From positions 2,153,501 through 2,217,500 of the forward strand of contig NZ_CP088296.1 of the NCBI RefSeq assembly GCF_024666595.1: DNA of 64,000 nucleotides, in the 5' to 3' direction. The notes under the pieces are model-generated. The model was not told where the DNA came from, ran no database searches, and was given only the letters and a program-made list of their open reading frames with translations. Below are positions 1-64,000 of the stretch, in pieces. The stretch is from Sphingomonas sp. J315. GTDB taxonomy: Bacteria > Pseudomonadota > Alphaproteobacteria > Sphingomonadales > Sphingomonadaceae. How positions within the stretch are numbered: the first letter of the stretch is position 1; each line of letters begins with the position of its first letter. The position numbers and the translations under genes are program-made.

Positions 1-93
1 TGCGAAAGGCGGCTCCCTTGCAGGTGAATTTATTCCTACTGATTTAGTATGCAATAGACTTGCGCCGAAGCGATGGCGGCGTGCGCCCGACCG

Positions 94-2356
94 CTATTCG
101 CGGATCGTCACCGCCTCCCCGACCTTCGCTGCCGCGATCTGCGCCGGGCTGAAAGGGAATCGCACCCATTTCTTCTCCGAATAGAGCCGCGTCTGATCGC
201 CATGCCAGGGCGATTGCGGGTCGGGCGACTGGGAGTAGGTCAGGATCGTCTCCGCGACCGGCCCGGCGTCATCGAACCCCACCACCTGGACATAGCTCGA
301 CCCGTGGCGCGGCGTGACCCCGCCCTGCGTCGGCACCATGATCTGGACGTTGAGCACGCCCAGCACTCCGTCGCCGCCATGCACCGGGATCCGGTCGGTG
401 AGCCGCCGCGCAAAGGCGACGTCGCCCCAGCGCGCATCGAGCGCGATCCCCGCCTTGGCGACCTCCTCCGTCGCAGCCTTGAGCGCCGCGATCAGCTTGT
501 CGCCCACCTCACCGCTGGTGACCAGATCGCGTGGGGTATGCACCGGGTCCTTCACATCGAACGGCACCGCCCATAGCCCCGGCACGCTCCGCGCCTTCAT
601 CCAGAACCGGTCGAACAGCCACGCCGCGCGACTGTCATTGTCAAAGCGCCCGTCCCATTTGCCCAGCGCTGCGCACGCCTCCGCCACCTCGGCCCGGCCC
701 GCGCACAAAGCGAGTAGGGGTTTGAGCGCCAGCTCGCCCGCATGGCTCTTGTTGGCAAAGGCCATCGCCTTGGCGCGGTCATGATCGACCTTGCCCCCGC
801 GATCAGCGCGCGGGTCTCGATGAACCCCGATCGCGTGCGCAGGCTGACCGGCTTCTCCGCCTCGCCCAGCATCGGCGACAGCACCCGGTGCGGATGGTCG
901 GCATTGCTCAGCCAATAGCTGTCGTTCATGTTCGCGACGTAATCGCGCCGCGCCTGCACCGCCTGATCGCTGGCGGGCATCAGCCCCGGCACCGGCGTGC
1001 CCGCCGCCGCGTCCCACGTACAGTCCGATTTCGACCCGTCGAGCAGGATCGCGGTCCGCGCCACCACCGCCGACAGCGGCGTCGCGCATGCCTTGGCCTT
1101 CTCCGCCGATACGTTGGGCACGGCGGTCACATCGGCGTGCAGCGCGTCGCCATGCCGGTCGGCGACGATGGTGTTGACCCACGGAATGCCCAGCGTCTCG
1201 CTCACCGCCGCGCGCACCTCGCCGACGTTCTTGGCCGTCGCGATCCGTACCCAGGTGCCGATCCCGCGCTGATTGCCGGCATTGGCGTCGCGCATCGCAA
1301 AGGCGGCGGTCTTGGTCCAGTTCGCCATCGCCTGCGGGATCACGATCACCGCCCCGAAGCGCGTCGAATACAGCGTGCGCGTCACCGGAGCCGCGCCATC
1401 GGGCATCGGCACGGTCACGGTCTTCGCGACCATCTTCTCCGACTTGCCGTCGACCAGATAGGCGGTGGGATCGTTCGGATCGAGCGTCAGCTGATACAGC
1501 GTAAAATGCCGCGCCGCAGTCACCGTATGCGTCCAGGCAATGTCCTTGTTGAAGCCAAGGGTAGGGAAGGGCGACCCCGCAATCCCGACACCCGCCACAT
1601 CCATCTTTCCCGGAATCGTCACATGCATCTGCCAGAAGCGGCTCGGCCCGTGCCACGGGAAGTGCGGGTTGCCGATCACCATCCCCTTGCCGTTGGCGGT
1701 GACATCGCCGCCGAAGGCCCAGCCATTGCTGGCGATCTCGAACTGCGCCGGATCAGGCAGCGCCATGCCCACCTTCGCCGCCGGTTCGCCCCCGGCGGCA
1801 CCGCATTGGCGATGGCGGGCGCGAAGTTGAGCGAGCTGGCAAGCAGCATCTGCTTCTCGTTCAGCCGCAGCATGTCGTCGGCGGTGATCGCCCGCACCCA
1901 CGCCTTGCCGCGACACTCGCTCGGCACGCGCTCCGGCCCCAGATCCTTGAGATAGCGATTATACCCCGCGACCCAGCCCGCCGTCAGCGCCAGCGCCGCC
2001 GCCCCCTGCGCCTTCGCCCCGCGCCGCAACGCCGGCAGGTCGATCGCGGAGCGGAAGAACAGGTCCGACGACAGATTGTCGACGCTCTGGAACCCCAGGG
2101 TCGCGCTGCCCTTCGCCCCGAAATGCAGCGACCGCTCGCCTGCCACCGTCGCGAACTCCTCAGCGATCATGCAGAGGTTGTCCTGCGCATAGGCGTACCC
2201 CACGCCATAGCCCGCCCCGCGCCAGTCCTGCGCGACGATATGCGGCACGCCATGCGCGGTACGGGTGATCGTCGCGGCATAGCGATACTTCGCCTCGGCG
2301 GCCCCGCCCCAAAGCAACGCGACACCCGCCGCCGCCAACACCACCGCCTTGCCCAT
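94..2356 (-). pseudogene. PvdQ-like acyl-homoserine-lactone / penicillin acylase, two frameshifts
   Basis: Ntn-hydrolase of the penicillin acylase family, closest by eye to the PvdQ/aculeacin-A acylase branch, which cleaves the acyl amide of N-acyl-homoserine lactones or lipopeptides in the periplasm. A signal peptide (MGKAVVLAAAGVALL...AEA) leads into the alpha-chain motif TRTAHGVPHI. The beta chain would start at the nucleophile Ser of SNGWAFGG, followed by NPHFPWHGPSRFWQMH and, near the C-terminus, ARWGDV, IPVHGGDG and LTYSQSPDP, all typical of this branch. The protein lies in three reading frames. Frame changes fall at two C5 runs, 1789-1793 and 794-798, and adding one base at each restores a colinear protein of about 750 residues. 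Either both are sequencing undercalls or the gene is genuinely broken. The substrate is inferred from family only. Confidence 0.85.
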
Positions 2357-2385
2357 CCGATCCGCTCCCGTTGCAGTCCCATCTA

Positions 2386-2512
2386 TCCTCCCCCGCCAGG
2401 GGGAGGTGGCGCCAAAGGCGACGGAGGGGGAGGACGGCTGTGTCCTCTCGACCGTCGTGCTTCCGTCCCCTCCGTCAGGCTACGCCTGCCACCTCCCCCT
2501 TGCGGGGGAGGA
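2386..2512. repeat. inverted pair of GC-rich palindromic repeats
   Basis: Two related arms (2386-2432 and 2463-2512) face each other in the divergent gap between the acylase and oligopeptidase genes. Each arm has a CCTCCCCC..GGGGGAGG hairpin followed by a second palindromic block (GGCGCCAAAGGCG or GGCAGGCGTAGCC) and a GGAGGGG tail. The architecture matches the repeats at 13.1-13.6 kb and 57.3-57.4 kb, so this is one copy of a dispersed family. The remainder of 2357-2608 shows nothing I can name; it must hold the promoters of both flanking genes. Confidence 0.75.
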
Positions 2513-2608
2513 TTGGAGTGGCTTTCCGCCAAGTATCGAATCACCCTAGCGCGGCTTACGTTTACGGCAACCGTTTGCGGTCGCGCGTGGCTGCGCTAGA
2601 GCGGCGGA

Positions 2609-4669
2609 ATGAGCCAGACCACGCCCCCCGTCGCCGCCACCCGCCCCTTCTCCTACGAACGCCACGGCGCGACGATCGAAGACCCGTGGAACTGGCTGCG
2701 CGACCCCGGCTATCCCGATGTGAAGGACAAGGACGTCCTCGCCTATCTCGAGGCCGAAAACGCCTATTATGAGGGCGTGATCGAACCGCTCAAGCCGCTC
2801 TCCGAAACGCTGTTTCAGGAGATGCGCGGCCGGATCAAGGAGGACGACGCCACCGTTCCGCAAAAGGACGGTGCGTATCTCTACTGGACCGACCACGAGA
2901 CCGGCGGCGAATATCGCCGCTGGTGGCGGAGGCCCGTCGCGGGTGGTCCGGACGAACTGATCCTCGACGAACCCAAGCTCGCCGAGGGCAAGGAGTATTT
3001 CGTCCTCGGCGGCTTCTCGATCAGCCCCGACGACCGCTATCTCGCTTACGCGTTCGACGACAACGGCTCGGAACGGTTCGAGGTGCGGGTCAAGGGCCTC
3101 ACCACCGGCGACCTCCTCCCCGACACCATCCCCGGCGTCCTGTCCGACCTCGTCTGGACCTCGGACTCAAAGGGCTTTCTCTACGGCGTCGCCAACGACC
3201 AGTGGCGCACCGACAATGCCCGCTGGCACAAGCTCGGCGATCCGGTCGACCAGGACATCGAACTCTATCACGAGGATGACGAGGGCTATCGCGTCGGCGT
3301 CGGCGAGACCCAGTCGCGCCGCTTCCTCGTCATCTCGACCGGCGATCACGTCACCAGCGAAGTCCGCCTGCTCCCCGCCGACAATCCGCTCGCCGAACCG
3401 ATCCTCGTCGCCCCGCGCCAGACCGGGCGCGAGTACGATGTCGAGGAGCATGACGGCACGCTCTACATCCACACCAACGACACCCACACCAACTGGCGGC
3501 TCGTCACCGCCAGCCTCGATGCACCCGGCGCGTGGCACGAGCGGATCGCCCCGTCCGAAACCTTCTACATGACCGGCGTCACCACCTTTGCCGACTATTT
3601 CGTGGTCGAGGGGCGCGAGGCCGGCCTCGATCAGATCGAGATCCACCAGTATGAAGGCGGTCCGGGCAAGCGCATCGCCTTCCCGGAAGCCAGCTATGTC
3701 GCCAGCCTCGGCGACAATCCCGAATATGCGATGGCAAAGCTGCGCATCGGCTATGAATCGATGGTCACGCCCGGCACCGTCTATGACTATGACGTCGCGA
3801 CGGGCGAACTAGAGACACTCAAGGTCCAGATCATCCCATCGGGCTATGACGCGAGCAAATACGCGACCGAACGGCTGCACATCGCCGCGCGCGACGGCAC
3901 CGACATCCCCTGCTCGATCGTCTACCCCAAGGACTTCCCGCGCGACGGCACCGGCAAGCTCTATCTCTACGCCTATGGCGCGTACGGCTATGCCATCCCG
4001 CCCGGCTTCTCGACCGCGCGCATGTCGTTCCTCGACCGCGGCGTCGCCTTCGCCATCGCGCATATCCGCGGCGGCGACGATCTCGGCCAGCAATGGTATC
4101 TCGACGGCAAGCTCGAAAAGCGCACCAACACCTTCTACGACTTCGTCGATGTCGCAAAGGGGCTGATCGATCGCGGCTACACCCACAAGGGCGGCATCGC
4201 CATCGCCGGGCGCAGCGCGGGCGGCGAGCTGATGGGCGCGGTGGTCAACTCCGACCCGGACCTGTGGGGCGTGGTCGTCGCCGACGTGCCCTTCGTCGAC
4301 GTGCTCAACACCATGCTCGACGACAGCCTGCCGCTGACCCCGGGCGAATGGCCCGAATGGGGCAACCCGATCACCGACAAGGCCGCGTTCGACCTGATCC
4401 GCAGCTACAGTCCATATGACAATGTGAAGGCACAGGATTACCCGCCGCTGTTCATTTCGGGCGGTCTCAACGACCCCCGCGTCACCTATTGGGAACCCGC
4501 CAAATGGGCGGCGAAACTGCGCGCGACCAAGACCGACGACAATGTGCTGGTCCTCAAGACCAATATGGGCGCGGGCCATGGCGGCAAGTCCGGCCGCTGG
4601 GAAAGCCTGCGCGAGGCGGCGGACGAAAACGCCTTCATTCTGTGGCAGCTGGGGCTGGCGAATGCGTGA
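2609..4669 (+). CDS. ptrB: oligopeptidase B-type prolyl oligopeptidase (S9)
   Basis: Serine peptidase of family S9A that cuts short peptides, usually after Arg or Lys in oligopeptidase B. The N-terminal half is the beta-propeller that filters substrate size; the alpha/beta-hydrolase domain follows from about residue 410. The catalytic Ser is in GRSAGG (about residue 536), the Asp in GGLNDPRV and the His in GAGHGG. EDPWNWLRD near the N-terminus and HIRGGDDLG before the nucleophile are also family hallmarks. At 686 residues it is of normal length. There is no signal peptide, so it is probably cytoplasmic. Its stop overlaps the start of the next gene by 8 bases, so the two are likely cotranscribed. 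Confidence 0.95.
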   Translation: MSQTTPPVAATRPFSYERHGATIEDPWNWLRDPGYPDVKDKDVLAYLEAENAYYEGVIEPLKPLSETLFQEMRGRIKEDDATVPQKDGAYLYWTDHETGGEYRRWWRRPVAGGPDELILDEPKLAEGKEYFVLGGFSISPDDRYLAYAFDDNGSERFEVRVKGLTTGDLLPDTIPGVLSDLVWTSDSKGFLYGVANDQWRTDNARWHKLGDPVDQDIELYHEDDEGYRVGVGETQSRRFLVISTGDHVTSEVRLLPADNPLAEPILVAPRQTGREYDVEEHDGTLYIHTNDTHTNWRLVTASLDAPGAWHERIAPSETFYMTGVTTFADYFVVEGREAGLDQIEIHQYEGGPGKRIAFPEASYVASLGDNPEYAMAKLRIGYESMVTPGTVYDYDVATGELETLKVQIIPSGYDASKYATERLHIAARDGTDIPCSIVYPKDFPRDGTGKLYLYAYGAYGYAIPPGFSTARMSFLDRGVAFAIAHIRGGDDLGQQWYLDGKLEKRTNTFYDFVDVAKGLIDRGYTHKGGIAIAGRSAGGELMGAVVNSDPDLWGVVVADVPFVDVLNTMLDDSLPLTPGEWPEWGNPITDKAAFDLIRSYSPYDNVKAQDYPPLFISGGLNDPRVTYWEPAKWAAKLRATKTDDNVLVLKTNMGAGHGGKSGRWESLREAADENAFILWQLGLANA

Positions 4670-5876
4670 TGCCATTCGGGCATCGGCGGCCCTGCTGCTC
4701 GCGTTTGCAGCGCTGGTGCTCGGCACGCCCGCCGTGCGGGCCGACAGCTGGGGGCCACCTCAACCAGCCAGCTACAGCTCGGCCAATGGCAGCTTCCGCC
4801 TGAACGTCACCCCGCGCAAGCTCCGCGGACAACTCGGCTATTTCGAGGACAAGGTTGCGGGCAAGGAACCCGCCGGTCAGGCGAAGGGCGAGACCGCGAC
4901 CACTGCCAGCGCGGTGCTCGAACGCCGCGACGCTGCGGGCAAATGGACCCGCGTCTGGGCCGCGCCGCTGGTGAACGAGGTGGCGCCAACGCACGCGCTG
5001 GTGGCCGATGACGGTCGCCATGTCGTGACCTTCGACAATTGGCATTCGGTCGGCTTCGGCCCCGATGTCGTCGTGATCTATGGCGCGGACGGGCGGCGCA
5101 TCCGCTCACTCGGGCTCACCGACTTGCTCCCGCCCGCCTATATTCGCGCGCTCCCGCACTCGGTCAGTTCGATCTGGTGGGGTGGAACGCATCGCCTGTC
5201 GCCGGACGGCGCGCGCGCGATCCTCGCCATCGTCGTCCCCGAACAAGAGCCGTTCGCCGGCGCGAAGGAGCATGTCGAGATCGAGATCGACCTCGCCTCC
5301 GGCACCCCCGTCGAGCCGTCCGGCGCGGCATGGGAACGCGCGCTCGCCAAGGCGCTGGCTGTGGCCAAGGCCTATGATGCGGCCGATGCGGAGCGCCGGG
5401 CGGCGTTCCTCGCACCGCTTGTCGGGCCAGCGAACCCCGACGAGCAAGACTGGCATGACTATTTGCGGGAGGCCTATTATCGCATCGATCCCGATTGGGA
5501 GGAGGGATTTCCTGCGACTGCTGTCCTGCAAGATCCGCGTGCAAGGGACTATAAGCAGTCCGTGAAATGGCTCCACGACGAGCTTAAGGGGCAGGCGCTT
5601 CTCGCCTCGGGGCTCTCGCTCGCAACGCTCGCGCCACCCGAACATTTCCTGCTCGAACTCGAAAAGGCCGCGCGCGCAATCAAGGCCGGAGCGGCGGCAG
5701 GCGCCCGCATCTATGTCGCGATCTCCGCCGCATGGAAGGACCGCGTCGCCGCCGCGTTGGCCCCGACCGGCGCAATCTTCATCCATCTCGACCCCGCTGT
5801 CCCGATCCCCCAGCGCCCGGAACGGCTCGAAAAGCTGCGGAAAGCCGAGGCCGAGGCCGCCGCCGAGGGCGCGTAG
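4662..5876 (+). CDS. exported protein of unknown function
   Basis: A 404-residue protein whose start codon lies inside the end of ptrB. Residues 1-27 form a clear Sec signal peptide (AALLLAFAALVLGTPAVRA) followed by DSWGPP. The body has beta-rich stretches reminiscent of a repeat-propeller (VVTFDNWHSVGFGPDVVVIY, HRLSPDGARAILAI) and then a helical C-terminal third ending in a Glu/Ala-rich tail. I recognise no named family or catalytic motif. The overlap with ptrB suggests coupled translation, so a periplasmic role alongside peptide turnover is possible but not shown. Confidence 0.8.
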   Translation: MRDAIRASAALLLAFAALVLGTPAVRADSWGPPQPASYSSANGSFRLNVTPRKLRGQLGYFEDKVAGKEPAGQAKGETATTASAVLERRDAAGKWTRVWAAPLVNEVAPTHALVADDGRHVVTFDNWHSVGFGPDVVVIYGADGRRIRSLGLTDLLPPAYIRALPHSVSSIWWGGTHRLSPDGARAILAIVVPEQEPFAGAKEHVEIEIDLASGTPVEPSGAAWERALAKALAVAKAYDAADAERRAAFLAPLVGPANPDEQDWHDYLREAYYRIDPDWEEGFPATAVLQDPRARDYKQSVKWLHDELKGQALLASGLSLATLAPPEHFLLELEKAARAIKAGAAAGARIYVAISAAWKDRVAAALAPTGAIFIHLDPAVPIPQRPERLEKLRKAEAEAAAEGA

Positions 5877-5976
5877 CCTTCCTCCGTAATGGCGGGACTC
5901 CCCGCCATCGCGGACCCGTCGTTTAAGGAATTGGTGAGCCCTGCGCCTTACCCTCGCCTCCCATGGAGGCGTTGGC

Positions 5977-6531
5977 GTGAAGCACCCGTTGGATTTGCAC
6001 CGCTCTCGGCGCAGTTGGTACGGCTGGAACCAGGAGGGCGCGCTGCTGCGCCGCCGCAGCGCGCGCTTCAGCTTCGGGCGCAACGAACTGGCCGGGATGC
6101 TGCTCGCCGGGATCGTCGGCGGGCTGGCGTGGACGATGCTCCCCGCCGCGATGCCCGGGCCCGTCGATCCCGCGCCAGTGCCGCGCGCCAATTTCGGCTT
6201 CTGCCATAGCGGCGGCGGCACCAATTGCGTCGTCGATGGCGACACCTTCTGGATTGCGGGGGTCAAGATCCGCATCGCCGATATCGACACCCCCGAAACC
6301 CACCCCGCACGTTGCCCTGAAGAAGCCCGGCTCGGCGCGGCGGCGACCCAGCGGCTTCAGGCGCTGCTCAACAGCGGCGCGGTCACCCTCCACGCAATCG
6401 ATCGTGACACCGACCGCTATGGCCGCAAACTGCGTCTGGTCGAAGTCGATGGCCGCGGCGTCGGCGATACGCTCGTCGCGGAGGGGCTTGCCCGTCCCTA
6501 TCGCGGTCGCCGCACGGGGTGGTGCGGGTAG
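5977..6531 (+). CDS. thermonuclease (SNase) family nuclease, membrane anchored
   Basis: Staphylococcal-nuclease-like protein of 184 residues. One hydrophobic segment (about residues 39-57) anchors it, leaving the nuclease domain outside the membrane. The domain shows VDGDTF...RIADIDTPE, carrying the first catalytic Asp and Arg, DTDRYGRKL with the second Arg, and the LVAEGLARPY end motif. The domain therefore looks complete and probably active on DNA or RNA. The start is GTG, chosen because GGAGG precedes it at good spacing. A short inverted repeat (GAGCGG/CCGCTC, 6547-6563) after the stop may help end transcription, but it lacks a T-run. Confidence 0.88.
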   Translation: MKHPLDLHRSRRSWYGWNQEGALLRRRSARFSFGRNELAGMLLAGIVGGLAWTMLPAAMPGPVDPAPVPRANFGFCHSGGGTNCVVDGDTFWIAGVKIRIADIDTPETHPARCPEEARLGAAATQRLQALLNSGAVTLHAIDRDTDRYGRKLRLVEVDGRGVGDTLVAEGLARPYRGRRTGWCG

Positions 6532-6633
6532 GGCCACGCACATAAAGAGCGGGAGAACCGCTCGCTACGCTGTCCGCGCGAACGATCCTCCCGCCCTCCC
6601 GAACCCCAGGTCCGGGCCGTCGAGCTGGTCAGC

Positions 6634-6960
6634 TTATTGCGGGAAGACCGCTACATCCTCCTCGACGATCACGCTGCCCTTGGGCAGCACCACGCCGCGC
6701 TCGGCCATCTCCTTGCGGAAGTCCTTTTCGGCATCGGCGATCTCCGCCTCATATTCGGCGATTGCGTCGATCCGGTCGGCCTCGTCATTGGCGCGGGCAA
6801 GGTCCTTGCGCAGCTCGCGCTTCGCCTCGCTGATCGACGTCTTGTAATCCAGATAGTGCGAATTGCTGTCGGTAAAGACCTCCGCATGCGCCACGTCGCG
6901 CGCCAGCGCCGGGCTGGCAAGCAGCGTCATCGCGGTCGCGATGATCAGGGGGGTACGCAT
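6634..6960 (-). CDS. small exported charged helical protein
   Basis: A 108-residue protein with a Sec signal peptide (MRTPLIIATAMTLLASPALA) and a mature part dominated by charged heptad-like helix (EAKRELRKDLARANDEADRI..YEAEIADAEKDFRKEMAERG), probably a coiled coil. The ATG at 6960 is preferred over upstream starts because the signal peptide begins there. Function is unknown; no family is recognised. Confidence 0.72.
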   Translation of the reverse strand: MRTPLIIATAMTLLASPALARDVAHAEVFTDSNSHYLDYKTSISEAKRELRKDLARANDEADRIDAIAEYEAEIADAEKDFRKEMAERGVVLPKGSVIVEEDVAVFPQ

Positions 6961-7109
6961 CGTGTTACTCCTCATGTTGCCATGAACCTGACGCCAGGAA
7001 CGGCTGACCGGGCGCACGGGTTTCGAGGAGAGAACGGCTGACTCGCGCGCGTTCATGCGTTGGGGCGGGACGGGTCGTGGCGGATAAGCGACGGCCCGAA
7101 CCGGGATTT

Positions 7110-8621
7110 TCAGGCAGTCGCGGCGACCTGATACAGGAAATCGGCAAAGGCGAACGCCGCGCCGTCCAGCCCCGCGACCTTCGGATTGCTGCTGTCGATC
7201 ACGAAGAACTCGTTCGGGGCATGCGCGCCATAGCCGCGTCCCACGCCGAACTGTCCGGCGGGCAGGTTGAGCGGCGGCCCGGTGAAGATCACTCCCGGCC
7301 AGCTGCCCGGGCTGCGCGGATACAGCGTCACCGGCAGCCCCAGCCGCTTGAGCGTCGCAATCTCCGCGCGCACCAGCGGGCTATTCTCGTCGGTCTCCGT
7401 CGGCCCGTACCCGCCCGACACATTGACCTCGATATCGCCGAACCCGCGCTTGGCGAGATGCGCCTTCAGCTTGGCGACGGTGTCGTCATAGGTCATGTCG
7501 GGGACCTGGCGGATTTCCAGCTTCGCGGTGGCCTTGTTGGGCAGGATCGTCTTGCCGCCCGGCCCGGTATAGCCCGCCACCAGCCCCTGGATATTCACCG
7601 TCGGCGCCTGCGCCAGCCGCACGAGCGACGCCTCCCAGTCGAGATCGTCGATGAACTTCTCGACGCCATAGGCTTTCTTGAACGCCGCCTCGCTCGTCGC
7701 GCGCGCGTTGATCGCGATCAGCTCCTTCTGCCGCGCGGTCAGCGGCTTCACCTTGTCGGCGATCCCGTCGATCAGCACCGTATTGCCGTCGGCCGAGACA
7801 AGGGTAGAGAGTGCGGCGACGAGCCGCCACACCGGGCTGTCCAGCCGCGCCTTCTGGCTCGAATGGATATCGACCTTTGCGCCGCGCCCCCACTTCTCGG
7901 CGCTCGCGATCAGCTCGAACTCGATCGCGCCCTTTGCGCCCAGCGTCAGCGTCACCCCGCCATCTTCGCCCTGTCCGGCCGATGGGATGATGACGCCCAC
8001 GCACTTCTTCATCGCCACCATCACCTGCGGCCTGGTCACGATCTCGTGGAAATTGGGGGAGGCGATCTCCTCCTCGCCCTCGGCGACCAGCACCAGATTG
8101 ACCGGCAGCTTGCGCCCCGCCGCCTTGAAGGCGTGCAGCGCGGCGAGGAACGCCGCCTGTGGCCCCTTCTGGTTCACCGTCCCCCGGCCCATCATCACCG
8201 TGCCGAATCCCGGCTTGTCGACCAGCTTCGCGTCGAGTGGCGGATGCTCCCATTCCGCCGCATCGAATTGTTTGACATCGTACATGAAATAGATGCCCAG
8301 CGTCTTCTTCGCGCCCGCGTCCAGCGTCGCGAACACCCCCGGCTTGCCCTTGGACGGCACGATCTCGGCATGCTGGAACCCGGCATCGAGCGCGAGCCGC
8401 TTCATGAACTCCGGCCCCTCGGGATAGCCGCGATCCTCCGCCGCAATCGACGGCAGCCGGATCCAGTCCTGCAACCGCTTGACCGACGCATCATGCCCTG
8501 CCGCGATCGCCGCCTTGACCGTCGCCAGCGGATCCGCCGCCATTGCCGCGCCCGGCGCGGTCAGCGCCGCCCCTGCCGCCGCCGCCTTCAGCATCGTGCG
8601 CCGCCCGATCGCTCTGTCCAT
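7110..8621 (-). CDS. exported M20-family peptidase homologue with altered metal site
   Basis: A 503-residue protein of the M20/M28 metallopeptidase fold. The N-terminus (IGRRTMLKAAAAGAALTAPGAAMA) looks like a twin-arginine signal. Domain order is normal: catalytic half, dimerisation insert, catalytic half. EGEEEIAS keeps the general-base and metal-binding Glu pair, and GYGAHAPNE keeps the last metal-binding His. However, the usual GHxD metal motif reads FMYD (about residues 112-115), the usual GRGxxDDKG reads GRGTVNQKG (Asp to Asn at 150), and the later Asp ligand is not obvious (IIPSAG near 211-216). It may bind metal differently or be a non-catalytic paralogue. It sits 36 bases downstream of the amidase gene, probably in the same transcript. 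Confidence 0.88.
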   Translation of the reverse strand: MDRAIGRRTMLKAAAAGAALTAPGAAMAADPLATVKAAIAAGHDASVKRLQDWIRLPSIAAEDRGYPEGPEFMKRLALDAGFQHAEIVPSKGKPGVFATLDAGAKKTLGIYFMYDVKQFDAAEWEHPPLDAKLVDKPGFGTVMMGRGTVNQKGPQAAFLAALHAFKAAGRKLPVNLVLVAEGEEEIASPNFHEIVTRPQVMVAMKKCVGVIIPSAGQGEDGGVTLTLGAKGAIEFELIASAEKWGRGAKVDIHSSQKARLDSPVWRLVAALSTLVSADGNTVLIDGIADKVKPLTARQKELIAINARATSEAAFKKAYGVEKFIDDLDWEASLVRLAQAPTVNIQGLVAGYTGPGGKTILPNKATAKLEIRQVPDMTYDDTVAKLKAHLAKRGFGDIEVNVSGGYGPTETDENSPLVRAEIATLKRLGLPVTLYPRSPGSWPGVIFTGPPLNLPAGQFGVGRGYGAHAPNEFFVIDSSNPKVAGLDGAAFAFADFLYQVAATA

Positions 8622-8657
8622 TGTCGCCCCCTGTTCCTGATCCCGATGTTCGCGCGC

Positions 8658-10256
8658 TCAGCGCACCCCGTCCAGCCCCGGCCCGGCATCCGCACTGGGC
8701 AGGTAGTGTGGCGCGACCCGCGCGCGCGCCTGCTGCTCAAAGGCATAGCCCGCCTTCAGCACCTCGGCATCGCGCCATGCGGTGGAGAAGAAGCTGAGCC
8801 CAACCGGCAACCCATCGACCAGCCCCATCGGCACGGTCAGATGCGGATAGCCCGCGACCGCCGGCAACCGGCTCGCCGACGGCCCGCTCGCCTGATCGCC
8901 ATGCACCGGATCGGACAGCCACGCCGCCCCGCGCGTCGGCGCGACGATCAGCGCGACCTCCGCCTTGGCAAGCATCGCGTCGATCCCCTCCTTGCCCGCC
9001 AGCCGCAGCGACGTCGCCCGCGCCGCGCGATAGTCGGGATCGTCGAGCCCCTTGGTCTTCGCGGCGTCGAGGAAGATTTCCTGCGCAAAGAACGGCATCT
9101 CCGCCGCAGCATTGGCGCTGTTGAACGCGATCACCGCGTCCAGCGTCCGCGCGGTCACCGCCGGCGGCGTGGTCGCGAGATAGGCGTCGAGATCGGCCTT
9201 GAGTTCGGTCAGCAGCACCTTGAACTCCGCCCCGCCCAATTCGGGCGCGGGCGGAATCTCGACCGGCACCAGCACCGCCCCCGCCGCCTTCATCTGCTCC
9301 AGCGCGGCGTCATATACCTTGGCCAGATCGGGCGACATGTTCCCCGGCCGCACCACGCCGACGCGGACCCCGCGCAGGCCGGTGCCGTCCAGCCCCGCCG
9401 CATAATCGACCCGCTTCGCATCCGCCTGCGCCGTCGCCGGATCGGCGGCATCGCTCCCCGCCATCGCGGTCAGCATCAGCGCGGCGTCGCGGACATTGCG
9501 CGTCATCGGCCCCGCCGTGTCCTGGCTATGGCTGATCGGGACGACATGGGTGCGGCTGACCAGCCCCACGGTCGGCTTCATCCCCACCACGCCGTTGCTC
9601 GACGCCGGGCACACGATCGACCCGTCGGTCTCGGTTCCCACCGTCGCGGCAGCCAGGCTTGCCGCCGTCGCCGCGCCCGACCCGCTCGACGATCCGCACG
9701 CGGTGCGGTCGAGCGCATAGGGGTTGCGGACCAGCCCGCCGACCGCGCTCCACCCGCTCATCGACCGGGACGACCGGATATTGGCCCATTCGGACAGGTT
9801 CGCCTTGCCCAGGATAATCGCCCCCGCCGCGCGCAGCCGGGCCACCAGCGGCGCATCGCGATTGGTCATATTGTCCTTTAGCGCCAGACTGCCCGCCGTG
9901 GTCGCCATCCCGACCGTGTCGATATTGTCCTTCACCAGCACCGGAATGCCATGCAGCGGCCCGCGCAGCTTGCCCGCGCGCCGCTCGGCATCCAGCAACC
10001 GCGCCTCCGCAATCGCCTGCGGGTTGGTCGCAATCACCGCCCGCAATGTCGGTCCCTTGCGGTCGATCGCGGCGATCCGCGTGAGGTAAGCGCGCACCAG
10101 CTTTTCGCTGCTCGTCCGCCCCGCCGCGAGATCGGCGGACAGGTCGTCGATCGATCGCTCGACGATCCGCGCATCCGTTGCCGCCGGTACCGGCTCGGAC
10201 GGCGATGCTGCGACAGCAGGAGCGGCGAGGGCGAGGGACAGGAACAACAGCGACAT
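8658..10256 (-). CDS. exported amidase-signature family hydrolase
   Basis: Amidase signature enzyme (532 residues) hydrolysing a C-N amide bond; substrate unknown. An N-terminal signal peptide (MSLLFLSLALAAPAVAA) places it outside the cytoplasm. The Ser-cisSer-Lys triad is visible: Lys in HGIPVLVKDNID (about residue 109), the Gly/Ser loop ACGSSSGSGAA (about 187-196) and the nucleophile Ser in GTETDGSIV (about 213). Length fits the secreted branch. Its M20-type neighbour follows immediately downstream, suggesting joint breakdown of a peptide-like or amide compound in the periplasm. Confidence 0.92.
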   Translation of the reverse strand: MSLLFLSLALAAPAVAASPSEPVPAATDARIVERSIDDLSADLAAGRTSSEKLVRAYLTRIAAIDRKGPTLRAVIATNPQAIAEARLLDAERRAGKLRGPLHGIPVLVKDNIDTVGMATTAGSLALKDNMTNRDAPLVARLRAAGAIILGKANLSEWANIRSSRSMSGWSAVGGLVRNPYALDRTACGSSSGSGAATAASLAAATVGTETDGSIVCPASSNGVVGMKPTVGLVSRTHVVPISHSQDTAGPMTRNVRDAALMLTAMAGSDAADPATAQADAKRVDYAAGLDGTGLRGVRVGVVRPGNMSPDLAKVYDAALEQMKAAGAVLVPVEIPPAPELGGAEFKVLLTELKADLDAYLATTPPAVTARTLDAVIAFNSANAAAEMPFFAQEIFLDAAKTKGLDDPDYRAARATSLRLAGKEGIDAMLAKAEVALIVAPTRGAAWLSDPVHGDQASGPSASRLPAVAGYPHLTVPMGLVDGLPVGLSFFSTAWRDAEVLKAGYAFEQQARARVAPHYLPSADAGPGLDGVR

Positions 10257-10334
10257 CGCATTCTCCGAAGGGCGTCTTCGAAGGCGAGGCTAGCCGTGCA
10301 CCAACGCCCCCTCAAGCGGTGTCGTGTGCAACGA

Positions 10335-10670
10335 TCATGGCTTGGCCCGCGCGCTCGCCACGCTGCGCAGCGCCGCGATCCGCGCCTGCAACCCCGCACG
10401 CTCGGATTCGCTCAGCCCGTCACGGGCATAGCGTTCCTCCAGCGCCGCGATCCGCCGGCTCTCGCGCCGCAATTCCCGCGCCTCGCGCCGCGAAAGCTCC
10501 TCCGCGTCTCGCGCGTCGCGGATCGACCGGTCGACCTGATCCAGTTCGCGCGCCACCCCGGGCAGCGCCGGGCGCGGCGCGGGCCACCCGGCATTGCTCC
10601 CCGCCGGATCGCGAATCTGCGCGGCGGCGGGGGCGGTGGCGAGCAGAATCGGGATCAACAGCTTGCGCAT
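10335..10670 (-). CDS. small exported coiled-coil protein
   Basis: A 111-residue protein with a signal peptide (MRKLLIPILLATAPAAAQ) and a highly charged, Arg/Glu/Ala-rich helical body (RDAEELSRREARELRRESRRIAALEERY), predicted by eye as coiled coil. The ATG at 10670 is taken because the signal peptide starts there. No family recognised. It is the upstream neighbour of the amidase gene on the same strand, 78 bases away. Confidence 0.65.
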   Translation of the reverse strand: MRKLLIPILLATAPAAAQIRDPAGSNAGWPAPRPALPGVARELDQVDRSIRDARDAEELSRREARELRRESRRIAALEERYARDGLSESERAGLQARIAALRSVASARAKP

Positions 10671-10934
10671 CGGGCATCTCCTCTGCCCTGATCGTCGCAT
10701 GCGAACCCTGTCTGATCGCTGACCGGTCGCTCTGGGGTCAGAAATCTGTGGATGAACCTGTGCGCGAAAAAAATCCCATGTTCGCCCGTCGTTCTCTTGC
10801 ATTCTGAAAAGGCGAGGAAGGTCCGCGCGTCGCACCGCATCGGCGCTGGTAAACATGCCATGAACCGAGTCATATCAGCGACGAACCGAGTCGCTTAACT
10901 GTCATTTACGCTATTGCCTCCCGCGCCGGATTGG

Positions 10935-10980
10935 CACAATCTCTAGTGGTCACACAGGGGGACAAGCCCAAGCACTGGTG
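10935..10980 (+). promoter_or_regulatory. tandem NrdR-box-like operators upstream of nrdA
   Basis: Two 14-base imperfect palindromic boxes, CACAATCTCTAGTG (10935-10948) and CCCAAGCACTGGTG (10967-10980), agree at 10 of 14 positions and are offset by 32 bases, three helical turns. That is the arrangement bound by the nucleotide-sensing repressor NrdR in front of ribonucleotide reductase genes. The upstream box resembles the known consensus well, the second less so. Three GANTC (GAGTC) sites also lie in the region, at 10867, 10888 and 11099, and one near-match to a DnaA box (TGTGGATGA) at 10747-10755. Apart from these I see nothing else in 10671-11133. Confidence 0.55.
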
Positions 10981-11133
10981 GAGCATGGCTCGCGATCCTA
11001 TATCGCGGGGCGCTTTGCCGTCGCCTGGGCAGGAGGGGGTGGACATGTTTTGTTCTCTCCGTTCCGGATGCTAAGGTGCTACGATCGGCACCGCCCCCGA
11101 GTCGTGACGATTGGACGTGGCAGGGGACGACCG

Positions 11134-13074
11134 ATGGACTTCAGAGAAAGCCAGGAAACGAGCGTGAGTGAAACCGTGACCGATACCGTAGAGACGCTCG
11201 TCGAGCCCAAAACTGCTGCGCCGGAAAAGGCTGCCAAGACGAAGAAGAAGATCGACACCAAGTCGGTCGCCCCGCGCATCTACCCGGTCGAGGTCGATCA
11301 TTCGCGCGACGCGCTGCTGACAGAATTCGGCAAGGACACGCTCAACGACCGCTATCTGCTGCCGGGCGAGAATTATCAGGACCTGTTCGTCCGCGTCGCG
11401 TCCGCATATGCCGATGACGCCGCGCACGCCCAGCGCATCTACGACTATATCTCGCGCCTGTGGTTCATGCCCGCCACCCCCGTGCTGTCGAACGGCGGCA
11501 CCGGGCGCGGCCTGCCGATCAGCTGCTTCCTCAACTCCGTCCCCGACAGCCTCAACGGCATCGTCGACACCTGGAACGAGAATGTGTGGCTCGCCTCGCG
11601 CGGCGGCGGCATCGGCACCTATTGGGGCAATGTCCGCGGCATTGGCGAACCGGTCGGCCTCAACGGCAAGACGTCGGGCATCATCCCTTTCGTCCGCGTG
11701 ATGGATTCGCTGACCCTCGCGATCAGCCAGGGCAGCCTGCGTCGCGGTTCGGCCGCCTGCTATCTCGACATCAGCCACCCGGAGATCGAGGAGTTCCTCG
11801 AAATCCGCAAGCCCAGCGGCGACTTCAACCGCAAGGCGCTGAACCTCCACCACGGCGTGCTGATCCCCGACGCGTTCATGGAAGCGGTGCGCGCCGGCGC
11901 CGACTGGGACCTCAAATCGCCCAAGGACGGCAGCGTCCGTGGGTCGGTCAACGCCCGCGCGCTGTTCCAGAAGCTGGTCGAAACCCGCCTCGCGACCGGT
12001 GAGCCGTACATCGTGTTCGCCGATCACGTGAACAACAACATGCCCAAGCATCACCGCGATCTGGGCCTCAAGGTCTCGACCTCGAACCTCTGCTCGGAAA
12101 TCACCCTGCCGACCGGCAAGGACCATCTGGGGAACGAGCGCACCGCGGTCTGCTGCCTCTCCAGCCTCAACCTCGAAACCTGGGACGAGTGGAAGGGCGA
12201 GAAGGGGTTCATCGAGGACGTGATGCGCTTCCTCGACAACGTCCTTCAGGACTATATCGACCGCGCCGAGCCGGGCATGGAAAAGGCCGCCTATTCGGCC
12301 AGCCGCGAACGCAGCGTGGGCCTCGGCGTGATGGGCTTCCACAGCTTCCTCCAGGCGCGCGGCCTGCCGTTCGAGGGCGCGATGGCGAAGACCTGGAACA
12401 GCAAGATCTTCAAGCACATCAAGGCGCAGGTCGACGAAGCATCGATGCAGCTCGCGGTCGAGCGTGGCCCGTGCCCCGACGCCGCCGATATGGGCGTGAT
12501 GGAGCGCTTCAGCTGCAAGATGGCGATCGCGCCGACCGCGTCGATCAGCATCATCTGCGGCGGCACCAGCGCGTGCATCGAACCGATCCCGGCCAACATC
12601 TACACGCACAAGACGCTGTCGGGCAGCTTCTCGGTCAAGAACCCGTATCTTGAGAAGATTCTGATCGAAAAGTCGAAGAACAGCGACAATGTCTGGAACT
12701 CGATCCTCGAGCGTGGCGGCTCGGTCCAGCATCTCGACTTCCTGACCCAGGAGGAAAAGGACGTGTTCAAGACGTCGTTCGAGATCGACCAGCGCTGGCT
12801 GCTCGAACTCGCCGGCGACCGCGCGCCCTATATCGATCAGGCCCAGTCGCTGAACCTGTTCATCCCGGCCGATGTCGAGAAATGGGACCTGCTGATGCTC
12901 CACTTCCGCGCGTGGGAGCTCGGCATCAAGTCGCTCTATTATCTCCGCAGCAAATCGGTGCAGCGCGCCGGGTTCGCGGGCGGGGTCGAGGCCGACAACA
13001 CGATCGACGCGCCGCAGTTCAACCTGGGCAGAATCGACCGATTACGACGAGTGCCTGGCTTGCCAGTGAGCTAA
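11134..13074 (+). CDS. nrdA: ribonucleoside-diphosphate reductase subunit alpha (3' frameshift)
   Basis: Class Ia large subunit, reducing ribonucleotides to deoxyribonucleotides with NrdB. Catalytic residues are present: Cys131 (ISCF), Asn318-x-Cys320-x-Glu322 (SNLCSE), the partner Cys near 341, and the radical-transfer pair Tyr602-Tyr603 (SLYYLR). The start at 11134 follows a GGGGA ribosome site. There is no N-terminal ATP-cone, only a short Lys/Ala-rich extension, so the usual dATP off-switch is absent. The last residues are out of frame: after NL the frame reads on to a stop at 13072-13074. Removing one G from the run 13026-13028 restores the essential C-terminal DYDECLACQ and a stop at 13067-13069. 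An assembly error is the likeliest cause, since that Cys pair is needed to re-reduce the active site. Confidence 0.93.
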   Translation: MDFRESQETSVSETVTDTVETLVEPKTAAPEKAAKTKKKIDTKSVAPRIYPVEVDHSRDALLTEFGKDTLNDRYLLPGENYQDLFVRVASAYADDAAHAQRIYDYISRLWFMPATPVLSNGGTGRGLPISCFLNSVPDSLNGIVDTWNENVWLASRGGGIGTYWGNVRGIGEPVGLNGKTSGIIPFVRVMDSLTLAISQGSLRRGSAACYLDISHPEIEEFLEIRKPSGDFNRKALNLHHGVLIPDAFMEAVRAGADWDLKSPKDGSVRGSVNARALFQKLVETRLATGEPYIVFADHVNNNMPKHHRDLGLKVSTSNLCSEITLPTGKDHLGNERTAVCCLSSLNLETWDEWKGEKGFIEDVMRFLDNVLQDYIDRAEPGMEKAAYSASRERSVGLGVMGFHSFLQARGLPFEGAMAKTWNSKIFKHIKAQVDEASMQLAVERGPCPDAADMGVMERFSCKMAIAPTASISIICGGTSACIEPIPANIYTHKTLSGSFSVKNPYLEKILIEKSKNSDNVWNSILERGGSVQHLDFLTQEEKDVFKTSFEIDQRWLLELAGDRAPYIDQAQSLNLFIPADVEKWDLLMLHFRAWELGIKSLYYLRSKSVQRAGFAGGVEADNTIDAPQFNLGRIDRLRRVPGLPVS

Positions 13075-13077
13075 ATT

Positions 13078-13131
13078 CCCTCTCCCCTTGGGAGAGGGAG
13101 GGAGCCGCCGCAGGCGGCGGAAGGGTGAGGG
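13078..13131. repeat. palindromic repeat, left of DUF559 gene
   Basis: A perfect hairpin block CCCTCTCCCC-TT-GGGAGAGGG (13078-13098) is followed by a second palindrome built from CCGCCGC/GGCGGCGG and the tail GGAAGGGTGAGGG. The same two-hairpin-plus-tail design recurs at 13474 and, inverted, at 13551. It starts nine bases after the corrected nrdA stop and could also terminate nrdA transcription, although no T-run follows. Confidence 0.85.
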
Positions 13132-13133
13132 TG

Positions 13134-13925
13134 ATGCGTCTGTATCAGGACCAGCCATCTGGAACGGTGGATCAGCTCCGCACCCTGCGCCGCCACGCAA
13201 CCGAGGCGGAGAAACATCTCCGCCGCGCGCTGCGGGAAGCCTTCCCCGAAGCCAAATGGCGCTTTCAGGCTCCGGTCGGCCCGTTCCGCGTCGATTTCCT
13301 GTGGTTCGCGGCGCGACTGGTGATCGAGGTCGATGGCGGCCAGCACGCGGAGGACGCCGAATGCGACGCCCGCCGCACCCGCTTCATCGAAGGTGAAGGC
13401 TATCGCGTGATCCGCTTCTGGAACAATGATGTGCTGAACAACACCGACGGCGTGATCGCGACAATCGCAAATTCCCTCTCCCATTGGGAGAGGGAGGGAG
13501 CGCCAAAGGCGCGGAAGGGTGAGGGTGACACACCTCAAGGCCATTCCCGCTCACCCTCACCCCGCGCCGCTGCGGCTTGCCCCTCTCCCAATGGGAGAGG
13601 GGATGAAGGAGCACCGCCCATGATCCGTCTCCTCCCCCTGCTGGGCCTCACCCTCCTCGCCGCCTGCGCACAGCAGGTCGCGACCGGTGTCGAGCCCGGC
13701 GCGCCCGGCTTCCTGCTCGGGCTGTGGCACGGCTTCATCTTCCCGGTCGCCTGGGTGCTCTCGCTCTTCGTCCCCGACGTCGCGGTCTATGCCGTGCCCA
13801 ACAATGGCGGCTGGTATGATTTCGGCTATTTCCTCGGCATCTGCGTGTTCGGCGTCGGCGCGCATCGCGGGAAAAAGGTCGTGGTCAAGGAGCGCGTCGT
13901 GGTGCGCGACCGCGATCCCCTGTGA
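13134..13925 (+). CDS. DUF559 (VSR-like) endonuclease-domain protein, reading on through repeats
   Basis: The first ~110 residues are a DUF559 domain, a small PD-(D/E)xK-type endonuclease fold related to very-short-patch-repair enzymes: LRRHATEAEKHLRRAL, KWRFQAPVGPFRVDFLW, LVIEVDGGQHAE with the catalytic Asp/Glu, RTRFIEGEGYRVIRFWNNDVL. Length and motifs are complete. The frame has no stop of its own: it runs through two repeat copies (residues from about 114 to 162) and continues into the lipoprotein at 13620-13925. Function of DUF559 proteins is not established; the fold suggests DNA cleavage. The ATG sits directly after the left repeat. I read the functional part as 13134 to about 13480. 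Confidence 0.8.
   Translation: MRLYQDQPSGTVDQLRTLRRHATEAEKHLRRALREAFPEAKWRFQAPVGPFRVDFLWFAARLVIEVDGGQHAEDAECDARRTRFIEGEGYRVIRFWNNDVLNNTDGVIATIANSLSHWEREGAPKARKGEGDTPQGHSRSPSPRAAAACPSPNGRGDEGAPPMIRLLPLLGLTLLAACAQQVATGVEPGAPGFLLGLWHGFIFPVAWVLSLFVPDVAVYAVPNNGGWYDFGYFLGICVFGVGAHRGKKVVVKERVVVRDRDPL
13474..13530. repeat. palindromic repeat, right of DUF559 gene, direct copy
   Basis: CCCTCTCCC-ATT-GGGAGAGGG (13474-13494), then GCGCCAAAGGCGC and GGAAGGGTGAGGG, in the same orientation as the copy at 13078. It is translated in frame as the tail of the DUF559 reading frame. Confidence 0.85.
13551..13602. repeat. palindromic repeat, inverted copy
   Basis: CACCCTCACCCC, a GCGCCGCTGCGGC block, then CCCTCTCCC-AAT-GGGAGAGGG (13581-13601): the same element as at 13474 but reversed, so the two right-hand copies form a large inverted repeat about 20 bases apart. 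Confidence 0.85.
13620..13925 (+). CDS. small predicted lipoprotein with membrane segments
   Basis: A 101-residue protein starting just after the inverted repeat. The N-terminus MIRLLPLLGLTLLAAC is a lipoprotein signal with the lipobox Cys at 16. Two further hydrophobic stretches follow (FLLGLWHGFIFPVAWVLSLFVPDVAVYAV and FGYFLGICVFGVG), then a basic, valine-rich C-terminus (KKVVVKERVVVRDRDPL). It resembles small proteins often found near such genes in sphingomonads, but no function is known. It is in frame with the DUF559 reading frame, which could be a coincidence of missing stops. Confidence 0.7.
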   Translation: MIRLLPLLGLTLLAACAQQVATGVEPGAPGFLLGLWHGFIFPVAWVLSLFVPDVAVYAVPNNGGWYDFGYFLGICVFGVGAHRGKKVVVKERVVVRDRDPL

Positions 13926-13938
13926 CGAGCCTTCTGCC

Positions 13939-14130
13939 ATGAATAGGGCCCTCGCCATTCAGGCCGGGATCGGCATCGCGTCGGGCGCGGCGGGCATCGC
14001 CCTGCTGCGCCGCCGCGCCGCATCGCGTGAGGGCGCCTATGCCCTGCGCATTGGCGGCACGATGCTGGTCGCGCTCTGTCTGTTCCTCACCGGCTTCGCG
14101 CTGGTCGCCAGCATGGCGGGTGGGGTATGA
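13939..14130 (+). CDS. small two-helix membrane protein
   Basis: A 63-residue protein with two hydrophobic segments (IQAGIGIASGAAGIALL and GTMLVALCLFLTGFALVASMAG) separated by an Arg-rich turn. It lies 13 bases after the lipoprotein gene and overlaps the next gene by four bases (ATGA), so the three small genes are probably translated together ahead of nrdB. Function unknown. Confidence 0.6.
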   Translation: MNRALAIQAGIGIASGAAGIALLRRRAASREGAYALRIGGTMLVALCLFLTGFALVASMAGGV

Positions 14131-14333
14131 CTAGGGGACTCGCGACCGGCTGGGCTTTGTTCTGGCTGAGCTTCCTGCTCGTGCTGTTCCCGCATCTCGC
14201 TGCGCGTATCGATGACCGCAATCTGGTGCGCTGGATCGCGGTTCCCGTTCTCATCGTGTCGGCAATCGGGCTGGCCGATCATTATTTCGGCCTCGGCCTG
14301 TCGACCCTTCCCCCGCCGTCCAGGGCGGGTTGA
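14127..14333 (+). CDS. small two-helix membrane protein
   Basis: A 68-residue protein overlapping its predecessor by ATGA. Two transmembrane segments are visible (WALFWLSFLLVLFPHLA and WIAVPVLIVSAIGLADHYF), with a conserved-looking IDDRN turn between them. It ends 21 bases before nrdB, so it is probably in the same transcript. No family recognised. Confidence 0.6.
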   Translation: MTRGLATGWALFWLSFLLVLFPHLAARIDDRNLVRWIAVPVLIVSAIGLADHYFGLGLSTLPPPSRAG

Positions 14334-14354
14334 ATCCAGTTTAGGAGTAATCCC

Positions 14355-15404
14355 ATGCCTCTTCTCGAAGCCCGCAAGACCTACAAGCCGTTCGAATATC
14401 CCTGGGCGTTCGACTTCTGGAAGCGTCAGCAGCAGATCCACTGGCTCCCCGAAGAGGTGCCGCTGGGTGAGGATTGCCGCGACTGGGCGCAAAAGCTCAC
14501 CGATCACGAACGCAATCTGCTGACCCAGATTTTCCGCTTCTTCACCCAGGCGGATGTCGAGGTGCAGGATTGCTACCACGAAAAATACGGCCGCGTGTTC
14601 AAGCCGACAGAGATCAAGATGATGCTCGCCGCCTTCTCCAACATGGAAACGGTGCACATCGCGGCGTACAGCCACCTGCTCGACACGATCGGCATGCCCG
14701 AAAGCGAATATGGCATGTTCCTCGAATATGCCGAGATGAAGGACAAGCACGATTACCTTCAGAAGTTCGGCGTCGATAATGACGAGGATATCGCCAAGAC
14801 CCTCGCGATGTTCGGCGGCTTTACGGAGGGGCTTCAGCTGTTCGCGTCCTTCGCGATGCTGATGAACTTCCCGCGCTTCAACAAGATGAAGGGCATGGGC
14901 CAGATCGTCAGCTGGTCGGTGCGCGATGAATCGCTGCACTGCGAAGGCATCACCCGCCTGTTCCACGCCTTCACCAAGGAACGCGACTGCCTGACCAAGG
15001 CGGTGAAGGACGACATCATGGACGTCTGCCAGACGACCGTGCGGCTGGAGGATGCGTTCATCGACCTGGCGTTCGAACAGGGCCCGGTCCCCGGCATGAC
15101 GCCCAAGGAGATCAAGAAGTATATCCGCTTCATCGCCGACTGGCGCCTCAACCAGCTGGGGCTGAAGCCGATCTACATGATCGACGAACACCCCCTGCCG
15201 TGGCTCACCCCGCTGCTCAACGGCGTCGAACACGCCAATTTCTTCGAAACCCGCGCGACCGAATATTCGAAGGGCGCGACCAAGGGCAACTGGAACGAAG
15301 TGTGGGATTCGTTCGACAAGCGCCAGAAGGCCAAGGCGGCTCCGGCAGCGAACGAGGATGCCGCTGAGGGCGGGTTGTTCGATGGGACGGTCGCGGCGGA
15401 GTAG
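14355..15404 (+). CDS. nrdB: ribonucleoside-diphosphate reductase subunit beta
   Basis: Class Ia small subunit carrying the diiron-tyrosyl radical that starts catalysis in NrdA. The iron-binding and radical residues are visible in ETVHIAAYSHL (Glu98, His101, Tyr105), and the second Glu..His pair in the SVRDESLHCEG region. Length (349) is normal, with no N-terminal ATP-cone. A GGAG ribosome site (TTTAGGAGTAATCCC) precedes the ATG. It is separated from nrdA by about 1.3 kb containing the DUF559 element and small membrane proteins, which is unusual because these genes normally adjoin. Confidence 0.95.
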   Translation: MPLLEARKTYKPFEYPWAFDFWKRQQQIHWLPEEVPLGEDCRDWAQKLTDHERNLLTQIFRFFTQADVEVQDCYHEKYGRVFKPTEIKMMLAAFSNMETVHIAAYSHLLDTIGMPESEYGMFLEYAEMKDKHDYLQKFGVDNDEDIAKTLAMFGGFTEGLQLFASFAMLMNFPRFNKMKGMGQIVSWSVRDESLHCEGITRLFHAFTKERDCLTKAVKDDIMDVCQTTVRLEDAFIDLAFEQGPVPGMTPKEIKKYIRFIADWRLNQLGLKPIYMIDEHPLPWLTPLLNGVEHANFFETRATEYSKGATKGNWNEVWDSFDKRQKAKAAPAANEDAAEGGLFDGTVAAE

Positions 15405-15407
15405 AAG

Positions 15408-15968
15408 TTGGGTAGCCTTGCAGCCTTCTTCGCAACAGACGCCGGATTTGCGGCTGCATTTTCTGCGGTCGCAACTCTGTCGGCGACCTTTCTCGGTCAG
15501 GCTATTCGAGGAAGGGTGCGGCTGATTTGGTTTAGCCCAAATTCAACTCATTTTACTCTGCATTCCAACGAGCCAGGCGTTCAGCCCGTCCACATCAATT
15601 CAGGTCAGATCATTATTCAGAACCTCGGGCGGCAAGCTGCCGAGGGCGTGCAAGTTACTTCGATCCCGGGCGCTCCGCCCGCTGGTTACGTATTAATCCC
15701 TTCACTTGTGCATGAGACACGTTCTGGACCACGGGGCGAGTGGATTGTCGAGATACCCTTCATCTCGCCCGGGGAGGTCGTGACGCTCCAAATCCTGAAT
15801 GGGCCGCCTATCGACTCCGTAAGGTCTGCTGGCGGAAGTGGTCGGCTTGTTCCGGTTATCCATCAGAGGCTCTATCCGAAGTGGCTTCAAGCCTCAGCGG
15901 GCGCTCTCATGTTTGTGGGTGTTGTCGCTCTCTTCTTCGCTTTGGGTTGGCTGATTTCAAGGCTTTGA
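15408..15968 (+). CDS. membrane-bound protein of unknown function
   Basis: A 186-residue protein with a TTG start three bases after the nrdB stop. An N-terminal hydrophobic helix (AAFFATDAGFAAAFSAVATLSATFLGQ) and a C-terminal one (SAGALMFVGVVALFFALGWLI) bracket a beta-rich extracytoplasmic or cytoplasmic domain. Its GC content is far below that of nrdB (one sampled 60-base line is 28 of 60), and its codon use is different. This suggests recent acquisition. No family recognised. Confidence 0.6.
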   Translation: MGSLAAFFATDAGFAAAFSAVATLSATFLGQAIRGRVRLIWFSPNSTHFTLHSNEPGVQPVHINSGQIIIQNLGRQAAEGVQVTSIPGAPPAGYVLIPSLVHETRSGPRGEWIVEIPFISPGEVVTLQILNGPPIDSVRSAGGSGRLVPVIHQRLYPKWLQASAGALMFVGVVALFFALGWLISRL

Positions 15969-15970
15969 TT

Positions 15971-15999
15971 CGTCACCCCGGCCTTGTGCCGGGGTCCAC
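15971..15999. repeat. palindromic repeat, 3' side of GIY-YIG gene
   Basis: GTCACCCCGGC-CTTGT-GCCGGGGTCCAC, a near-perfect palindrome lying between two converging genes. It matches, in inverted orientation, the copy at 16346-16375, and a third copy occurs at 53513-53539. It may also act as a bidirectional terminator. Confidence 0.85.
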
Positions 16000-16332
16000 T
16001 CATCCGCGCGCTATCGCCGTCAGCGGTTCCAGCCCCAAACCCACCGCCAGATCGTTCCACATGGGGTTCTCGCGTTCGATCAGGTTGCGCTTCCACTCCC
16101 GGCGATACCGCTTGACCTGCTTCTCGCGCCGGATCGCGGACTCCATCGTCCCGCCGACCTCGTAATAGACCAGCCGGTGAATGCCGTGGCGCTTGGTGAA
16201 CCCATCGAACGTACCTGCGCGATGCTGGACGATCCGGCCAATCAGGTCGGAGGTCACCCCGACATAAAGCGTGCCGTTAAACGCGCTGGCGAGGATATAG
16301 ACGCAGGGTAGGCGCTCGATCATTGGAGACAT
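16000..16332 (-). CDS. GIY-YIG nuclease-family protein (UPF0213-like)
   Basis: A 110-residue stand-alone GIY-YIG domain. The fold motifs are CVYILASAFNGTLYVGVTSDL (the GIY..YIG pair in its VYI..YVG form), the catalytic Arg in IGRIVQHRAG, HRLVYYEV, and the Glu in ESAIRREKQVKRYRREWK. This group is small, often multicopy, and of unsettled function; a structure-specific or mobile-element-like nuclease is likely. The gene is framed by inverted copies of the same palindrome (15971 and 16346). Confidence 0.9.
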   Translation of the reverse strand: MSPMIERLPCVYILASAFNGTLYVGVTSDLIGRIVQHRAGTFDGFTKRHGIHRLVYYEVGGTMESAIRREKQVKRYRREWKRNLIERENPMWNDLAVGLGLEPLTAIARG

Positions 16333-16345
16333 TGTCGGCCTTCCG

Positions 16346-16375
16346 GTGGACCCCGGAACAAGTCCGGGGTGACGG
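16346..16375. repeat. palindromic repeat, 5' side of GIY-YIG gene
   Basis: GTGGACCCCGGAACAAGTCC followed by GGGGTGACGG: the reverse complement of the repeat family seen at 15971, differing by a few loop bases. Together the two copies form inverted repeats around the GIY-YIG gene. Confidence 0.85.
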
Positions 16376-16453
16376 TGGACTTAGGACGTAGTGCTTGGCC
16401 TCTTTCGCCACCCGCGGGGGCCACGGTTTCGCAGGCGATGCGCTCGCGATTCC

Positions 16454-16690
16454 TCAACCGATCAGTCGATATGTCCCCCGATCGTCCACGAACTCTAATG
16501 AACCGCGATCTCGCATATCCTGCAACTCGCGGCTCAGTGTCATTTCTGGTGTTGCGCCCGTCGATCCGGTTTCAAAAACGATTGTACTCAACTCGTTCTC
16601 GATCAGCGACTGGCGGGTGAACTCTCCATTACCCGAGTGCGCCGCATGGCGTCGCACAGCTGCTTCGACAGCCTCGGTCCAGCTTGTCAT
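16454..16690 (-). CDS. orphan winged-helix domain protein (restriction-enzyme type)
   Basis: A 78-residue protein that is essentially one winged-helix domain. The pattern FTRQSLIENELSTIV, then TPEMTLSRELQDMRDRGSLEFV, then DDRGTYRLIG matches the DNA-binding winged helix attached to DpnI-like and some HNH restriction enzymes, where it helps read (often methylated) DNA. Here no nuclease domain is attached. It could be a remnant or a regulator. Its promoter region carries two direct repeats at 16704-16737. Confidence 0.65.
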   Translation of the reverse strand: MTSWTEAVEAAVRRHAAHSGNGEFTRQSLIENELSTIVFETGSTGATPEMTLSRELQDMRDRGSLEFVDDRGTYRLIG

Positions 16691-16703
16691 TCATTCACTC
16701 CAG

Positions 16704-16737
16704 AACGCAGGAAACTTGATCCAAAACGAAGGAAACT
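16704..16737. promoter_or_regulatory. two direct 13-base repeats, candidate operator
   Basis: AACGCAGGAAACT (16704-16716) and AACGAAGGAAACT (16725-16737) differ at one base and are 21 bases apart, two helical turns, just upstream of the winged-helix gene. The layout fits binding sites for a small autoregulator. This is inference from pattern only. Confidence 0.35.
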
Positions 16738-16796
16738 CACCGATATCACGGAGCGAGCAGGCTATTCTGGCCTCTCGATCAAAATGTGAGTCATCC

Positions 16797-16997
16797 ATGG
16801 CGCATGTTACCTTCACTTGTGAAGCCTGCGGAAGCAAGCTCGTTACCCGGGACGCTTGGGCGGAGTGGAACGAGGACACACAGAATTGGGTGTTGGGCGC
16901 TGCCTTTGACTACACGTTCTGCCACACGTGCGAAAAAGAGACTCGCCTTGTCGAGCAGAAACTTCCTAAACCCCCCTTTCCTACACGAACCAAATAG
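16797..16997 (+). CDS. small zinc-ribbon-like protein
   Basis: A 66-residue protein with two CxxC pairs (CEAC near residue 8 and CHTC near 42), the signature of a zinc ribbon, and a Trp-rich middle. It is divergent from the winged-helix gene, with the candidate operator between them. GC is lower than the flanking chromosome. Function unknown. Confidence 0.55.
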   Translation: MAHVTFTCEACGSKLVTRDAWAEWNEDTQNWVLGAAFDYTFCHTCEKETRLVEQKLPKPPFPTRTK

Positions 16998-17035
16998 GTC
17001 AACTGAATCGACTCCAACCAACCGGAGTCGAGTCG

Positions 17036-17347
17036 ATGCGCGACCAACCCACACCCGCCGCGCCGCCAGCGCGCAACCACTGGACCCCCGCGCGTCAGCG
17101 CATCTTCCTCACCGCGCTCGTCGAAACCGGCAGCATCGCCCGCGCCGCGCGCGCCGCCGGCATGTCGCGCTCCAGCGCCCATGCGCTGCGCAACCGCCTG
17201 ACCGGCACGCCGTTCGACCATCACTGGAGCCACGCACTCAAACTCCACGCCGCACGGCTCGCCGATCCCTTCGCCCCCGATCCGCTCGCCCCGCGCGAAC
17301 CCGCCACAGCCCGTAGCGCCCCCGTCGCCCCGGCGTCGCGTCCATGA
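17036..17347 (+). CDS. small helix-turn-helix protein
   Basis: A 103-residue protein. After a Pro/Ala-rich start, residues 18-60 (RQRIFLTALVETGSIARAARAAGMSRSSAHALRNRL) form a helix-turn-helix of the kind found in LysR-like or terminase-small-subunit-like proteins. The C-terminal part is low-complexity Pro/Ala/Arg. It probably binds DNA; target unknown. Confidence 0.65.
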   Translation: MRDQPTPAAPPARNHWTPARQRIFLTALVETGSIARAARAAGMSRSSAHALRNRLTGTPFDHHWSHALKLHAARLADPFAPDPLAPREPATARSAPVAPASRP

Positions 17348-17883
17348 CGCGGCGCGGTCGCCAACCCGTCCAGACCCGGTGTCAGCCCGTCGCGCCGCTG
17401 TCGCGCACCTGTCACGTCGGAGTCGCGCCACCGTCACCCCACGGGTGTCAGCGTGTCGCAAACCCGCCCGCTTGCCGTCCCGAACCGGTCGCTTCTCCCG
17501 TACATACCCCCATGTTTGTCAGCATCGTCGGACAGCGCCCGTCGCCGAAGTCGAATGGTCATTCACCTTTTCGCGACCGCCCCATACCACGCCCTGGCGG
17601 GGTGGTTCGATCGGCTATGGCGGATGACGTTACGGAAACCGGCTTCCTTTCGCTCGCAGCACAATATGGTGTCCGCGACGACCCACGACCCGCCCCGCAC
17701 GTGCGACAGACCGCGTGGTTAATTGGCCGATCCGCAAAAGCCCCGGCTTGTACCCCTGCACAAATCGCGCATAATCCTGCCCATGTCCGGAGGGGTGTGT
17801 CCGGGCTTCAACACTTTATGGAGCCTCCGGGTGATGACACGCGTATCGTCCTCACATCCCGTTCGTTCGGGATTCAGCCGCTG
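17348..17883. other. 536 bases without a recognisable gene
   Basis: Open frames cross this stretch but show no family motif, no convincing ribosome site and atypical Pro/Arg/Thr-rich composition. I see no hairpin terminator or RNA gene. It may hold regulatory sequence for the downstream DUF6916 gene. Confidence 0.5.
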
Positions 17884-18207
17884 ATGTCGAACACCCGCCC
17901 CCTGTTCTCGCTGCCCAGTTCGCAGGACGCCTGTGCGGCGATCGGCGACGAATTTCTCGTCGGCGGGATCGTCGGTTCGGCGCATGTCCTGACGCTCGAA
18001 GAGGTCCGGGCCGAGCGTCCGCGCACCTCGTCGACCGCGTGGCGCATGCCCTATTCGATGTTCCTGCGCGGCGCCCCCGGCGCATCGCTGCCCCAGGGCC
18101 TCTACTGGGTCTCGCACCATCATTTCGGCCGGATGTGCCTGTTCCTCATCCCCCGCAGCCGCGAACCCCGCACCGGCGCGGTGCGCTACGAGGCTGTGTT
18201 CGACTGA
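17884..18207 (+). CDS. DUF6916-like protein
   Basis: A 107-residue protein with the pattern FSLPSSQDACAAIGDEFLV, LTLEEVR, MPYSMFLRGAP, LPQGLYWVSHHHFGRMCLFLIP, which I associate with the DUF6916 family, a small beta-sandwich protein often linked to phage-tail-like or collar genes. No such genes are near. The start at ATG 17884 is the first that begins at the family N-terminus; an upstream ATG at 17818 is possible. Confidence 0.6.
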   Translation: MSNTRPLFSLPSSQDACAAIGDEFLVGGIVGSAHVLTLEEVRAERPRTSSTAWRMPYSMFLRGAPGASLPQGLYWVSHHHFGRMCLFLIPRSREPRTGAVRYEAVFD

Positions 18208-18212
18208 CAACG

Positions 18213-19821
18213 CTAGCGGCGCAAAAGACGCCCGAACACGCTTCGGTCCTTCAGGATTTCCCGCGCGGCATTATGCCCCGGCGCACCGGTCACCCCGCCG
18301 CCCGGATGGGTGCCAGCGCCGCAAAGGTACAGGCCGCCGATCGGCCCGCGATAATCGCCATGCCCCAGCACCGGCCGCGCCGCCCAGAGCTGGTCGAGCG
18401 ACATGCGGCCGTGGAAGATGTCGCCATCGACCAGCCCGAACTTGCGTTCGAGGTCGGTGGGGGAGTGGATCTGGCGGGCGATGATGGCGTCGCGGAAATT
18501 GGGGGCGTGCTGCGTCACCGTGTCGATAATGTCGTCCGCCGCCGCCTCGCGTTCATCGTCCCAGCTCCGCCCGTTGGGCAGGACGGGGGCGAATTGCTGG
18601 CAGAACAGGCTGGCGACATGGCAGCCCGCCGGGGCCAGGCTGTCGTCGACGGTGGAGGGGATGGTCATCTCCACCACCGGCGCGTTCGACCAGCCATAGC
18701 GGACCGCGTCCTCATGGGCCTTGTCCATATAGTCCATGGTCGGCGCGATGATGATGCCGCTGCGATGATGCTCGGCATCGCTGCCGGGAAGCACCGTGAA
18801 ATCAGGGAGTTGTGAGAGCGCGACATTCATCCGGAAACTGCCCGATCCGGTCTTGAACCCCGCAATCCGCCGGTTGAAATCGGCGGGCAGCTCGCTGGAA
18901 TCGACCAACTGGCGGAACAGCAGGGCAGGGCCGACATTGGCGACGACCGTCTTCGCCGCAATCTCCTCGCCACTGGCAAGGCGCACCCCGGCGGCCCGAC
19001 CACCATCGACCAGCACCCGGTCGACCGGAGCCTCCAGGCGGATCACCGCCCCGGCCTCCCGGACCGCATCGGCCATCATTCCGGTGATGGCGCCCATCCC
19101 CCCGACCGGATGGCCCCAGGCACCCTTCTTGCCGTTCACCTCGCCAAAGACATGGTGCAGCAGGACATAGGCCGACCCCGGCGCCGCCGGCCCGGCAAAA
19201 TTGCCTACCACCGCATCGAACGCGAATGCCGCCTTGACGTGTTCATTCTCGAACCACCCGTCGAGAAACTCCCGAGCCGACTGGACGAACAGGGCGAGGG
19301 CATCCCGCTGCCCCTCGATCGGCAGGGAAGCGACCTGCCGCCCCTGTGCCGCCGCCGCCACCAGCGCCGCAATCCCACCCCCGGCATTGGGCGGGGTCTT
19401 GAGCGCCATGCTCCGCAACAGGTCCGCCACCCGCTCCAGCGCGGCCTCGTAACCGTCCAGCGCCGCGGCATCGCTTTGTCGAGAAGCGGGCAAACTCCGC
19501 CCTTGTCCGCTCCGCCCCGCCGCCCAGCTTCAGATAATCCCCGTCCAGCGGAAAGAAGTTCGACACTGGCCGCTCGATCACCCGGTAACCCCGGTCGACC
19601 AGCTTCATGTCAGCAATGACCTTGGGCTGGAGCAGGCTGACGGTGTAGCTCGCCGCGGAGTTGCGGAACCCGGGGTGAAACTCCTCGGTCACCGCCGCCC
19701 CGCCGACCACATCGCGCCGCTCGATCACACAGACCTCGAGGCCGGCGCGGGCGAGGTAGAAGGCACAGGTCAGCCCATTATGCCCCGCCCCTATGATGAC
19801 CGCGTCAAACCTTTGGGTCAT
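18213..19821 (-). pseudogene. CrtI/phytoene-dehydrogenase-like FAD oxidoreductase, frameshifted
   Basis: FAD-dependent oxidoreductase of the phytoene desaturase/carotenoid isomerase superfamily (about 535 residues when restored). The N-terminal dinucleotide fold is FDAVIIGAGHNGLTCAFYLARAG..VIERRDVVGG; the C-terminal FAD motif is GPIGGLYLCGAGTHPGGGVTGAPGHNAA. The frame breaks near the TTT run 19475-19477 (AAA on the coding strand); removing one base joins ARFS to SDAAALDGYEAA. No other carotenoid genes are nearby. It overlaps fghA by four bases, so it is the last gene of the frmA operon, and its substrate may be unrelated to carotenoids. Confidence 0.85.
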
Positions 19822-20660
19822 GCCTTCAGCCGCTCCGCGTGCCAGGCAACATGGTCGCTCATGAAGCTGGAGATGAAATAATAGCTGTGGTCATAGCCGG
19901 GCTGCATCCGCAGTGTGAGGTCGATCCCCGCATCGCGGCACGCCGCGGCCAGCAATTCGGGCTTGAGCTGTTCGGTCAGAAACGCATCGGCATCCCCCTG
20001 ATCGACCAGCAATTCGGCAACGCGCAGCCCATCCTCGATCATTGCAACCGCATCATACCGCCGCCATGCCTCGCGATCATCGCCCAGATATCCGGTCAGC
20101 GCCTTCTGCCCCCACGGGCACAGCGACGGTGCGACGATCGGGGCGAATGCGCTGATCGACCGGAACCGGTCGGGGTTGCGCAACCCGATCGTCAGCGCGC
20201 CATGCCCACCCATCGAATGGCCCGTGATCCCCTGACGGCTGAGATCAGCCATCGGAAACTCCCGCAGGATCAGCCCGGGCAACTCATCCTCGATATAAGA
20301 GCGCATCCGGTAGCTCGCCGACCACGGCGCCTGCGTCGCATCGACATAGAAACCAGCGCCCTTGCCAAAGTCATAGGCTTCGTCATCCGCCACATCATCG
20401 CCGCGCGGCGAGGTGTCCGGGGCAATGAAGATCACGCCATGCTCGGCGCAGGCCGCACGATACTCGCCCTTTTCGGTGACATTGGCATGGGTGCAGGTCA
20501 GCCCCGAAAGGTACCAGAGCACCGGCAGCTTCGCGCCTTCGGCATGATCCGGAACGAACACCGAGAACGTCATCGGCGTGCCGGTCGCGGTCGATGAATG
20601 GCGGTACACGCCCTGCACTCCGCCATGCGCCTTGTTGGTCGAGACCGTCTCGAAGCTCAT
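19818..20660 (-). CDS. fghA: S-formylglutathione hydrolase
   Basis: Esterase-D-type alpha/beta hydrolase that converts S-formylglutathione to formate and glutathione, the second step of glutathione-dependent formaldehyde removal. Family motifs: WYLSGLTCTHANVTEKGEYR, FIAPDTSPRGD, and the nucleophile elbow GHSMGGHGAL (Ser149), with His in QPGYDHSYYFISSF. Length 280 is typical. Start and stop overlap purU and the CrtI-like gene by four bases each, so translation is coupled. Confidence 0.96.
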   Translation of the reverse strand: MSFETVSTNKAHGGVQGVYRHSSTATGTPMTFSVFVPDHAEGAKLPVLWYLSGLTCTHANVTEKGEYRAACAEHGVIFIAPDTSPRGDDVADDEAYDFGKGAGFYVDATQAPWSASYRMRSYIEDELPGLILREFPMADLSRQGITGHSMGGHGALTIGLRNPDRFRSISAFAPIVAPSLCPWGQKALTGYLGDDREAWRRYDAVAMIEDGLRVAELLVDQGDADAFLTEQLKPELLAAACRDAGIDLTLRMQPGYDHSYYFISSFMSDHVAWHAERLKA

Positions 20661-21517
20661 CTGAACACCACCGTGCGATTGCCGTTGAGGAATACCCGTC
20701 GCGCTCCGATCGCATCGACCGCGCGCGCCAGCACCTGCGCCTCGATATCGCGGCCGATGCGGATCAGGTCGTCGACGCTGTCGCGATGGTCGACCCGCTC
20801 CACCGCCTGGTCGATGATCGGCCCTTCGTCGAGGTCGCTGGTCACGAAATGCGCGGTCGCTCCGATCAGCTTGACCCCGCGATCATGCGCCCGGTGATAG
20901 GGCTTTGCGCCCTTGAACCCCGGCAGGAAGCTGTGATGGATGTTGATGCACCGCCCCGCCAGCCGATCGGCAAACTCGGGGGTCAGCACCTGCATGTAGC
21001 GGGCGAGCACCAGATAGGGGGCACCCGCGGATTCCATCACTGCTTCGATCGCGTGTTCCTGTGCCGCGTTGCCGCCGGCCTCGACCGGAAGGTAATGATA
21101 CGGCACGCCATGCCATTCGGTCAGGCCGCGCAGCTTCTCATGGTTCGATACAACCGCGACGATCCGCGCCGACAGCGTCCCCGCCTGTTGCCGGTGGAGC
21201 AGGTCGTTGAGGCAGTGCGACCCCTTCGACACTGCAACCACCAATGCCGGCTTTTCGTCGCTGGCCGACAACCCCCAGTCGAGCTCAAAGCGCGTCGCCA
21301 CCGGGGTGAAGGCGGCGACCAGCGCGTCCCGATCGACCGGAAAGCGCGGCCCGCCCGATGTGAATACCACCCGCATGAAAAAGCGGCCGGTCTCCAGGTC
21401 GGCATATTGCTGGCTGTCGAGGATGAACCCGTCCTGCTCGGCCAGGAATCCGCTCACCCCCGCGACGATGCCCACCCGGTCGGTGCAGGTCAGCGTCAGG
21501 ATCCAGCCCGCACTCAC
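20657..21517 (-). CDS. purU: formyltetrahydrofolate deformylase
   Basis: Releases formate and tetrahydrofolate from 10-formyl-THF, balancing the one-carbon pool. An N-terminal ACT domain (ILTLTCTDRVGIVAGVSGFLAEQ) precedes the formyltransferase-like hydrolase domain with NHEKLRG, INIHHSFLPGFKGAKPYHRA, GATAHFVTSDLDEGPII and the catalytic Asp therein. Length 286 is normal. The GTG start overlaps the stop of the VOC gene (GTGA). Sitting between frmA and fghA, it joins folate-bound and glutathione-bound formyl disposal in one transcript. Confidence 0.95.
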   Translation of the reverse strand: MSAGWILTLTCTDRVGIVAGVSGFLAEQDGFILDSQQYADLETGRFFMRVVFTSGGPRFPVDRDALVAAFTPVATRFELDWGLSASDEKPALVVAVSKGSHCLNDLLHRQQAGTLSARIVAVVSNHEKLRGLTEWHGVPYHYLPVEAGGNAAQEHAIEAVMESAGAPYLVLARYMQVLTPEFADRLAGRCINIHHSFLPGFKGAKPYHRAHDRGVKLIGATAHFVTSDLDEGPIIDQAVERVDHRDSVDDLIRIGRDIEAQVLARAVDAIGARRVFLNGNRTVVFR

Positions 21518-21897
21518 TTCGGGACGCGATACATCGCGCAGACCTTGTTCCCCGCCGGATCGCGCAGATAGGCAAGGTAGAGCGCGCCGAACGCATTTTC
21601 GCGGATGCCCGGCGGATCCTCGATCGCGGTACCGCCATGCGCGAGACCGGCAGCGTGCCAGGCGTCGACCATTTCCGGGCTCTCTGCAGCAAAGCCGACC
21701 GTGCCGCCATTGGCGTGGCACGCGGGCTGGCCGTCGATCGGCTGGCTCAGCATGAAGATGCCGCCATTGTGCATGTAGAAGGCGCGGCCCTTGGGATCGA
21801 CACTGCCCGCGCGGGCACCGAGCGCGCCGAGCGTGGCGTCATAAAATGCCTTGGACGCCGCGACGTCGTTGGCGCCGAGCATGATATGGCTGAACAT
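21514..21897 (-). CDS. VOC (glyoxalase/bleomycin-resistance) superfamily protein
   Basis: A 127-residue vicinal-oxygen-chelate protein: MFSHIMLGANDVAASKAFYDATLGALG at the N-terminus and YLAYLRDPAGNKVCAMYR at the C-terminus, with metal-binding His and Glu positions partly visible. Members include glyoxalase I, fosfomycin and dioxygenase enzymes. In this operon, directly after frmA, it may act on a glutathione adduct, but that is inferred from position only. Confidence 0.85.
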   Translation of the reverse strand: MFSHIMLGANDVAASKAFYDATLGALGARAGSVDPKGRAFYMHNGGIFMLSQPIDGQPACHANGGTVGFAAESPEMVDAWHAAGLAHGGTAIEDPPGIRENAFGALYLAYLRDPAGNKVCAMYRVPK

Positions 21898-21921
21898 GGC
21901 TTCCTCTCCCCTTGTTTAGTT

Positions 21922-23034
21922 TCAGAACACCACGACGCTGCGAATGCTCTCCCCCGCATGCATCAGGTCGAACCCCTTGTTGATGTCCTCCAGACCCATG
22001 ACATGGGTGATCATCGGGTCGATCTCGATCTTGCTGGTCATGTACATGTCGACGATCTTCGGAACATCGGTGCGGCCCTTGGCGCCGCCAAATGCGGTGC
22101 CGCGCCAGTTGCGACCGGTGACCAGCTGGAACGGGCGTGTGGCGATCTCCTTGCCCGCTTCGGCCACGCCAATGATGATGCTGGTGCCCCAGCCGCGATG
22201 GCAGGCCTCAAGCGCGATGCGCATCACGTCGGTGTTGCCGGTCGCGTCGAAGGTATAGTCGGCGCCGCCATCGGTCATCGCGACGATCCGGGCCACGACA
22301 TCCTCACGGCTCATGCCGCGCGAATTGAGGAAGTCGGTCATCCCGAAGCGGCGGCCCCATTCCTCACGGTCGGGATTGATATCGACGCCGATGATCTGGT
22401 TCGCGCCGGCGAGCCGCGCGCCCTGGATCACGTTGAGGCCGATGCCGCCGAGTCCGAACACGACGACATTGTCGCCGACCTGCACCTTGGCCGTGTTGAT
22501 CACCGCGCCGACCCCGGTGGTGACGCCACAGCCGATATAGCAGCTGGTCTGGAAGGGCGCGTCCTCGCGGATCTTTGCGACGGCGATCTCGGGCAGCACG
22601 GTGAAGTTCGAGAAGGTCGAGCAGCCCATGTAGTGATAGATCGGCTGGCCCCTGTAGCTGAAGCGCGTGGTGCCGTCGGGCATCAGCCCCTTGCCCTGCG
22701 TCGCGCGGATCGCGGTGCACAAATTGGTCTTGCCGCTGAGGCACGACTTACACTGGCGGCATTCGGGCGTGTAGAGCGGGATGACATGATCGCCCGGGGT
22801 GACGCTGGTGACGCCTGCGCCGACCTCGCGCACCACCCCCGCGCCCTCATGCCCCAGCACGCTGGGGAAAATCCCCTCGCTGTCGAGCCCGTCGAGCGTA
22901 TAGGCATCGGTGTGGCAGATGCCGGTCGCCATGATCTCGACCAGCACTTCGCCCGCCTTGGGACCCTCCAGGTCCAGCTCGACGATCTCCAGCGGCTTCT
23001 TCGCCTCGAACGCAACGGCGGCGCGGGTCTTCAT
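21922..23034 (-). CDS. frmA: S-(hydroxymethyl)glutathione / class III alcohol dehydrogenase
   Basis: Zinc and NAD-dependent dehydrogenase oxidising S-hydroxymethylglutathione (formaldehyde plus glutathione) to S-formylglutathione. Hallmarks: [25 protein letters not shown] with catalytic-zinc ligands, the structural zinc Cys set in [24 protein letters not shown], and the Rossmann [20 protein letters not shown]. The 370-residue length is diagnostic of class III. It is the first gene of the operon, so the 87-base gap upstream (23035-23121) should hold the promoter. Confidence 0.97.
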
Positions 23035-23121
23035 GGTTTCAATGCTCCTTGCTTCGCTGCGCTTTTGGCAAGGGATCGCACTCCGCGCCAGCCCGAACCG
23101 ATTGTATGTGAAACTTACAGT

Positions 23122-23745
23122 TCAGATCGCCGCCATGTCCGCCTTGTAATGGTGCCAGGCCAGGATCGCCGCGGCACCGCGATGCGGCCGCCACGCTTCG
23201 GCGATCTCGCGGGTCTGCTTTTCCGACGGACGCTCGGCATGGCCCATGATTCGGCCGATCTCGATCTGCACCGCCAGGTCGCCCGCCGGCCAGATGTCGC
23301 GTCGCCCCTCTGCGAACAGCAGATAGATTTCCGCCGACCAGCGCCCGATCCCCTTGATCCGGACCAGCTGAGCGATCGCTTCCTCGTCATCTGCGGGCAG
23401 CGCGGTCAGGTCGATCCGGCCGCTCGACACCTCTTCGGCCAGGCTCCTGGCATAGCTCGCCTTTTGCCGGGAGAGCCCGGCGGCGCGCAATGCATCGTCG
23501 GGAGCGGCGGCGACGATATCGGGCCGGGTCAGATCGCCGATCCCCGCTGCCAGCTTGCTCCAGATCGATGCCGCCGCGGCGACACTCACCTGCTGCCCGA
23601 CGATGGTGCGCAGCAGAGTCTCATAACCCGGTTCGCGGATGCGCGGCTCGGGATAGCCGACCCGCGCGACCGCTGCGGCCATCAACGGCTCGTCTGCCGC
23701 GATCGCATCCAGCGATTCGCGCAGCTGTTCGGCAGTCAGTCCCAT
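23122..23745 (-). CDS. DNA-3-methyladenine glycosylase II-like
   Basis: HhH-GPD superfamily glycosylase of the AlkA type that removes alkylated bases in base excision repair. The helix-hairpin-helix is LVRIKGIGRWSAEIYLLFAEG, and the catalytic Asp is in PAGDLAVQ. The 207 residues match the compact bacterial form without an N-terminal transcription-regulator fusion. The ATG at 23745 begins the conserved part. Being next to the formaldehyde operon, it could share a response to alkylating or reactive one-carbon stress, but no shared control is visible. Confidence 0.9.
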   Translation of the reverse strand: MGLTAEQLRESLDAIAADEPLMAAAVARVGYPEPRIREPGYETLLRTIVGQQVSVAAAASIWSKLAAGIGDLTRPDIVAAAPDDALRAAGLSRQKASYARSLAEEVSSGRIDLTALPADDEEAIAQLVRIKGIGRWSAEIYLLFAEGRRDIWPAGDLAVQIEIGRIMGHAERPSEKQTREIAEAWRPHRGAAAILAWHHYKADMAAI

Positions 23746-23808
23746 CGTTCGGATCCTTGAAAGCGGCGGCATTCCCCGGCATGGGCGCGGAACACACAGG
23801 AGAAGATC

Positions 23809-24126
23809 ATGCCCAAGCTTATCGTCGTCACACGCGAAGGAGAAGAACGCGAAGTCGAAGGCGAAGTGGGCCTGAGCGTCATGGAAGTGATCCGCGACAA
23901 CGGGTTCGACGAACTGCTCGCTTTGTGTGGCGGCTGCTGCTCGTGCGCGACCTGCCACGTTCATGTCGATCCGGAATTTGCGGCCAAAATTCCGCCGATG
24001 AGCGAGGACGAGAACGACCTGCTCGACAGCTCGTCGGACCGCAACGAGAGGTCGCGCTTGTCGTGCCAGCTCCAGTTTACCGCCGCGCTCGACGGCCTCA
24101 AGGTGACGATCGCGGCCGAGGACTAA
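23809..24126 (+). CDS. 2Fe-2S ferredoxin (adrenodoxin type)
   Basis: A 105-residue plant/vertebrate-type ferredoxin. The cluster Cys set is [10 protein letters not shown], with the fourth Cys in RLSCQLQF, and the pattern [24 protein letters not shown] is typical of the ferredoxins that serve bacterial P450 systems and other monooxygenases or Fe-S assembly. A good AGGAGA site precedes the ATG. No P450 or reductase lies in the window, so its partner is encoded elsewhere. Confidence 0.93.
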
Positions 24127-24147
24127 GCAGGGCGCGCTGCGATCCGT

Positions 24148-24918
24148 TCAGGAGCGCGGCGCGACCTTGACCACCGCCATCGGGGCGTCCTTGCTCAGAG
24201 GGGTCGCCTTCCAGGTGACGGTGCGGCGGGTGCCATCGGTCTTCGCGCCATCCTCGTTATTCTGGCTGACGATCTCGCCGTCGGTGACCAAAGTGAAGGT
24301 GCCGTCCAGCTTGGTCTTGGCGTCGTCCGACTTGCCCTTGCCGGGCGAATCGCTGTCGCCGAACGCGGGTGCCTTGACCCGGACGGTGTCCGCCCCGCGC
24401 AGTTCGAGCACGACGAAGGGAAAGATCACCTCCGCGTCGATATTGTACGGCCACAGGAAATTGTGGGTCAGCTTGCCGCCGATCTGGTAATCCACCACAA
24501 ACACGCCGTCGCCCTTGTAGGTGACCGAACGATATCCCGCCTCCTTGGTCAGCGCCTCGGCGATCGCCTTGAACTTTGCCTCCTTCTTGGCGGCCTCCTC
24601 GGCATCGTCCTTGGTCGAGTCTTCCTCGGCGGCGGCGGGGGCATCCTCGTCCTCCTGCCAGGTGGCATCGCGGAGCAGGCTGGTCGTGGTCTTCGTCTTG
24701 TCGTCCTCGTCTCCCATCCCCTTGAAGGCGTCGCCCATACCCTTGGCCATTTCGCCAGCGATATCGACCGCGATCACCTCACCCTGATAGCTGAAGGTAA
24801 AGCTGCGATCGGCGAGGATGGTGAGGGTGGAGACGAACTTGCCCGGACTGAACGCACATCCGACCAGCAGCACGGGGGCAAGGACCGCGAGCGCAATCCC
24901 CTTGAACCGATCGAACAT
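24148..24918 (-). CDS. predicted outer-membrane or periplasmic lipoprotein
   Basis: A 256-residue protein with a lipoprotein signal (ALAVLAPVLLVGC, lipobox Cys at 22). A central acidic, low-complexity stretch (EDEDAPAAAEEDSTKDDAEEAAKKEAK) separates two beta-rich parts. The C-terminal half has strands alternating with charged loops. I recognise no family. It converges on the ferredoxin gene and is followed by rlmB on the same strand. Confidence 0.75.
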   Translation of the reverse strand: MFDRFKGIALAVLAPVLLVGCAFSPGKFVSTLTILADRSFTFSYQGEVIAVDIAGEMAKGMGDAFKGMGDEDDKTKTTTSLLRDATWQEDEDAPAAAEEDSTKDDAEEAAKKEAKFKAIAEALTKEAGYRSVTYKGDGVFVVDYQIGGKLTHNFLWPYNIDAEVIFPFVVLELRGADTVRVKAPAFGDSDSPGKGKSDDAKTKLDGTFTLVTDGEIVSQNNEDGAKTDGTRRTVTWKATPLSKDAPMAVVKVAPRS

Positions 24919-24951
24919 GGCGTCATTCCCCCGTTGGCGCGGACCGGTGGG

Positions 24952-25707
24952 TCAGCGCGAGATAGCTGCGTACAGCGCGATGGCTGCGGCGTTGGATACG
25001 TTCAGGCTCTCGACGCGAGGCGAGATCGGCAGGCGTGCCAGCTCGTCGCAATGCGCGGCGGTGTTATGCCGCATCCCCTCGCCCTCGGCGCCCAGCACCA
25101 ATGCGGGGCGCGTATCGCCCATCACCTCGCCCAGCGTGCCCTTGGCCTCGCCCGCCAGGCCGATGCGCCAGAATCCCGCTTCGCCAATCTCGTCGAGCGC
25201 GCGGGCAAGATTGACCACACGGACCCACGGCACCAGCTCCAGCGCCCCCGATGCGGCGCGCGCGAGCGATCCCGATTCGGGCGGCGCGTGACGGTCCTGC
25301 GTGACGATGCCGAGCGCGTCGAATGCTGCCGCCGAGCGCAGGATCGCGCCGACATTATGCGGGTCGGTGACATGATCGAGCACCAGCAGCGGGCGACGAT
25401 CGTCCGCGCCCTGCTCCAGCAGATCTCCCAGCCAGATCTCCTCCAGCGGATCGACCTCGATCACGATGCCCTGGTGCGGCGCGTCGGACGGGACCATCCG
25501 GGCAAGATCGGCCACGTCGGCATAAGTGATCGGCAGGATCGGGGGCAGGTCGAGCGCGCCCAGCGCCTCGCGCGTCCCCCACACCTTGCGTACCCGCCGC
25601 TCGGGATTGGCCAGCGCCGCGGTCACGGCGTGGCGGCCCCAGAAGCGGGGGCGGTTGCTGTTCGATCCGGATTGGGGACGATGCCCCCGTCTTGGCCTCT
25701 GGCTCAT
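24952..25707 (-). CDS. rlmB: 23S rRNA 2'-O-methyltransferase (TrmH/SpoU family, RlmB-like)
   Basis: SPOUT-fold methyltransferase that methylates a 23S rRNA guanosine ribose using SAM. An N-terminal substrate-binding part (FWGRHAVTAALANPERRVRKVW) precedes the knot domain with motif 1 (LDHVTDPHNVGAILRSAAAF), motif 2 (LVLGAEGEGM) and motif 3 (RVESLNVSNAAAIALY). At 251 residues it is typical. The Arg-rich first 20 residues may contact RNA. The assignment to RlmB rather than another TrmH paralogue is by overall pattern. Confidence 0.9.
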   Translation of the reverse strand: MSQRPRRGHRPQSGSNSNRPRFWGRHAVTAALANPERRVRKVWGTREALGALDLPPILPITYADVADLARMVPSDAPHQGIVIEVDPLEEIWLGDLLEQGADDRRPLLVLDHVTDPHNVGAILRSAAAFDALGIVTQDRHAPPESGSLARAASGALELVPWVRVVNLARALDEIGEAGFWRIGLAGEAKGTLGEVMGDTRPALVLGAEGEGMRHNTAAHCDELARLPISPRVESLNVSNAAAIALYAAISR

Positions 25708-25868
25708 AGCTCACTCTAGGTTCCGCTGGCGCGGAACCGGGCGCGGGGCCGGTGCCGCAACGCTTCAGCAACTTTGAAACGACTTAGAAGCCACAACCCG
25801 CGCGCGCAAGGCGTTGACAGCGCCGCGCCGCTTCGGCATTGGCGCGCACTCGCTTCGGCGTGCCGCAT

Positions 25869-25954
25869 GGAAGGGTGGCCGAGTGGTTAAAGGCAGCAGA
25901 CTGTAAATCTGCCCGCGTGAGCGTACACTGGTTCGAATCCAGTCCCTTCCACCA
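25869..25954 (+). tRNA. tRNA-Tyr (GTA)
   Basis: A class II tRNA: acceptor GGAAGGG pairs with CCCTTCC, the discriminator is A, and CCA is encoded. The anticodon loop CTGTAAA gives anticodon GTA (25903-25905), and a long variable arm (CCCGCGTGAGCG) is as expected for tRNA-Tyr. The T-loop GGTTCGAATCC is canonical. Confidence 0.97.
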
Positions 25955-26030
25955 TCCCTTCGGCCGCTGGAACAGAAGCGATCCCTGGCGGGGTGTTCGG
26001 GCCTTGGCACCCACTGTCTCCCAAAGGAAA

Positions 26031-26060
26031 CCTCCCGGCGCGGAGGCACGCGCCAGGAGG
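26031..26060 (-). terminator. hairpin terminator of the TonB-receptor operon
   Basis: Stem CCTCC-CGGCGCG paired with CGCGCC-GGAGG, loop GAGGCA. On the minus strand it is followed by the T-rich run TTTCCTTT, 26 bases beyond the receptor stop, so it fits a Rho-independent terminator for that gene. Confidence 0.7.
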
Positions 26061-26085
26061 CTGATAGGGCGGCAGTGTCGCGCGA

Positions 26086-28449
26086 TCAGAAGCGGATCGT
26101 ACCCGAAACCCCGAAGGTCCGCGGCTCGCTCGCCATCACGCGGTTCGCGGTGCTGCCAGGGAACACCGTATTGTTGAGTCCGAGTGCAGCGCCGAGCGGC
26201 TGATAGACCGACAGCGGCCGGTATTTGGTATCGGTCAGGTTGCGGGCGAACACCGCCAGCGACCAGCGATCGTCACGCCCATAAAGCGTCAGGCGCGCGC
26301 CGAGCAGCGCATAGCCATCCGCCAGCGATTGCGGGTTGTTGTCGTTGACCGTGCCGACGAACTGGTCGGACACGAGCGATAGATTGGCGTTTGCCTCCCA
26401 GCTCATCCCTCCGGTGCCGAGGTCCCCGGTCCAGTTGATTGCGAAATTGCCCACCCATTCGGGCGAGAAGGTGTTGGGCTTGCCGGTCAGGTCCTGCGTT
26501 CCGGTCAGGCCCGGCAGGTTCGACGCGGTGGTGAAGGAGGTGAAGGTCGAGTCGAGATAGGCCAGCGACGCGCTGAACGAAAAGTCGCGGGTCGGCGCGA
26601 TCACCGTGTCGAACTCGAACCCCTGTTGGCGCAGATTGCCGGCGTTGCGCACGATGAAGCTGACCCCGTCGAACGCGCGGTCCTGGAACCCGCCGATATC
26701 CATCCGATAGAGCGTCAGATTCGCCTTGAGCGCGCGGTCGAGCCAGGTCGATTTGATGCCCAGTTCGTAATTCTTCACCGTCTCGCGGTCGAATAGCCGC
26801 TTGGTCGAGATCAGGTTGCCGCTGCCATCGAAGGTCGACAGCGACGGCGTGCCACCGCCCGAATTGTACCCGCCCGACTTGTAGCCGGTCGAATGGTTGG
26901 CAAAGATCAGCACGTCCGCGCTCGGCTTGTAGTTGAGGCTGACGCGATAGGTGAAGCGGCTCTCGCTGATGCCGGGGAAGGTCAGCGCCTCGGGCGCGCG
27001 CAGCGTCTGGGTGAAGGGGCTGGAGGTCTGGGTATAGGTCCCTTCCTTCTCATCCTTGGTCCAGCGCCCGCCCAGCGTCAGCGTCAGCTGATCGCTGAGG
27101 TGCAGATTGCCCTGCGCATAGGCGGCGATGCTCGTCACCTTCTGGAACACGTCCTGATCGGTCGCGCCGATGCCGCCGGTGCTCGTGTAGTAACCAGTGC
27201 ACGCCGTCCGCCCCGGCCCGGCCGGGACCAGCACGTTGCAGAAGCTGCTGCCGAGATTGAGCACCTCGCTCAGCGCGAAATCCTCCTGGAAGAAATACAG
27301 GCCCGCGACCATGTCGAACATGCCGCCCATCCAGCCGCGCTCGGGCGAGATGAACTGAAGCTCGTGATTGTGGCTCTTCGAATCGAACAGGCTGCGTCGA
27401 TTGGCGAGCGACACCGGGAAATAGATGATGTCGCCGTCGAGCTGGTCGTTGGTCCATACGCGATAGCTGTTGATCAGCTTGAGCGTCGATCCGCCGATGT
27501 CGAGCGATGCGGTGCTCGACACGCCCCAGTTGGTGTCGATCAGTCCGGTCGCCATGAACTGGTTCATGTTGCGGTCGTCGAGATTGGTGTCGGGCCCGCC
27601 GGCAAAGGCGGCCTGGATGAAGGCGAGTCGCGCGGCGCTGACCGAATTGGCGTCGAAATCGAAATTGGCCACGCCGTCGCCGTCGAGGCGGGTGTAATCG
27701 CCGCGCACGATCCATTCGACATTGCCGAGATCGGCCTTGATCGTGCCGCGGAACGACATGTCGTCCGACCCGCCATAGCGCTTGCCGTCGAGCCGGTTGA
27801 CCCACGGCCCCTGATACCATTGCCCCATGCCGGCGAGGCGCATCGCGACATTCTGGCCGAGCGGAATGTTGACATGGCCGCTCAGCTTGTAGCGGTCGAA
27901 CGAGCCGATCTCGCCCGAAACCTGGCCGGAAAAACTGTCCTCGGGCAGCGCGCTGCGCAGCGAGAGCGCGCCAACGCTGGCGTTGCGGCCGAACAACGTG
28001 CCCTGCGGTCCGCGCAGCACCTCGACCCCGTCAATGTCGAGGAACGCGCCGAGCACCGATCCCGAACGCGGCACATAGACGCCGTCGACGAATACCGCGA
28101 CGCTCGGTTCGATCAGCGTGTTGGCGAGCGAGCCGACGCCACGGATGCCGATGCGGGTCGATCCGGTGTTGGACGAGCGCACCGTCTGGAAGTTGGTGGC
28201 GACGCGACCCAGGTCGAGCACCGTGGTGACGCTCGCCTGTTCCAGCGTCTCTTCATTGAAAGCGGCGATCGAGATCGGGACGGTCTGCACGCTTTCGGAG
28301 CGCTTTTGCGCGGTGACGACGATCTCGTCGCTGTCGCGCTCTTCCGCTGTAGCTGACGCGCTGTCCTGCGCGAATGCGGGTGCGCCGAGGCAAGCGGCGA
28401 CCAACGCGACACCACTGACGCACAGACGCAACTGGGGCATGAACTTCAT
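26086..28449 (-). CDS. TonB-dependent outer-membrane receptor
   Basis: A 787-residue outer-membrane transporter powered by TonB-ExbBD. After the signal peptide (to about FAQDS) comes the TonB-box-like DEIVVTAQKRSESVQTVPISI, then the plug domain (DLGRVATNFQTVR, VEVLRGPQGTLFGRNASVGAL) and a 22-strand barrel ending in the membrane-insertion signal GVSGTIRF with terminal Phe. The EIVVTAQKR form is typical of sphingomonad receptors for aromatic or other organic substrates rather than siderophores. A GAGAGGATGTC site precedes ATG 28449. It is the last gene of the catabolic operon and probably brings in its substrate. Confidence 0.95.
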   Translation of the reverse strand: MKFMPQLRLCVSGVALVAACLGAPAFAQDSASATAEERDSDEIVVTAQKRSESVQTVPISIAAFNEETLEQASVTTVLDLGRVATNFQTVRSSNTGSTRIGIRGVGSLANTLIEPSVAVFVDGVYVPRSGSVLGAFLDIDGVEVLRGPQGTLFGRNASVGALSLRSALPEDSFSGQVSGEIGSFDRYKLSGHVNIPLGQNVAMRLAGMGQWYQGPWVNRLDGKRYGGSDDMSFRGTIKADLGNVEWIVRGDYTRLDGDGVANFDFDANSVSAARLAFIQAAFAGGPDTNLDDRNMNQFMATGLIDTNWGVSSTASLDIGGSTLKLINSYRVWTNDQLDGDIIYFPVSLANRRSLFDSKSHNHELQFISPERGWMGGMFDMVAGLYFFQEDFALSEVLNLGSSFCNVLVPAGPGRTACTGYYTSTGGIGATDQDVFQKVTSIAAYAQGNLHLSDQLTLTLGGRWTKDEKEGTYTQTSSPFTQTLRAPEALTFPGISESRFTYRVSLNYKPSADVLIFANHSTGYKSGGYNSGGGTPSLSTFDGSGNLISTKRLFDRETVKNYELGIKSTWLDRALKANLTLYRMDIGGFQDRAFDGVSFIVRNAGNLRQQGFEFDTVIAPTRDFSFSASLAYLDSTFTSFTTASNLPGLTGTQDLTGKPNTFSPEWVGNFAINWTGDLGTGGMSWEANANLSLVSDQFVGTVNDNNPQSLADGYALLGARLTLYGRDDRWSLAVFARNLTDTKYRPLSVYQPLGAALGLNNTVFPGSTANRVMASEPRTFGVSGTIRF

Positions 28450-28546
28450 GACATCCTCTCCCAACACTTCTTTATCGTTACGGTCGTGCTACCGCTGCGA
28501 CCGACACAAGTTTTCACATTTGACGACAGCGATTTTGCAATCCGCG

Positions 28547-29542
28547 TCAGATCAGCCCGGTTGCGAGCAATCCGAGCACGAGCGCGGCGAGCAGGACCGT
28601 CTCCGCGATCATCAGCAGCACCGGGCGCAGGCCGAGTTTCACCATGTCGCCGATCCGCGTCTTCATCCCGATCGCGGCGAGCGAGACCACCAGGCACCAG
28701 CGCGAGATGTCGGTGCCGAACGCAACCGCCGGGGCGGGCAGCGCGACGATGCTGTTGAGCGCGACCAGCGCGACGAACAGCAGAACGAACCACGGGAGCA
28801 GTGGCGGCCGCGCCGCTCCGGCCGGGGTGCGGCCGCGCGTGATCTGACCGGCGACCAGGATCACCGGCAACAGCATCGCGACGCGCAGCAGCTTGACGAT
28901 GGTCGCGGTGTCGCCCGCCTCGGGCGAGATCGCATAGCCCGCGCCGACCACCTGCGCGACATCGTGGATCGTCGCGCCGATGAACAGCCCGGCGGCGCGA
29001 TCGTCCAGCCCCAGCGCATGCGCGATCATCGGGTAGAGGATCATCGCCAGCGTCGACATCGCCGACACGCCGACCACGGTATAGAGCGTCGCCTGTTCCT
29101 TGCGCTCATGCGCGGGGAGCGCCGCCGACAGCGCCAGCGCCGCCGACGCGCCGCAGATCGCGGTCGCGCCGCCCGACAGAAATCCGAACAGCGGGTTGAA
29201 CCCCATCAGCCGCGCCATGACGATCGACACGCCGATCGTTACCGCGACCAAAGCCACCACCATCCCAACCGGCCCCCAGCCGAGCGCGGTGACCTGATCC
29301 CACCCGATCCGCAGCCCGAGCAGCCCGACGCCGATGCGCAGCACGGTGCGCGCGGCGAAGTCGATTCCCGCGCGGGTGCGCTCCGCCTCGGTCAGGAAGT
29401 TGAGGCCCATGCCGAGCAGCAGCGCATAGAGCATCACCGGTGCCGAATAATGTTCGGACATGAAGGTCGCCGCCGCCGCCACGACCAGCGCGACGCCCAG
29501 CCCCGGCGCGACGGCGCGGGCACGATCCGCGACGCTGGCCAT
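28547..29542 (-). CDS. YeiH/UPF0324-family membrane transporter
   Basis: A 331-residue protein with about ten hydrophobic helices, matching the YeiH (UPF0324) family: LGMGLNFLTE, GLLGLRIGWDQV, SGGATAICGASAALALSA, FIGATIHDVAQVVGAGYAIS and SLAAIGMKTRIGDMVKLGLRP. The family is annotated as putative sulfate or sulfite exporters; biochemical proof is limited. The start lies two bases after the MFS stop, so it is cotranscribed. In an operon with a TauD-type dioxygenase, export of a sulfur oxyanion is a reasonable guess. Confidence 0.9.
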   Translation of the reverse strand: MASVADRARAVAPGLGVALVVAAAATFMSEHYSAPVMLYALLLGMGLNFLTEAERTRAGIDFAARTVLRIGVGLLGLRIGWDQVTALGWGPVGMVVALVAVTIGVSIVMARLMGFNPLFGFLSGGATAICGASAALALSAALPAHERKEQATLYTVVGVSAMSTLAMILYPMIAHALGLDDRAAGLFIGATIHDVAQVVGAGYAISPEAGDTATIVKLLRVAMLLPVILVAGQITRGRTPAGAARPPLLPWFVLLFVALVALNSIVALPAPAVAFGTDISRWCLVVSLAAIGMKTRIGDMVKLGLRPVLLMIAETVLLAALVLGLLATGLI

Positions 29543-29544
29543 GC

Positions 29545-30828
29545 TCAGCGCTCCGCCCGGCCGGTATCGAGATCGGCGAGGTAGCTTCGGCGCATCAGGA
29601 AGAAGACCAACGCCGCGGCGAGGCAGGCGATCGGCAGGAAGCGGAAGGCGTCGAGCAGCCCGATCGCATCCGCGATGCGCCCGGTCAGGATCGGCCCGGG
29701 TGCCAGGCCGATGAGATTGTTGGCAAGCGTCAGCGTGGCAAAGGCCGAACCGTGAATCGCGCGCGGGGTGAGGTTGGCGACCATCGCGCCGCTCGGCCCA
29801 ACCGTCCCCGCGACTAGGAACATCACGACGCCGAGCAGCACCAGCTGGGCGGGTCCCGCAGGCAGGAGCAGCGCGAGCGTCAGGTTGACGCCGGTGCCGA
29901 GACTGTAGATCGCGGCCAGCGCGATCTTGCGGTCGGGCCGGTCGCGCGACAGGCGGTCGCTGAGCATCCCGCACAGGATCATGCCGACGCCGCATACCAG
30001 CAGCAGCAGCGCCGCGAGCCGACCCGCGCGGTCGACAGACAGGTCGTAATAGCGGTTGAGATAGCTGGGCAGCCAGGCGGGCAGGGCGCCCGCCGCGAGC
30101 AGTTGCAGCCCGCTGCCCAGATAGGCGAGCCGCACCGAACGCGACGCGATCAGGCTGCGCAGCGGCGCGATTGGCTGGGCGACGTCATGCGGCGCGTCGA
30201 GACCAGCAAGCGCGCGCACGCGGCGCTCCCGCACCAAAATCGGATAGAGGAGGCCGAGCACCAGCCCCGATACGCCGATCGCGACAAAGGCCATGCGCCA
30301 GCCATGGCTCGCGGCGATCTCACCCCCCAGCGCGACGCCGAGCACCTGACCGAACAGCCCGCCGGCCATGAAGGCGGCGGAGAGGGTCGCGCGCAACCGG
30401 GTGGGGAAAACGCTGATGACAACGGCGATCCCGACGCTGCCATAGGCGGCCTCACCCACCCCGACCAGGGCGCGCCCGAGCAGCATCATGCCAAAGCCGT
30501 TTGCCGCAGCGCAGAGCAGGGTGGCGAGGCTCCACAGTACCGCCATCAGCGCCAGGCTGCGCACCCGCCCCCAGCGGTCGGCGGCGAGCGAGAGCGGGAA
30601 GGTCAGCAGCCCGACCATCACCGCGACGATGCCCGACAGCAGCCCGAGCTGGCCGTCGGTCAGTGCCCATTCGGCCTTGATCAGCGGGAATACGGCATTC
30701 AGCACCTGCCGCGCCATATAGTCGGAGATCAGCAGCCCGAAGGTGAGCGCGAACACCAGCCAGCCATAAAGGGTGGCGCGCGCAGGACCGGGGGCGCTGT
30801 CATCGGCGGACGGGATCGGACCTGCCAT
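29545..30828 (-). CDS. major facilitator superfamily transporter
   Basis: A 427-residue, twelve-helix MFS protein. The loop motif after helix 2 is present as LAADRWGRVRSLAL, with a second copy at CGMLSDRLSRDRPDRK. The subgroup resembles transporters of organic anions in aromatic catabolic clusters. ATG 30828 is preferred over a TTG 21 bases earlier, because GGGGAA precedes it at normal spacing. Direction and substrate are unknown; it sits between the hydrolase and the YeiH genes. Confidence 0.9.
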   Translation of the reverse strand: MAGPIPSADDSAPGPARATLYGWLVFALTFGLLISDYMARQVLNAVFPLIKAEWALTDGQLGLLSGIVAVMVGLLTFPLSLAADRWGRVRSLALMAVLWSLATLLCAAANGFGMMLLGRALVGVGEAAYGSVGIAVVISVFPTRLRATLSAAFMAGGLFGQVLGVALGGEIAASHGWRMAFVAIGVSGLVLGLLYPILVRERRVRALAGLDAPHDVAQPIAPLRSLIASRSVRLAYLGSGLQLLAAGALPAWLPSYLNRYYDLSVDRAGRLAALLLLVCGVGMILCGMLSDRLSRDRPDRKIALAAIYSLGTGVNLTLALLLPAGPAQLVLLGVVMFLVAGTVGPSGAMVANLTPRAIHGSAFATLTLANNLIGLAPGPILTGRIADAIGLLDAFRFLPIACLAAALVFFLMRRSYLADLDTGRAER

Positions 30829-30855
30829 GCTGCGTTCCCCCTGTTCCAAGCGCGG

Positions 30856-31437
30856 TCAGGCGACCGCGCTCTCCTCCGCCAGCCCTTCGAGCAACTCCAG
30901 TGCCACCGGCCAGGGACCATAGCCCGCAGCGGGGTTGAGGTGCCCGACCTCCCCGGCGTCATATAGCGGAACCTGCCAGCTCTGCGCGAATGCTGCGACG
31001 CGGTCGAACGCCGCGAGCGGATCGTTGCGGCTTGCGACGACCAGTGCGGGAAAGGGCAACGGCACGCGCGGGATCGGCAGCCATCCGTTCGCGGCCAGCT
31101 TATCCTGCTCAGGATAACCCCAGGGCAATGGATGTTCGACATCGGCCGGGGTCACTAGCAGTGCCGCGCGGATCCTGCGCGCCGCAGCGGTCGCGGCCCA
31201 ATGTGCGACCATCAGGCATCCGGCGCTGTGCGCGGCAAGGATGATGTCGCCGTCGATGGCTGCAATGGCGCGATCGAGCGCGGCCACTCGCAGCGCGCGA
31301 CACAGGCCGTTGGTCTCCATCGGCGGAACCGTGCGCGATCCCGGCAGCGCGCGGGCGGCATGGGTCTGCCAATGGTCCTCGACATGATCGCGCAGGCCGG
31401 GGACGAACAGGACGGTGACATTGTTCAGTGCCGACAT
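30856..31437 (-). CDS. RBBP9/YdeN-family serine hydrolase
   Basis: A 193-residue alpha/beta hydrolase: VLFVPGLRDHVEDHWQTH, nucleophile motif AAHSAGCLMVAHW with Ser, SRNDPLAAFDRV carrying the Asp, and GEVGHLNPAAGYGPWP carrying the His. This pattern is diagnostic of the RBBP9/YdeN group of small serine hydrolases, which includes esterases. It begins six bases after the BKACE stop. It may hydrolyse an ester or thioester intermediate of the pathway. Confidence 0.9.
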   Translation of the reverse strand: MSALNNVTVLFVPGLRDHVEDHWQTHAARALPGSRTVPPMETNGLCRALRVAALDRAIAAIDGDIILAAHSAGCLMVAHWAATAAARRIRAALLVTPADVEHPLPWGYPEQDKLAANGWLPIPRVPLPFPALVVASRNDPLAAFDRVAAFAQSWQVPLYDAGEVGHLNPAAGYGPWPVALELLEGLAEESAVA

Positions 31438-31443
31438 GCCGGG

Positions 31444-32508
31444 TTACGCCATCTCGCGGATCGGCACCGCGAGCGTCCCGCGCTCGCGATTGGGTGCCAT
31501 GCCGAGCCGGGCGAGCGTCTCTTCGGTCGAGTTATACTGGGTGCCGATCTTGTAGATCGCGCGCGCTTCCTGTCCGTTGGCGACGTCGCGGCCCAGTTCG
31601 CGGGCGATGCGGACGAGCTGCTCGACCTGGGCGATCGACCCCATCTTGTTGCCCTTGGTGTCGTAGATATTGTCCTCGTTCCCGCAGCGGCAGTGCATGC
31701 CGAGCGCCATGGCGATCGTGTTGATCGGCAGGACATTGCCCATCACGCTTTCCAGCGTGATCGTGGATCCATCGGGCGCGCGGCGGATGAATTCCATGAA
31801 GTTCGCCGGGTTCGGCCCGTCGAAACCGCCACCGATGCCGACCCAGGTCAGGTTGAGCGGCCCCTTGTAATGGCCGCGCCGCACCAGCCGCTCGACCGTT
31901 TCGAGGTCGGGCATGCAGGTCAGCTGGAAATGCGGCTGGATGCCGCTGGCGGTCAGGCGGCGCAGATGCTCCTCCACCCACTCGGGACCCGCCGGCACCA
32001 CCATCTCGCGATAGGCGTGATAGAGTGCGGGATTGCCGAGCGTAGTCTGGCGATATTCCTCGTCATGCATCAGGTCCATGATGTTCATCTGGGTCGTGTT
32101 GACCGCGATGGTGACCTGTTCGGGTGCAGGGGTGAGGTCGGCGAGCATATGGCGCACCTCGTCGGTCAGCCACTTGGCCTGCGCACCATCCTCCTCGCTC
32201 TCCGGCGCAAAGGAGATCGATCCGCCGACCTGAATGATCATGTCGGGCACCGCGGTGCGGATGCGGTCGATCACCTCGTTGAACACCGACAGCCGCTTCG
32301 ACCCGTGACCATCGGGCTCGCGGCAATGAAGGTGCAGCACGGTGGCGCCGGCATTGTAGCAATCGACCGCCTTCTGCACCTGCTCGTCGATCGTTACCGG
32401 GATATCCTCGGGGAAATCCTCCGGCATCCATTCGGGGCCATAGGGGGCGACGGTAATGACCAGCTTTTCCTGGTTCCGCGGAAGCAGGGAGTCGTCGAGA
32501 AACTGCAT
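31444..32508 (-). CDS. beta-keto acid cleavage enzyme (BKACE, DUF849)
   Basis: A 354-residue member of the BKACE family (3-keto-5-aminohexanoate cleavage type). These TIM-barrel zinc enzymes react a beta-keto acid with acetyl-CoA, giving acetoacetate and a new CoA ester. Key features: VITVAPYGPEW, GATVLHLHCREPDG with the HxH zinc ligands, VGGSISF, TQMNIMD and MGNVLPINTIAMALGMHCRCGNEDNIY, which forms the substrate pocket. ATG 32508 is chosen for the GGAGAG site. Family members act on many substrates, including dehydrocarnitine, so the native one cannot be named here. Confidence 0.93.
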   Translation of the reverse strand: MQFLDDSLLPRNQEKLVITVAPYGPEWMPEDFPEDIPVTIDEQVQKAVDCYNAGATVLHLHCREPDGHGSKRLSVFNEVIDRIRTAVPDMIIQVGGSISFAPESEEDGAQAKWLTDEVRHMLADLTPAPEQVTIAVNTTQMNIMDLMHDEEYRQTTLGNPALYHAYREMVVPAGPEWVEEHLRRLTASGIQPHFQLTCMPDLETVERLVRRGHYKGPLNLTWVGIGGGFDGPNPANFMEFIRRAPDGSTITLESVMGNVLPINTIAMALGMHCRCGNEDNIYDTKGNKMGSIAQVEQLVRIARELGRDVANGQEARAIYKIGTQYNSTEETLARLGMAPNRERGTLAVPIREMA

Positions 32509-32549
32509 CTTGGCTCTCCAGTGATCGGGTGCGGTCGGTGCCGCCAGGG

Positions 32550-33398
32550 TCAATAGGGTCGGTCGCCGATGATCCCCGCCCGCTCCATGCGGCGGACGGT
32601 GGGGGCGTAATCCATCACGGCGTAATGCTGGGTCGCGCGGTTATCCCAGATCGCGACCGAATTGGGCTGCCAGCGCCAACGCACCTGATATTCCGGGATC
32701 GCCGCGCGCCCGATCAGATAGTGGAGCAGCTGTGCGCCGCCGGGCGCATAATCCTGCCCGTACCGAACGTTCTCGACCGTGTGGTAGTTGGTGAAGTGCG
32801 TGGTGAAGGCGTTGACGTAGAGGATTTTCTCCCCCGTCTCCGGATGGGTGCGCACCACCGGATGCTCGGCATCGGGAAACTGCGCCTTCAGCGCGTGGCG
32901 CTTGCCCTCGTCCATCCGCGCACCGAACGTCGCCTCGATCGAATGGCGTGCCTTGAGCGGGGCGATGGTCTGTTTGATGTGCTCGGGCAGATCGGCATAG
33001 GCCTTGCCCATGTTCGCCCACATCGTATCGCCGCCGACCGGCGGACAGGCGACACAGCGCAGGACGCAGCCCATCGGCGGCGCGTCGCGCCAGGTGGCGT
33101 CGCAATGCCAGGAGTTTTCGTAATAGTCGGGCGGCGAGTCCGCGTCCTTGTAGATCCGCACCAGCCCTGGATGATCGGGATCGCTGCCTGCTACGGGATG
33201 GTCCTCGAGCGACCCGAAGCGTTCGGCAAAGGCGACATGGTCAGCGCGGTCGATATGCTGATCGCGCAGGAACAGCACCTTGTGGTCGAGCAAGGCGGCC
33301 CGAATCTGCGCAAACAGATCGTCGTCGCGCGCCGCATCCGCCAGGTTCACGCCGATCAGCTCGGCGCCGATATGCGTGGTGAGCTTCTCGATCCGCAT
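32550..33398 (-). CDS. TauD/TfdA-family Fe(II)/2-oxoglutarate dioxygenase
   Basis: A 282-residue dioxygenase that couples 2-oxoglutarate decarboxylation to substrate hydroxylation. The iron ligands are His and Asp in SWHCDATWR, plus the distal His in WDNRATQHYAV; the 2-oxoglutarate-binding Arg is in RRMERAGI. GDTMWANMGKAYADLP is typical of the family. Family members attack taurine, alkylsulfates, phenoxy acids or carnitine precursors. It lies 13 bases after the qor-like gene. Its specificity cannot be read from sequence here. Confidence 0.93.
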   Translation of the reverse strand: MRIEKLTTHIGAELIGVNLADAARDDDLFAQIRAALLDHKVLFLRDQHIDRADHVAFAERFGSLEDHPVAGSDPDHPGLVRIYKDADSPPDYYENSWHCDATWRDAPPMGCVLRCVACPPVGGDTMWANMGKAYADLPEHIKQTIAPLKARHSIEATFGARMDEGKRHALKAQFPDAEHPVVRTHPETGEKILYVNAFTTHFTNYHTVENVRYGQDYAPGGAQLLHYLIGRAAIPEYQVRWRWQPNSVAIWDNRATQHYAVMDYAPTVRRMERAGIIGDRPY

Positions 33399-33411
33399 GA
33401 CGCCCACTCCC

Positions 33412-34389
33412 TCAGACGGTGAAGATGGACGAGCCGATGGTGCGCCCCGCCTCCAGGTCGCGATGCGCCTCGACGCACTGGTCGAGCGTGTAGCGCTGGC
33501 CGATCTCGACCTTGACCCGTCCCGACGACAGATGCCCGAACCACAATGCCGACAGTTCGGCACGCTCGGCCGGATCGGCGTAGAAATGCGCGAAGGCCGG
33601 GCGGATGAAATAGACCGACCCCTGCATCATCAGCTGGAATGCGTCGATCGGCGGGAACGGCCCCGATGCGGTGCCGCATCCGACCAGCACCCCGCGCCGC
33701 CGCAGCGATTTGAGCGAGCCTTCGAACGTGTCCTTGCCGACGCTGTCGAACACCGTCGCGACACCCTTGCCCTCGGTCAGCTCCATCACCCGCGCGGCGA
33801 CGTCCTCGTGCCGGTAGAGGATGATCTCGTCGCACCCCAGCGCCCGCGCGCGCTCCGCCTTGGCCTCGGACGACACGGTCCCGATCACGCGCAGCCCCAT
33901 CAGCTTGGCGAGCTGAACCGCAAGCAGCCCGACCCCGCCCGCAGCGGCGTGGAGCAAGATCGTGTCGCCCGGCTGCATCATCGGGTTGGCGCGCGCCAGC
34001 CAATAGGTCGCCGACAGCCCGCGCATCGTCGATGCCGCCGCATCCTCGAACGAGACGCTGTCGGGCAGCTTGAACAGCGAGTCCGCCGGCATCACCCGCA
34101 CATCGCTATACGCACCGAGCGGGCTGCCATTATAGGAAACGCGGTCGCCCGGCGCGAAGGCGGTGACGCCGTAGCCCACCGCCTCGATCGTCCCGGCCGC
34201 CTCGACGCCGATCCCGGCGGGCAAAGACGCAGGGTAGTAGCCCGAGCGGAAATAGGTGTCGGCGAAATTGCATCCCACGGCGGCATGGCGCACGCGGACT
34301 TCGCCCGGCCCGGGATCGCCGACCGCAACCTCCTCCAGCCGAAGCACCTCCGGCCCGCCAGCCTCGTAAAAGCGGACAGCTTTTGCCAT
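33412..34389 (-). CDS. zinc-independent quinone oxidoreductase (Qor/MDR family)
   Basis: A 325-residue medium-chain reductase of the NADPH:quinone reductase type. N-terminal GroES-like part: GGPEVLRLEEV and VGCNFADTYFRSGYYPASLPAGIGVEAAGTIEAVG. The Rossmann part has ILLHAAAGGVGLLAVQLAKLMG with VIGTVSSEAKAERARALG. No zinc-binding Cys set is present. It is the first gene of the operon (start 34389, with GGAGAGG upstream) and faces the AraC regulator. It may reduce an enone or quinone formed in the pathway. Confidence 0.92.
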   Translation of the reverse strand: MAKAVRFYEAGGPEVLRLEEVAVGDPGPGEVRVRHAAVGCNFADTYFRSGYYPASLPAGIGVEAAGTIEAVGYGVTAFAPGDRVSYNGSPLGAYSDVRVMPADSLFKLPDSVSFEDAAASTMRGLSATYWLARANPMMQPGDTILLHAAAGGVGLLAVQLAKLMGLRVIGTVSSEAKAERARALGCDEIILYRHEDVAARVMELTEGKGVATVFDSVGKDTFEGSLKSLRRRGVLVGCGTASGPFPPIDAFQLMMQGSVYFIRPAFAHFYADPAERAELSALWFGHLSSGRVKVEIGQRYTLDQCVEAHRDLEAGRTIGSSIFTV

Positions 34390-34450
34390 CGCCGCATTCC
34401 TCTCCATGTTCCTTGCCCAGGGCATAGCGACGGGGGGCGTTGCCTTTTTG

Positions 34451-34476
34451 CATTTCGTGACATTCTTTTCCCATTC
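34451..34476. promoter_or_regulatory. phased CATT repeats in the divergent AraC/qor promoter
   Basis: CATT occurs at 34451, 34461 and 34472, spaced 10 and 11 bases, in an AT-richer stretch between the divergent AraC gene and the operon. Helically phased repeats of this type are typical of AraC-family operators. Pattern-only evidence. Confidence 0.3.
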
Positions 34477-34504
34477 GACGCCAGCGCCGGGGGAGGAGAA
34501 GCAT

Positions 34505-35512
34505 TTGAGCGAACTGGTGCGCGTCGCCGCGCTGGCGGGCTATTTCGAGGTGATGACGAGCTTCGGGATCGAGCCGCGCCCGTTGCTGCGCGAACAGGGG
34601 CTCGACGCGCGCCTGCTGACCAACCCCGAACAGCTGATCCCCGCGCGCGCCGTCGTCCGCCTGCTCGAACGCAGCGCGCAGGCGACCGGCTGCATGACCT
34701 TTGGCCTGCGCATGGCGGAGGGGCGCGCGATCGCCAATCTGGGTGCGCCGAGCCTGTTGATCGCGCTTCAGCCGACGCTGCGCCGCGCGCTCGCCGCAGT
34801 TGCCGAGTTTCGCGAACGGATCAATTCGACATTGGTGCTGAGCATCGAGGAGCACGATGGCGAGGCGGTCCTGCGCGAGGATTTCTCGTTCGAGCGCCCC
34901 GAGCCGTCACGTCAGGCATCGGACTTGGCGATGGGGGTGCTGGCGCGGCTGTGCGGCGAAGTGCTGGCGGATCGGTGGCAGCCGCTGGCGATCTGTTTCG
35001 CGCACCCGCCGCCGCCCGTCGCCGACAGTGCGATCGTCGCGCGGCTGTTCCGCTGCCCCGCGCAGTATGACTGCGACTTCAACGGGTTGCTGGTGCGGTC
35101 GAGCGACCTCGACATGCCGCGTTCCGGTATCGACGATCAGCTGGCCGGCCATGCACGCCAGCTGCTCGAAGCGGTGATGAGCCCCGCCGAGCGCAGCGCG
35201 ACCGACGAGGTGCGGCACCTGATCAAGCTGATGATGCCGTCGGGCCGGGTGACGATTCAGGCGTGCGCCGCGTCGATGGGGGTGACGGTTCGCACCCTGC
35301 AGCGGATGCTGGACGCCGAAGGGGCAAGCTTCAGCGACCTGCTCAACACCGCGCGGATGCAGCTGGCGGTGCAATATCTCGCGAATCCGCGGATGCGCGT
35401 CACCGATATCGCGATCATGCTGGGCTACAGCTCGATCGGCGCATTCACGCGCTGGCACAGCCAGACCTTCGGCCGTCCGCCCCGCCAGATGCGACGCGAC
35501 GCGGCGGGGTAG
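34505..35512 (+). CDS. AraC-family transcriptional regulator
   Basis: A 335-residue regulator with the arabinose-binding-like N-terminal domain (PRPLLREQGLDARLLTNPEQLIPARAVVRLLERSAQATG) and a C-terminal double helix-turn-helix (TIQACAASMGVTVRTLQRML..GASFSDLLNTARMQLAVQYL..TDIAIMLGYSSIGAFTRWHSQTFGRPPRQMR). TTG 34505 is the likely start because GGAGGAGAA lies just upstream. Divergent from the seven-gene operon, it is presumably its effector-dependent activator. Confidence 0.92.
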   Translation: MSELVRVAALAGYFEVMTSFGIEPRPLLREQGLDARLLTNPEQLIPARAVVRLLERSAQATGCMTFGLRMAEGRAIANLGAPSLLIALQPTLRRALAAVAEFRERINSTLVLSIEEHDGEAVLREDFSFERPEPSRQASDLAMGVLARLCGEVLADRWQPLAICFAHPPPPVADSAIVARLFRCPAQYDCDFNGLLVRSSDLDMPRSGIDDQLAGHARQLLEAVMSPAERSATDEVRHLIKLMMPSGRVTIQACAASMGVTVRTLQRMLDAEGASFSDLLNTARMQLAVQYLANPRMRVTDIAIMLGYSSIGAFTRWHSQTFGRPPRQMRRDAAG

Positions 35513-35515
35513 GGT

Positions 35516-36112
35516 TCAGAGCAATCCAGCTTCCTTGGCAAATGCGACCGCGCCGCCGATGGTCTGCGCCTTGAGCTTTTTCATCAGGCGGGTGCGGTGC
35601 ATTTCGACCGTGCGCACGCTGATCCCCAAGTCATAGGCGACCTGTTTGTTCTGGAGCCCCTTGGCCAGCGACTCCAGGATCTCGCGCTCGCGCGGCGTCA
35701 GCGGCTTGAGCGCGCCGAATTCCGCCGCGCGCTCGCGCGCCGCCAGTTCCGCCTCGACCACACTCTGCGCGCGTTCGAGCGCGGCGAGCAGGTCGGCGTT
35801 GCGGAACGGCTTGCGCAGAAAATCGACCGCCCCCTCGCGCATCGCCGCCACGGCTTCGGGCACTTCGCCCACGCCGGTGAGCAGAACGACCGCATGGCCG
35901 GCCTTCATCGTCCGCAACTGCTCCTGCACCTGCAGGCCGTTGAGGCCGGGCATGTTGTAATCGAGCAGCACGCAGCCGATCGTCAGGTCCAGCGCGACCG
36001 ACAGAAAGGCCTGCGGGTTATTGAAGGATTGCGTCTCATATCCGGCGCGTTTGAGCGTGATCGCCAGCGAGGCGAGAAGATCGCTCTCGTCATCGACCAG
36101 ATAGACTTGCAT
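35516..36112 (-). CDS. FixJ/LuxR-type two-component response regulator
   Basis: A 198-residue regulator. The receiver domain has VYLVDDESDLL (acidic pair), the phospho-acceptor Asp in CVLLDYNMPGLNG, LLTGVG with the conserved Thr, and the Lys in LRKPF. A LuxR-type helix-turn-helix follows (LTPREREILESLAKGLQNKQVAYDLGISVRTVEMHRTRLMKKL). This is the FixJ/TodT arrangement. The next gene upstream is a histidine kinase, 14 bases away, likely its partner. Confidence 0.94.
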   Translation of the reverse strand: MQVYLVDDESDLLASLAITLKRAGYETQSFNNPQAFLSVALDLTIGCVLLDYNMPGLNGLQVQEQLRTMKAGHAVVLLTGVGEVPEAVAAMREGAVDFLRKPFRNADLLAALERAQSVVEAELAARERAAEFGALKPLTPREREILESLAKGLQNKQVAYDLGISVRTVEMHRTRLMKKLKAQTIGGAVAFAKEAGLL

Positions 36113-36126
36113 CCCCACCCCCGACT

Positions 36127-37708
36127 TCAGTGACTGCCCCGCTGTTCCAGCACGCCGGCGATCTTGCGCGCGATTTCGGCGCGACGATAGGGTTTTCCGA
36201 TGAACTCGAATGGCAAGCCGTCAAAGTCGATTGCGTCCTCGACATAGCCCGACGTCAACAGCACGGCGAGATCGGGATGGCGCGACTGTGCCGCGCGCCC
36301 CAGCTCGATCCCCGCTGCGCCCGCCCGGCAGCAGGACATCGCTGAACAACAGCGCATAGCCGGGTTCCGCCGCGAGCGCGGCTTCGGCCTGTTCGGCGCT
36401 CTCGACCGCATCGACGCGATAGCCGAGCCGGGTCAGCATCGCGGTCACATGCTGGCGCACCAGCGCTTCGTCCTCGACGAGCAGGATGCGTTCGCTGGCA
36501 CCCGCCGTCTCCGTCGCGCGCGATGTGGCAACACCCCGGGTCGGCGCATCGGCCGCGCGCGGGAGCAGGATGGTGAAGCAGGAGCCCTCGCCCAGGCGCG
36601 TGGACAGCTGAACCTGTCCTCCCGACTGGCGAACGAAGCCGTCCACCCCCGCCAGGCCAAGCCCGGTGCCGCGCGTCTCCTTGGTCGTGAAAAAGGGCTC
36701 GAATACCCGTGCGGCGACTTCAGGAGTCATGCCCGGGCCGGTATCGGTCACGGTGAAACGAACATGGTCTCCGGACTCGGTCGCCACATTGTCGACCGCG
36801 ATCGCCACTCGCCCTCCACCCTTGCCGGTGGCGCGTATCGCATCACGGGCATTGACGGTCAGGTTGAGCAGCGCACTTTCAAGCTGTGCGAGGTCGGCCT
36901 GGACCGGCCAGACGTCCACCGCCACCGCAACATCGAGCGCGATGTCGGCACCCAGCGCGCGGATGAGCAGCGGCGTAAAGTCCCGCATCAGCGGTGCTAT
37001 GGCGATCGAGCGGGACTCGAGCGGCTGACGGCGCGAAAAGGCGAGCAGCTGCGCGATTATCCCCGACCTGCGCTCTGCCGCCTCAAGAATCAGTCGCGCC
37101 TGATCGTGGATTTCGTCATTCGTTCTTGTGTCGCGGATCGCTTCGGCAGAACCAAGGATCACCGTCAGCAAATTGTTGAAGTCATGGACCAGCCCGACGG
37201 TCATCTGCCCCATCGCATTGAGCCGCTCGGCCCGGGTCAGTTCATCCACCATCGCGCGACGGCGAACCAGACGCGCGATTCTCCCGGCCACCGCTGCGAC
37301 CAGTTCATGTTCCTCGGGCAGGAAGCCGTCATCGGCTGCAAGCCCTGGAGGATAGGCAACCGCGACGCTGCCGATTTCCCGTCCTTCCACCGTGACGGGT
37401 TCGCGGATCCAGACTGCGGGCGACGACCAGTTGGCTGATTCGATGACCCCGCTGTCGAGGATGATGCGAACCATCGTCGCGTCCTCGTGCAGAAAGCTGC
37501 GCATCAGGATATCGACGATACGGGAACAGATTGAGGGGATTGACTCGGCGGAGTCCGACGCAACCGCCAGAACCTCATACAAACAGCGCAGTTCCTTGAC
37601 CCGCTCGCGCAACTGCCCTTGCGGATGGTCATAGGGAAAGCGGGCGAACAGGTCGCGCGCGTGGTCCGTCGATAAATCACGTTCCAACCGGTGGCTGTCA
37701 GACTTCAT
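36127..37708 (-). pseudogene. hybrid histidine kinase with C-terminal receiver, frameshifted
   Basis: Cytosolic hybrid sensor kinase (about 527 residues restored). A GAF-like sensor part (about 35-190) precedes the dimerisation His in LVHDFNNLLTVILGSAEAIR and the ATPase (NLTVNARDAI, DTGPGMTPEVAARVFEPFFTTK, GTGLGLAGVDGFVRQSGGQ). The receiver ERILLVEDEALVRQH..SDVLLPGG then shifts frame at the CCC run 36320-36322; removing one base continues into GIELGRAAQSRHPDLAVLLTSGY and FIGKPYRRAEIARKI. No membrane segments. It is paired with the FixJ-type regulator downstream. Confidence 0.88.
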
Positions 37709-37956
37709 GATGGCACCGCCCCCGCGACCGAATGGCGCGCGTCGGCAACCTAAGCCGATAACGATATTCCGGGCAAGCCGGTGAGGGGGGCCGGGCGGCG
37801 GAGGGATGTCGCCGCCCGGCAGGGGTAGCGCCCGACCGACGGGGGCGCCTAAGCGAACCGGCAATCCGCCAGGCTGTGGTACGGGGGGATGTCCGACCCG
37901 GCGCCGATTGCATGTACATCATCGCGCGGATGCCGGACTGTGGATAGCTAGTGCTA

Positions 37957-39892
37957 TTACCGTATCCCGGTATCGTCGAAGGCAGCGGGAATTACCGACC
38001 GGACCGCCTCGACCAGCTGTGCCCGGCGGAACGGCTTCGCCAGCACCGGCGCCTCGGGCATATCCGGCGTTCGTTCGCGCGCATCGACCGCGAAGCCTGA
38101 CATGTACAGGACGGACAGTTGCGGGCATCGCACCAGCGCCTGCCGCGCCAGATCGAAACCGTTCATCCCGCCGGGCATCACGATATCGGTCATCAGCAGG
38201 TCGAATCGCGCGCCGGACTCGATCCGCTCCAGCGCCGCGGGTCCGGACTCGGCCTCCTCAACGTCGAAGCCAAGACCGCGCAGCAGCAAGGCGACGTGCC
38301 GCCTGACGGCATGCTCGTCGTCGACGGCGAGTACCCGCAGACGATGACCGATACCCGCCCCGGCGGAAGGGCGCGCGTCGATAGCCGGGTCGGTGCGGGG
38401 CAGGATCAGGCGGACCTGGGTTCCTTCACCCGGCGCGGACACGATTCGCAGGTCGCCGCCCGACTGCGCGGCGAAACCATAGGCAGTGGCAAGGCCCAGC
38501 CCAGCCCGCCGTTGTCCGTCACGCGTGGTGAAAAACGGTTCACAGGCGCGGCGCAGCACCTCCGCACTCATGCCTGTCCCGGTATCGCTGAGTGTGATGC
38601 ACAGATAATCGCCACTCGTGAGCACTTCGGATGCCGGTGCGTCGCTCGGTACGACATGGCGCGCGGTGGCGATGTGAATGCTGCCGCCATCGGCCATCGC
38701 GTCCTGCGCGTTGAGCGCGAGATTCAGCAGGACGAGTTCAAGCTGGCTGCGATCGGCCATCACGCGCCAGCCATCACCCTGTCGGTCGAAGGCGAGCGCG
38801 ATGTCGGGACGCAGCGTCCGGCGCAGCAGCGGCGCGAACCCCTCGATCAGCGCATCCGGATCGACCGCCGCCGGCTTGAGTACCTGCCGCCCGGCAAAGG
38901 CGAGCAGGCGATTGGTCAGCTGCGCACCGCGCTCGGCCGCCTCCATCGTCAGTTCGGCCAGTTCGGCCAGCTCGGCGTCGTGCTCCAGCGCGTCCTTGAG
39001 TACTTCGGCGTTGCCCAGCACGATCGCGAGCAGATTGTTGAAATCGTGCGCGATGCCGCCGGTCAGCTTGCCGAGCGCCTCCATGCGCTGGCTGCGCCGG
39101 ACATGCTCTTCCAATTGCCGCTGCTCGGAGATGTCGACCAGGCTGCCGACGACCCGCGCCGGTGCGCGGTCGGAATCGCGCACAAGCAACGCGCGCTGGA
39201 GCAATGTCCGGATCTCGCCGTCACCGCGCCGGACACGGAACTCGGCGCGGAAACGGTCCGTACCACTCTCCAGAAAATCCTCGACCCCGGCGGCGACGGC
39301 GGCGCGGTCGTCTTCGACCACGAAATCGAGCCACTCAGCGAGCGAGGCAGGTGGCTCCTGCCCCGGGCAGCGCATCTGCTCGACAAAGTTGCTGCCCCAC
39401 CAGATCGCGCCGGATGCGACGTCGAGATCCCAGACAAGGTCGGTCGAGACCTGGGTAATCAGCCGCAGTCGCTCGAACTGGGCGGCGGTCTCCGCCTCCT
39501 GCCGCTTTCGGGCGGAAATGTCCCGGAACACCGTCATCCATAACAGGATGGCGTCGCCGGTCTGGCGGACGGGCACCATTTCATACTCGACATCCACCGG
39601 ATGCCCGTCGCGATGGTAAAGGATCGCCTCCCCCCTTCGTGCCCATGCCCTCGATCGCGCGGTGCTGCACGTCCCGAACCTGCTGCGCGTCGGTCAGGGG
39701 ACCGAATATCAGTTCGGCGGGCGTCCGTCCGATCGCCTCTTCGCGCGAATAACCGAAGATGCGGGTGAACGCCGAATTCATATAGACGATCGCGCGCCCG
39801 CGGACCTCTTCCGAATAATCGAGATGCGAGACCACGAATGCATCGCCTGCGCGGTCGATCGCCGCGTGCAGCATTTCGAATTCATGGTCCAT
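37957..39892 (-). pseudogene. PAS-domain hybrid histidine kinase, frameshifted near N-terminus
   Basis: Soluble kinase of about 645 residues when restored. PAS 1 (DAFVVSHLDYSEEVRGRAIVYMNSAFTRIFGYSREEAIG) resembles LOV/PAS sensors, but the photoactive Cys motif is not visible. After the frameshift come a further PAS/PAC region, the His in GIAHDFNNLLAIVLGNAE, ATPase motifs (NLALNAQDAM, DTGTGMSAEVLRRACEPFFTT, LGLATAYGFAAQSGG) and a receiver (VDDEHAVRRHV, LLMTDIVMPGGMNG, AKPFRRAQLVEAV). The break is at the C6 run 39630-39635; five C restore the frame (KGEAILYHRDGHPVD). The N-terminal start is uncertain. Confidence 0.88.
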
Positions 39893-39956
39893 GTTGCGAT
39901 GATGCGGGACCGGGTCCGACGCGGCAAGCGTCGCCTCGACCGAGAAACTACGGTCT

Positions 39957-40589
39957 TTACAAGCCAGCAGCACGACGGATGTCCGCGAGTTGCTCGACGC
40001 TCAACGGATCGCTCAGCATGATTCCCGCCTTGCCGTCCTGCGACCACCGCACCACGCCGCGACACTCGATCTCGGGCGAAAGCCGCGCCACGATCGCCAG
40101 GCCGGGCCGGAAGCGGCCATCATGCGCCAGCTTCATGCCCGACTGTGAGATATCCTCGATCCGGACCATCTGGATGCCAAATTCGCTGCGCACGATCGCC
40201 GCCCTCGACAACGGCACGCGCATCGGGCGCCAGCGCCGACTATGCCGTTCCTCGAACAGGCGCTTGAGCATCGCGGCACCGTCGACCGGCGTCGCGAACC
40301 TGACACCGCAGCGTTTGCTGTCGTGCCACATGATGGTGCCGGTAAGGGTACAGCTGTCGGAAAGATCGACCGTCACCTGGTCGCCGGAACACAGGTCGAG
40401 CGGGGTCGACATCATCATCCCCAGGTCGGACAGGTTGAACACCCGCGCCAGTCCATAGACCCCGCCACAGGCAACCCGCGCAACGCGATAGACGGTGCGC
40501 AGACGCTTGCTCCCACGCTGCTCTGCCGCAGCTTGCGGTATGATCGCGACACTGGGCGCAGCCTCGTTGCGTTGCAGTTGACCGCTCAT
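39957..40589 (-). CDS. double-PilZ-domain protein
   Basis: A 210-residue protein with two tandem PilZ-like domains. The first has RGSKRLRTVYRVAR with NLSDLG, the second RRWRPMRVPLSR with DISQSG, the paired Arg and (D/N)xSxxG motifs that bind cyclic di-GMP. The ATG at 40589 starts the conserved part. With an EAL protein a short way upstream, it could link c-di-GMP levels to an output; the target is unknown. Confidence 0.85.
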   Translation of the reverse strand: MSGQLQRNEAAPSVAIIPQAAAEQRGSKRLRTVYRVARVACGGVYGLARVFNLSDLGMMMSTPLDLCSGDQVTVDLSDSCTLTGTIMWHDSKRCGVRFATPVDGAAMLKRLFEERHSRRWRPMRVPLSRAAIVRSEFGIQMVRIEDISQSGMKLAHDGRFRPGLAIVARLSPEIECRGVVRWSQDGKAGIMLSDPLSVEQLADIRRAAGL

Positions 40590-40765
40590 GGCCCCGGATC
40601 CTCTCCTTGAAACCCGGGGATCATGCCCATGGCGTCCGCTTGTCATAAGATCGCGAAACTACGGCCTTCCCCGACATTGAGTCTGGGAGGGGCCATGATC
40701 GAAAGCGAAAACGCTCGAATTTAGAGAGACTTGCGCCTCATTCGGTCGATTTGGGAAAGGGCGGC

Positions 40766-40839
40766 TGGAGCGGGTAGCGGGAATCGAACCCGCGTATTCA
40801 GCTTGGAAGGCTGCTGCACTACCATTGTGCTATACCCGC
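40766..40839 (-). tRNA. tRNA-Gly (TCC)
   Basis: On the minus strand, GCGGGTA pairs with TACCCGC; the discriminator is T and CCA is encoded. The anticodon loop CTTCCAA gives anticodon TCC (complement of 40805-40807), and the T-loop GGTTCGATTCC is canonical. Confidence 0.97.
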
Positions 40840-40954
40840 CCGCTCTGGCCACATGGCCGCCGTCGAAGGCGCCCGGACAAGCCGGGTGAACGCGCGCACT
40901 GCCATGACTGGACGCCGCCGGTCAAGCGGGCCGGTCAAATGCACTCGCCGACAA

Positions 40955-41635
40955 TCAAACTCGCAGATAGCGGAAGTACCACACCTCATGCCCCTGCCGC
41001 CGCGCCTTGCGCTCGTAGCGCGTCTCGGGCCAGTCGGCGGGGCGGGTGAGGAAGTCCTTTGCCTCCTTCGCCTGCCAGGCGAAATCGCGGCGCTGGTTCA
41101 TCACCATCATCGACCAGCGGCAATAGGTGGGATCATCGGTCCCGAGCCGAAACTCCGCCCCGGGTTTGAGCTTGGCCGCGATCAGGTCGAGCGGACCGTG
41201 ATTGACCATGCGCCGCTTGGCATGACGCGCCTTTCGCCACGGATCGGGGTGGAGCAGATAGACGCGGTCGAGGCTGGCGTCGGGCAGCCGCTCAATCACG
41301 TCGAGCGCGTCGCCCATGTGCAGCCGCACATTCTTGAGGTCGCCGTCGCGGATATGGCCGAGCGCGCCGACCATGCCATTGAGAAACGGCTCGCAGCCGA
41401 TGAAGCCGTGGCCGGGTCGCATCGCGGCTTGCCCCGCAAGATGCTCGCCCGCGCCAAAGCCGATCTCGATCTCGAGCGGGCGATCATCGCCGAACAGGCG
41501 CGCGGCGTCGATCGCCCCTTCGTCGGGGACTGCGAAACGGGGCAGGGTTTCGTCGACCAGCGCCTGCTGGCCAGCGCGCAGCTTGTGCCCCTTGGCGCGG
41601 CCATAGAGGCGGCGGATCGTGCTGGGATCGTTCAT
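40955..41635 (-). CDS. trmB: tRNA (guanine-N7-)-methyltransferase
   Basis: SAM-dependent enzyme making m7G46 in tRNA. The pattern is LFGDDRPLEIEIGFGAGEHLAGQA (SAM motif I), IGCEPFLNGMVGAL, NVRLHMGDALDVIERLP, VYLLHPDPWRKARHAKRRMVN, the Asp/His signature, and WPETRYERKARRQGHEVWYFRY, the conserved C-terminus. The 226-residue length from ATG 41635 is normal. The reading frame is open upstream into the EAL gene, probably because that gene's stop is hidden by a frameshift. Confidence 0.95.
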   Translation of the reverse strand: MNDPSTIRRLYGRAKGHKLRAGQQALVDETLPRFAVPDEGAIDAARLFGDDRPLEIEIGFGAGEHLAGQAAMRPGHGFIGCEPFLNGMVGALGHIRDGDLKNVRLHMGDALDVIERLPDASLDRVYLLHPDPWRKARHAKRRMVNHGPLDLIAAKLKPGAEFRLGTDDPTYCRWSMMVMNQRRDFAWQAKEAKDFLTRPADWPETRYERKARRQGHEVWYFRYLRV

Positions 41636-42433
41636 CGCCAGCCCCTTGGCCGGTGATAGCCCGCCGGGCAAGGGGAGGCTCAGGCTGCGGGACGCAGCCT
41701 GGGCTGTTCGAGCACGCCGATTCTGCGGATGGGCGATATAATAGCCCTGAAAATAGCGCACGCCGAGCGCCAGCAGCTTGTCGTAATCGGCGCGGGTCTC
41801 GACGCCCTCCGCGATCAACCGCACCGCCCGCAACCGTGCCATTTCGATCATCTTTTCGACGAGCAGTCGGCGCGACCAGCTGGACGACAGACCGCGGATG
41901 AGGCCGGGATCGAGCTTGATCGCATCGGGGGTAAAGCGCGACAGCAGGGCGAGGCCGACATCGCCCGATCCGAAATCGTCGAACGCGGTCTGCATGTGCA
42001 TCTTGCGATGCGCCTCGATCGTTTCGGCCATGCGGCAACCGTCCAGCCGGTCATGCTCGGCAAATTCGAACATCAGCCGTTCGGGCGGCAGGCCGGTCTC
42101 CTTGGCGACGCGCATCGTCCGCTCGCTGTCGGCAAAGGGATCGGTGATCACGTCGGGGAAAAAGTTGATCGAGAGCAACGCGGGAACCTTGAGGATGCCC
42201 GCCGCCACCGACTGTTTGATCGCGGCGACGCGGCACTGCTGATCGAAGGCATAGCGGTCCTCGGGCTTGATCGCGTCGATCACCTCGCGCGCGGATTCGC
42301 CATTTGGCCCACGCACCAGCGCCTCATAGGCATAGACTTCGCCAAGCCGGGCGTCCCAGACCGGCTGGAACGCCATCGTCAGGTTGAAATCGGGCTCGGC
42401 CTTGGCCGAGGTCAGGGTCGAAACAGTCTGCAT
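41636..42433 (-). CDS. EAL-domain cyclic-di-GMP phosphodiesterase-like protein
   Basis: Single EAL domain (about 250 residues) that would hydrolyse c-di-GMP. Catalytic motifs are present: EALVRG, SINFFP, FEFAEH, FDDFGSGDVGLALL, KLDPGLIRGL, AEGVET and FQGYYIAHP. There is no sensor domain. The frame runs without a stop into trmB. Removing one T from the pair 41721-41722 would end it naturally as QIGVLEQPRLRPAA with a stop at 41680-41682, so a fused EAL-TrmB protein is unlikely to be real. ATG 42433 follows GGTGGAG. Confidence 0.85.
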
Positions 42434-42512
42434 CAGCATCTCCACCCGTTTCTTCTAGGACGGCGAAAGGGCGGATGGTTAATCGTGCTCAGGATTCTTG
42501 CACAGGCAGGCG

Positions 42513-43899
42513 TCAGCCAACGGGTTCGAAGTCGATTCTGCGCTGGGCGGGGTCTGCCCTGGCCAGCGTCAGCACGACCGCGTCGCCGGGCGTAAGGCCG
42601 GCGGCGTCGATCCGGGCGGTGATGGGGAGGGTGCAGAGCTGGATCGCTGCGCCGCGTTCGTCGATGGCGGTCACCACCGCGTCGAACCGCTCGCCTTCCC
42701 GTCCTGCGAGCATTACCGCTTCGGCCATCGCGATCACCGCGCGGTCGATCTGGCCCGCGCGGCTGTCGGCACGGGCCATGACCTTGGGGAGCCGCGCAAA
42801 GGCTGCGTCGACATATTCCGGCAAGTTCCGGGCATTGGCGACGGCCAATGCAGCCTCGACGACATAGCGGTCGGCCAGCCGTCGCAGCGGTGCGGTGGCA
42901 TGGACATAGGGGGCGGCAACCGCCGCGTGCCATGGCGTCTCGTCCGACGCGAAGGCGCGATAGCCTGCGCCATTGCCGGCGCGGCGGATCGACAGCATCA
43001 GCGTGGCGTGGCGCGGGTCGGCGGGGTCGAGTCCGCGCTCGAACTGAGTGAGCGTCGCGGTGCTCGGCCAGTCAATCCCCAACGCGCGTGCGGTCAGGCG
43101 CAGCCGCGCGACGGCGCGGTCATCAGGCTCGTCCATCACACGGAACAACCCCGTGCCATGCGCCATCAGCAGCTGCGCCACCGCCATGTTGCAGGCGAGC
43201 GAGAGCGCCGCGTTGCGATCCTCGCTGGGATGGCGCGCGCGAAAGGCGAGGGTGAGCCGCCCGTCCGCGCCCTCGGCCACCTCCTGCTCTGGCGGGTCGA
43301 TTCTGCGCGGCACCGCGTGCTGCCTCGGCGCGGATCAGCCGGTCGGTGAGGGTGGTGAAGCCGGGCGGCAAGTCCGCCTCGGTCACGGTCGCATATGCGA
43401 GCTTGGCGCGGCTGCGGATCACGGCGCGGGTCACCGCGTCCAGCGCGACCGTGCCTTCCGCATCGACGCGCACGCTGAAGACGACCGCGGGGCGGGGGCC
43501 GTCGGGCAGCAGACTGGCAGCGCCCTGGGAGAGTAGCGGGGGGTAGAGGCTCGCCTTGCCGTCAGGGAGATAGAGCGTCTCGCCACGCCGCCACGCCTCG
43601 GCATCGATCCGCCCGTCGGGATCGACGAACCAGCCGATATCGGCGATCGCATAATGGAGGAGATGCGCGTCCCCCGCCGACTCGATCGCAAATGCCTGGT
43701 CCAGGTCCGTCGAGTGCGCCGGGTCGAGCGTGACGAAGGGATGGCGCGTCCAGTCGGCATGATCGCTGGGCGCGCGCCGCGCCGCCCGCTCCGCCGCGAT
43801 CAGGACCTCTGGCGGGAACTCCTCCGGAACCTGAAATTCGCTGCGGATCGCCGCCAGCTCGCGGGTCAGAATTTGGGAGGGGTCGGCGAGGGTCTTCAT
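42513..43899 (-). pseudogene. RNB-domain (RNase II/R-like) 3'-5' exoribonuclease, frameshifted
   Basis: About 460 residues when restored; an RNB exonuclease domain without obvious flanking cold-shock or S1 domains. The catalytic Asp cluster is in FVTLDPAHSTDLDQAFAIE, followed by YAIADIGWFVDPDG and PHxLSQG-like motif LYPPLLSQGAASL; the C-terminal part has PLRRLADRYV. The frame shifts near 43312-43315: removing one base of the CC at 43313-43314 links EAAR to PRRIDPPEQE. The short form is common in sphingomonads. Substrate RNA unknown. Confidence 0.85.
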
Positions 43900-43985
43900 G
43901 CGCCGATGCTAGCCGCGCCTGTCCGATATAAAAGGGCGGCGATCCGCAGACCGCCGCCCCATTTGATGCCGTCAGGCGCGCCGGA

Positions 43986-45197
43986 TCAGGCCAGCGCGGC
44001 CTTGAGATCCTCGACCAGGTCGGTGCGCTCCCACGGGAAGAAGTCGCCGTCCGCCTTGCGGCCGAAGTGACCATAGGCCGCGGTCGGGCCGTAGATCGGC
44101 TTGTTGAGGCCGAGATGCGTGCGGATGCCGCGCGGGGTCAGGCCGCCCAGCTTCTCAATCGACGCGATCGCTTCCTCGATCTTGTCGTCGCCGACCGTGC
44201 CGGTGCCGTGCGTGTCGACATAGAGCGACAGCGGCTTGCTCACGCCGATCGCGTAGGCAAGCTGGATCGTGCAGCGCTGGGCAAGCCCGGCGGCGACGAT
44301 GTTCTTGGCGAGGTAGCGCGTGATGTACGCCGCCGAGCGATCGACCTTGGTCGGATCCTTGCCGCTGAACGCGCCGCCACCGTGCGGAGCCGCGCCGCCA
44401 TAGGTGTCGACGATGATCTTGCGACCGGTCAGGCCGGCGTCGCCGTCAGGGCCGCCGATCTCGAAGCTGCCGGTCGGGTTGATGTGGTACTCGGTCGCGT
44501 CGCTGAGCAACTCGGCCGGGATCACGTCCGCCACGACCGACTTCACATAGGCCTTGAGCTCGGCTTCCTTCTCGCCCTGGTCATAGCCCTTGGCGTGCTG
44601 GGTCGAGACGACGATCGCGGTGCAGGCGACGGCCTTGCTGCCCTCGTAGCGCAGCGTGACCTGGCTCTTCGCGTCCGGCTCCAGGAAAGGGGCCGCGCCC
44701 GAATGGCGGTCGGCGGCCATGCGCTCGAGGATCTTGTGGCTGTAGTCGAGCGTCGCCGGCATCAGGTCCGGGGTGTCGTTCGCGGCATAGCCGAACATGA
44801 TGCCCTGGTCGCCCGCGCCTTCGTCCTTGTTGCCGCTGGCGTCCACGCCCTGCGCGATATGCGCCGACTGCGGGTGCAGGTTGTTCTCGAAGCGCAGCGT
44901 CTCCCAGTGGAAGCCCGCCTGCTCGTATCCGATGCGCTTCACGGTATCGCGGACGGCCTTTTCGACCTCGTCCTTGACGCCCGGAGCCCAGTTGCCGGCT
45001 TCGTCCATGATGCCCTTGCCCCGGATTTCACCGGCGAGCACGACCAGCTGGGTGGTGGTCAGCGTTTCGCACGCGATGCGCGCTTCGGGGTCCTTGGACA
45101 GGAACAGGTCGACGATCGCGTCGGAAATCTGGTCGGAAACCTTGTCCGGATGGCCTTCGGAAACCGATTCGGACGTGAAGACATAGCTGGAACGCAT
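43986..45197 (-). CDS. metK: S-adenosylmethionine synthetase
   Basis: Makes SAM from methionine and ATP. Signature sequences are [22 protein letters not shown], the hexapeptide [12 protein letters not shown], the central QVTLRYEG, and [27 protein letters not shown] with the P-loop-like glycine-rich motif. The length (403 residues) is normal and all three domains are visible. ATG 45197 is chosen over the upstream TTG. It is read after lnt, with an 83-base structured leader between (see 45198-45280). Confidence 0.97.
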
Positions 45198-45280
45198 GGT
45201 TTTCCTCAAAAAGGCCGGGCCGTTGCCATGCCCGGCTGGGGGTAAGGGGAGATATAAAGCTTCCCTTATATGACGCCGCC
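45198..45280 (-). promoter_or_regulatory. structured metK leader, possible riboswitch-like attenuator
   Basis: In RNA sense, the leader contains ATATAA-GGGAAGCT-TTATAT (complement of 45252-45271), whose loop GGGA can pair with the downstream TCCCC (complement of 45246-45250), giving an H-type pseudoknot. An alternative hairpin TAAGGG/CCCTTA (45243-45248 with 45263-45268) excludes it. A terminator-like hairpin follows. I do not recognise this as SAM-I, SAM-II or SAM/SAH. A SAM-dependent switch is a hypothesis. Confidence 0.45.
45208..45236 (-). terminator. Rho-independent terminator hairpin just before metK
   Basis: A perfect 7-bp stem GCCGGGC/GCCCGGC (45214-45220 and 45230-45236), 9-base loop, followed on the minus strand by T5 (complement of 45208-45212). 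It lies about ten bases before the metK ATG, so it either ends lnt transcripts or attenuates metK. Confidence 0.7.
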
Positions 45281-46840
45281 CTAGCGAGCGAAGCGGCGGA
45301 AGGCAATGGCGATGGCGAGCAGCAATGCCGCGACGAGTGCCGCCGCGAGGTTGCCGAGCCGGGCGAACAGGGTGGGCGGGAGCGCCGTCGGCATTGGTGC
45401 CTCGATCGCCTTCGCGTCGCCCATTCCCGCCGCCGAGACGACCTTGCCGCGCGCGTCGATGATCGCGGAGATGCCCGTGGGCGTGGCGCGCAGGATCGGC
45501 AGCCCCTCCTCGATCGCGCGCATCCGTGCCTGCGCCAGGTGCTGGGGCGGACCCCAGCCGCCGAACCAGGCGTCGTTGGAGGGGTTGAACAGGATCGCCG
45601 GGCGCTTCGCCGGATCGACCGTCTGGCCGGAGAAGATGATCTCGTAACAGATCTGCATCCCGATATCGCCAAAGCCGGGGACGTTCAGCGTGCGCGGGCC
45701 GGGGCCGGGCTCGTAATCGATCTCCCCCGCCACCAGCCGCGACAGGCCGAGCGGCTGGAGGATCGTGCGCATCGGCAGATACTCGCCATAGGGGACGAGA
45801 TGCGCCTTGTCGTAACGGCCGAGGATTGCGCCGCTGGCGTCGATCGCGAATACCGAATTGGTCGCGGCGTCGAGTTGGGTGTCACCCTTGAACAACAGGC
45901 CCGTGGCCCCGACCAGCGCGATGTCTTTCGGCCCCAGTGTCTGAGCGATCATCGCGCGCACGGTGCGGGGATCGTTCTTGCTGTACCAGGCGGCGGGATA
46001 GCCCTCCTCGATCCAGTAATCGACCGTCCCCTCCGGCCACACGATCAGGCGCGGCACCGGGCCGCCCGGGAGGATGGTGGCGGTGTCGTTTGACAGGCGC
46101 AGCAGCTCGCTAAGCGCCTTTTGCGCGTAGCTGCCGTCGAGCACGGTTTCCTGCCCGACGTTCGGCTGGAGCACGCGGACGATCGGGCGGACCGACTGGA
46201 TGTCTGGCGGGGTCGGGCGGAACAGGATCGGGGTCAACGCCAGCAAGACGATCGCCGTGGCAGCGCCCGCCGGAAAACGCCAGTGTCGCTGGCTCGCGAG
46301 GAGAAGTGAGCCTGCGACAAGGATGGTGAGCCCGGAGAGCGCATAGGTGCCGACCCAGCTCGCGACCTGCGCCACCCCCGGCACCGGAAGCCAGATCACG
46401 CCGAGCGGGTTCCACGGATAGCCGGTGAACAGCACGCCACGCAGATACTCTGCGACGATCCACGCCGCGCCCGCGACCAGCACGAAGGCCAGGTCGAGCT
46501 TGCGTCCCTGTCCGAACCGCCACGCCAGCCCCATGGCCAGTGCCGGGTAGATGGCAAGGTAGAGCGACAACAGGACCACCGCGACATAGCCCAGTTCAGC
46601 GGGCATCTTGTCCTGATAGGTAAAGGCGTGCTGGATCCAGTTGTTGCCGACGGTGAAATGGCCAAGGCCGAACAGCCAGCCGCGCAACAGCGCCTGTTTC
46701 AGGCTCGACGCCTCATGCGTGAGTCGCAACAGGATGGCGAAACACACCAGCCCCGCGACCCACCAATCGAGCGGGGCAAAGGCGGTGGCGGAAACGGCGC
46801 CGGTCAGCAGCGCGAGCAGGCGGGGACGGGGCAGGATCAT
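45281..46840 (-). CDS. lnt: apolipoprotein N-acyltransferase
   Basis: Inner-membrane enzyme adding the third acyl chain to lipoproteins. Several N-terminal transmembrane helices (to about residue 190, including [17 protein letters not shown] and [17 protein letters not shown]) precede a periplasmic nitrilase-fold domain with the catalytic Glu in VWPEGTVDY, Lys in [16 protein letters not shown] and Cys in [10 protein letters not shown], then [17 protein letters not shown]. Length 519 is normal. ATG 46840 is the start. Order lnt-metK and the nearby corC-ybeY-phoH is typical for the region. Confidence 0.95.
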
Positions 46841-46920
46841 CGGAGCCACGCTATCGCCCCGGACCGTGACAGATACAAGCACGGTGCGTATTATGTCCCC
46901 ATTACACCAGAGGAAGCATC

Positions 46921-47223
46921 ATGCCCGAACCCGTGATCGTCGATATCCCCCACAAGCTTGGCCGCGATGTCGCGCGGGCGCGGATCGCGGGCGGCGTCGG
47001 CAAGATCGGGTCGATGTTCCCCGGCGGGGGGACGGTGGACGAGCGGTGGGAGGGCGACACGCTCCACTTCACCGTCGCGGCGCTGGGGCAGCGCGTCGCC
47101 AGCCGGCTCGAAATCCACGATGCCCATGTCCATGCCGAAGTCGATCTGCCGCCGATGCTGGCGCTGTTCGCCGGAAAGATCCGCGAGAAGCTGATGCAGG
47201 AAGCGCCCAAGCTGCTGAAATAG
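46921..47223 (+). CDS. polyhydroxyalkanoic-acid-system family protein
   Basis: A 100-residue protein with IPHKLGRDVARARI at the start, HFTVAALGQRVASRLEIHDAHVHAEVDLPPMLALFAGKI in the middle and a basic C-terminal end. This matches the PHA-system family (PF09650), named from a polyester-granule context; its real function is unclear. It is divergent from lnt. Confidence 0.88.
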   Translation: MPEPVIVDIPHKLGRDVARARIAGGVGKIGSMFPGGGTVDERWEGDTLHFTVAALGQRVASRLEIHDAHVHAEVDLPPMLALFAGKIREKLMQEAPKLLK

Positions 47224-47270
47224 GGAACCGCGTTTCGCCTATGCCGTTGAACGCGGCGAGGAGACACGCG

Positions 47271-47519
47271 ATGAATCGATCGCCCCGCCCCTGGCCGCTG
47301 ATTGCCGTCGCCCTGCTCGCCACGGGCGGGCTGGGCAGCTGTGCCGGCACCGTGGCCGCGCATTATACCGTCACCGGGATGCTGCCGCTCGCGCCATCGG
47401 GCGGAGTCCCGGAGTATCAGGCCGAACTACGCGCCCGCGATGCCGTCGCGCCCGCCAGCACCAGCTGGGGCGAGGATGCGAGCTATTCCGACCTGTCCTA
47501 CGCCGCCGCGGATTACTGA
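47271..47519 (+). CDS. small predicted lipoprotein
   Basis: An 82-residue protein with signal MNRSPRPWPLIAVALLATGGLGSC (lipobox LGSC). The mature part is short and acidic. ATG 47271 has GAGGAG upstream. Its last bases overlap the converging PQQ-type gene. No family recognised. Confidence 0.55.
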   Translation: MNRSPRPWPLIAVALLATGGLGSCAGTVAAHYTVTGMLPLAPSGGVPEYQAELRARDAVAPASTSWGEDASYSDLSYAAADY

Positions 47520-48850
47520 GCCGGGGCGCTGACCCGCCAGATCGTGTTGCCGACATCGTCCGCGACCAGCAGCGCGCCGGTGCGGTCGGCAGTCACCCCG
47601 ACCGGACGGCCCTGCGCCCTGCCCTTGGCATCGAGAAAACCGGTCAGGACATCGACCGGCTTGGCGTCGGGAACCGGCAGCCCGCGTTCACCGAACGGCA
47701 CGAACACGACCTTGTAGCCTGACGCCGGAACGCGGTTCCACGACCCGTGCAGCCCGACGAACGCCCCCTTGGCGAACCCGCCGCCCAGCTTCACATCGGT
47801 TGCGAAGGTCAGGCCCAACGGCGCGGTGTGCGGCCCCATGGAATAGCTCGGCCGAGCGCTATATTCCCGCAGATCGGGCCGTTCGGGCTGGACACGCTCA
47901 TCGACATAGCCGCCCCAGTAATTCCACGGCCACCCGAAGAACTGGCCCATCGTAACCTGGGTCAGATAATCGGGCGGTCCATCGGAACCGAGCATGTCGC
48001 GCTCATTGACGACGGTCCACACGCGCTCGGTTTCGGGATGGAGCGCGAGGCCGACCGGGTTGCGCAAGCCGGCGGCGTAGATGCGGGAGCGCTTTGCCTC
48101 CGGATCGACCTCTAGGATCGTCGCGCGGTTCTTTTCGACCTCAAGGCCCTTTTCGGCGATGTTCGACGCGGAGCCCACGCTGACCAGCAGCTTGCCCTCC
48201 GGCCCGGCGATCACGTCGCGGGTCCAGTGATTGCCGCCGCCGGGCAGGTCGACGACCTTCTCGCCCTTGCCCGTGATCTTGGTCTCGCCCGGCTTGAACG
48301 GGAAGCGGATCAGCGCATTGTGGTTGGCGACGTAGAGCGTCTCGCCGACCAGTACCATGCCGAACGGCGGATCGAGGCCGTTGTCGGCGCTCAGCAGCAC
48401 CGACCGCGCCTCTGCCACCCCGTCGCCATTCGCGTCGCGCAACAGGGTGATGCGATTGGCCGACGCGCCGCCGGCACCGGCGCGGCCCATCAGGCGCTTC
48501 ATCACCCAGTTGGTGATCCCGCCCCCTCCGCGCGGCGGCGAGTTGCTTTCGGCGACCAGCACGTCGCCATTGGGCAGGCGATAGAGCCAGCGCGGATGAT
48601 CGAGCCCGGTGGCAAAGGCGTTGACCTTCAGCCCCTTGGCCGCGACCGGCGCGGCTCCGGTGGGCCAGCCGACCGCGTCGGCGATCTTGACCGTCGGGAC
48701 GGTTTCGGCGCGCGGGGCGATCAGCTTGGGCCGCACTCCACTTGCCGCCTCGACGCTCAGCTGCGCGACATCGGGGCGCGAGGCCACCCAGTAGATGCCG
48801 CCGCCGATCACGACGATTGCTGCGGTGGCGATCAGAAGTTTGCGGCGCAA
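47513..48850 (-). CDS. PQQ-dependent sugar dehydrogenase-like (sorbosone/GSDH family) protein
   Basis: A 445-residue protein with an N-terminal membrane anchor (LLIATAAIVVIGGGIYWVAS) and a six-bladed propeller of the glucose/sorbosone dehydrogenase family: GLDHPRWLYRLPNGDVLVAES, NRITLLRDANGDGVAE, GGNHWTRDVIAGPEGKLLVSVGS, YAAGLRNPVGLALHPETERVWTVVNERDMLG, GFAKGAFVGLHGSWNR, and TADRTGALLVADDVGNTIWRV. The TTG start lies three bases after the corC stop, so translation is likely coupled. Substrate unknown. Confidence 0.9.
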   Translation of the reverse strand: MRRKLLIATAAIVVIGGGIYWVASRPDVAQLSVEAASGVRPKLIAPRAETVPTVKIADAVGWPTGAAPVAAKGLKVNAFATGLDHPRWLYRLPNGDVLVAESNSPPRGGGGITNWVMKRLMGRAGAGGASANRITLLRDANGDGVAEARSVLLSADNGLDPPFGMVLVGETLYVANHNALIRFPFKPGETKITGKGEKVVDLPGGGNHWTRDVIAGPEGKLLVSVGSASNIAEKGLEVEKNRATILEVDPEAKRSRIYAAGLRNPVGLALHPETERVWTVVNERDMLGSDGPPDYLTQVTMGQFFGWPWNYWGGYVDERVQPERPDLREYSARPSYSMGPHTAPLGLTFATDVKLGGGFAKGAFVGLHGSWNRVPASGYKVVFVPFGERGLPVPDAKPVDVLTGFLDAKGRAQGRPVGVTADRTGALLVADDVGNTIWRVSAPAQ

Positions 48851-48853
48851 TGG

Positions 48854-49768
48854 TCAGTCCTCGGCTTCGACTAGTTCTTCGGGCGGATGCAGGCGCAGGC
48901 GGCGGACGCGGGTGGCGTCGGCCTCCAGGACTTCGAGCGTCCACCCGCTCGGGTGCCTGAGGCACTCGCCCGCTTCGGGAACGTGTCCGGCCAGGATGAA
49001 GGCGAGCCCGCCGAGCGTCTCGATATCCTCTTCGACCTCACCCAGCCGGGGGTCGATCGCCGCGGCGACATCCTCCAGCTCGGCGCGGGCATCGGCATCC
49101 CAGCCGCCATTGTCGAGCGGCACCCATAGGGCTTCGGGCGCGTCGTCATGTTCGTCGTCGATCTCGCCGACGATTTCCTCGACCAGATCCTCGATCGTGA
49201 TCAGCCCCTCGGTCCCCGAGTATTCGTCGAGCACGATGGCGAGATGGGTGCGGCTGGCCTGCATCTGGGCGAGCAGGTCGAGCGTGCCCATCGACTGGGG
49301 GACGTACAGCGGCTGGCGCATCAGGTCGGTGATCTTCGACGGCGGTCCGGCGCCGGCGGCAAGGACCGCGAACACGTCCTTGATATGGATCATGCCGATG
49401 ACGCGGTCGAGCTTCTCGCGATAGACCGGCAGGCGGCTATGGCCAGCTTCGGCAAAGATCTGGACCAGTTCGGCAAAGCTCGTGGCTTCGTCCACCGCGA
49501 TGACGTCGGCACGCGGCACGCCGACATCGCCCGCGTCGCGCTCACCGAAATGGAGGAGATTGCGGAGCATCTTGCGCTCAAGCGGGGAAAGGTCGCCCTT
49601 TGCGGGCTTGCCGTCCTTGCCTTCTTCCGCCTCGTCGATTGCATCCTCGATACGCTCGCGCAGTGTTTCCTCATGCTCTTCGCCGAAGAGCAGGGAACGA
49701 AGGCCGCGCCATATTCCGCCTTCGCCGCTACTGTCGCCGTTCCCGTTGCTACTGGGGCCGTCCGTCAT
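48854..49768 (-). CDS. corC: CorC/hemolysin-C-family protein (CBS pair plus transporter-associated domain)
   Basis: A 304-residue cytosolic protein: two CBS domains (GVPRADVIAVDEATSFAELVQIFAEAGHSRLPVY and KITDLMRQPLYVPQSMGTLDLLAQM..LAIVLDEYSGTEGLITIEDLVEEIVGEI) and a C-terminal CorC_HlyC domain. It is linked to magnesium efflux or general membrane physiology in enterobacteria. ATG 49768 is preferred; an upstream TTG overlapping the ybeY stop is possible. The gene is in the phoH-ybeY-corC string. Confidence 0.92.
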   Translation of the reverse strand: MTDGPSSNGNGDSSGEGGIWRGLRSLLFGEEHEETLRERIEDAIDEAEEGKDGKPAKGDLSPLERKMLRNLLHFGERDAGDVGVPRADVIAVDEATSFAELVQIFAEAGHSRLPVYREKLDRVIGMIHIKDVFAVLAAGAGPPSKITDLMRQPLYVPQSMGTLDLLAQMQASRTHLAIVLDEYSGTEGLITIEDLVEEIVGEIDDEHDDAPEALWVPLDNGGWDADARAELEDVAAAIDPRLGEVEEDIETLGGLAFILAGHVPEAGECLRHPSGWTLEVLEADATRVRRLRLHPPEELVEAED

Positions 49769-49776
49769 CTTGGAGC

Positions 49777-50286
49777 TCAATCCTCGCGTATCAGATAGGG
49801 GTCAGGGAGCCCCAAGGTTGCGAGCGCGGCGCGCTCCATCGACTCCATCGCCTCGGCTTCGGAATCCCCCTGATGATCATAGCCTAGCAAATGCAGCACC
49901 CCATGGACAATCAGGTGCGTGGCATGCTGTTCGGCCGAAATGCCCTTTTCCGCTGCCTCGCGCGCGCAGACACCGTGCGCAAGGATGATGTCGCCCAGAA
50001 TCACCTCGCCATCGTCGCTATTCTGGGTCAGCGATTCGATCAGGTCGGGTTCGATCATCGGAAAGGACAGGACGTTGGTCGGCTTGTCCTTCTGCCGATA
50101 TTGCGCATTGAGCTGATGCACCTCGGCATCGTCGGTCAGCCGGACTGCAATCTCGATCATCGCCTCGTTGGCGGCGAGATAGCCGAACGGCGTCTGCGCG
50201 ACCGCCGCCGCAGCCGCCTGCGCGCCCAGCGCATCCCAGTCGAGTTCGGGCCAACCAGGTTCGGCCTGGACTGCGACATCAAGCAT
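49777..50286 (-). CDS. ybeY: endoribonuclease YbeY (16S rRNA maturation)
   Basis: Zinc-dependent ribonuclease involved in 16S rRNA 3' processing and ribosome quality control. The HxxxHxxxxxH metal motif is HLIVHGVLHLLGYDH near residues 127-141, and NVLSFP with the charged strand earlier is typical. Length 169 is normal. The start overlaps the phoH stop by eight bases. Confidence 0.96.
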   Translation of the reverse strand: MLDVAVQAEPGWPELDWDALGAQAAAAAVAQTPFGYLAANEAMIEIAVRLTDDAEVHQLNAQYRQKDKPTNVLSFPMIEPDLIESLTQNSDDGEVILGDIILAHGVCAREAAEKGISAEQHATHLIVHGVLHLLGYDHQGDSEAEAMESMERAALATLGLPDPYLIRED

Positions 50287-51331
50287 CAGGCGAGGTCCGT
50301 TCTGGCAAAATCATCGCCCTTGGAGAATTGTCCCCGCCCTCATAGGCCTCAACGATGCGCCCGACGATCGGGTGGCGCACGACATCGCCGATGCCGAAGC
50401 GGACGAACGCCATGCCCTCGATCCCCTCGAGCTTGCCGACCGCGTCGTTGAGGCCGCTCGCTGACGGGCCGCCGGGCAGGTCGGTCTGTTTGGGGTCGCC
50501 GCACACCACCATCCGGCTGTTCCGGCCGAAGCGGGTGAGGAACATCTTCATCTGCATCGGCGTGGTGTTTTGCGCCTCGTCGAGAATCACGAAGGCGTCG
50601 GCCAGCGTGCGGCCGCGCATGAACGCGATCGGGGCGATCTCGATCTCGCCGCTGGCGATGCGCCGCTCGACCTGCTCGGCGGGCAAACAGTCGTAGAGCG
50701 CGTCGTAGAGCGGGCGCAGATAGGGATCGACCTTGTCCTTCATGTCGCCGGGCAGGAAGCCGAGTCGCTCGCCGGCCTCGACCGCCGGGCGCGACAGGAT
50801 CAGGCGCTTGACCGATCCGGTGATGAGCTGGGCCACCGCCTGCGCCACCGCCAGATAGGTCTTGCCGGTGCCCGCCGGGCCGAGCGCGAAGATGATGTCG
50901 TTCGAGACCAGCGCGCGCATGTACGTCGTCTGGGTCAGCGAGCGCGGGACGATCGTCTTGTTGCGCGTCCGGATCATGATCGGCGGCGCGGTGCCCGATT
51001 CGTCATTCTCGGCGCGGACGATGCCGGTCAGCATCGGCTCGGTCGACATGGCGATCACCGCATCGATCAGGCCGGTGTCGATCGCCTCACCCCGGATAAC
51101 GCGGCTGTGCAGCTCGATCAGGACTTCGCGCGCATGCGCCACGGCCTCGGCGCTCCCCTCGATCACCACGCGCTGTCCCCGGGCATGGATATAGACGCCG
51201 AGCCGTTCCTCGAGTGCGAGGATGTTGCTGTCATATTCGCCGAACAGTTGCGGGAGCAGCTGGGGGCGGTCGAAATTGACCTCGACGCGGGCGCGCTGAC
51301 CATGTTGGGCGGGGACTGGCTTGCGGCTCAT
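50279..51331 (-). CDS. phoH: PhoH-family ATPase
   Basis: A 350-residue ATPase: Walker A in ALGPAGTGKTYLAVAQ, LSRPAVEAGERLGFLPGDMKDKVDPYLRPLYDAL, and Walker B in FVILDEAQNTTPMQMKMFLTRFG, then VCGDPKQTDLPG. An N-terminal RNA-binding-like part precedes it. It works with YbeY in RNA metabolism in related bacteria. The 260-base gap to the upstream M61 peptidase gene (51332-51591) shows no gene; a promoter for the downstream genes is likely there. Confidence 0.95.
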   Translation of the reverse strand: MSRKPVPAQHGQRARVEVNFDRPQLLPQLFGEYDSNILALEERLGVYIHARGQRVVIEGSAEAVAHAREVLIELHSRVIRGEAIDTGLIDAVIAMSTEPMLTGIVRAENDESGTAPPIMIRTRNKTIVPRSLTQTTYMRALVSNDIIFALGPAGTGKTYLAVAQAVAQLITGSVKRLILSRPAVEAGERLGFLPGDMKDKVDPYLRPLYDALYDCLPAEQVERRIASGEIEIAPIAFMRGRTLADAFVILDEAQNTTPMQMKMFLTRFGRNSRMVVCGDPKQTDLPGGPSASGLNDAVGKLEGIEGMAFVRFGIGDVVRHPIVGRIVEAYEGGDNSPRAMILPERTSPDA

Positions 51332-51591
51332 GCGGTCCTTTCGGGGGCTGGAAGGTCACAAAGGTCACGGGGCCTTGCGGTCATCGACGCGAACGCGAGC
51401 CGACGAACCTGACATAAATGTGCGTGTGCGGACGACAGCGGGCCATGATGGGCCGAACCGGTTTCCAGAGCGGAGGTTCCGTATCGCATGTCGTAGCGCG
51501 AGGATGGCAGAGCCCCGGCAGGTAGGACAGCCCAAATCGACCCCCGCGCCAATTGGCGCAGGGGTGACGCAGCGAAGCAACACTGGCGCGC

Positions 51592-53469
51592 TCAGTCGGT
51601 CCCGAGCCAGGCGCGGCGAAAGGCGAGCTGGGCCGCGCTCGGCGAGCCACCCGCCTTTTCGAGCGTGACGATGGTCAGCTTCGGATCGGCGACCGGGGTG
51701 ATCGTCGCGCTGCCGGGTCCGGTCCGGGTGGCATAGGCGATGGCCATCGGCTGACCCGGCTTCATCGCGCTCAGGGCGGCCCGCCAGTCGGCGAGGCTCG
51801 CGATCGGCTTGCCATCGACCGCCACGATCGTGTCGCCGCGATCGAGCCCGGCGGCATAGAGCGGGCTGCCCGGGACCGGAATTTCACCGAGGCGGACGGG
51901 GTCATCGCCGCCGCCGGTGATGTTGGCCGCGCCGATCCACGCCTTGTTCGCGTCGGCCGGGCGCAGCACCAGCCCGGCCTGGGCGAGCAAAGGCGCGAAA
52001 TCGGGCAGGTCGCTGCTGCGGATATGCGCGTCGAAGAACCGCTTCGCGAAACCGGGGTCACGGGTGAGTTCGGCAAGCCCGGCTTCAAGATCGGCGGTCG
52101 TATAGGGTTTGACCGGCGCGAAGTTGCGCTGCGCTTCGCCATGTCGCTTCCACAGGTGGCGCATATAGGCGTCGAGATCGTTGCCGAAGCGCTGGCGCAG
52201 GGTGAGGTCGAGCGCGAGCGCGATCACCGCGCCATAGGGGTAGTAGGAGGTGAAGATCCGCTCGTTCACGGGGTCGATCGAGGTCGCGGCGTCGACGAAC
52301 GGTGCGCGCAGGCTCATCTCCTGCGGCGATCCGTAGCGGCGACCGGGATTGTTGACGATATGGTCGAGCGTGGCGGCGAGGCCGACGAGCGTCGCGTCCA
52401 GCGTGGCCTCTTTCGCGCGCAGGATCGCCAGCGGGCCGTAATATTGGGTGAAGCCTTCCGCGAACCACAAGGACGGGCTGGGGTCCGCCTGAGTGAAGTC
52501 GAACGGTTCCAGCTCCGCTGGACGCAGCCGCTCGACATTCCAGGCGTGGATGAATTCGTGGCTGAGCGTGCCGAGCTGCGCGAACTTGCCCGCCTCCAAT
52601 GTCCGCGGCTGGCTGATGATGGTGGAGTTGCGGTGCTCCATCCCGTCGCCGCTGATCTGCGGCACATAATCGGCGATGAAGGTGTAGGTGCCGAAGTCGA
52701 ATTCGGGCGCGGTGCCGAAGATGCGGATCTGTTCGGCGACGACTTTCTTCGCCTTTTCGGCATAGGCGTCGATTGTTTCGGGCGAGTCGGCGCTGTGCAC
52801 GGCGAGGCGGATCGTCTGGGTCCTGCCGCCTGAAGTGATCGTCCATTCGCGCAGGTGATGGTCGGACAGCTCGGTCGGGCTGTCGAGCAGATACTGGAGG
52901 TGCGGCGCCCAGAAGGTGGTCGCGCTGCCGGCCACAGGCGCAAGTTGGGTCGCGATCTTCCACTTCGGGTCGGCAGGGCGGAAGGTGACGCGGATCGGGC
53001 GCTCGTCATAACCCTTCGCCCAGATCAGCGTCGCGGGCATGTTGAGATGCGCGTGGGTCTGGTCGATCTGGCTGTAGGTGCCGTCGCCGCGGTCGCCATA
53101 GAGAGTGTAGGCGAAGGTGACCGTGCCATCATGGCCGCTGACCCGCCAGCTATAGGGATCGCTGCGATCGATCTTCAGCTCGCGGCCCGCGCCGTCCTTT
53201 GCCGAGACCGAATAGACGTTCTTGGCGAATTCATGGATCGCGTAGCGACCGGGGGAGGAGCGCGCCATGCGGAACTCGACCGCGCCGGGCTTGAGCTGGC
53301 GATAGGTCACCGCAATCCGCGCCTCGCGATGCGCGGCGTTGTCGAAGCTCAGCTCGTAGGAAACCGGGGCGTTCGGGCCGGGGTCCTTGGCCTGCTGTGC
53401 GAGCGCGGTGGTGGCGAGGAGGAGCGGGGTGGCGAGCGCGAACAGGCGCGCGGTCGAGGTCAGGTTCAT
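51592..53469 (-). CDS. M61-family peptidase with C-terminal PDZ domain
   Basis: A 625-residue exported protein (signal to about AQQAKDPGP). An N-terminal beta-sandwich precedes the catalytic domain with the metal motif LSHEFIHAWNVERLRP (HExxH) and the third ligand Glu in WFAEGFTQYYG. A PDZ domain follows (AGLDRGDTIVAVDGKPIASLADWRAALSAMKPGQP). This is the glycyl aminopeptidase group of M61. It stands between miaB and phoH, which normally adjoin, so it is an insertion into that string. Confidence 0.93.
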   Translation of the reverse strand: MNLTSTARLFALATPLLLATTALAQQAKDPGPNAPVSYELSFDNAAHREARIAVTYRQLKPGAVEFRMARSSPGRYAIHEFAKNVYSVSAKDGAGRELKIDRSDPYSWRVSGHDGTVTFAYTLYGDRGDGTYSQIDQTHAHLNMPATLIWAKGYDERPIRVTFRPADPKWKIATQLAPVAGSATTFWAPHLQYLLDSPTELSDHHLREWTITSGGRTQTIRLAVHSADSPETIDAYAEKAKKVVAEQIRIFGTAPEFDFGTYTFIADYVPQISGDGMEHRNSTIISQPRTLEAGKFAQLGTLSHEFIHAWNVERLRPAELEPFDFTQADPSPSLWFAEGFTQYYGPLAILRAKEATLDATLVGLAATLDHIVNNPGRRYGSPQEMSLRAPFVDAATSIDPVNERIFTSYYPYGAVIALALDLTLRQRFGNDLDAYMRHLWKRHGEAQRNFAPVKPYTTADLEAGLAELTRDPGFAKRFFDAHIRSSDLPDFAPLLAQAGLVLRPADANKAWIGAANITGGGDDPVRLGEIPVPGSPLYAAGLDRGDTIVAVDGKPIASLADWRAALSAMKPGQPMAIAYATRTGPGSATITPVADPKLTIVTLEKAGGSPSAAQLAFRRAWLGTD

Positions 53470-53512
53470 CGCCGGAAGGTGGCCGAGCGGGCCGGGAGTG
53501 TCCAGCACCTCC

Positions 53513-53539
53513 GTCACCCCGGCACAAGGTCGGGGTGAC
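53513..53539. repeat. third copy of the GTCACCCCGG palindrome
   Basis: GTCACCCCG-GCACAAGGT-CGGGGTGAC: a perfect 9-bp stem located eight bases from the miaB stop. It belongs to the family framing the GIY-YIG gene at 15971 and 16346, but has no nuclease gene here. Confidence 0.85.
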
Positions 53540-53546
53540 GATGGAG

Positions 53547-54857
53547 TCAGACGACCGTCCCCGCCAGCGAGTTCGGTCCCGCACTCTCGAGTCGCACCGT
53601 CACCAGATCGCCGATCGCGGCGTCGGTCATCAGATGCACCGATTGCAGCCAGGGCGACTTGCCCAGCATCTGGCCGGGCAGCTTGCCCTTGCGTTCGACC
53701 AGCACGTCACAGGTCTTGCCGACGCTGGCGGCGTTGAACGCGGCCTGATCGCGGTTGAGCGCGGCCTGCAGGCGCTGGAGGCGGTCGTCCATCACTTCTT
53801 CCGGAACTGCGCCGCCCATCTCCGCCGCCGGGGTGCCGGGGCGGGGGGAGTATTTGAAGCTGAAGCACTGGGCATAGCCGACCGCATCGACGAGGCTGAG
53901 TGTATCGCGGAACTCTTCCTCACTTTCGCCGGGGAAGCCGACGATGAAGTCGCCCGACAGCGCGATATCGGGTCGCGCCGCGCGGACGCGGTCGAGGATG
54001 CGCAGGTACGAATCGCGGCTGTGGCTGCGGTTCATCGCTTTCAGGATGCGGTCATTGCCCGCCTGCACCGGCAGATGGAGGAAGGGCATCAGCTTCTCGA
54101 CCTCCGCATGCGCGCGGATCAGGCCTTCCTTCATGTCGTTGGGGTGGCTGGTGGTGTAGCGGATACGCGCCAGTCCATCGATCCTGTCGAGCGCGGCGAT
54201 CAGGCCGTGCAGGCCGGTGCCGGCGTCATCGTCCCATGCATTGACGTTCTGGCCGAGCAGCGTGATCTCCCGCGCGCCGGCATCCACCAGCGACTTGGCC
54301 TCATCGACGATCGCCGCGAACGGTCGGCTGACCTCGGCGCCGCGCGTATAGGGGACGACGCAATAGGTGCAGAATTTGTCGCACCCTTCCTGCACCGTCA
54401 GGAACGCCGTCGGCCCGGTCTTGCGCCGGGCGGGGAGCGCGCCGAACTTGGCGATGGCGGGCATGTCGGTGTCGATCGCGCGGCCCTGCGCCGAGGCCTG
54501 GCGCACCAGATCGGGAAGGTTGTGATAGGCCTGGGGCCCGACCACGATATCGACCTTGGCGCGGTGGGCGATCTCTTCCCCCTCCGCCTGCGCAACGCAG
54601 CCAGCGACGGCGATCATTGGCGCGGCGCGATCGGCAAGGCGCGCATTCTTCCGCACGCGGCCAATGTCCGAATAGACCTTCTCGGTCGCCTTTTCGCGGA
54701 TGTGGCAGGTGTTGAGGACGATCAGGTCGGCGCTGTCGGCGTCGGCGGCAGCGGTCATGCCCTGTGCCGCCATCAGCTCGGCCATGCGCTCGCCGTCATA
54801 GACGTTCATCTGACAGCCGAAGGATTTGACGTGATAGGTCTTGGGGGTGGCGCTCAT
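53547..54857 (-). CDS. miaB: tRNA-2-methylthio-N6-isopentenyladenosine synthase
   Basis: Radical-SAM methylthiotransferase acting on A37 of tRNAs. N-terminal UPF0004 domain with Cys in [17 protein letters not shown] and AVAGCVAQ (second cluster); radical-SAM motif [44 protein letters not shown]-terminal TRAM domain. The length of 436 is normal. It is divergent from hisS across an 81-base gap. Confidence 0.97.
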
Positions 54858-54938
54858 GGCGCGGGCCTATAGTCGAAAGGGGGCGGTGCGTGAACAATCT
54901 TCCCTTCCGGCCCCCTAGCCAATAGAGACCCGCTCCAA

Positions 54939-56261
54939 ATGGCACGGATAGAAACCCCCAGACGCGTGCGTGGCACGCAGGACATCTTTGGCGACGAACA
55001 GCGCCGCTTCGCCCGCGTGGTCGAGGCGTTCGAACATGTGCGGCGGCTCTATTGCTTCCAGCAGGTCCAGGTGCCGGTGTTCGAATCCACCGCGGTGTTC
55101 GCCCGCTCGATGGGCGAGACGTCGGACGTGGTGTCGAAGGAGATGTACACCTTCCCCGATCGCGGCGACGATCTGCTGACGCTGCGGCCCGAATTCACGG
55201 CGGGGATTTGCCGGGCGTATATCACCGAGGGGTGGCAGCAATATGCCCCGCTCAAGCTGACCACGCACGGGCCCGTGTTTCGCTATGAGCGGCCGCAAAA
55301 GGGGCGCTATCGCCAGTTCCACCAGATCGACGCCGAGATCATCGGCGCGGCGGAGCCGCAGGCCGATGTCGAGCTGCTGACCATGGCCGACCAGCTGCTC
55401 AAGGAGCTGGGGATATCCGAGGGCGTGACGCTGCAGCTCAATACGCTGGGCGATGCGGAGACGCGCGAGGCATGGCGCGCGGCGCTGGTCGCGCATTTCG
55501 AGGCGCACCGTGAGGAGTTGAGCGAGGACAGCCTGACGCGGCTCGAGAAGAATCCGATGCGGATTCTGGATTCGAAGGACCCGCGCGACCGGCCGATTGC
55601 GGATTCGGCGCCGGATATCGATGCCTATCTGACCGATGAAGCGCGCGCGTTCTTCGACGCAGTGACCAGCGGGCTGGACGCGGCGGGCGTGGCGTGGACG
55701 CGCAACGCGCGGCTGGTGCGCGGGCTCGACTATTACCGCCACACCGCGTTCGAGTTCGTCACCGACCGCCTGGGCGCGCAGGGCACGGTGCTGGCCGGCG
55801 GGCGCTATGACGGGCTGATCGGCAATCTGGGCGGGCCGGAGACGCCTGGCGTGGGCTGGGCCGCGGGGATCGAGCGGTTGGGGATGTTGCTGGAGCCTCC
55901 AATGGGCGAGCAGATTGAGGTAGCTATCGTCGCTGAAAAGAACGCGGTGAACGATGTTGCTATTCGCGCGACAGCGACCCTGCGCCGTCATGGAGTTCGC
56001 ACCGAAATTTTTCTCTCGGGTAGTGAGCGCAAGCGTTTCCCCAAAGCCAAGGCGGCGGAACCCCTACTTATCATTTCGATTGATCAGGCTGTATCGCCGC
56101 CTGACGGTCACTCACTGGCTCGACTTTCGTTCACCTCGCCCGACACCGGCGATCTTCAGCGACGGGTCGATGGCGCCTTGCGGACGGGGTATCGCTTTGA
56201 CGACCCAGCTGGGTTGCTCGCTGGTGGGACGCGATCGATGTATGAGATCGGCAACGGATGA
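54939..56261 (+). CDS. hisS: histidyl-tRNA synthetase with an atypical C-terminal domain
   Basis: Class II synthetase. Motif 1 ([31 protein letters not shown], including motif 2), the histidine-binding [17 protein letters not shown], and motif 3 [28 protein letters not shown] are all good. From about 55905 the DNA changes: GC falls to roughly 55% (99 of 180 bases, 55921-56100) from 78% in a sampled upstream line, and the anticodon-binding domain lacks the usual glycine-rich and GEDE/KDL motifs. It reads [37 protein letters not shown] instead. Total length (440) is still normal. It overlaps prfA by ATGA. Confidence 0.92.
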
Positions 56262-57331
56262 CCCGCATCTCCCCCGAGCGGATCGCGCAGATCGAGGCGC
56301 GGCGGGATGAGCTGTCGGCGATGATGGCGACCGGCGACCTGCCGTCGGACAAGTTCGTCGCGGTTTCCAAGGAATACGCCGAGCTGGAGCCGGTCGCGGC
56401 GGCGGCGGGCGAGGTGCGGCGGCTGCGCGCCGAGGCGGTGAGCCTGGCGGCGATGACGCGCGAGGCGGATGCCGAGCTGCGCGCGATGGCGGCCGAGGAA
56501 TTGCGCGCGAACGAGGCGGCGCTGGCGCAGGCCGATCACGCCCTCGCGCTGGCGCTGTTGCCGCGCGATGCGGCGGACGAGCGCGCGGCGATGCTCGAAA
56601 TCCGCGCCGGGACCGGCGGGGACGAGGCGGGGCTGTTCGCGGGTGATCTGCTGCGCATGTACACCCGCTATGCCGAGCGGCAGGGGTGGAAGGTCGAGTT
56701 GATCTCCGCCAGCACCTCCGAAGCCGGGGGCTATAAGGAAGTCGTCGCCAGCGTCGCGGGCAAGGGCGTGTTCGCCAGATTTAAGTTCGAAAGCGGCGTG
56801 CACCGCGTCCAGCGCGTGCCAGTGACCGAGAGCGGCGGGCGCATCCACACCAGCGCCGCGACCGTCGCGGTGCTGCCCGAGGCCGAAGAGGTCGATGTCG
56901 AGATCCGCAACGAGGACCTGCGCATCGACATCTATCGCGCGTCCGGCGCGGGCGGGCAGCACGTGAATACCACCGATTCGGCGGTGCGACTGACGCATAT
57001 CCCGACGGGGCTTGTGGTGATCCAGCAAGATCAAAGGTCGCAGCACAAGAATCGCGACAAGGCGATGCAGGTGCTCCGCACGCGGCTCTATGAGCTGGAG
57101 CGCGAGCGGCTGGCGACCGAGCGCTCGGGCGCGCGCAAGTCGATGGTCGGATCGGGCGACCGGTCGGAGCGGATTCGCACCTACAACTTCCCGCAGGGGC
57201 GGGTGACCGATCACCGCATCAACCTGACGCTGCACCGCCTGCCCGAAATCCTGGAGGGCGAGATGGACGAACTGATCGGCGCGCTGGTTGCCGAGGATGA
57301 GGCGGAGCGGCTGGCGGCACTCGACTCATGA
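56258..57331 (+). CDS. prfA: peptide chain release factor 1
   Basis: Recognises UAA/UAG stops. GGQ motif in [26 protein letters not shown], preceded by the codon-recognition domain ([27 protein letters not shown]). Length 357 is normal. The start overlaps the hisS stop (ATGA), and prmC, which methylates the GGQ Gln, follows, a conserved functional pair. Confidence 0.97.
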
Positions 57332-57332
57332 T

Positions 57333-57436
57333 TCCCCTCCCGCTTGCGGGAGGGGCTAGGGGAGGGCCTGTCCATTCGGGCCGCTTCCTATGGTGACAGG
57401 CCCTCCCCCGACCCCTCCCGCAAGCGGGAGGGGAGT
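57333..57436. repeat. inverted repeat pair inserted at the prmC start
   Basis: Left arm from 57333 contains CCCCTCCCGC-TT-GCGGGAGGGG, then GGGGAGGGCCTGTC; the right arm (57396-57436) is its near-exact reverse complement. The spacer contains the only ATG available to prmC, and the right arm is translated as the first residues of that protein. Confidence 0.88.
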
Positions 57437-58253
57437 TAGGGCGGCGATTGCCGATGCAGCTGCGCGGATTGCGTCGGCGACGTCCCGCCTCGATGCCGAG
57501 TTGTTGATGGCGCATGCCCTCGGCGTGTCGCATCAGGATTTGCTGTTGAAGCATCTGGGCGATCCCGAGCCGGACGGGTTCGCGGGGCTGGTCGAACGCC
57601 GGCTGGGCCATGAACCCGTCGCCTATATCACCGGTTCACGCGGCTTCTGGACGGTGGAGATCGGCGTCGGTCCCGGCGTCTTGGTGCCGCGCGCGGACAG
57701 CGAGACCTTGATCGAAGCGGCGGTGGCGCATTTCGCTGGAACGTCGGGGCCGAAACGGGTGCTCGACCTCGGTACCGGGCCGGGGACGTTGTTGCTGGCG
57801 GCGTTGGCTGAATGGCCCGAGGCGCACGGGTTGGGCATCGATGCCTCCGAGCGCGCGCTTCAATACGCTCAGGACAATGCGATCGATCTGGGGATGGACG
57901 AGCGAGCGCGCTTCAAGCTCGGCGACTGGAGCGAGGGTCTTGCCGGCCAGTTCGACCTGATCCTGTGCAACCCGCCTTACATCGGCACCGCCGAGGAACT
58001 GGGGCCGGAGGTACGCGACCACGAACCGCCCGCCGCGCTGTTCGCCGGAGCCGACGGCCTCGACGATTACCGCCGCATCGTCCCCGACCTCCCCCGCCTG
58101 CTCGCGCCGGGCGGAATCGCGGTGATCGAGATCGGCTGGACGCAGGCAGACCCCGTGTCGGCGCTGATGCGGGCGGCGGGGCTCGACCCCATCCTCCACC
58201 ACGACCTTGGCGGACGTCCGCGCGCGGTTGCGGCAAAAATGCCGCGAAGTTGA
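57390..58253 (+). CDS. prmC: release factor glutamine methyltransferase
   Basis: Methylates the GGQ glutamine of release factors with SAM. SAM fold: RVLDLGTGPGTLLLAAL, LGIDASERALQYAQDNA; the signature NPPY is in DLILCNPPYIG. An N-terminal helical part RLDAELLMAHALGVSHQDLL is normal. The first ~17 residues (TGPPPTPPASGRG) come from a palindromic repeat, and the original start codon appears to have been replaced (GTT at that position), so the protein now begins inside the repeat at ATG 57390 or GTG 57393. Confidence 0.93.
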   Translation: MVTGPPPTPPASGRGVRAAIADAAARIASATSRLDAELLMAHALGVSHQDLLLKHLGDPEPDGFAGLVERRLGHEPVAYITGSRGFWTVEIGVGPGVLVPRADSETLIEAAVAHFAGTSGPKRVLDLGTGPGTLLLAALAEWPEAHGLGIDASERALQYAQDNAIDLGMDERARFKLGDWSEGLAGQFDLILCNPPYIGTAEELGPEVRDHEPPAALFAGADGLDDYRRIVPDLPRLLAPGGIAVIEIGWTQADPVSALMRAAGLDPILHHDLGGRPRAVAAKMPRS

Positions 58254-58510
58254 ACTATCGCTGCGTAGCACCAATATAAGGCTTGGAGATTGTTGCCGCG
58301 CGGGCTAAGGATTGGCTCGGGGCAGGCACCAGCAACCTAAATCGTTGAAAAGGTTCGCCGACCCAAATCAAGGCATGTGCGCTGCTGATTGTCCGGCAGC
58401 CATGCGGGAGCCGTTCCGGTTCGCAGAACCGGCGCGGCGCGCGGTGTAACACGCATCCGGGATCGCTGTTTGACCGATGGCGGATTGAGTAAGGACAGGA
58501 CACACAGACG

Positions 58511-59287
58511 TTGATCAACAATCGTCAGGCGAACAACGGTCGCCGTCGCGGCCGTGGTGGCCAGCGCCAGCAGGGCGGCGGCAACAACCCCAATTCGGGC
58601 AACCGCATCGACAATCGCGCACGCGGCAATGCCGCGCAGCTGCTTGAGAAATACAAGAACCTCGCGCGCGACGCCCAGATGGCGGGCGACCGGGTGAACA
58701 CCGAATATTATCTCCAGTTCGCCGATCACTATTTCCGCGTGCTGGCCGAAACGCGTTCGCGCTTCGAGGAACAGAATCCGCAACAACGCCGCCCGCGCGA
58801 CGAGTTCGACGGCGACGAGGACGAGTTCGAGGGCGAAGAGGGCAATCGCAGCCAGGACGGCGAGTTCGCCGATGAGGGCGACGAGCAGGGTGAGCGTCAG
58901 GCGCGCAGCGACCGCGACAATCGCGACAATCGCGACCGGGGCGAGCGCAACGACCGCCGCCCGCGCCGCGACCGCGATGGCCGCGACAATCGCGAAGGCC
59001 GCGACCGCGACAATCGGAATCGCGATGATCGCCGCGAGCGTCAGCCGCGTGGCGTGGAGGGCGAGGAAACACCGGTAGCTGCGAACGAGGACGAGGCTCC
59101 CGCCGAGGAGCGCCGCCCGCGTCGTGGCCGCTCGCGTCGTGACGAGGCGAGCAGCGATGCCGGCCATGGCGGCGACATCGCAGCCGTTCTTCCGCCCGCA
59201 CTGGGCGTCGAGGGCGAGGTGGTCGAGGTCAAGCCGCGCCGCCGCCGCGTGAAGAAGGAAGAAGGCGAGCCGGAAGCCGCCGAATAA
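58511..59287 (+). CDS. DUF4167-domain protein
   Basis: A 258-residue protein of an alphaproteobacterial family. The conserved part is residues 1-80 (NNRQANNGRRRGRG, then GNAAQLLEKYKNLARDAQMAGDRVNTEYYLQFADHYFRVL). The rest is highly charged, disordered and repetitive (DRDNRDNRDRGERNDRRPRRDRD). The TTG start lies where the family begins. Probably RNA- or ribosome-associated; no proof. The 257-base gap before it (58254-58510) holds no gene that I can see. Confidence 0.9.
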   Translation: MINNRQANNGRRRGRGGQRQQGGGNNPNSGNRIDNRARGNAAQLLEKYKNLARDAQMAGDRVNTEYYLQFADHYFRVLAETRSRFEEQNPQQRRPRDEFDGDEDEFEGEEGNRSQDGEFADEGDEQGERQARSDRDNRDNRDRGERNDRRPRRDRDGRDNREGRDRDNRNRDDRRERQPRGVEGEETPVAANEDEAPAEERRPRRGRSRRDEASSDAGHGGDIAAVLPPALGVEGEVVEVKPRRRRVKKEEGEPEAAE

Positions 59288-59310
59288 GCGCTTCTCTGCA
59301 AAAAAGAAAA

Positions 59311-59342
59311 GGCCGGTCCGTGACTTACGGGCCGGTCTTTTT
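59311..59342 (+). terminator. Rho-independent terminator after the DUF4167 gene
   Basis: A 10-bp stem GGCCGGTCCG/CGGGCCGGTC with two G-T pairs, a 7-base loop, then T5; an A-rich run precedes it. Standard form. Confidence 0.9.
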
Positions 59343-59418
59343 GCGTTTCGGGACCCTTGACCGTTGACATGGCCGCACCCGCTGGGGATGCTGGGGCATC
59401 AGATCATAGGGGGATGCG

Positions 59419-60771
59419 ATGCGGCGTTTGACCTTGGCTCTTGCGGCCGGAGCCGCAATGTCCGGAGCGATGTTGGCAGTGCCTGCCTCCGCCCAATCGG
59501 CGCAGGGCGACGTCGCGGTCACCATCTACAACAACAATCTGGCGCTGGTTCAGGACAAGCGCGACATGCGCCTGCCTGCGGGCAAGTCGAAGCAGGATTT
59601 CCCGGACGTCGCCGGGCAGATCCGGCCCGAGACGGTGACGATCGGTGCCCCCGGCGCGACCATCGTCGAGCAGAATTTCGATTTCGACCTGCTCTCGCCC
59701 GAATCCTTGATGGAAAAGGCGGTCGGCCAGAACGTCACCGTGGTGCGCGGCGGCCAGAGCCTGCCCGCCAAGGTGCTCGCCTATAATGACGGCACCGTGG
59801 TCGAGATCGGCGGGCGGATCGAGGTGCTGGGCAAGGACGATCGGGTGATCTTCCCGTCGCTGCCCCCGAGCCTGCGCGCGCGGCCGACGCTGTCGGTGAC
59901 GCTGGACGCCGATGCCGCGGGCGCGCGGCCTGTGAAGTTGAGCTATCTGACCTACGGCATGGGCTGGAAGTCCGATTATGTGGCGCTGTTCGACGAGAAG
60001 GCGGGCAAGATCGACGTTCAGGGCTGGCTGACGCTGACCAACAATAGCGGCGTCACCTATAGCAATGCCAACACCTTGCTGGTTGCGGGGGCGGTCGGCG
60101 GCAGCAACCGCGGGGCGTCGTCGGCGATGGTGCCGGGGACCGAGACTGCGGGGCGCGAGCGGATCGGCGACTTCTATGTCTATCCGATCCCCGGTCGCAC
60201 CACGATCGCCCAGCGCCAGCAAAAGCAGGTCAGCTTCCTCGACGTCGCGGGCGCGCCGGCGGCGAAGGCCTATGCCTATCGCAACCCGTGGCTCGGTCGG
60301 CAGGATCAGCCGCGCAGCGTCGACACGGTGTTGCGCTTCTCCTCGTCGGCGGAAGGCGGGTTGGGCGATGCGCTGCCCGCCGGGACGGTGCGCATCTATA
60401 TGCGCGACGCGCGCGGGGCACCGCAGTTCATCGGCGAGAATGCGATCCCGCACACCCCGATGGGGTCGCGGCTCGCGATCAAGACCGGCGAGGCGTTCGA
60501 CGTGAAGGTCAAGTCGGTGGTGCAGACGCGCGAGCGCGCGGGGTCGAGCAAGTGGCGCACGACGATGGTCTATACGCTGACCAATGCGCGGCCCGACGCG
60601 ATCGTGGTCGAATTGTCGCAGGGCGGGCTCGACAGCTGGTGGAAGGACACGCGGATCCTGGAGGAGACCCAGGCTAGCGAGCGGATCAACGCCGATGAGG
60701 CGCTGTGGAAGGTGAGCGTCCCCGCCAATGGCGAGGCGACGCTGACCGCGACCTTCGAAACCCGTTACTGA
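59419..60771 (+). CDS. exported DUF4139-domain protein
   Basis: A 450-residue protein with a signal peptide (ALAAGAAMSGAMLAVPASAQ). DUF4139 features: VTIYNNNLALVQDKRDMRLPAGKS, ADGVxPETV-like start of the domain and repeated beta-sandwich strands, LSYLTYGMGWKSDYVALFDEKAGKIDVQGWLTLTNNSGVTYSNANTLLVAG, and the C-terminal TLTNARPDAIVVELSQ. Function unknown. It is ten bases upstream of a second DUF4139 gene, so they form a pair. Confidence 0.9.
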   Translation: MRRLTLALAAGAAMSGAMLAVPASAQSAQGDVAVTIYNNNLALVQDKRDMRLPAGKSKQDFPDVAGQIRPETVTIGAPGATIVEQNFDFDLLSPESLMEKAVGQNVTVVRGGQSLPAKVLAYNDGTVVEIGGRIEVLGKDDRVIFPSLPPSLRARPTLSVTLDADAAGARPVKLSYLTYGMGWKSDYVALFDEKAGKIDVQGWLTLTNNSGVTYSNANTLLVAGAVGGSNRGASSAMVPGTETAGRERIGDFYVYPIPGRTTIAQRQQKQVSFLDVAGAPAAKAYAYRNPWLGRQDQPRSVDTVLRFSSSAEGGLGDALPAGTVRIYMRDARGAPQFIGENAIPHTPMGSRLAIKTGEAFDVKVKSVVQTRERAGSSKWRTTMVYTLTNARPDAIVVELSQGGLDSWWKDTRILEETQASERINADEALWKVSVPANGEATLTATFETRY

Positions 60772-60781
60772 GGCGCGGCCG

Positions 60782-62350
60782 GTGCGGCGCGCCGCCCTGT
60801 TGCTGATCGCGACCACGCTCGCCGGGACGGGTGGGGCGTGGGCGCAGAACGTGCAGACCTCGGCCGGGCCGGATTCGGTCGGGGTGACGATCTATCGCGC
60901 ACCACATCGCAGTGCAGACCAGAAGATCAGTCTGAGCTATTTGGGCGGCTATGCACTGATCACCGAGACCCGGACAGTGACGATCCCGCAGGGCCGCGCG
61001 GTGATCCGCTTCGAAGGGGTGGCGTCCGGCATTCTGCCCGAAAGCGCGATCGTCACCGGTCTGCCCGCCGGGGTGCGCGAGAAGAATCTCGACGGCGACC
61101 TGCTGTCTGCGGCGAGCCTGTACAGTCGCGGCTTCGCCCGACCGGTGACGTTGCGCCGCACGCGGGACGGCAAGACGGTGGAGGAGCGGGCGATCATCCG
61201 CTCCGGCCCCGATGGCGCGGCGATCGTCGAGACCGAGCGCGGGATCGAGGTGCTGAACTGCGGCCCGACCGAGGATGCGATCGTTTACGACGGCGTGCCG
61301 CCGGGGCTGTCGGCCAAGCCGACATTGTCGGTCGAGACCGACTCGCCGCAGGCCGGGACCGCGACGATCACGCTGTCCTATCTTGCTTGGGGCTTCGACT
61401 GGCAGGCGAACTATGTGGCGACATTGCGCGAGGGCAAAGGCGACGGCGGCGCCACCGCTGCGGGCGCAAGAACCGCCGACTTGTTCGCTTGGGTGACATT
61501 GGCCAGCACCGACATGACCAGCTTCACCGACGCCGAAACCATGGTGATCGCCGGCAAAATCAACCGCACGACCGGACGGACCCGCAACCCGTTCGAGACG
61601 GTCGAAAGTTTTGAATTCAAATGCTATCTCCCCGAAGGAGGAGCCGGGATCCCGCCGCCGCCCCCGCCACCACCGCCACCACCGCCGCCCCCGCCGATGA
61701 TGGCCGCACCCGCAGCCCGGGATGAGGTGGTGGTGACCGGCGCGCGGGTTAGGATGGCGGTTCAGGAGGATCTGGGCGACCTGAAAGCCTATCGCATCCC
61801 CGATCGCACCACCGTCGCTGCAAAATCGCAGAAGCAGGTGGCGATGCTGGCCAAGGACGCGGTGCCGGTGCGCATCATCTATGGCGCTGAAATCGGGTTC
61901 GGTGGTGCCGAACAGCCGCAGATCCTGCTCCGGGCGTTGAACAAGGAGAGTGACGGGCTGGGGCTGCCTTTGCCCGCTGGGCCGGTGGCGCTGTTCGAGC
62001 AGCAGGGCAATCGGTCGCTGCTGATCGACGAATCGAGCACCGACGACAAGGCGGTGGGCGAGGAGGTCGAGGTCAAATTCCCGGCGACTGCCAATGTCAC
62101 GCTGGAGCTGAAGCGGCAGCAGCCCCGACCGCGCCGCCATGCGTTTGAACTGGTCGTGCGCAACGCCAATCCGTTTCCGGTGCAGTTCGAGGGCGAGTTC
62201 GACATCGACCCGCCACTGATGCGCGGGGCTTCGACCCGGCTGGGCAAGAAGGACGGGCGAAACCTGTGGGCAGTGACGGTGCCGGCGAACGGCTCGCAGG
62301 CGCTGACCTATCGGGTGGACTTGCCGGACCCGCAAAAGCCGCAGCGTTAG
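60782..62350 (+). CDS. exported DUF4139-domain protein with a poly-proline segment
   Basis: A 522-residue relative of the previous gene, GTG start, with a signal peptide (LLLIATTLAGTGGAWAQ). A run of about fifteen prolines near residues 286-300 is followed by ARDEVVVTGARVR, which resembles the TonB-box region of sphingomonad receptors. Domain strands LSYLAWGFDWQANYVATL and LEVKRQ-like patterns identify DUF4139. Its end overlaps the converging gene by four bases. Confidence 0.88.
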   Translation: MRRAALLLIATTLAGTGGAWAQNVQTSAGPDSVGVTIYRAPHRSADQKISLSYLGGYALITETRTVTIPQGRAVIRFEGVASGILPESAIVTGLPAGVREKNLDGDLLSAASLYSRGFARPVTLRRTRDGKTVEERAIIRSGPDGAAIVETERGIEVLNCGPTEDAIVYDGVPPGLSAKPTLSVETDSPQAGTATITLSYLAWGFDWQANYVATLREGKGDGGATAAGARTADLFAWVTLASTDMTSFTDAETMVIAGKINRTTGRTRNPFETVESFEFKCYLPEGGAGIPPPPPPPPPPPPPPPMMAAPAARDEVVVTGARVRMAVQEDLGDLKAYRIPDRTTVAAKSQKQVAMLAKDAVPVRIIYGAEIGFGGAEQPQILLRALNKESDGLGLPLPAGPVALFEQQGNRSLLIDESSTDDKAVGEEVEVKFPATANVTLELKRQQPRPRRHAFELVVRNANPFPVQFEGEFDIDPPLMRGASTRLGKKDGRNLWAVTVPANGSQALTYRVDLPDPQKPQR

Positions 62351-62631
62351 TCCCGTCTCTTCTCCGTCGCGTCGCGCGAGCGTTCGTCATGGCCGGTGCC
62401 GGAGCTGAGGAACACCAGCCCCATCAGCGCGCCGCCGAGCAGGATCGACAGGCCGACCCCGATCGCCATTGCGATCGAGGCATGCAGCTGGAACTCCCCG
62501 ACCGCTATATAGAGCGCGATCACTGCGACGATTGCCGAGACCAGCGCAAGCGCGCCGACGATCCCGAAGATGCGACGGTAGCGGCCCCAGGCGAGGCGGG
62601 CATAATCGGGATTGTCGAGGTTCGGCTCCAT
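62347..62631 (-). CDS. small two-helix inner-membrane protein
   Basis: A 94-residue protein with two membrane helices (IVGALALVSAIVAVIALYIAV and AIGVGLSILLGGALMGLVFLSS) after a short soluble head (NLDNPDYARLAWGRYRRIF) and a charged tail. Family not recognised. Its stop overlaps that of the DUF4139 gene. Confidence 0.75.
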   Translation of the reverse strand: MEPNLDNPDYARLAWGRYRRIFGIVGALALVSAIVAVIALYIAVGEFQLHASIAMAIGVGLSILLGGALMGLVFLSSGTGHDERSRDATEKRRD

Positions 62632-62696
62632 ACCCTTTCATTTGGGGACGAAACGTGGGAGTCTCAACCGCCTCAACAGGACAAAGGAGACTGGCG

Positions 62697-63125
62697 ATGA
62701 CGATCGCGGCAATCCTGGGCGGGAAGGGGCAGGATGTCATCACCATCGGCGGCGACGCGACCGTGCGCGATGCGGTGGCTTTGCTTGCCGAAAAGCGCAT
62801 CGGCGCGGTGCCGGTGGTCGAGGGTGGCGTGGTGGCCGGCATCTTTTCCGAGCGCGACGTGATCCACTGCCTGAAGCGCGATGGACCGGCTGCGCTCGAT
62901 ACGCAGGTGCGGATGGTGATGACCGCGCCGGCGATCACCGTGACCCGCGCCGAACCGGTGATGGCGGCGCTGTCGCTGATGACCCAGCGGCGGATTCGGC
63001 ATCTGCCGGTTGTCGAGGGCGGGACGCTCCTCGGTTTCGTGTCGATCGGCGATCTGGTGAAGTACCGGATCGAGAAGATCGAGGCCGAAGCGGACCAGAT
63101 GCGGGCCTATATCCAGACGGCCTAG
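62697..63125 (+). CDS. CBS-domain pair protein
   Basis: A 142-residue protein consisting of two CBS domains (TIGGDATVRDAVALLAEKRIGAVPVVEGGVVAGIFSERDVI and MTAPAITVTRAEPVMAALSLMTQRRIRHLPVVEGGTLLGFVSIGDLV) that bind adenosyl nucleotides. There is no other domain; such proteins act as stress or energy sensors. AAAGGAGA precedes ATG 62697. Confidence 0.93.
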   Translation: MTIAAILGGKGQDVITIGGDATVRDAVALLAEKRIGAVPVVEGGVVAGIFSERDVIHCLKRDGPAALDTQVRMVMTAPAITVTRAEPVMAALSLMTQRRIRHLPVVEGGTLLGFVSIGDLVKYRIEKIEAEADQMRAYIQTA

Positions 63126-63150
63126 GTCGAACTGCGCACTATATATACGC

Positions 63151-63289
63151 GCCGTTTGCCCTGAGCCTGTCGAAGGGCCGAAGCCACAGCTGTCGGGGAT
63201 CGCCCTTCGACAATGACCAGGTGGAACGTCCCCCGGACGTTCCAGCCAAAGCCGGGGGCTTTGGCGACCCGGTCATCAGGGCAAACGGA
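63151..63289. repeat. composite palindromic element with terminal inverted repeats
   Basis: Outer inverted repeats CGTTTGCCCTGA (63153-63164) and TCAGGGCAAACG (63276-63287) enclose three inner hairpins: GTCGAAGGGC/GCCCTTCGAC (63169-63178, 63202-63211), GGAACGTCC-CCC-GGACGTTCC (63223-63243) and CCAAAGCC-GGG-GGCTTTGG (63246-63264). No coding frame. It sits between the CBS gene and the flippase. Confidence 0.8.
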
Positions 63290-63310
63290 CATTGAGGTAG
63301 CGAACTTTCG

Positions 63311-64000
63311 TCACCGCCGGATCATACGGATCGCATCCTCCACCGTCGCGCGCGCGAAGAACCAGAGCCAGGCACCATAGACCGCCGCCCCCGTCGCGGT
63401 GAGCAATGCCAGATGGGGCAGGGGGGCGAGCGGCGGGAGCAGCCGGTCGACCAGCCCGACGATCAGTGCCATCGCGACCGCCGCCGAAACCGGCGGGAGA
63501 ATCGCGCCGAGCCAGTCGCGCCAGCTCAGGCCGATCACCGGCAAGCTGCGCGCGGCTGTGATCAACAGAAACAGCGGCCACACTGCAACCCACGCCCAGG
63601 CGAGTCCCTCGACTCCCCATTTCACCCCCATCAGGAATGCCGCGGGAAGGAGCAGCGCGCCGATCGCCGCCGTCTGCGCGCCCAATCCGGGGCGACCGCG
63701 CGCGTCGGTCGCGGGGGCGAACAGCACTTGCAGCGTCATGAACGGCATGGCGAGTGCGAGGAGATGGACGATCGGTCCCGCCTCGATCCACTTTTGCCCC
63801 AGCGCGACATGAACCAAGGGTTCGGCGGTCGCGGCGAGCCCGAGATAGAAGGGCATGGCCACAACCATGATGAGTCGGACCGAGCGGGCAAAGGCGACCG
63901 CAGTCCCCGCCGCATCGTCCTGCATCCGCGCATAGGCGGAGAAGGCGACCTCGTTCAGCGCGGGGATGAACTTCGACACGAGGATCTGGGTCAGGAACAG
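63311..64000 (-). CDS. polysaccharide flippase / lipopolysaccharide biosynthesis protein (C-terminal part)
   Basis: Partial: the frame is open to the window edge, so the N-terminus is missing. At least six hydrophobic helices remain (LIMVVAMPFYLGLAATAEPLV, IVHLLALAMPFMTLQVLF, AIGALLLPAAFLMGVKWGVEGLAWAWVAVWPLFLLIT, SAAVAMALIVGLVDRL). The pattern FIPALNEVAFSAYARMQDD matches the Wzx/O-antigen flippase group (MATE-like exporters of undecaprenyl-linked sugars). A capsule or exopolysaccharide cluster probably continues outside. Confidence 0.8.
   Translation of the reverse strand: MFLTQILVSKFIPALNEVAFSAYARMQDDAAGTAVAFARSVRLIMVVAMPFYLGLAATAEPLVHVALGQKWIEAGPIVHLLALAMPFMTLQVLFAPATDARGRPGLGAQTAAIGALLLPAAFLMGVKWGVEGLAWAWVAVWPLFLLITAARSLPVIGLSWRDWLGAILPPVSAAVAMALIVGLVDRLLPPLAPLPHLALLTATGAAVYGAWLWFFARATVEDAIRMIRR

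What the first reader, a model, noticed from the sequence alone, without database searches (positions are those of the whole stretch)
13078..13925. DUF559 endonuclease-like gene framed by copies of one palindromic repeat
The gene is bounded by a left repeat (13078) and two right copies (13474 direct, 13551 inverted) that share a hairpin CCCTCTCCC..GGGAGAGGG, a second hairpin and a GGAAGGGTGAGGG tail. Its own stop is absent and the frame runs through the repeats. A nuclease gene enclosed by repeats is the arrangement of REP/RAYT elements, where a nuclease mobilises or maintains the repeats. DUF559 has no known such role. It also splits nrdA from nrdB.
Basis: partly seen in the sequence, partly recalled or inferred. 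Interest (0 to 1): 0.72.

Follow-up and report, generated by a model that had tools for sequence, protein, structure and literature searches.

The report
Nuclease gene paired with triplex repeats
A small DNA-cutting enzyme of unknown role (DUF559; ycjD in E. coli) sits, in bacteria of several phyla, between inverted copies of one kind of hairpin repeat, and enzyme lineages tend to carry their own version, so the enzyme probably handles and spreads these long-unexplained repeats.

Summary
All five full DUF559 genes of the window's genome are bounded by an inverted pair of palindromic repeats, each pair different. In 78 usable loci from named genomes, 63 have matching inverted flanks, against 9 of 2596 control windows. 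A hairpin-plus-tail motif faces inward on both sides of 34 of 79 named loci, against 1 of 407 other ORFs there. Repeat subtype follows nuclease phylogeny, and repeat number rises with nuclease number in 121 genomes (rho 0.68); RAYT-type transposases are absent from 109 of them. Sampled gene-less copies are mostly tight inverted pairs, like REPINs. The repeats look like BoxC/PIT, which fold into a DNA triplex (PMC4666352); E. coli K-12 ycjD is such a nuclease with a BoxC-like copy downstream. The nuclease has a Vsr/homing-endonuclease fold. I read this as a REP/RAYT-like partnership built on an unrelated nuclease. Cutting and movement are inferred. G018 breaks strict pairing: 200 D-type repeats, no D-clade nuclease. 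The nrdA-nrdB copy looks old and inherited.

The parts
13078..13131 (+). Left repeat: hairpin CCCTCTCCCCTTGGGAGAGGG, second hairpin, tail GGAAGGGTGAGGG pointing to the gene
13134..13922 (+). DUF559 (PF04480) nuclease reading frame; the domain covers about 13173-13478; no stop before the downstream gene
   Evidence: conserved residues; model
13474..13525 (+). First right repeat, direct orientation; with the next copy it forms a gene-less inward-facing pair
13551..13604 (-). Second right repeat, inverted; partner of the left repeat across the gene (score 60)
13620..13925 (+). Downstream small gene (MIRLLPLLGLTLLAACAQ..., no Pfam match), in the same frame as DUF559; a word of its DNA recurs between nrdA and nrdB in six of the 14 relatives where that stretch could be delimited

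Best explanation
The DUF559 gene and its flanking repeats are one functional unit: a small PD-(D/E)XK (Vsr/EDxHD-like) nuclease with a cognate G/C-rich structured DNA repeat. Each repeat is a hairpin followed by a G-rich tail that in most decided cases mirrors the hairpin's 3' arm, so a single strand could fold into an intrastrand triplex (as the BoxC/PIT/TM repeat does). Two inward-facing repeats with a short spacer form the dispersed gene-less unit; the nuclease unit is such a pair with the gene inside. Proposed working: when the repeat is single-stranded (replication, repair) it folds, the nuclease cuts or nicks beside the fold, and copying or repair spreads or renews the pair elsewhere. 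The nuclease genes can stay at one site for long while repeats turn over, as recalled for RAYTs and REPINs. Shown by sequence: the flanking, its specificity, the subtype-lineage match, the abundance correlation, the pair structure, conserved residues, a predicted fold. Inferred: recognition of the fold, cutting, dispersal.
For: Flanking (score 36 or more): own genome 5 of 5; genus set with the own five, 31 of 34; multi-copy genomes 18 of 20, two of them also; class set 18 of 29; named genomes 63 of 78 against 9 of 2596 control windows; six genomes 23 of 25, of which 18 of 19 genes not scored before (200-bp flanks, no control run there). Motif test: 34 of 79 named loci on both sides and 64 of 79 on at least one, against 1 and 24 of 407 other ORFs of the same loci. 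Specificity: inward motif on both sides in 40 of 80 DUF559 loci (loci that shaped the motif) and 0 of 49 GIY-YIG loci. Left repeat matches its own right repeat best in 22 of 24 cases within five genomes. Subtype needs 9 changes on a genus tree, shuffled mean 31.9, as low in 0 of 200; D-type flanks are one clade of 7 among 44, support 99/96. Abundance: rho 0.68 over 121 genomes; the 8 genomes without a DUF559 match have 2-14 copies. No Y1 transposase in the own genome, 12 of 121 in the genus. 38 of 45 sampled copies in one genome lie in 19 inward-facing pairs, 17 with gaps of 30-47 bp. Invariant E26, D54, D67, H71 and others in 57 proteins. Fold: 3hrl, I-Bth0305I, weaker Vsr. Triplex geometry: 54 mirror, 15 direct, 31 ties.
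Against: No cutting, binding or movement is shown. G018 has 200 D-type repeats but no D-clade nuclease among its five matches. 15 of 78 named loci and 11 of 29 class-level loci lack an inverted pair at the score used, and at least one that passes (L255) does so with a long inverted repeat of other sequence. Outward-facing copies are also enriched, at 100-200 bp (27 copies), and in three Deinococcus plasmids the tails point outward. The motif was written after I had seen the named loci's flanks, so that test was not blind. The window's own subtype has a second hairpin between stem and tail, so the triplex reading is less clear for it. No target-site duplication or exact empty site was found; two E. 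coli sites differ by replacement. The E. coli ycjD copy has the repeat on one side only. The nrd-linked genes are one old clade. Abundance and subtype correlations are not corrected for shared descent or genome size. Most loci came from the best-scoring DUF559 matches.
Confidence: 0.66

Rival explanations
1. Homing-like parasite: the nuclease cuts gene-less repeat pairs and its gene is copied into them by recombination, so the pairs are targets and not offspring.
For: Nearest folds include the homing endonuclease I-Bth0305I. At accD-folC several relatives have a gene-less pair where the window's genome has pair plus gene, others a bare junction.
Against: At accD-folC the gene-less pair is of another subtype in some relatives (L305, L308), though similar in one (L311), so the pair was not simply filled in all. 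Repeat copies greatly outnumber nuclease genes, which homing alone does not explain.
Confidence: 0.15
2. Structure-processing repair enzyme: DUF559 resolves or nicks triplex/hairpin structures at these repeats to protect replication, and is kept because the host carries the repeats; something else spreads them.
For: Vsr-like fold. The Caulobacter DUF559 protein VsrA is described as induced in the DNA damage response and proposed as a repair endonuclease (PMC12907096, passages). Repeat loci are reported as unstable in E. coli (PMC4666352, abstract and discussion).
Against: Does not explain why the gene itself sits inside the repeat pair, nor lineage-matched subtypes. The only other spreading enzyme that I searched for, Y1 transposase, is absent from 109 of 121 genomes.
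Confidence: 0.13
3. The repeats are ordinary terminators or regulatory hairpins of the gene, and their abundance elsewhere is unrelated.
For: The repeats are hairpin-forming and lie at gene ends.
Against: They are dispersed far from the gene, in one sampled genome mostly as tight inverted pairs, match the gene's lineage, and PIT elements are reported to have shown no promoter or terminator activity (PMC4666352, discussion, citing earlier work).
Confidence: 0.04

Closest known systems
REP/REPIN-RAYT (TnpA-REP) system
   Same: Single nuclease genes framed by palindromic repeats, gene-less inverted pairs dispersed in the genome, repeat type matched to nuclease lineage, long persistence of the nuclease gene (the RAYT side is recalled; only search listings were seen).
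   Different: The nuclease is PD-(D/E)XK (DUF559), not a Y1 HUH transposase; the repeat has a triplex-type third strand and, in the window's copies, no GTAG tag.
BoxC / PIT / TM intrastrand-triplex repeats (PMC4666352)
   Same: Architecture and, for the E. coli copy downstream of ycjD (CCCCTCGCCCCTCTGGGGAGAGGGTTAGGGTGAGGGG), sequence as far as the text shows it; inverted pairs were noted there too (section 18).
   Different: No enzyme is named there: 'endonuclease' and 'ycjD' give 0 hits in its main text. The link to DUF559 is the new part.
Vsr / VsrA and EDxHD homing endonucleases
   Same: Predicted fold and conserved residues; YcjD is named as an already identified PD-(D/E)XK member in a 2005 paper whose YcjD profile detected Vsr (PMC1189080, passages).
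   Different: None is reported as partner of dispersed structured repeats in the listings and passages that I saw.

Membership tests
REP/RAYT system | Y1 (HUH) tyrosine transposase encoded by the associated gene | tested here: not met
   Gene is PF04480; no PF01797 in the own genome, 12 of 121 in the genus
REP/RAYT system | Nuclease gene flanked by the repeats | tested here: met
REP/RAYT system | Dispersed inverted repeat pairs (REPINs) | tested here: met
   19 inward-facing pairs holding 38 of 45 copies in a 400-kb sample of one genome, G018
REP/RAYT system | Repeat subtype tracks nuclease lineage | tested here: met
   exception in the repeat counts of G018
REP/RAYT system | GTAG/CGTC-type tag beside the hairpin (recalled; seen in a search listing) | tested here: not met
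   Window copies begin AAATTCCCTC or equivalent; only the window's copies were read for this
REP/RAYT system | Enzyme cuts and joins its repeat | not testable with these tools
   needs biochemistry
BoxC/PIT/TM triplex repeats | Pyrimidine arm, purine arm, third purine strand as mirror of the arm | tested here: met
   100 distinct asymmetric repeats: 54 closer to mirror, 15 closer to direct copy, 31 ties; inconclusive for the window's own subtype, where a second hairpin intervenes
BoxC/PIT/TM triplex repeats | Sequence of the E. coli motif | tested here: inconclusive
   The ycjD-side copy agrees, but for one loop base, with what I infer from the mutated control oligo printed in section 17; the motif's own table was not seen. 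BLAST finds 20 places in an MG1655 record, the paper counts 23
DUF559 / PD-(D/E)XK nuclease | Family profile, predicted fold and conserved residues | tested here: met
Very-short-patch repair (Vsr) | T:G mismatch nicking linked to a cytosine methyltransferase | not tested
   no methyltransferase search was made

The most novel reading that the evidence does not exclude
A trans-phylum class of small mobile elements driven by a PD-(D/E)XK nuclease that reads a DNA triplex, with BoxC/PIT repeats as its non-autonomous copies; and a second, parallel class in the same genomes, in which small GIY-YIG nucleases are framed by a different set of palindromic repeats. If so, pairing a minimal nuclease with dispersed structured repeats is a general strategy reached independently by at least three nuclease superfamilies (HUH, DUF559, GIY-YIG).
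Probability: 0.4. Interest if true: 0.92.

Novelty: new variant of a known kind. Interest (0 to 1): 0.83.

Why it matters
[quoted passage not shown] Tying them to DUF559, whose E. coli K-12 member ycjD can be deleted at once, turns an open question about their origin into a bench experiment. It also offers a role for a nuclease family of unknown function with matches in 113 of 121 genomes of the window's genus and 145 of 398 sampled in its phylum, and suggests that RAYT-type partnerships evolved more than once.

Tried and rejected
RAYT dependence: rejected for this genome, no PF01797. Recent insertion at nrdA-nrdB: not supported, the eight nrd-linked genes placed form one clade (98/95), though 9 of 14 relatives in which the stretch could be delimited show no DUF559 signature there; in 15 of 30 loci the nrdA end was not found (only 1500 bp were held upstream), so they say nothing. 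Exact empty site with target duplication: not found. At E. coli ugpB-ugpA 306 of 5374 genomes with a match cover at least 80% of the pair-bearing allele; the two others that I aligned (K-12 and strain 108) have a BIME-like sequence there (recalled label), a replacement and not a clean insertion; two araA-araD alleles are similar. The sapF-ycjD-fabI site holds an efflux operon in two other E. coli records (PMC12817139, passages). Strict pairing: failed in G018; from its D-type repeats I expected a D-clade nuclease among its unseen genes and found an E-type gene and a decayed gene nearest to L005 of the E type. Plasmid-collection hits: Azospirillum (3 loci, scores 19-28), Klebsiella (20) and two E. 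coli (20) show no pair, Neisseria is borderline (36, far from the gene), Sinorhizobium L296 is clear (101). Deinococcus 3 of 3 and cyanobacteria 1 of 3 score 36 or more. A covariance model of the repeat was prepared for but not built.

Rows dropped, misplaced or controls set aside: the windows of L041 and L051 were misplaced because their contigs are cut; they are two of the three misses. The cross-locus control (mean 63) was set aside, because I took its high values to come from orthologous loci on opposite strands. In one search L190 lay at a contig edge, and L186 matched only through masked N and is not counted (64 of 79 becomes 63 of 78); still includes L186. The motif was shaped on alphaproteobacterial loci, but after I had seen the named loci's flanks, so it was not blind. 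In one search L137 was left out (contig end). In one search, 25 of the 30 places were scored: three had been scored before, two were fragments, and six of the 25 are genes already scored. Loci came mostly from the best-scoring DUF559 matches. The 27 new loci (L264-L290) were not analysed. The GIY-YIG word list was made from those same loci, so that half of the comparison is circular. The tree is genus-only, with subtypes assigned by my own patterns (4 rows 'other').

Full report
What is there. The window lies in a 3.93-Mb single-contig genome. Between nrdA and nrdB a DUF559 reading frame starts at 13134, with the domain at about 13173-13478 (98.8 bits). A hairpin-plus-tail repeat precedes it (13078-13131); after it come a direct copy (13474-13525) and an inverted copy (13551-13604). 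The two right copies form an inward-facing pair of their own, so the locus is one repeat, the gene, then a gene-less pair. The frame has no stop before the next gene's end at 13925. The hairpin is far beyond chance: 6 matches (three places, both strands, up to 3 mismatches) against a mean of 0.02 in shuffles.

The same arrangement in the same genome. The genome has six PF04480 matches, five of them full. All five full ones are bounded by an inverted pair of palindromic repeats, and the five pairs differ in sequence. A best local alignment of the 400 bp upstream with the reverse complement of the 400 bp downstream scores 57-120 for the five; in a set of 34 genus loci that includes them 31 score 36 or more, while 192 control windows from the same loci reach at most 35. 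In loci of five other genomes 18 of 20 (two of them also) score 36 or more (controls n 238, maximum 34), and in five genomes, the own one among them, the left repeat matches its own right repeat best in 22 of 24 cases.

Breadth. Class-level alphaproteobacterial loci: 18 of 29 (171 control windows, maximum 31). Named genomes (alpha-, beta-, gamma- and deltaproteobacteria, Chloroflexi, Planctomycetota, Gastranaerophilales, FCPU426 and others): 63 of 78 after one N-masked artefact is dropped, controls 9 of 2596; the single Nitrospirae locus scored 32. A motif shaped on alphaproteobacterial loci and applied to 79 of the 80 named loci, whose flanks I had already seen, is found facing inward within 200 bp on both sides in 34 and on at least one side in 64; for 407 other ORFs of 100 or more residues in the same loci the counts are 1 and 24 (Fisher p 3e-29 and 6e-45). 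Its inward density is 5.6-6.6 per kb per locus within 100 bp of the domain and 0.01-0.05 beyond 1 kb; outward-facing copies are also enriched, less strongly and mainly at 100-200 bp. GIY-YIG loci in the same genus have the inward motif on both sides in 0 of 49 and on at least one in 1.

Coupling of enzyme and repeat. In a tree of 56 DUF559 proteins of the genus the repeat subtype needs 9 changes against 31.9 in shuffles, as low in 0 of 200. D-type flanks are exactly one supported clade, 7 of 44 rows (99/96). Paralogs at different places of one genome (G010: L145 and L147; L149-L151) share the subtype of their clade, so this is not only shared flanks of one ancestral site. Over 121 genomes of the genus the count of a general repeat pattern rises with the number of DUF559 matches (rho 0.68, p 6e-18; reversed control pattern rho 0.26); the 8 genomes without a match have 2-14 copies, median 4.5, and medians rise from 17 (one match, range 2-263) to about 160 (7-10 matches). 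Y1 transposases, the RAYT type, are absent from the own genome and present in 12 of 121. Result against strict pairing: D-type repeats number 16, 144, 28, 71, 5 and 9 in six genomes with a D-clade nuclease and 0 in G005 without one, but 200 in G018, which has none among its five matches; G021 has 0, with only 3 of its 7 matches examined.

The gene-less unit. In a 400-kb sample of G018, 45 motif copies include 19 inward-facing pairs (38 copies), 17 of them with gaps of 30-47 bp; 6 copies are solitary, and no tandem pair lies within 700 bp. At accD-folC, where the window's genome has pair plus DUF559, 27 relatives scanned show no DUF559 signature: bare junctions of 23-42 bp (L304, L307, L322, L330, L331), gene-less pairs (for example L305, L308, L311) or other sequence. 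At nrdA-nrdB the relative with 99% identical nrdB (L056) lacks the gene. Among 30 loci the stretch could be delimited in 15: six have DUF559 (the own one and L064, L070, L077, L078, L083), nine do not. The eight nrd-linked genes placed in the tree (two of them, L156 and L162, linked by their distance to nrdB) form one clade (98/95), so the simplest history there is an old insertion with losses.

The repeat looks like BoxC/PIT. Holder et al. 2015 (PMC4666352; I read the abstract, sections 15, 17 and 18, part 1 of the discussion, and found passages) describe an E. coli G/C-rich motif, earlier called BoxC or PIT, found 23 times in MG1655, five times as inverted pairs, and shown to fold into an intrastrand triplex in vitro; stable triplex formation in vivo was not supported there. 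The copy downstream of E. coli ycjD agrees, but for one loop base, with the sequence that I infer from the mutated control oligo printed in section 17; the motif table itself was not seen. The third strand of such a triplex mirrors the purine arm; in 100 distinct asymmetric repeats of the alphaproteobacterial set the tail is closer to the mirror in 54, to a direct copy in 15, tied in 31. The ycjD region has a match in 3365 of 5426 E. coli genomes. In 40 sampled records, of 26 whose best match spans 92-100% of the ycjD-side repeat, 25 carry 14-28 places and one 5; of the other 14, ten carry 7 or fewer and four 14-22. Lineage is a confounder, and I did not check ycjD in each record.

The enzyme. 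Invariant residues in 57 aligned proteins include E26, Q45, D54, D67, G68, H71, R81 and R94 in the numbering of the window protein. The predicted model (mean pLDDT 87.6) has four PDB matches at E 0.001 or less: 3hrl, a putative endonuclease of Neisseria, two chains of the homing endonuclease I-Bth0305I catalytic domain, and a mitoribosomal chain of Toxoplasma; Vsr follows at 0.007. YcjD is named as an already identified PD-(D/E)XK member in a 2005 paper (PMC1189080, passages). A Caulobacter DUF559 protein, VsrA, is proposed as a repair endonuclease induced by DNA damage (PMC12907096, passages).

Interpretation. The association, its specificity and the lineage matching are shown by sequence. 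Inferred: that the nuclease recognises the folded repeat, cuts it, and thereby spreads or maintains the pairs. The parallel with REP/RAYT is functional; membership fails on the defining enzyme. Literature limits: ten full-text searches listed no paper that I recognised as linking DUF559 or ycjD to these repeats; I opened five of the listed papers (PMC12907096, PMC2267715, PMC4666352, PMC12817139, PMC1189080), in parts. Most subscription papers and bioRxiv are not in that library.

A second system. The window's GIY-YIG gene (16000-16332, minus strand) is likewise framed by an inverted pair of another palindromic repeat (15971-15999 and 16346-16374). In the genus 24 of 29 (control maximum 35) and 13 of 20 (control maximum 38) GIY-YIG loci have matching inverted flanks at score 36 or more, with repeat families unlike those of DUF559. 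I did not test this beyond the genus.

Noticed in passing
window 15971-16374: A small GIY-YIG nuclease gene (16000-16332, minus strand) is framed by an inverted pair of CGTCACCCCGG..CCGGGGTCCAC-type repeats; 24 of 29 and 13 of 20 GIY-YIG loci in the genus show matching inverted flanks, with repeats different from those of DUF559.
   Followed up: partly
window 13009-13074: nrdA appears frameshifted near its end: three relatives read NLGESTDYDECLACQ, the window's frame reads NLGRIDRLRRVPGLPVS and the C-terminal cysteines lie in another frame. Could be a sequencing error.
   Followed up: partly
L355, L356, L357 (Deinococcus plasmids): DUF559 genes with outward-facing repeat tails lie at three different positions between genes of the hpa (4-hydroxyphenylacetate) cluster in three records, which hints at separate insertions.
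   Followed up: partly
L300, L301 against L299: In E. coli the site upstream of fabI holds either sapF, ycjD and the BoxC-like repeat or an efflux operon, as also reported in PMC12817139 (passages).
   Followed up: partly
L380 (G018): A decayed DUF559 gene nearest to L005 (E type), with altered E-type repeats still recognisable by eye on both sides: gene and repeats seem to decay together.
   Followed up: no
L385-L392 (E. coli araA-araD, ugpB-ugpA): BoxC-like alleles stand where other strains carry a different, BIME-like repeat (recalled label), as if repeat families replace each other at the same spots.
   Followed up: partly
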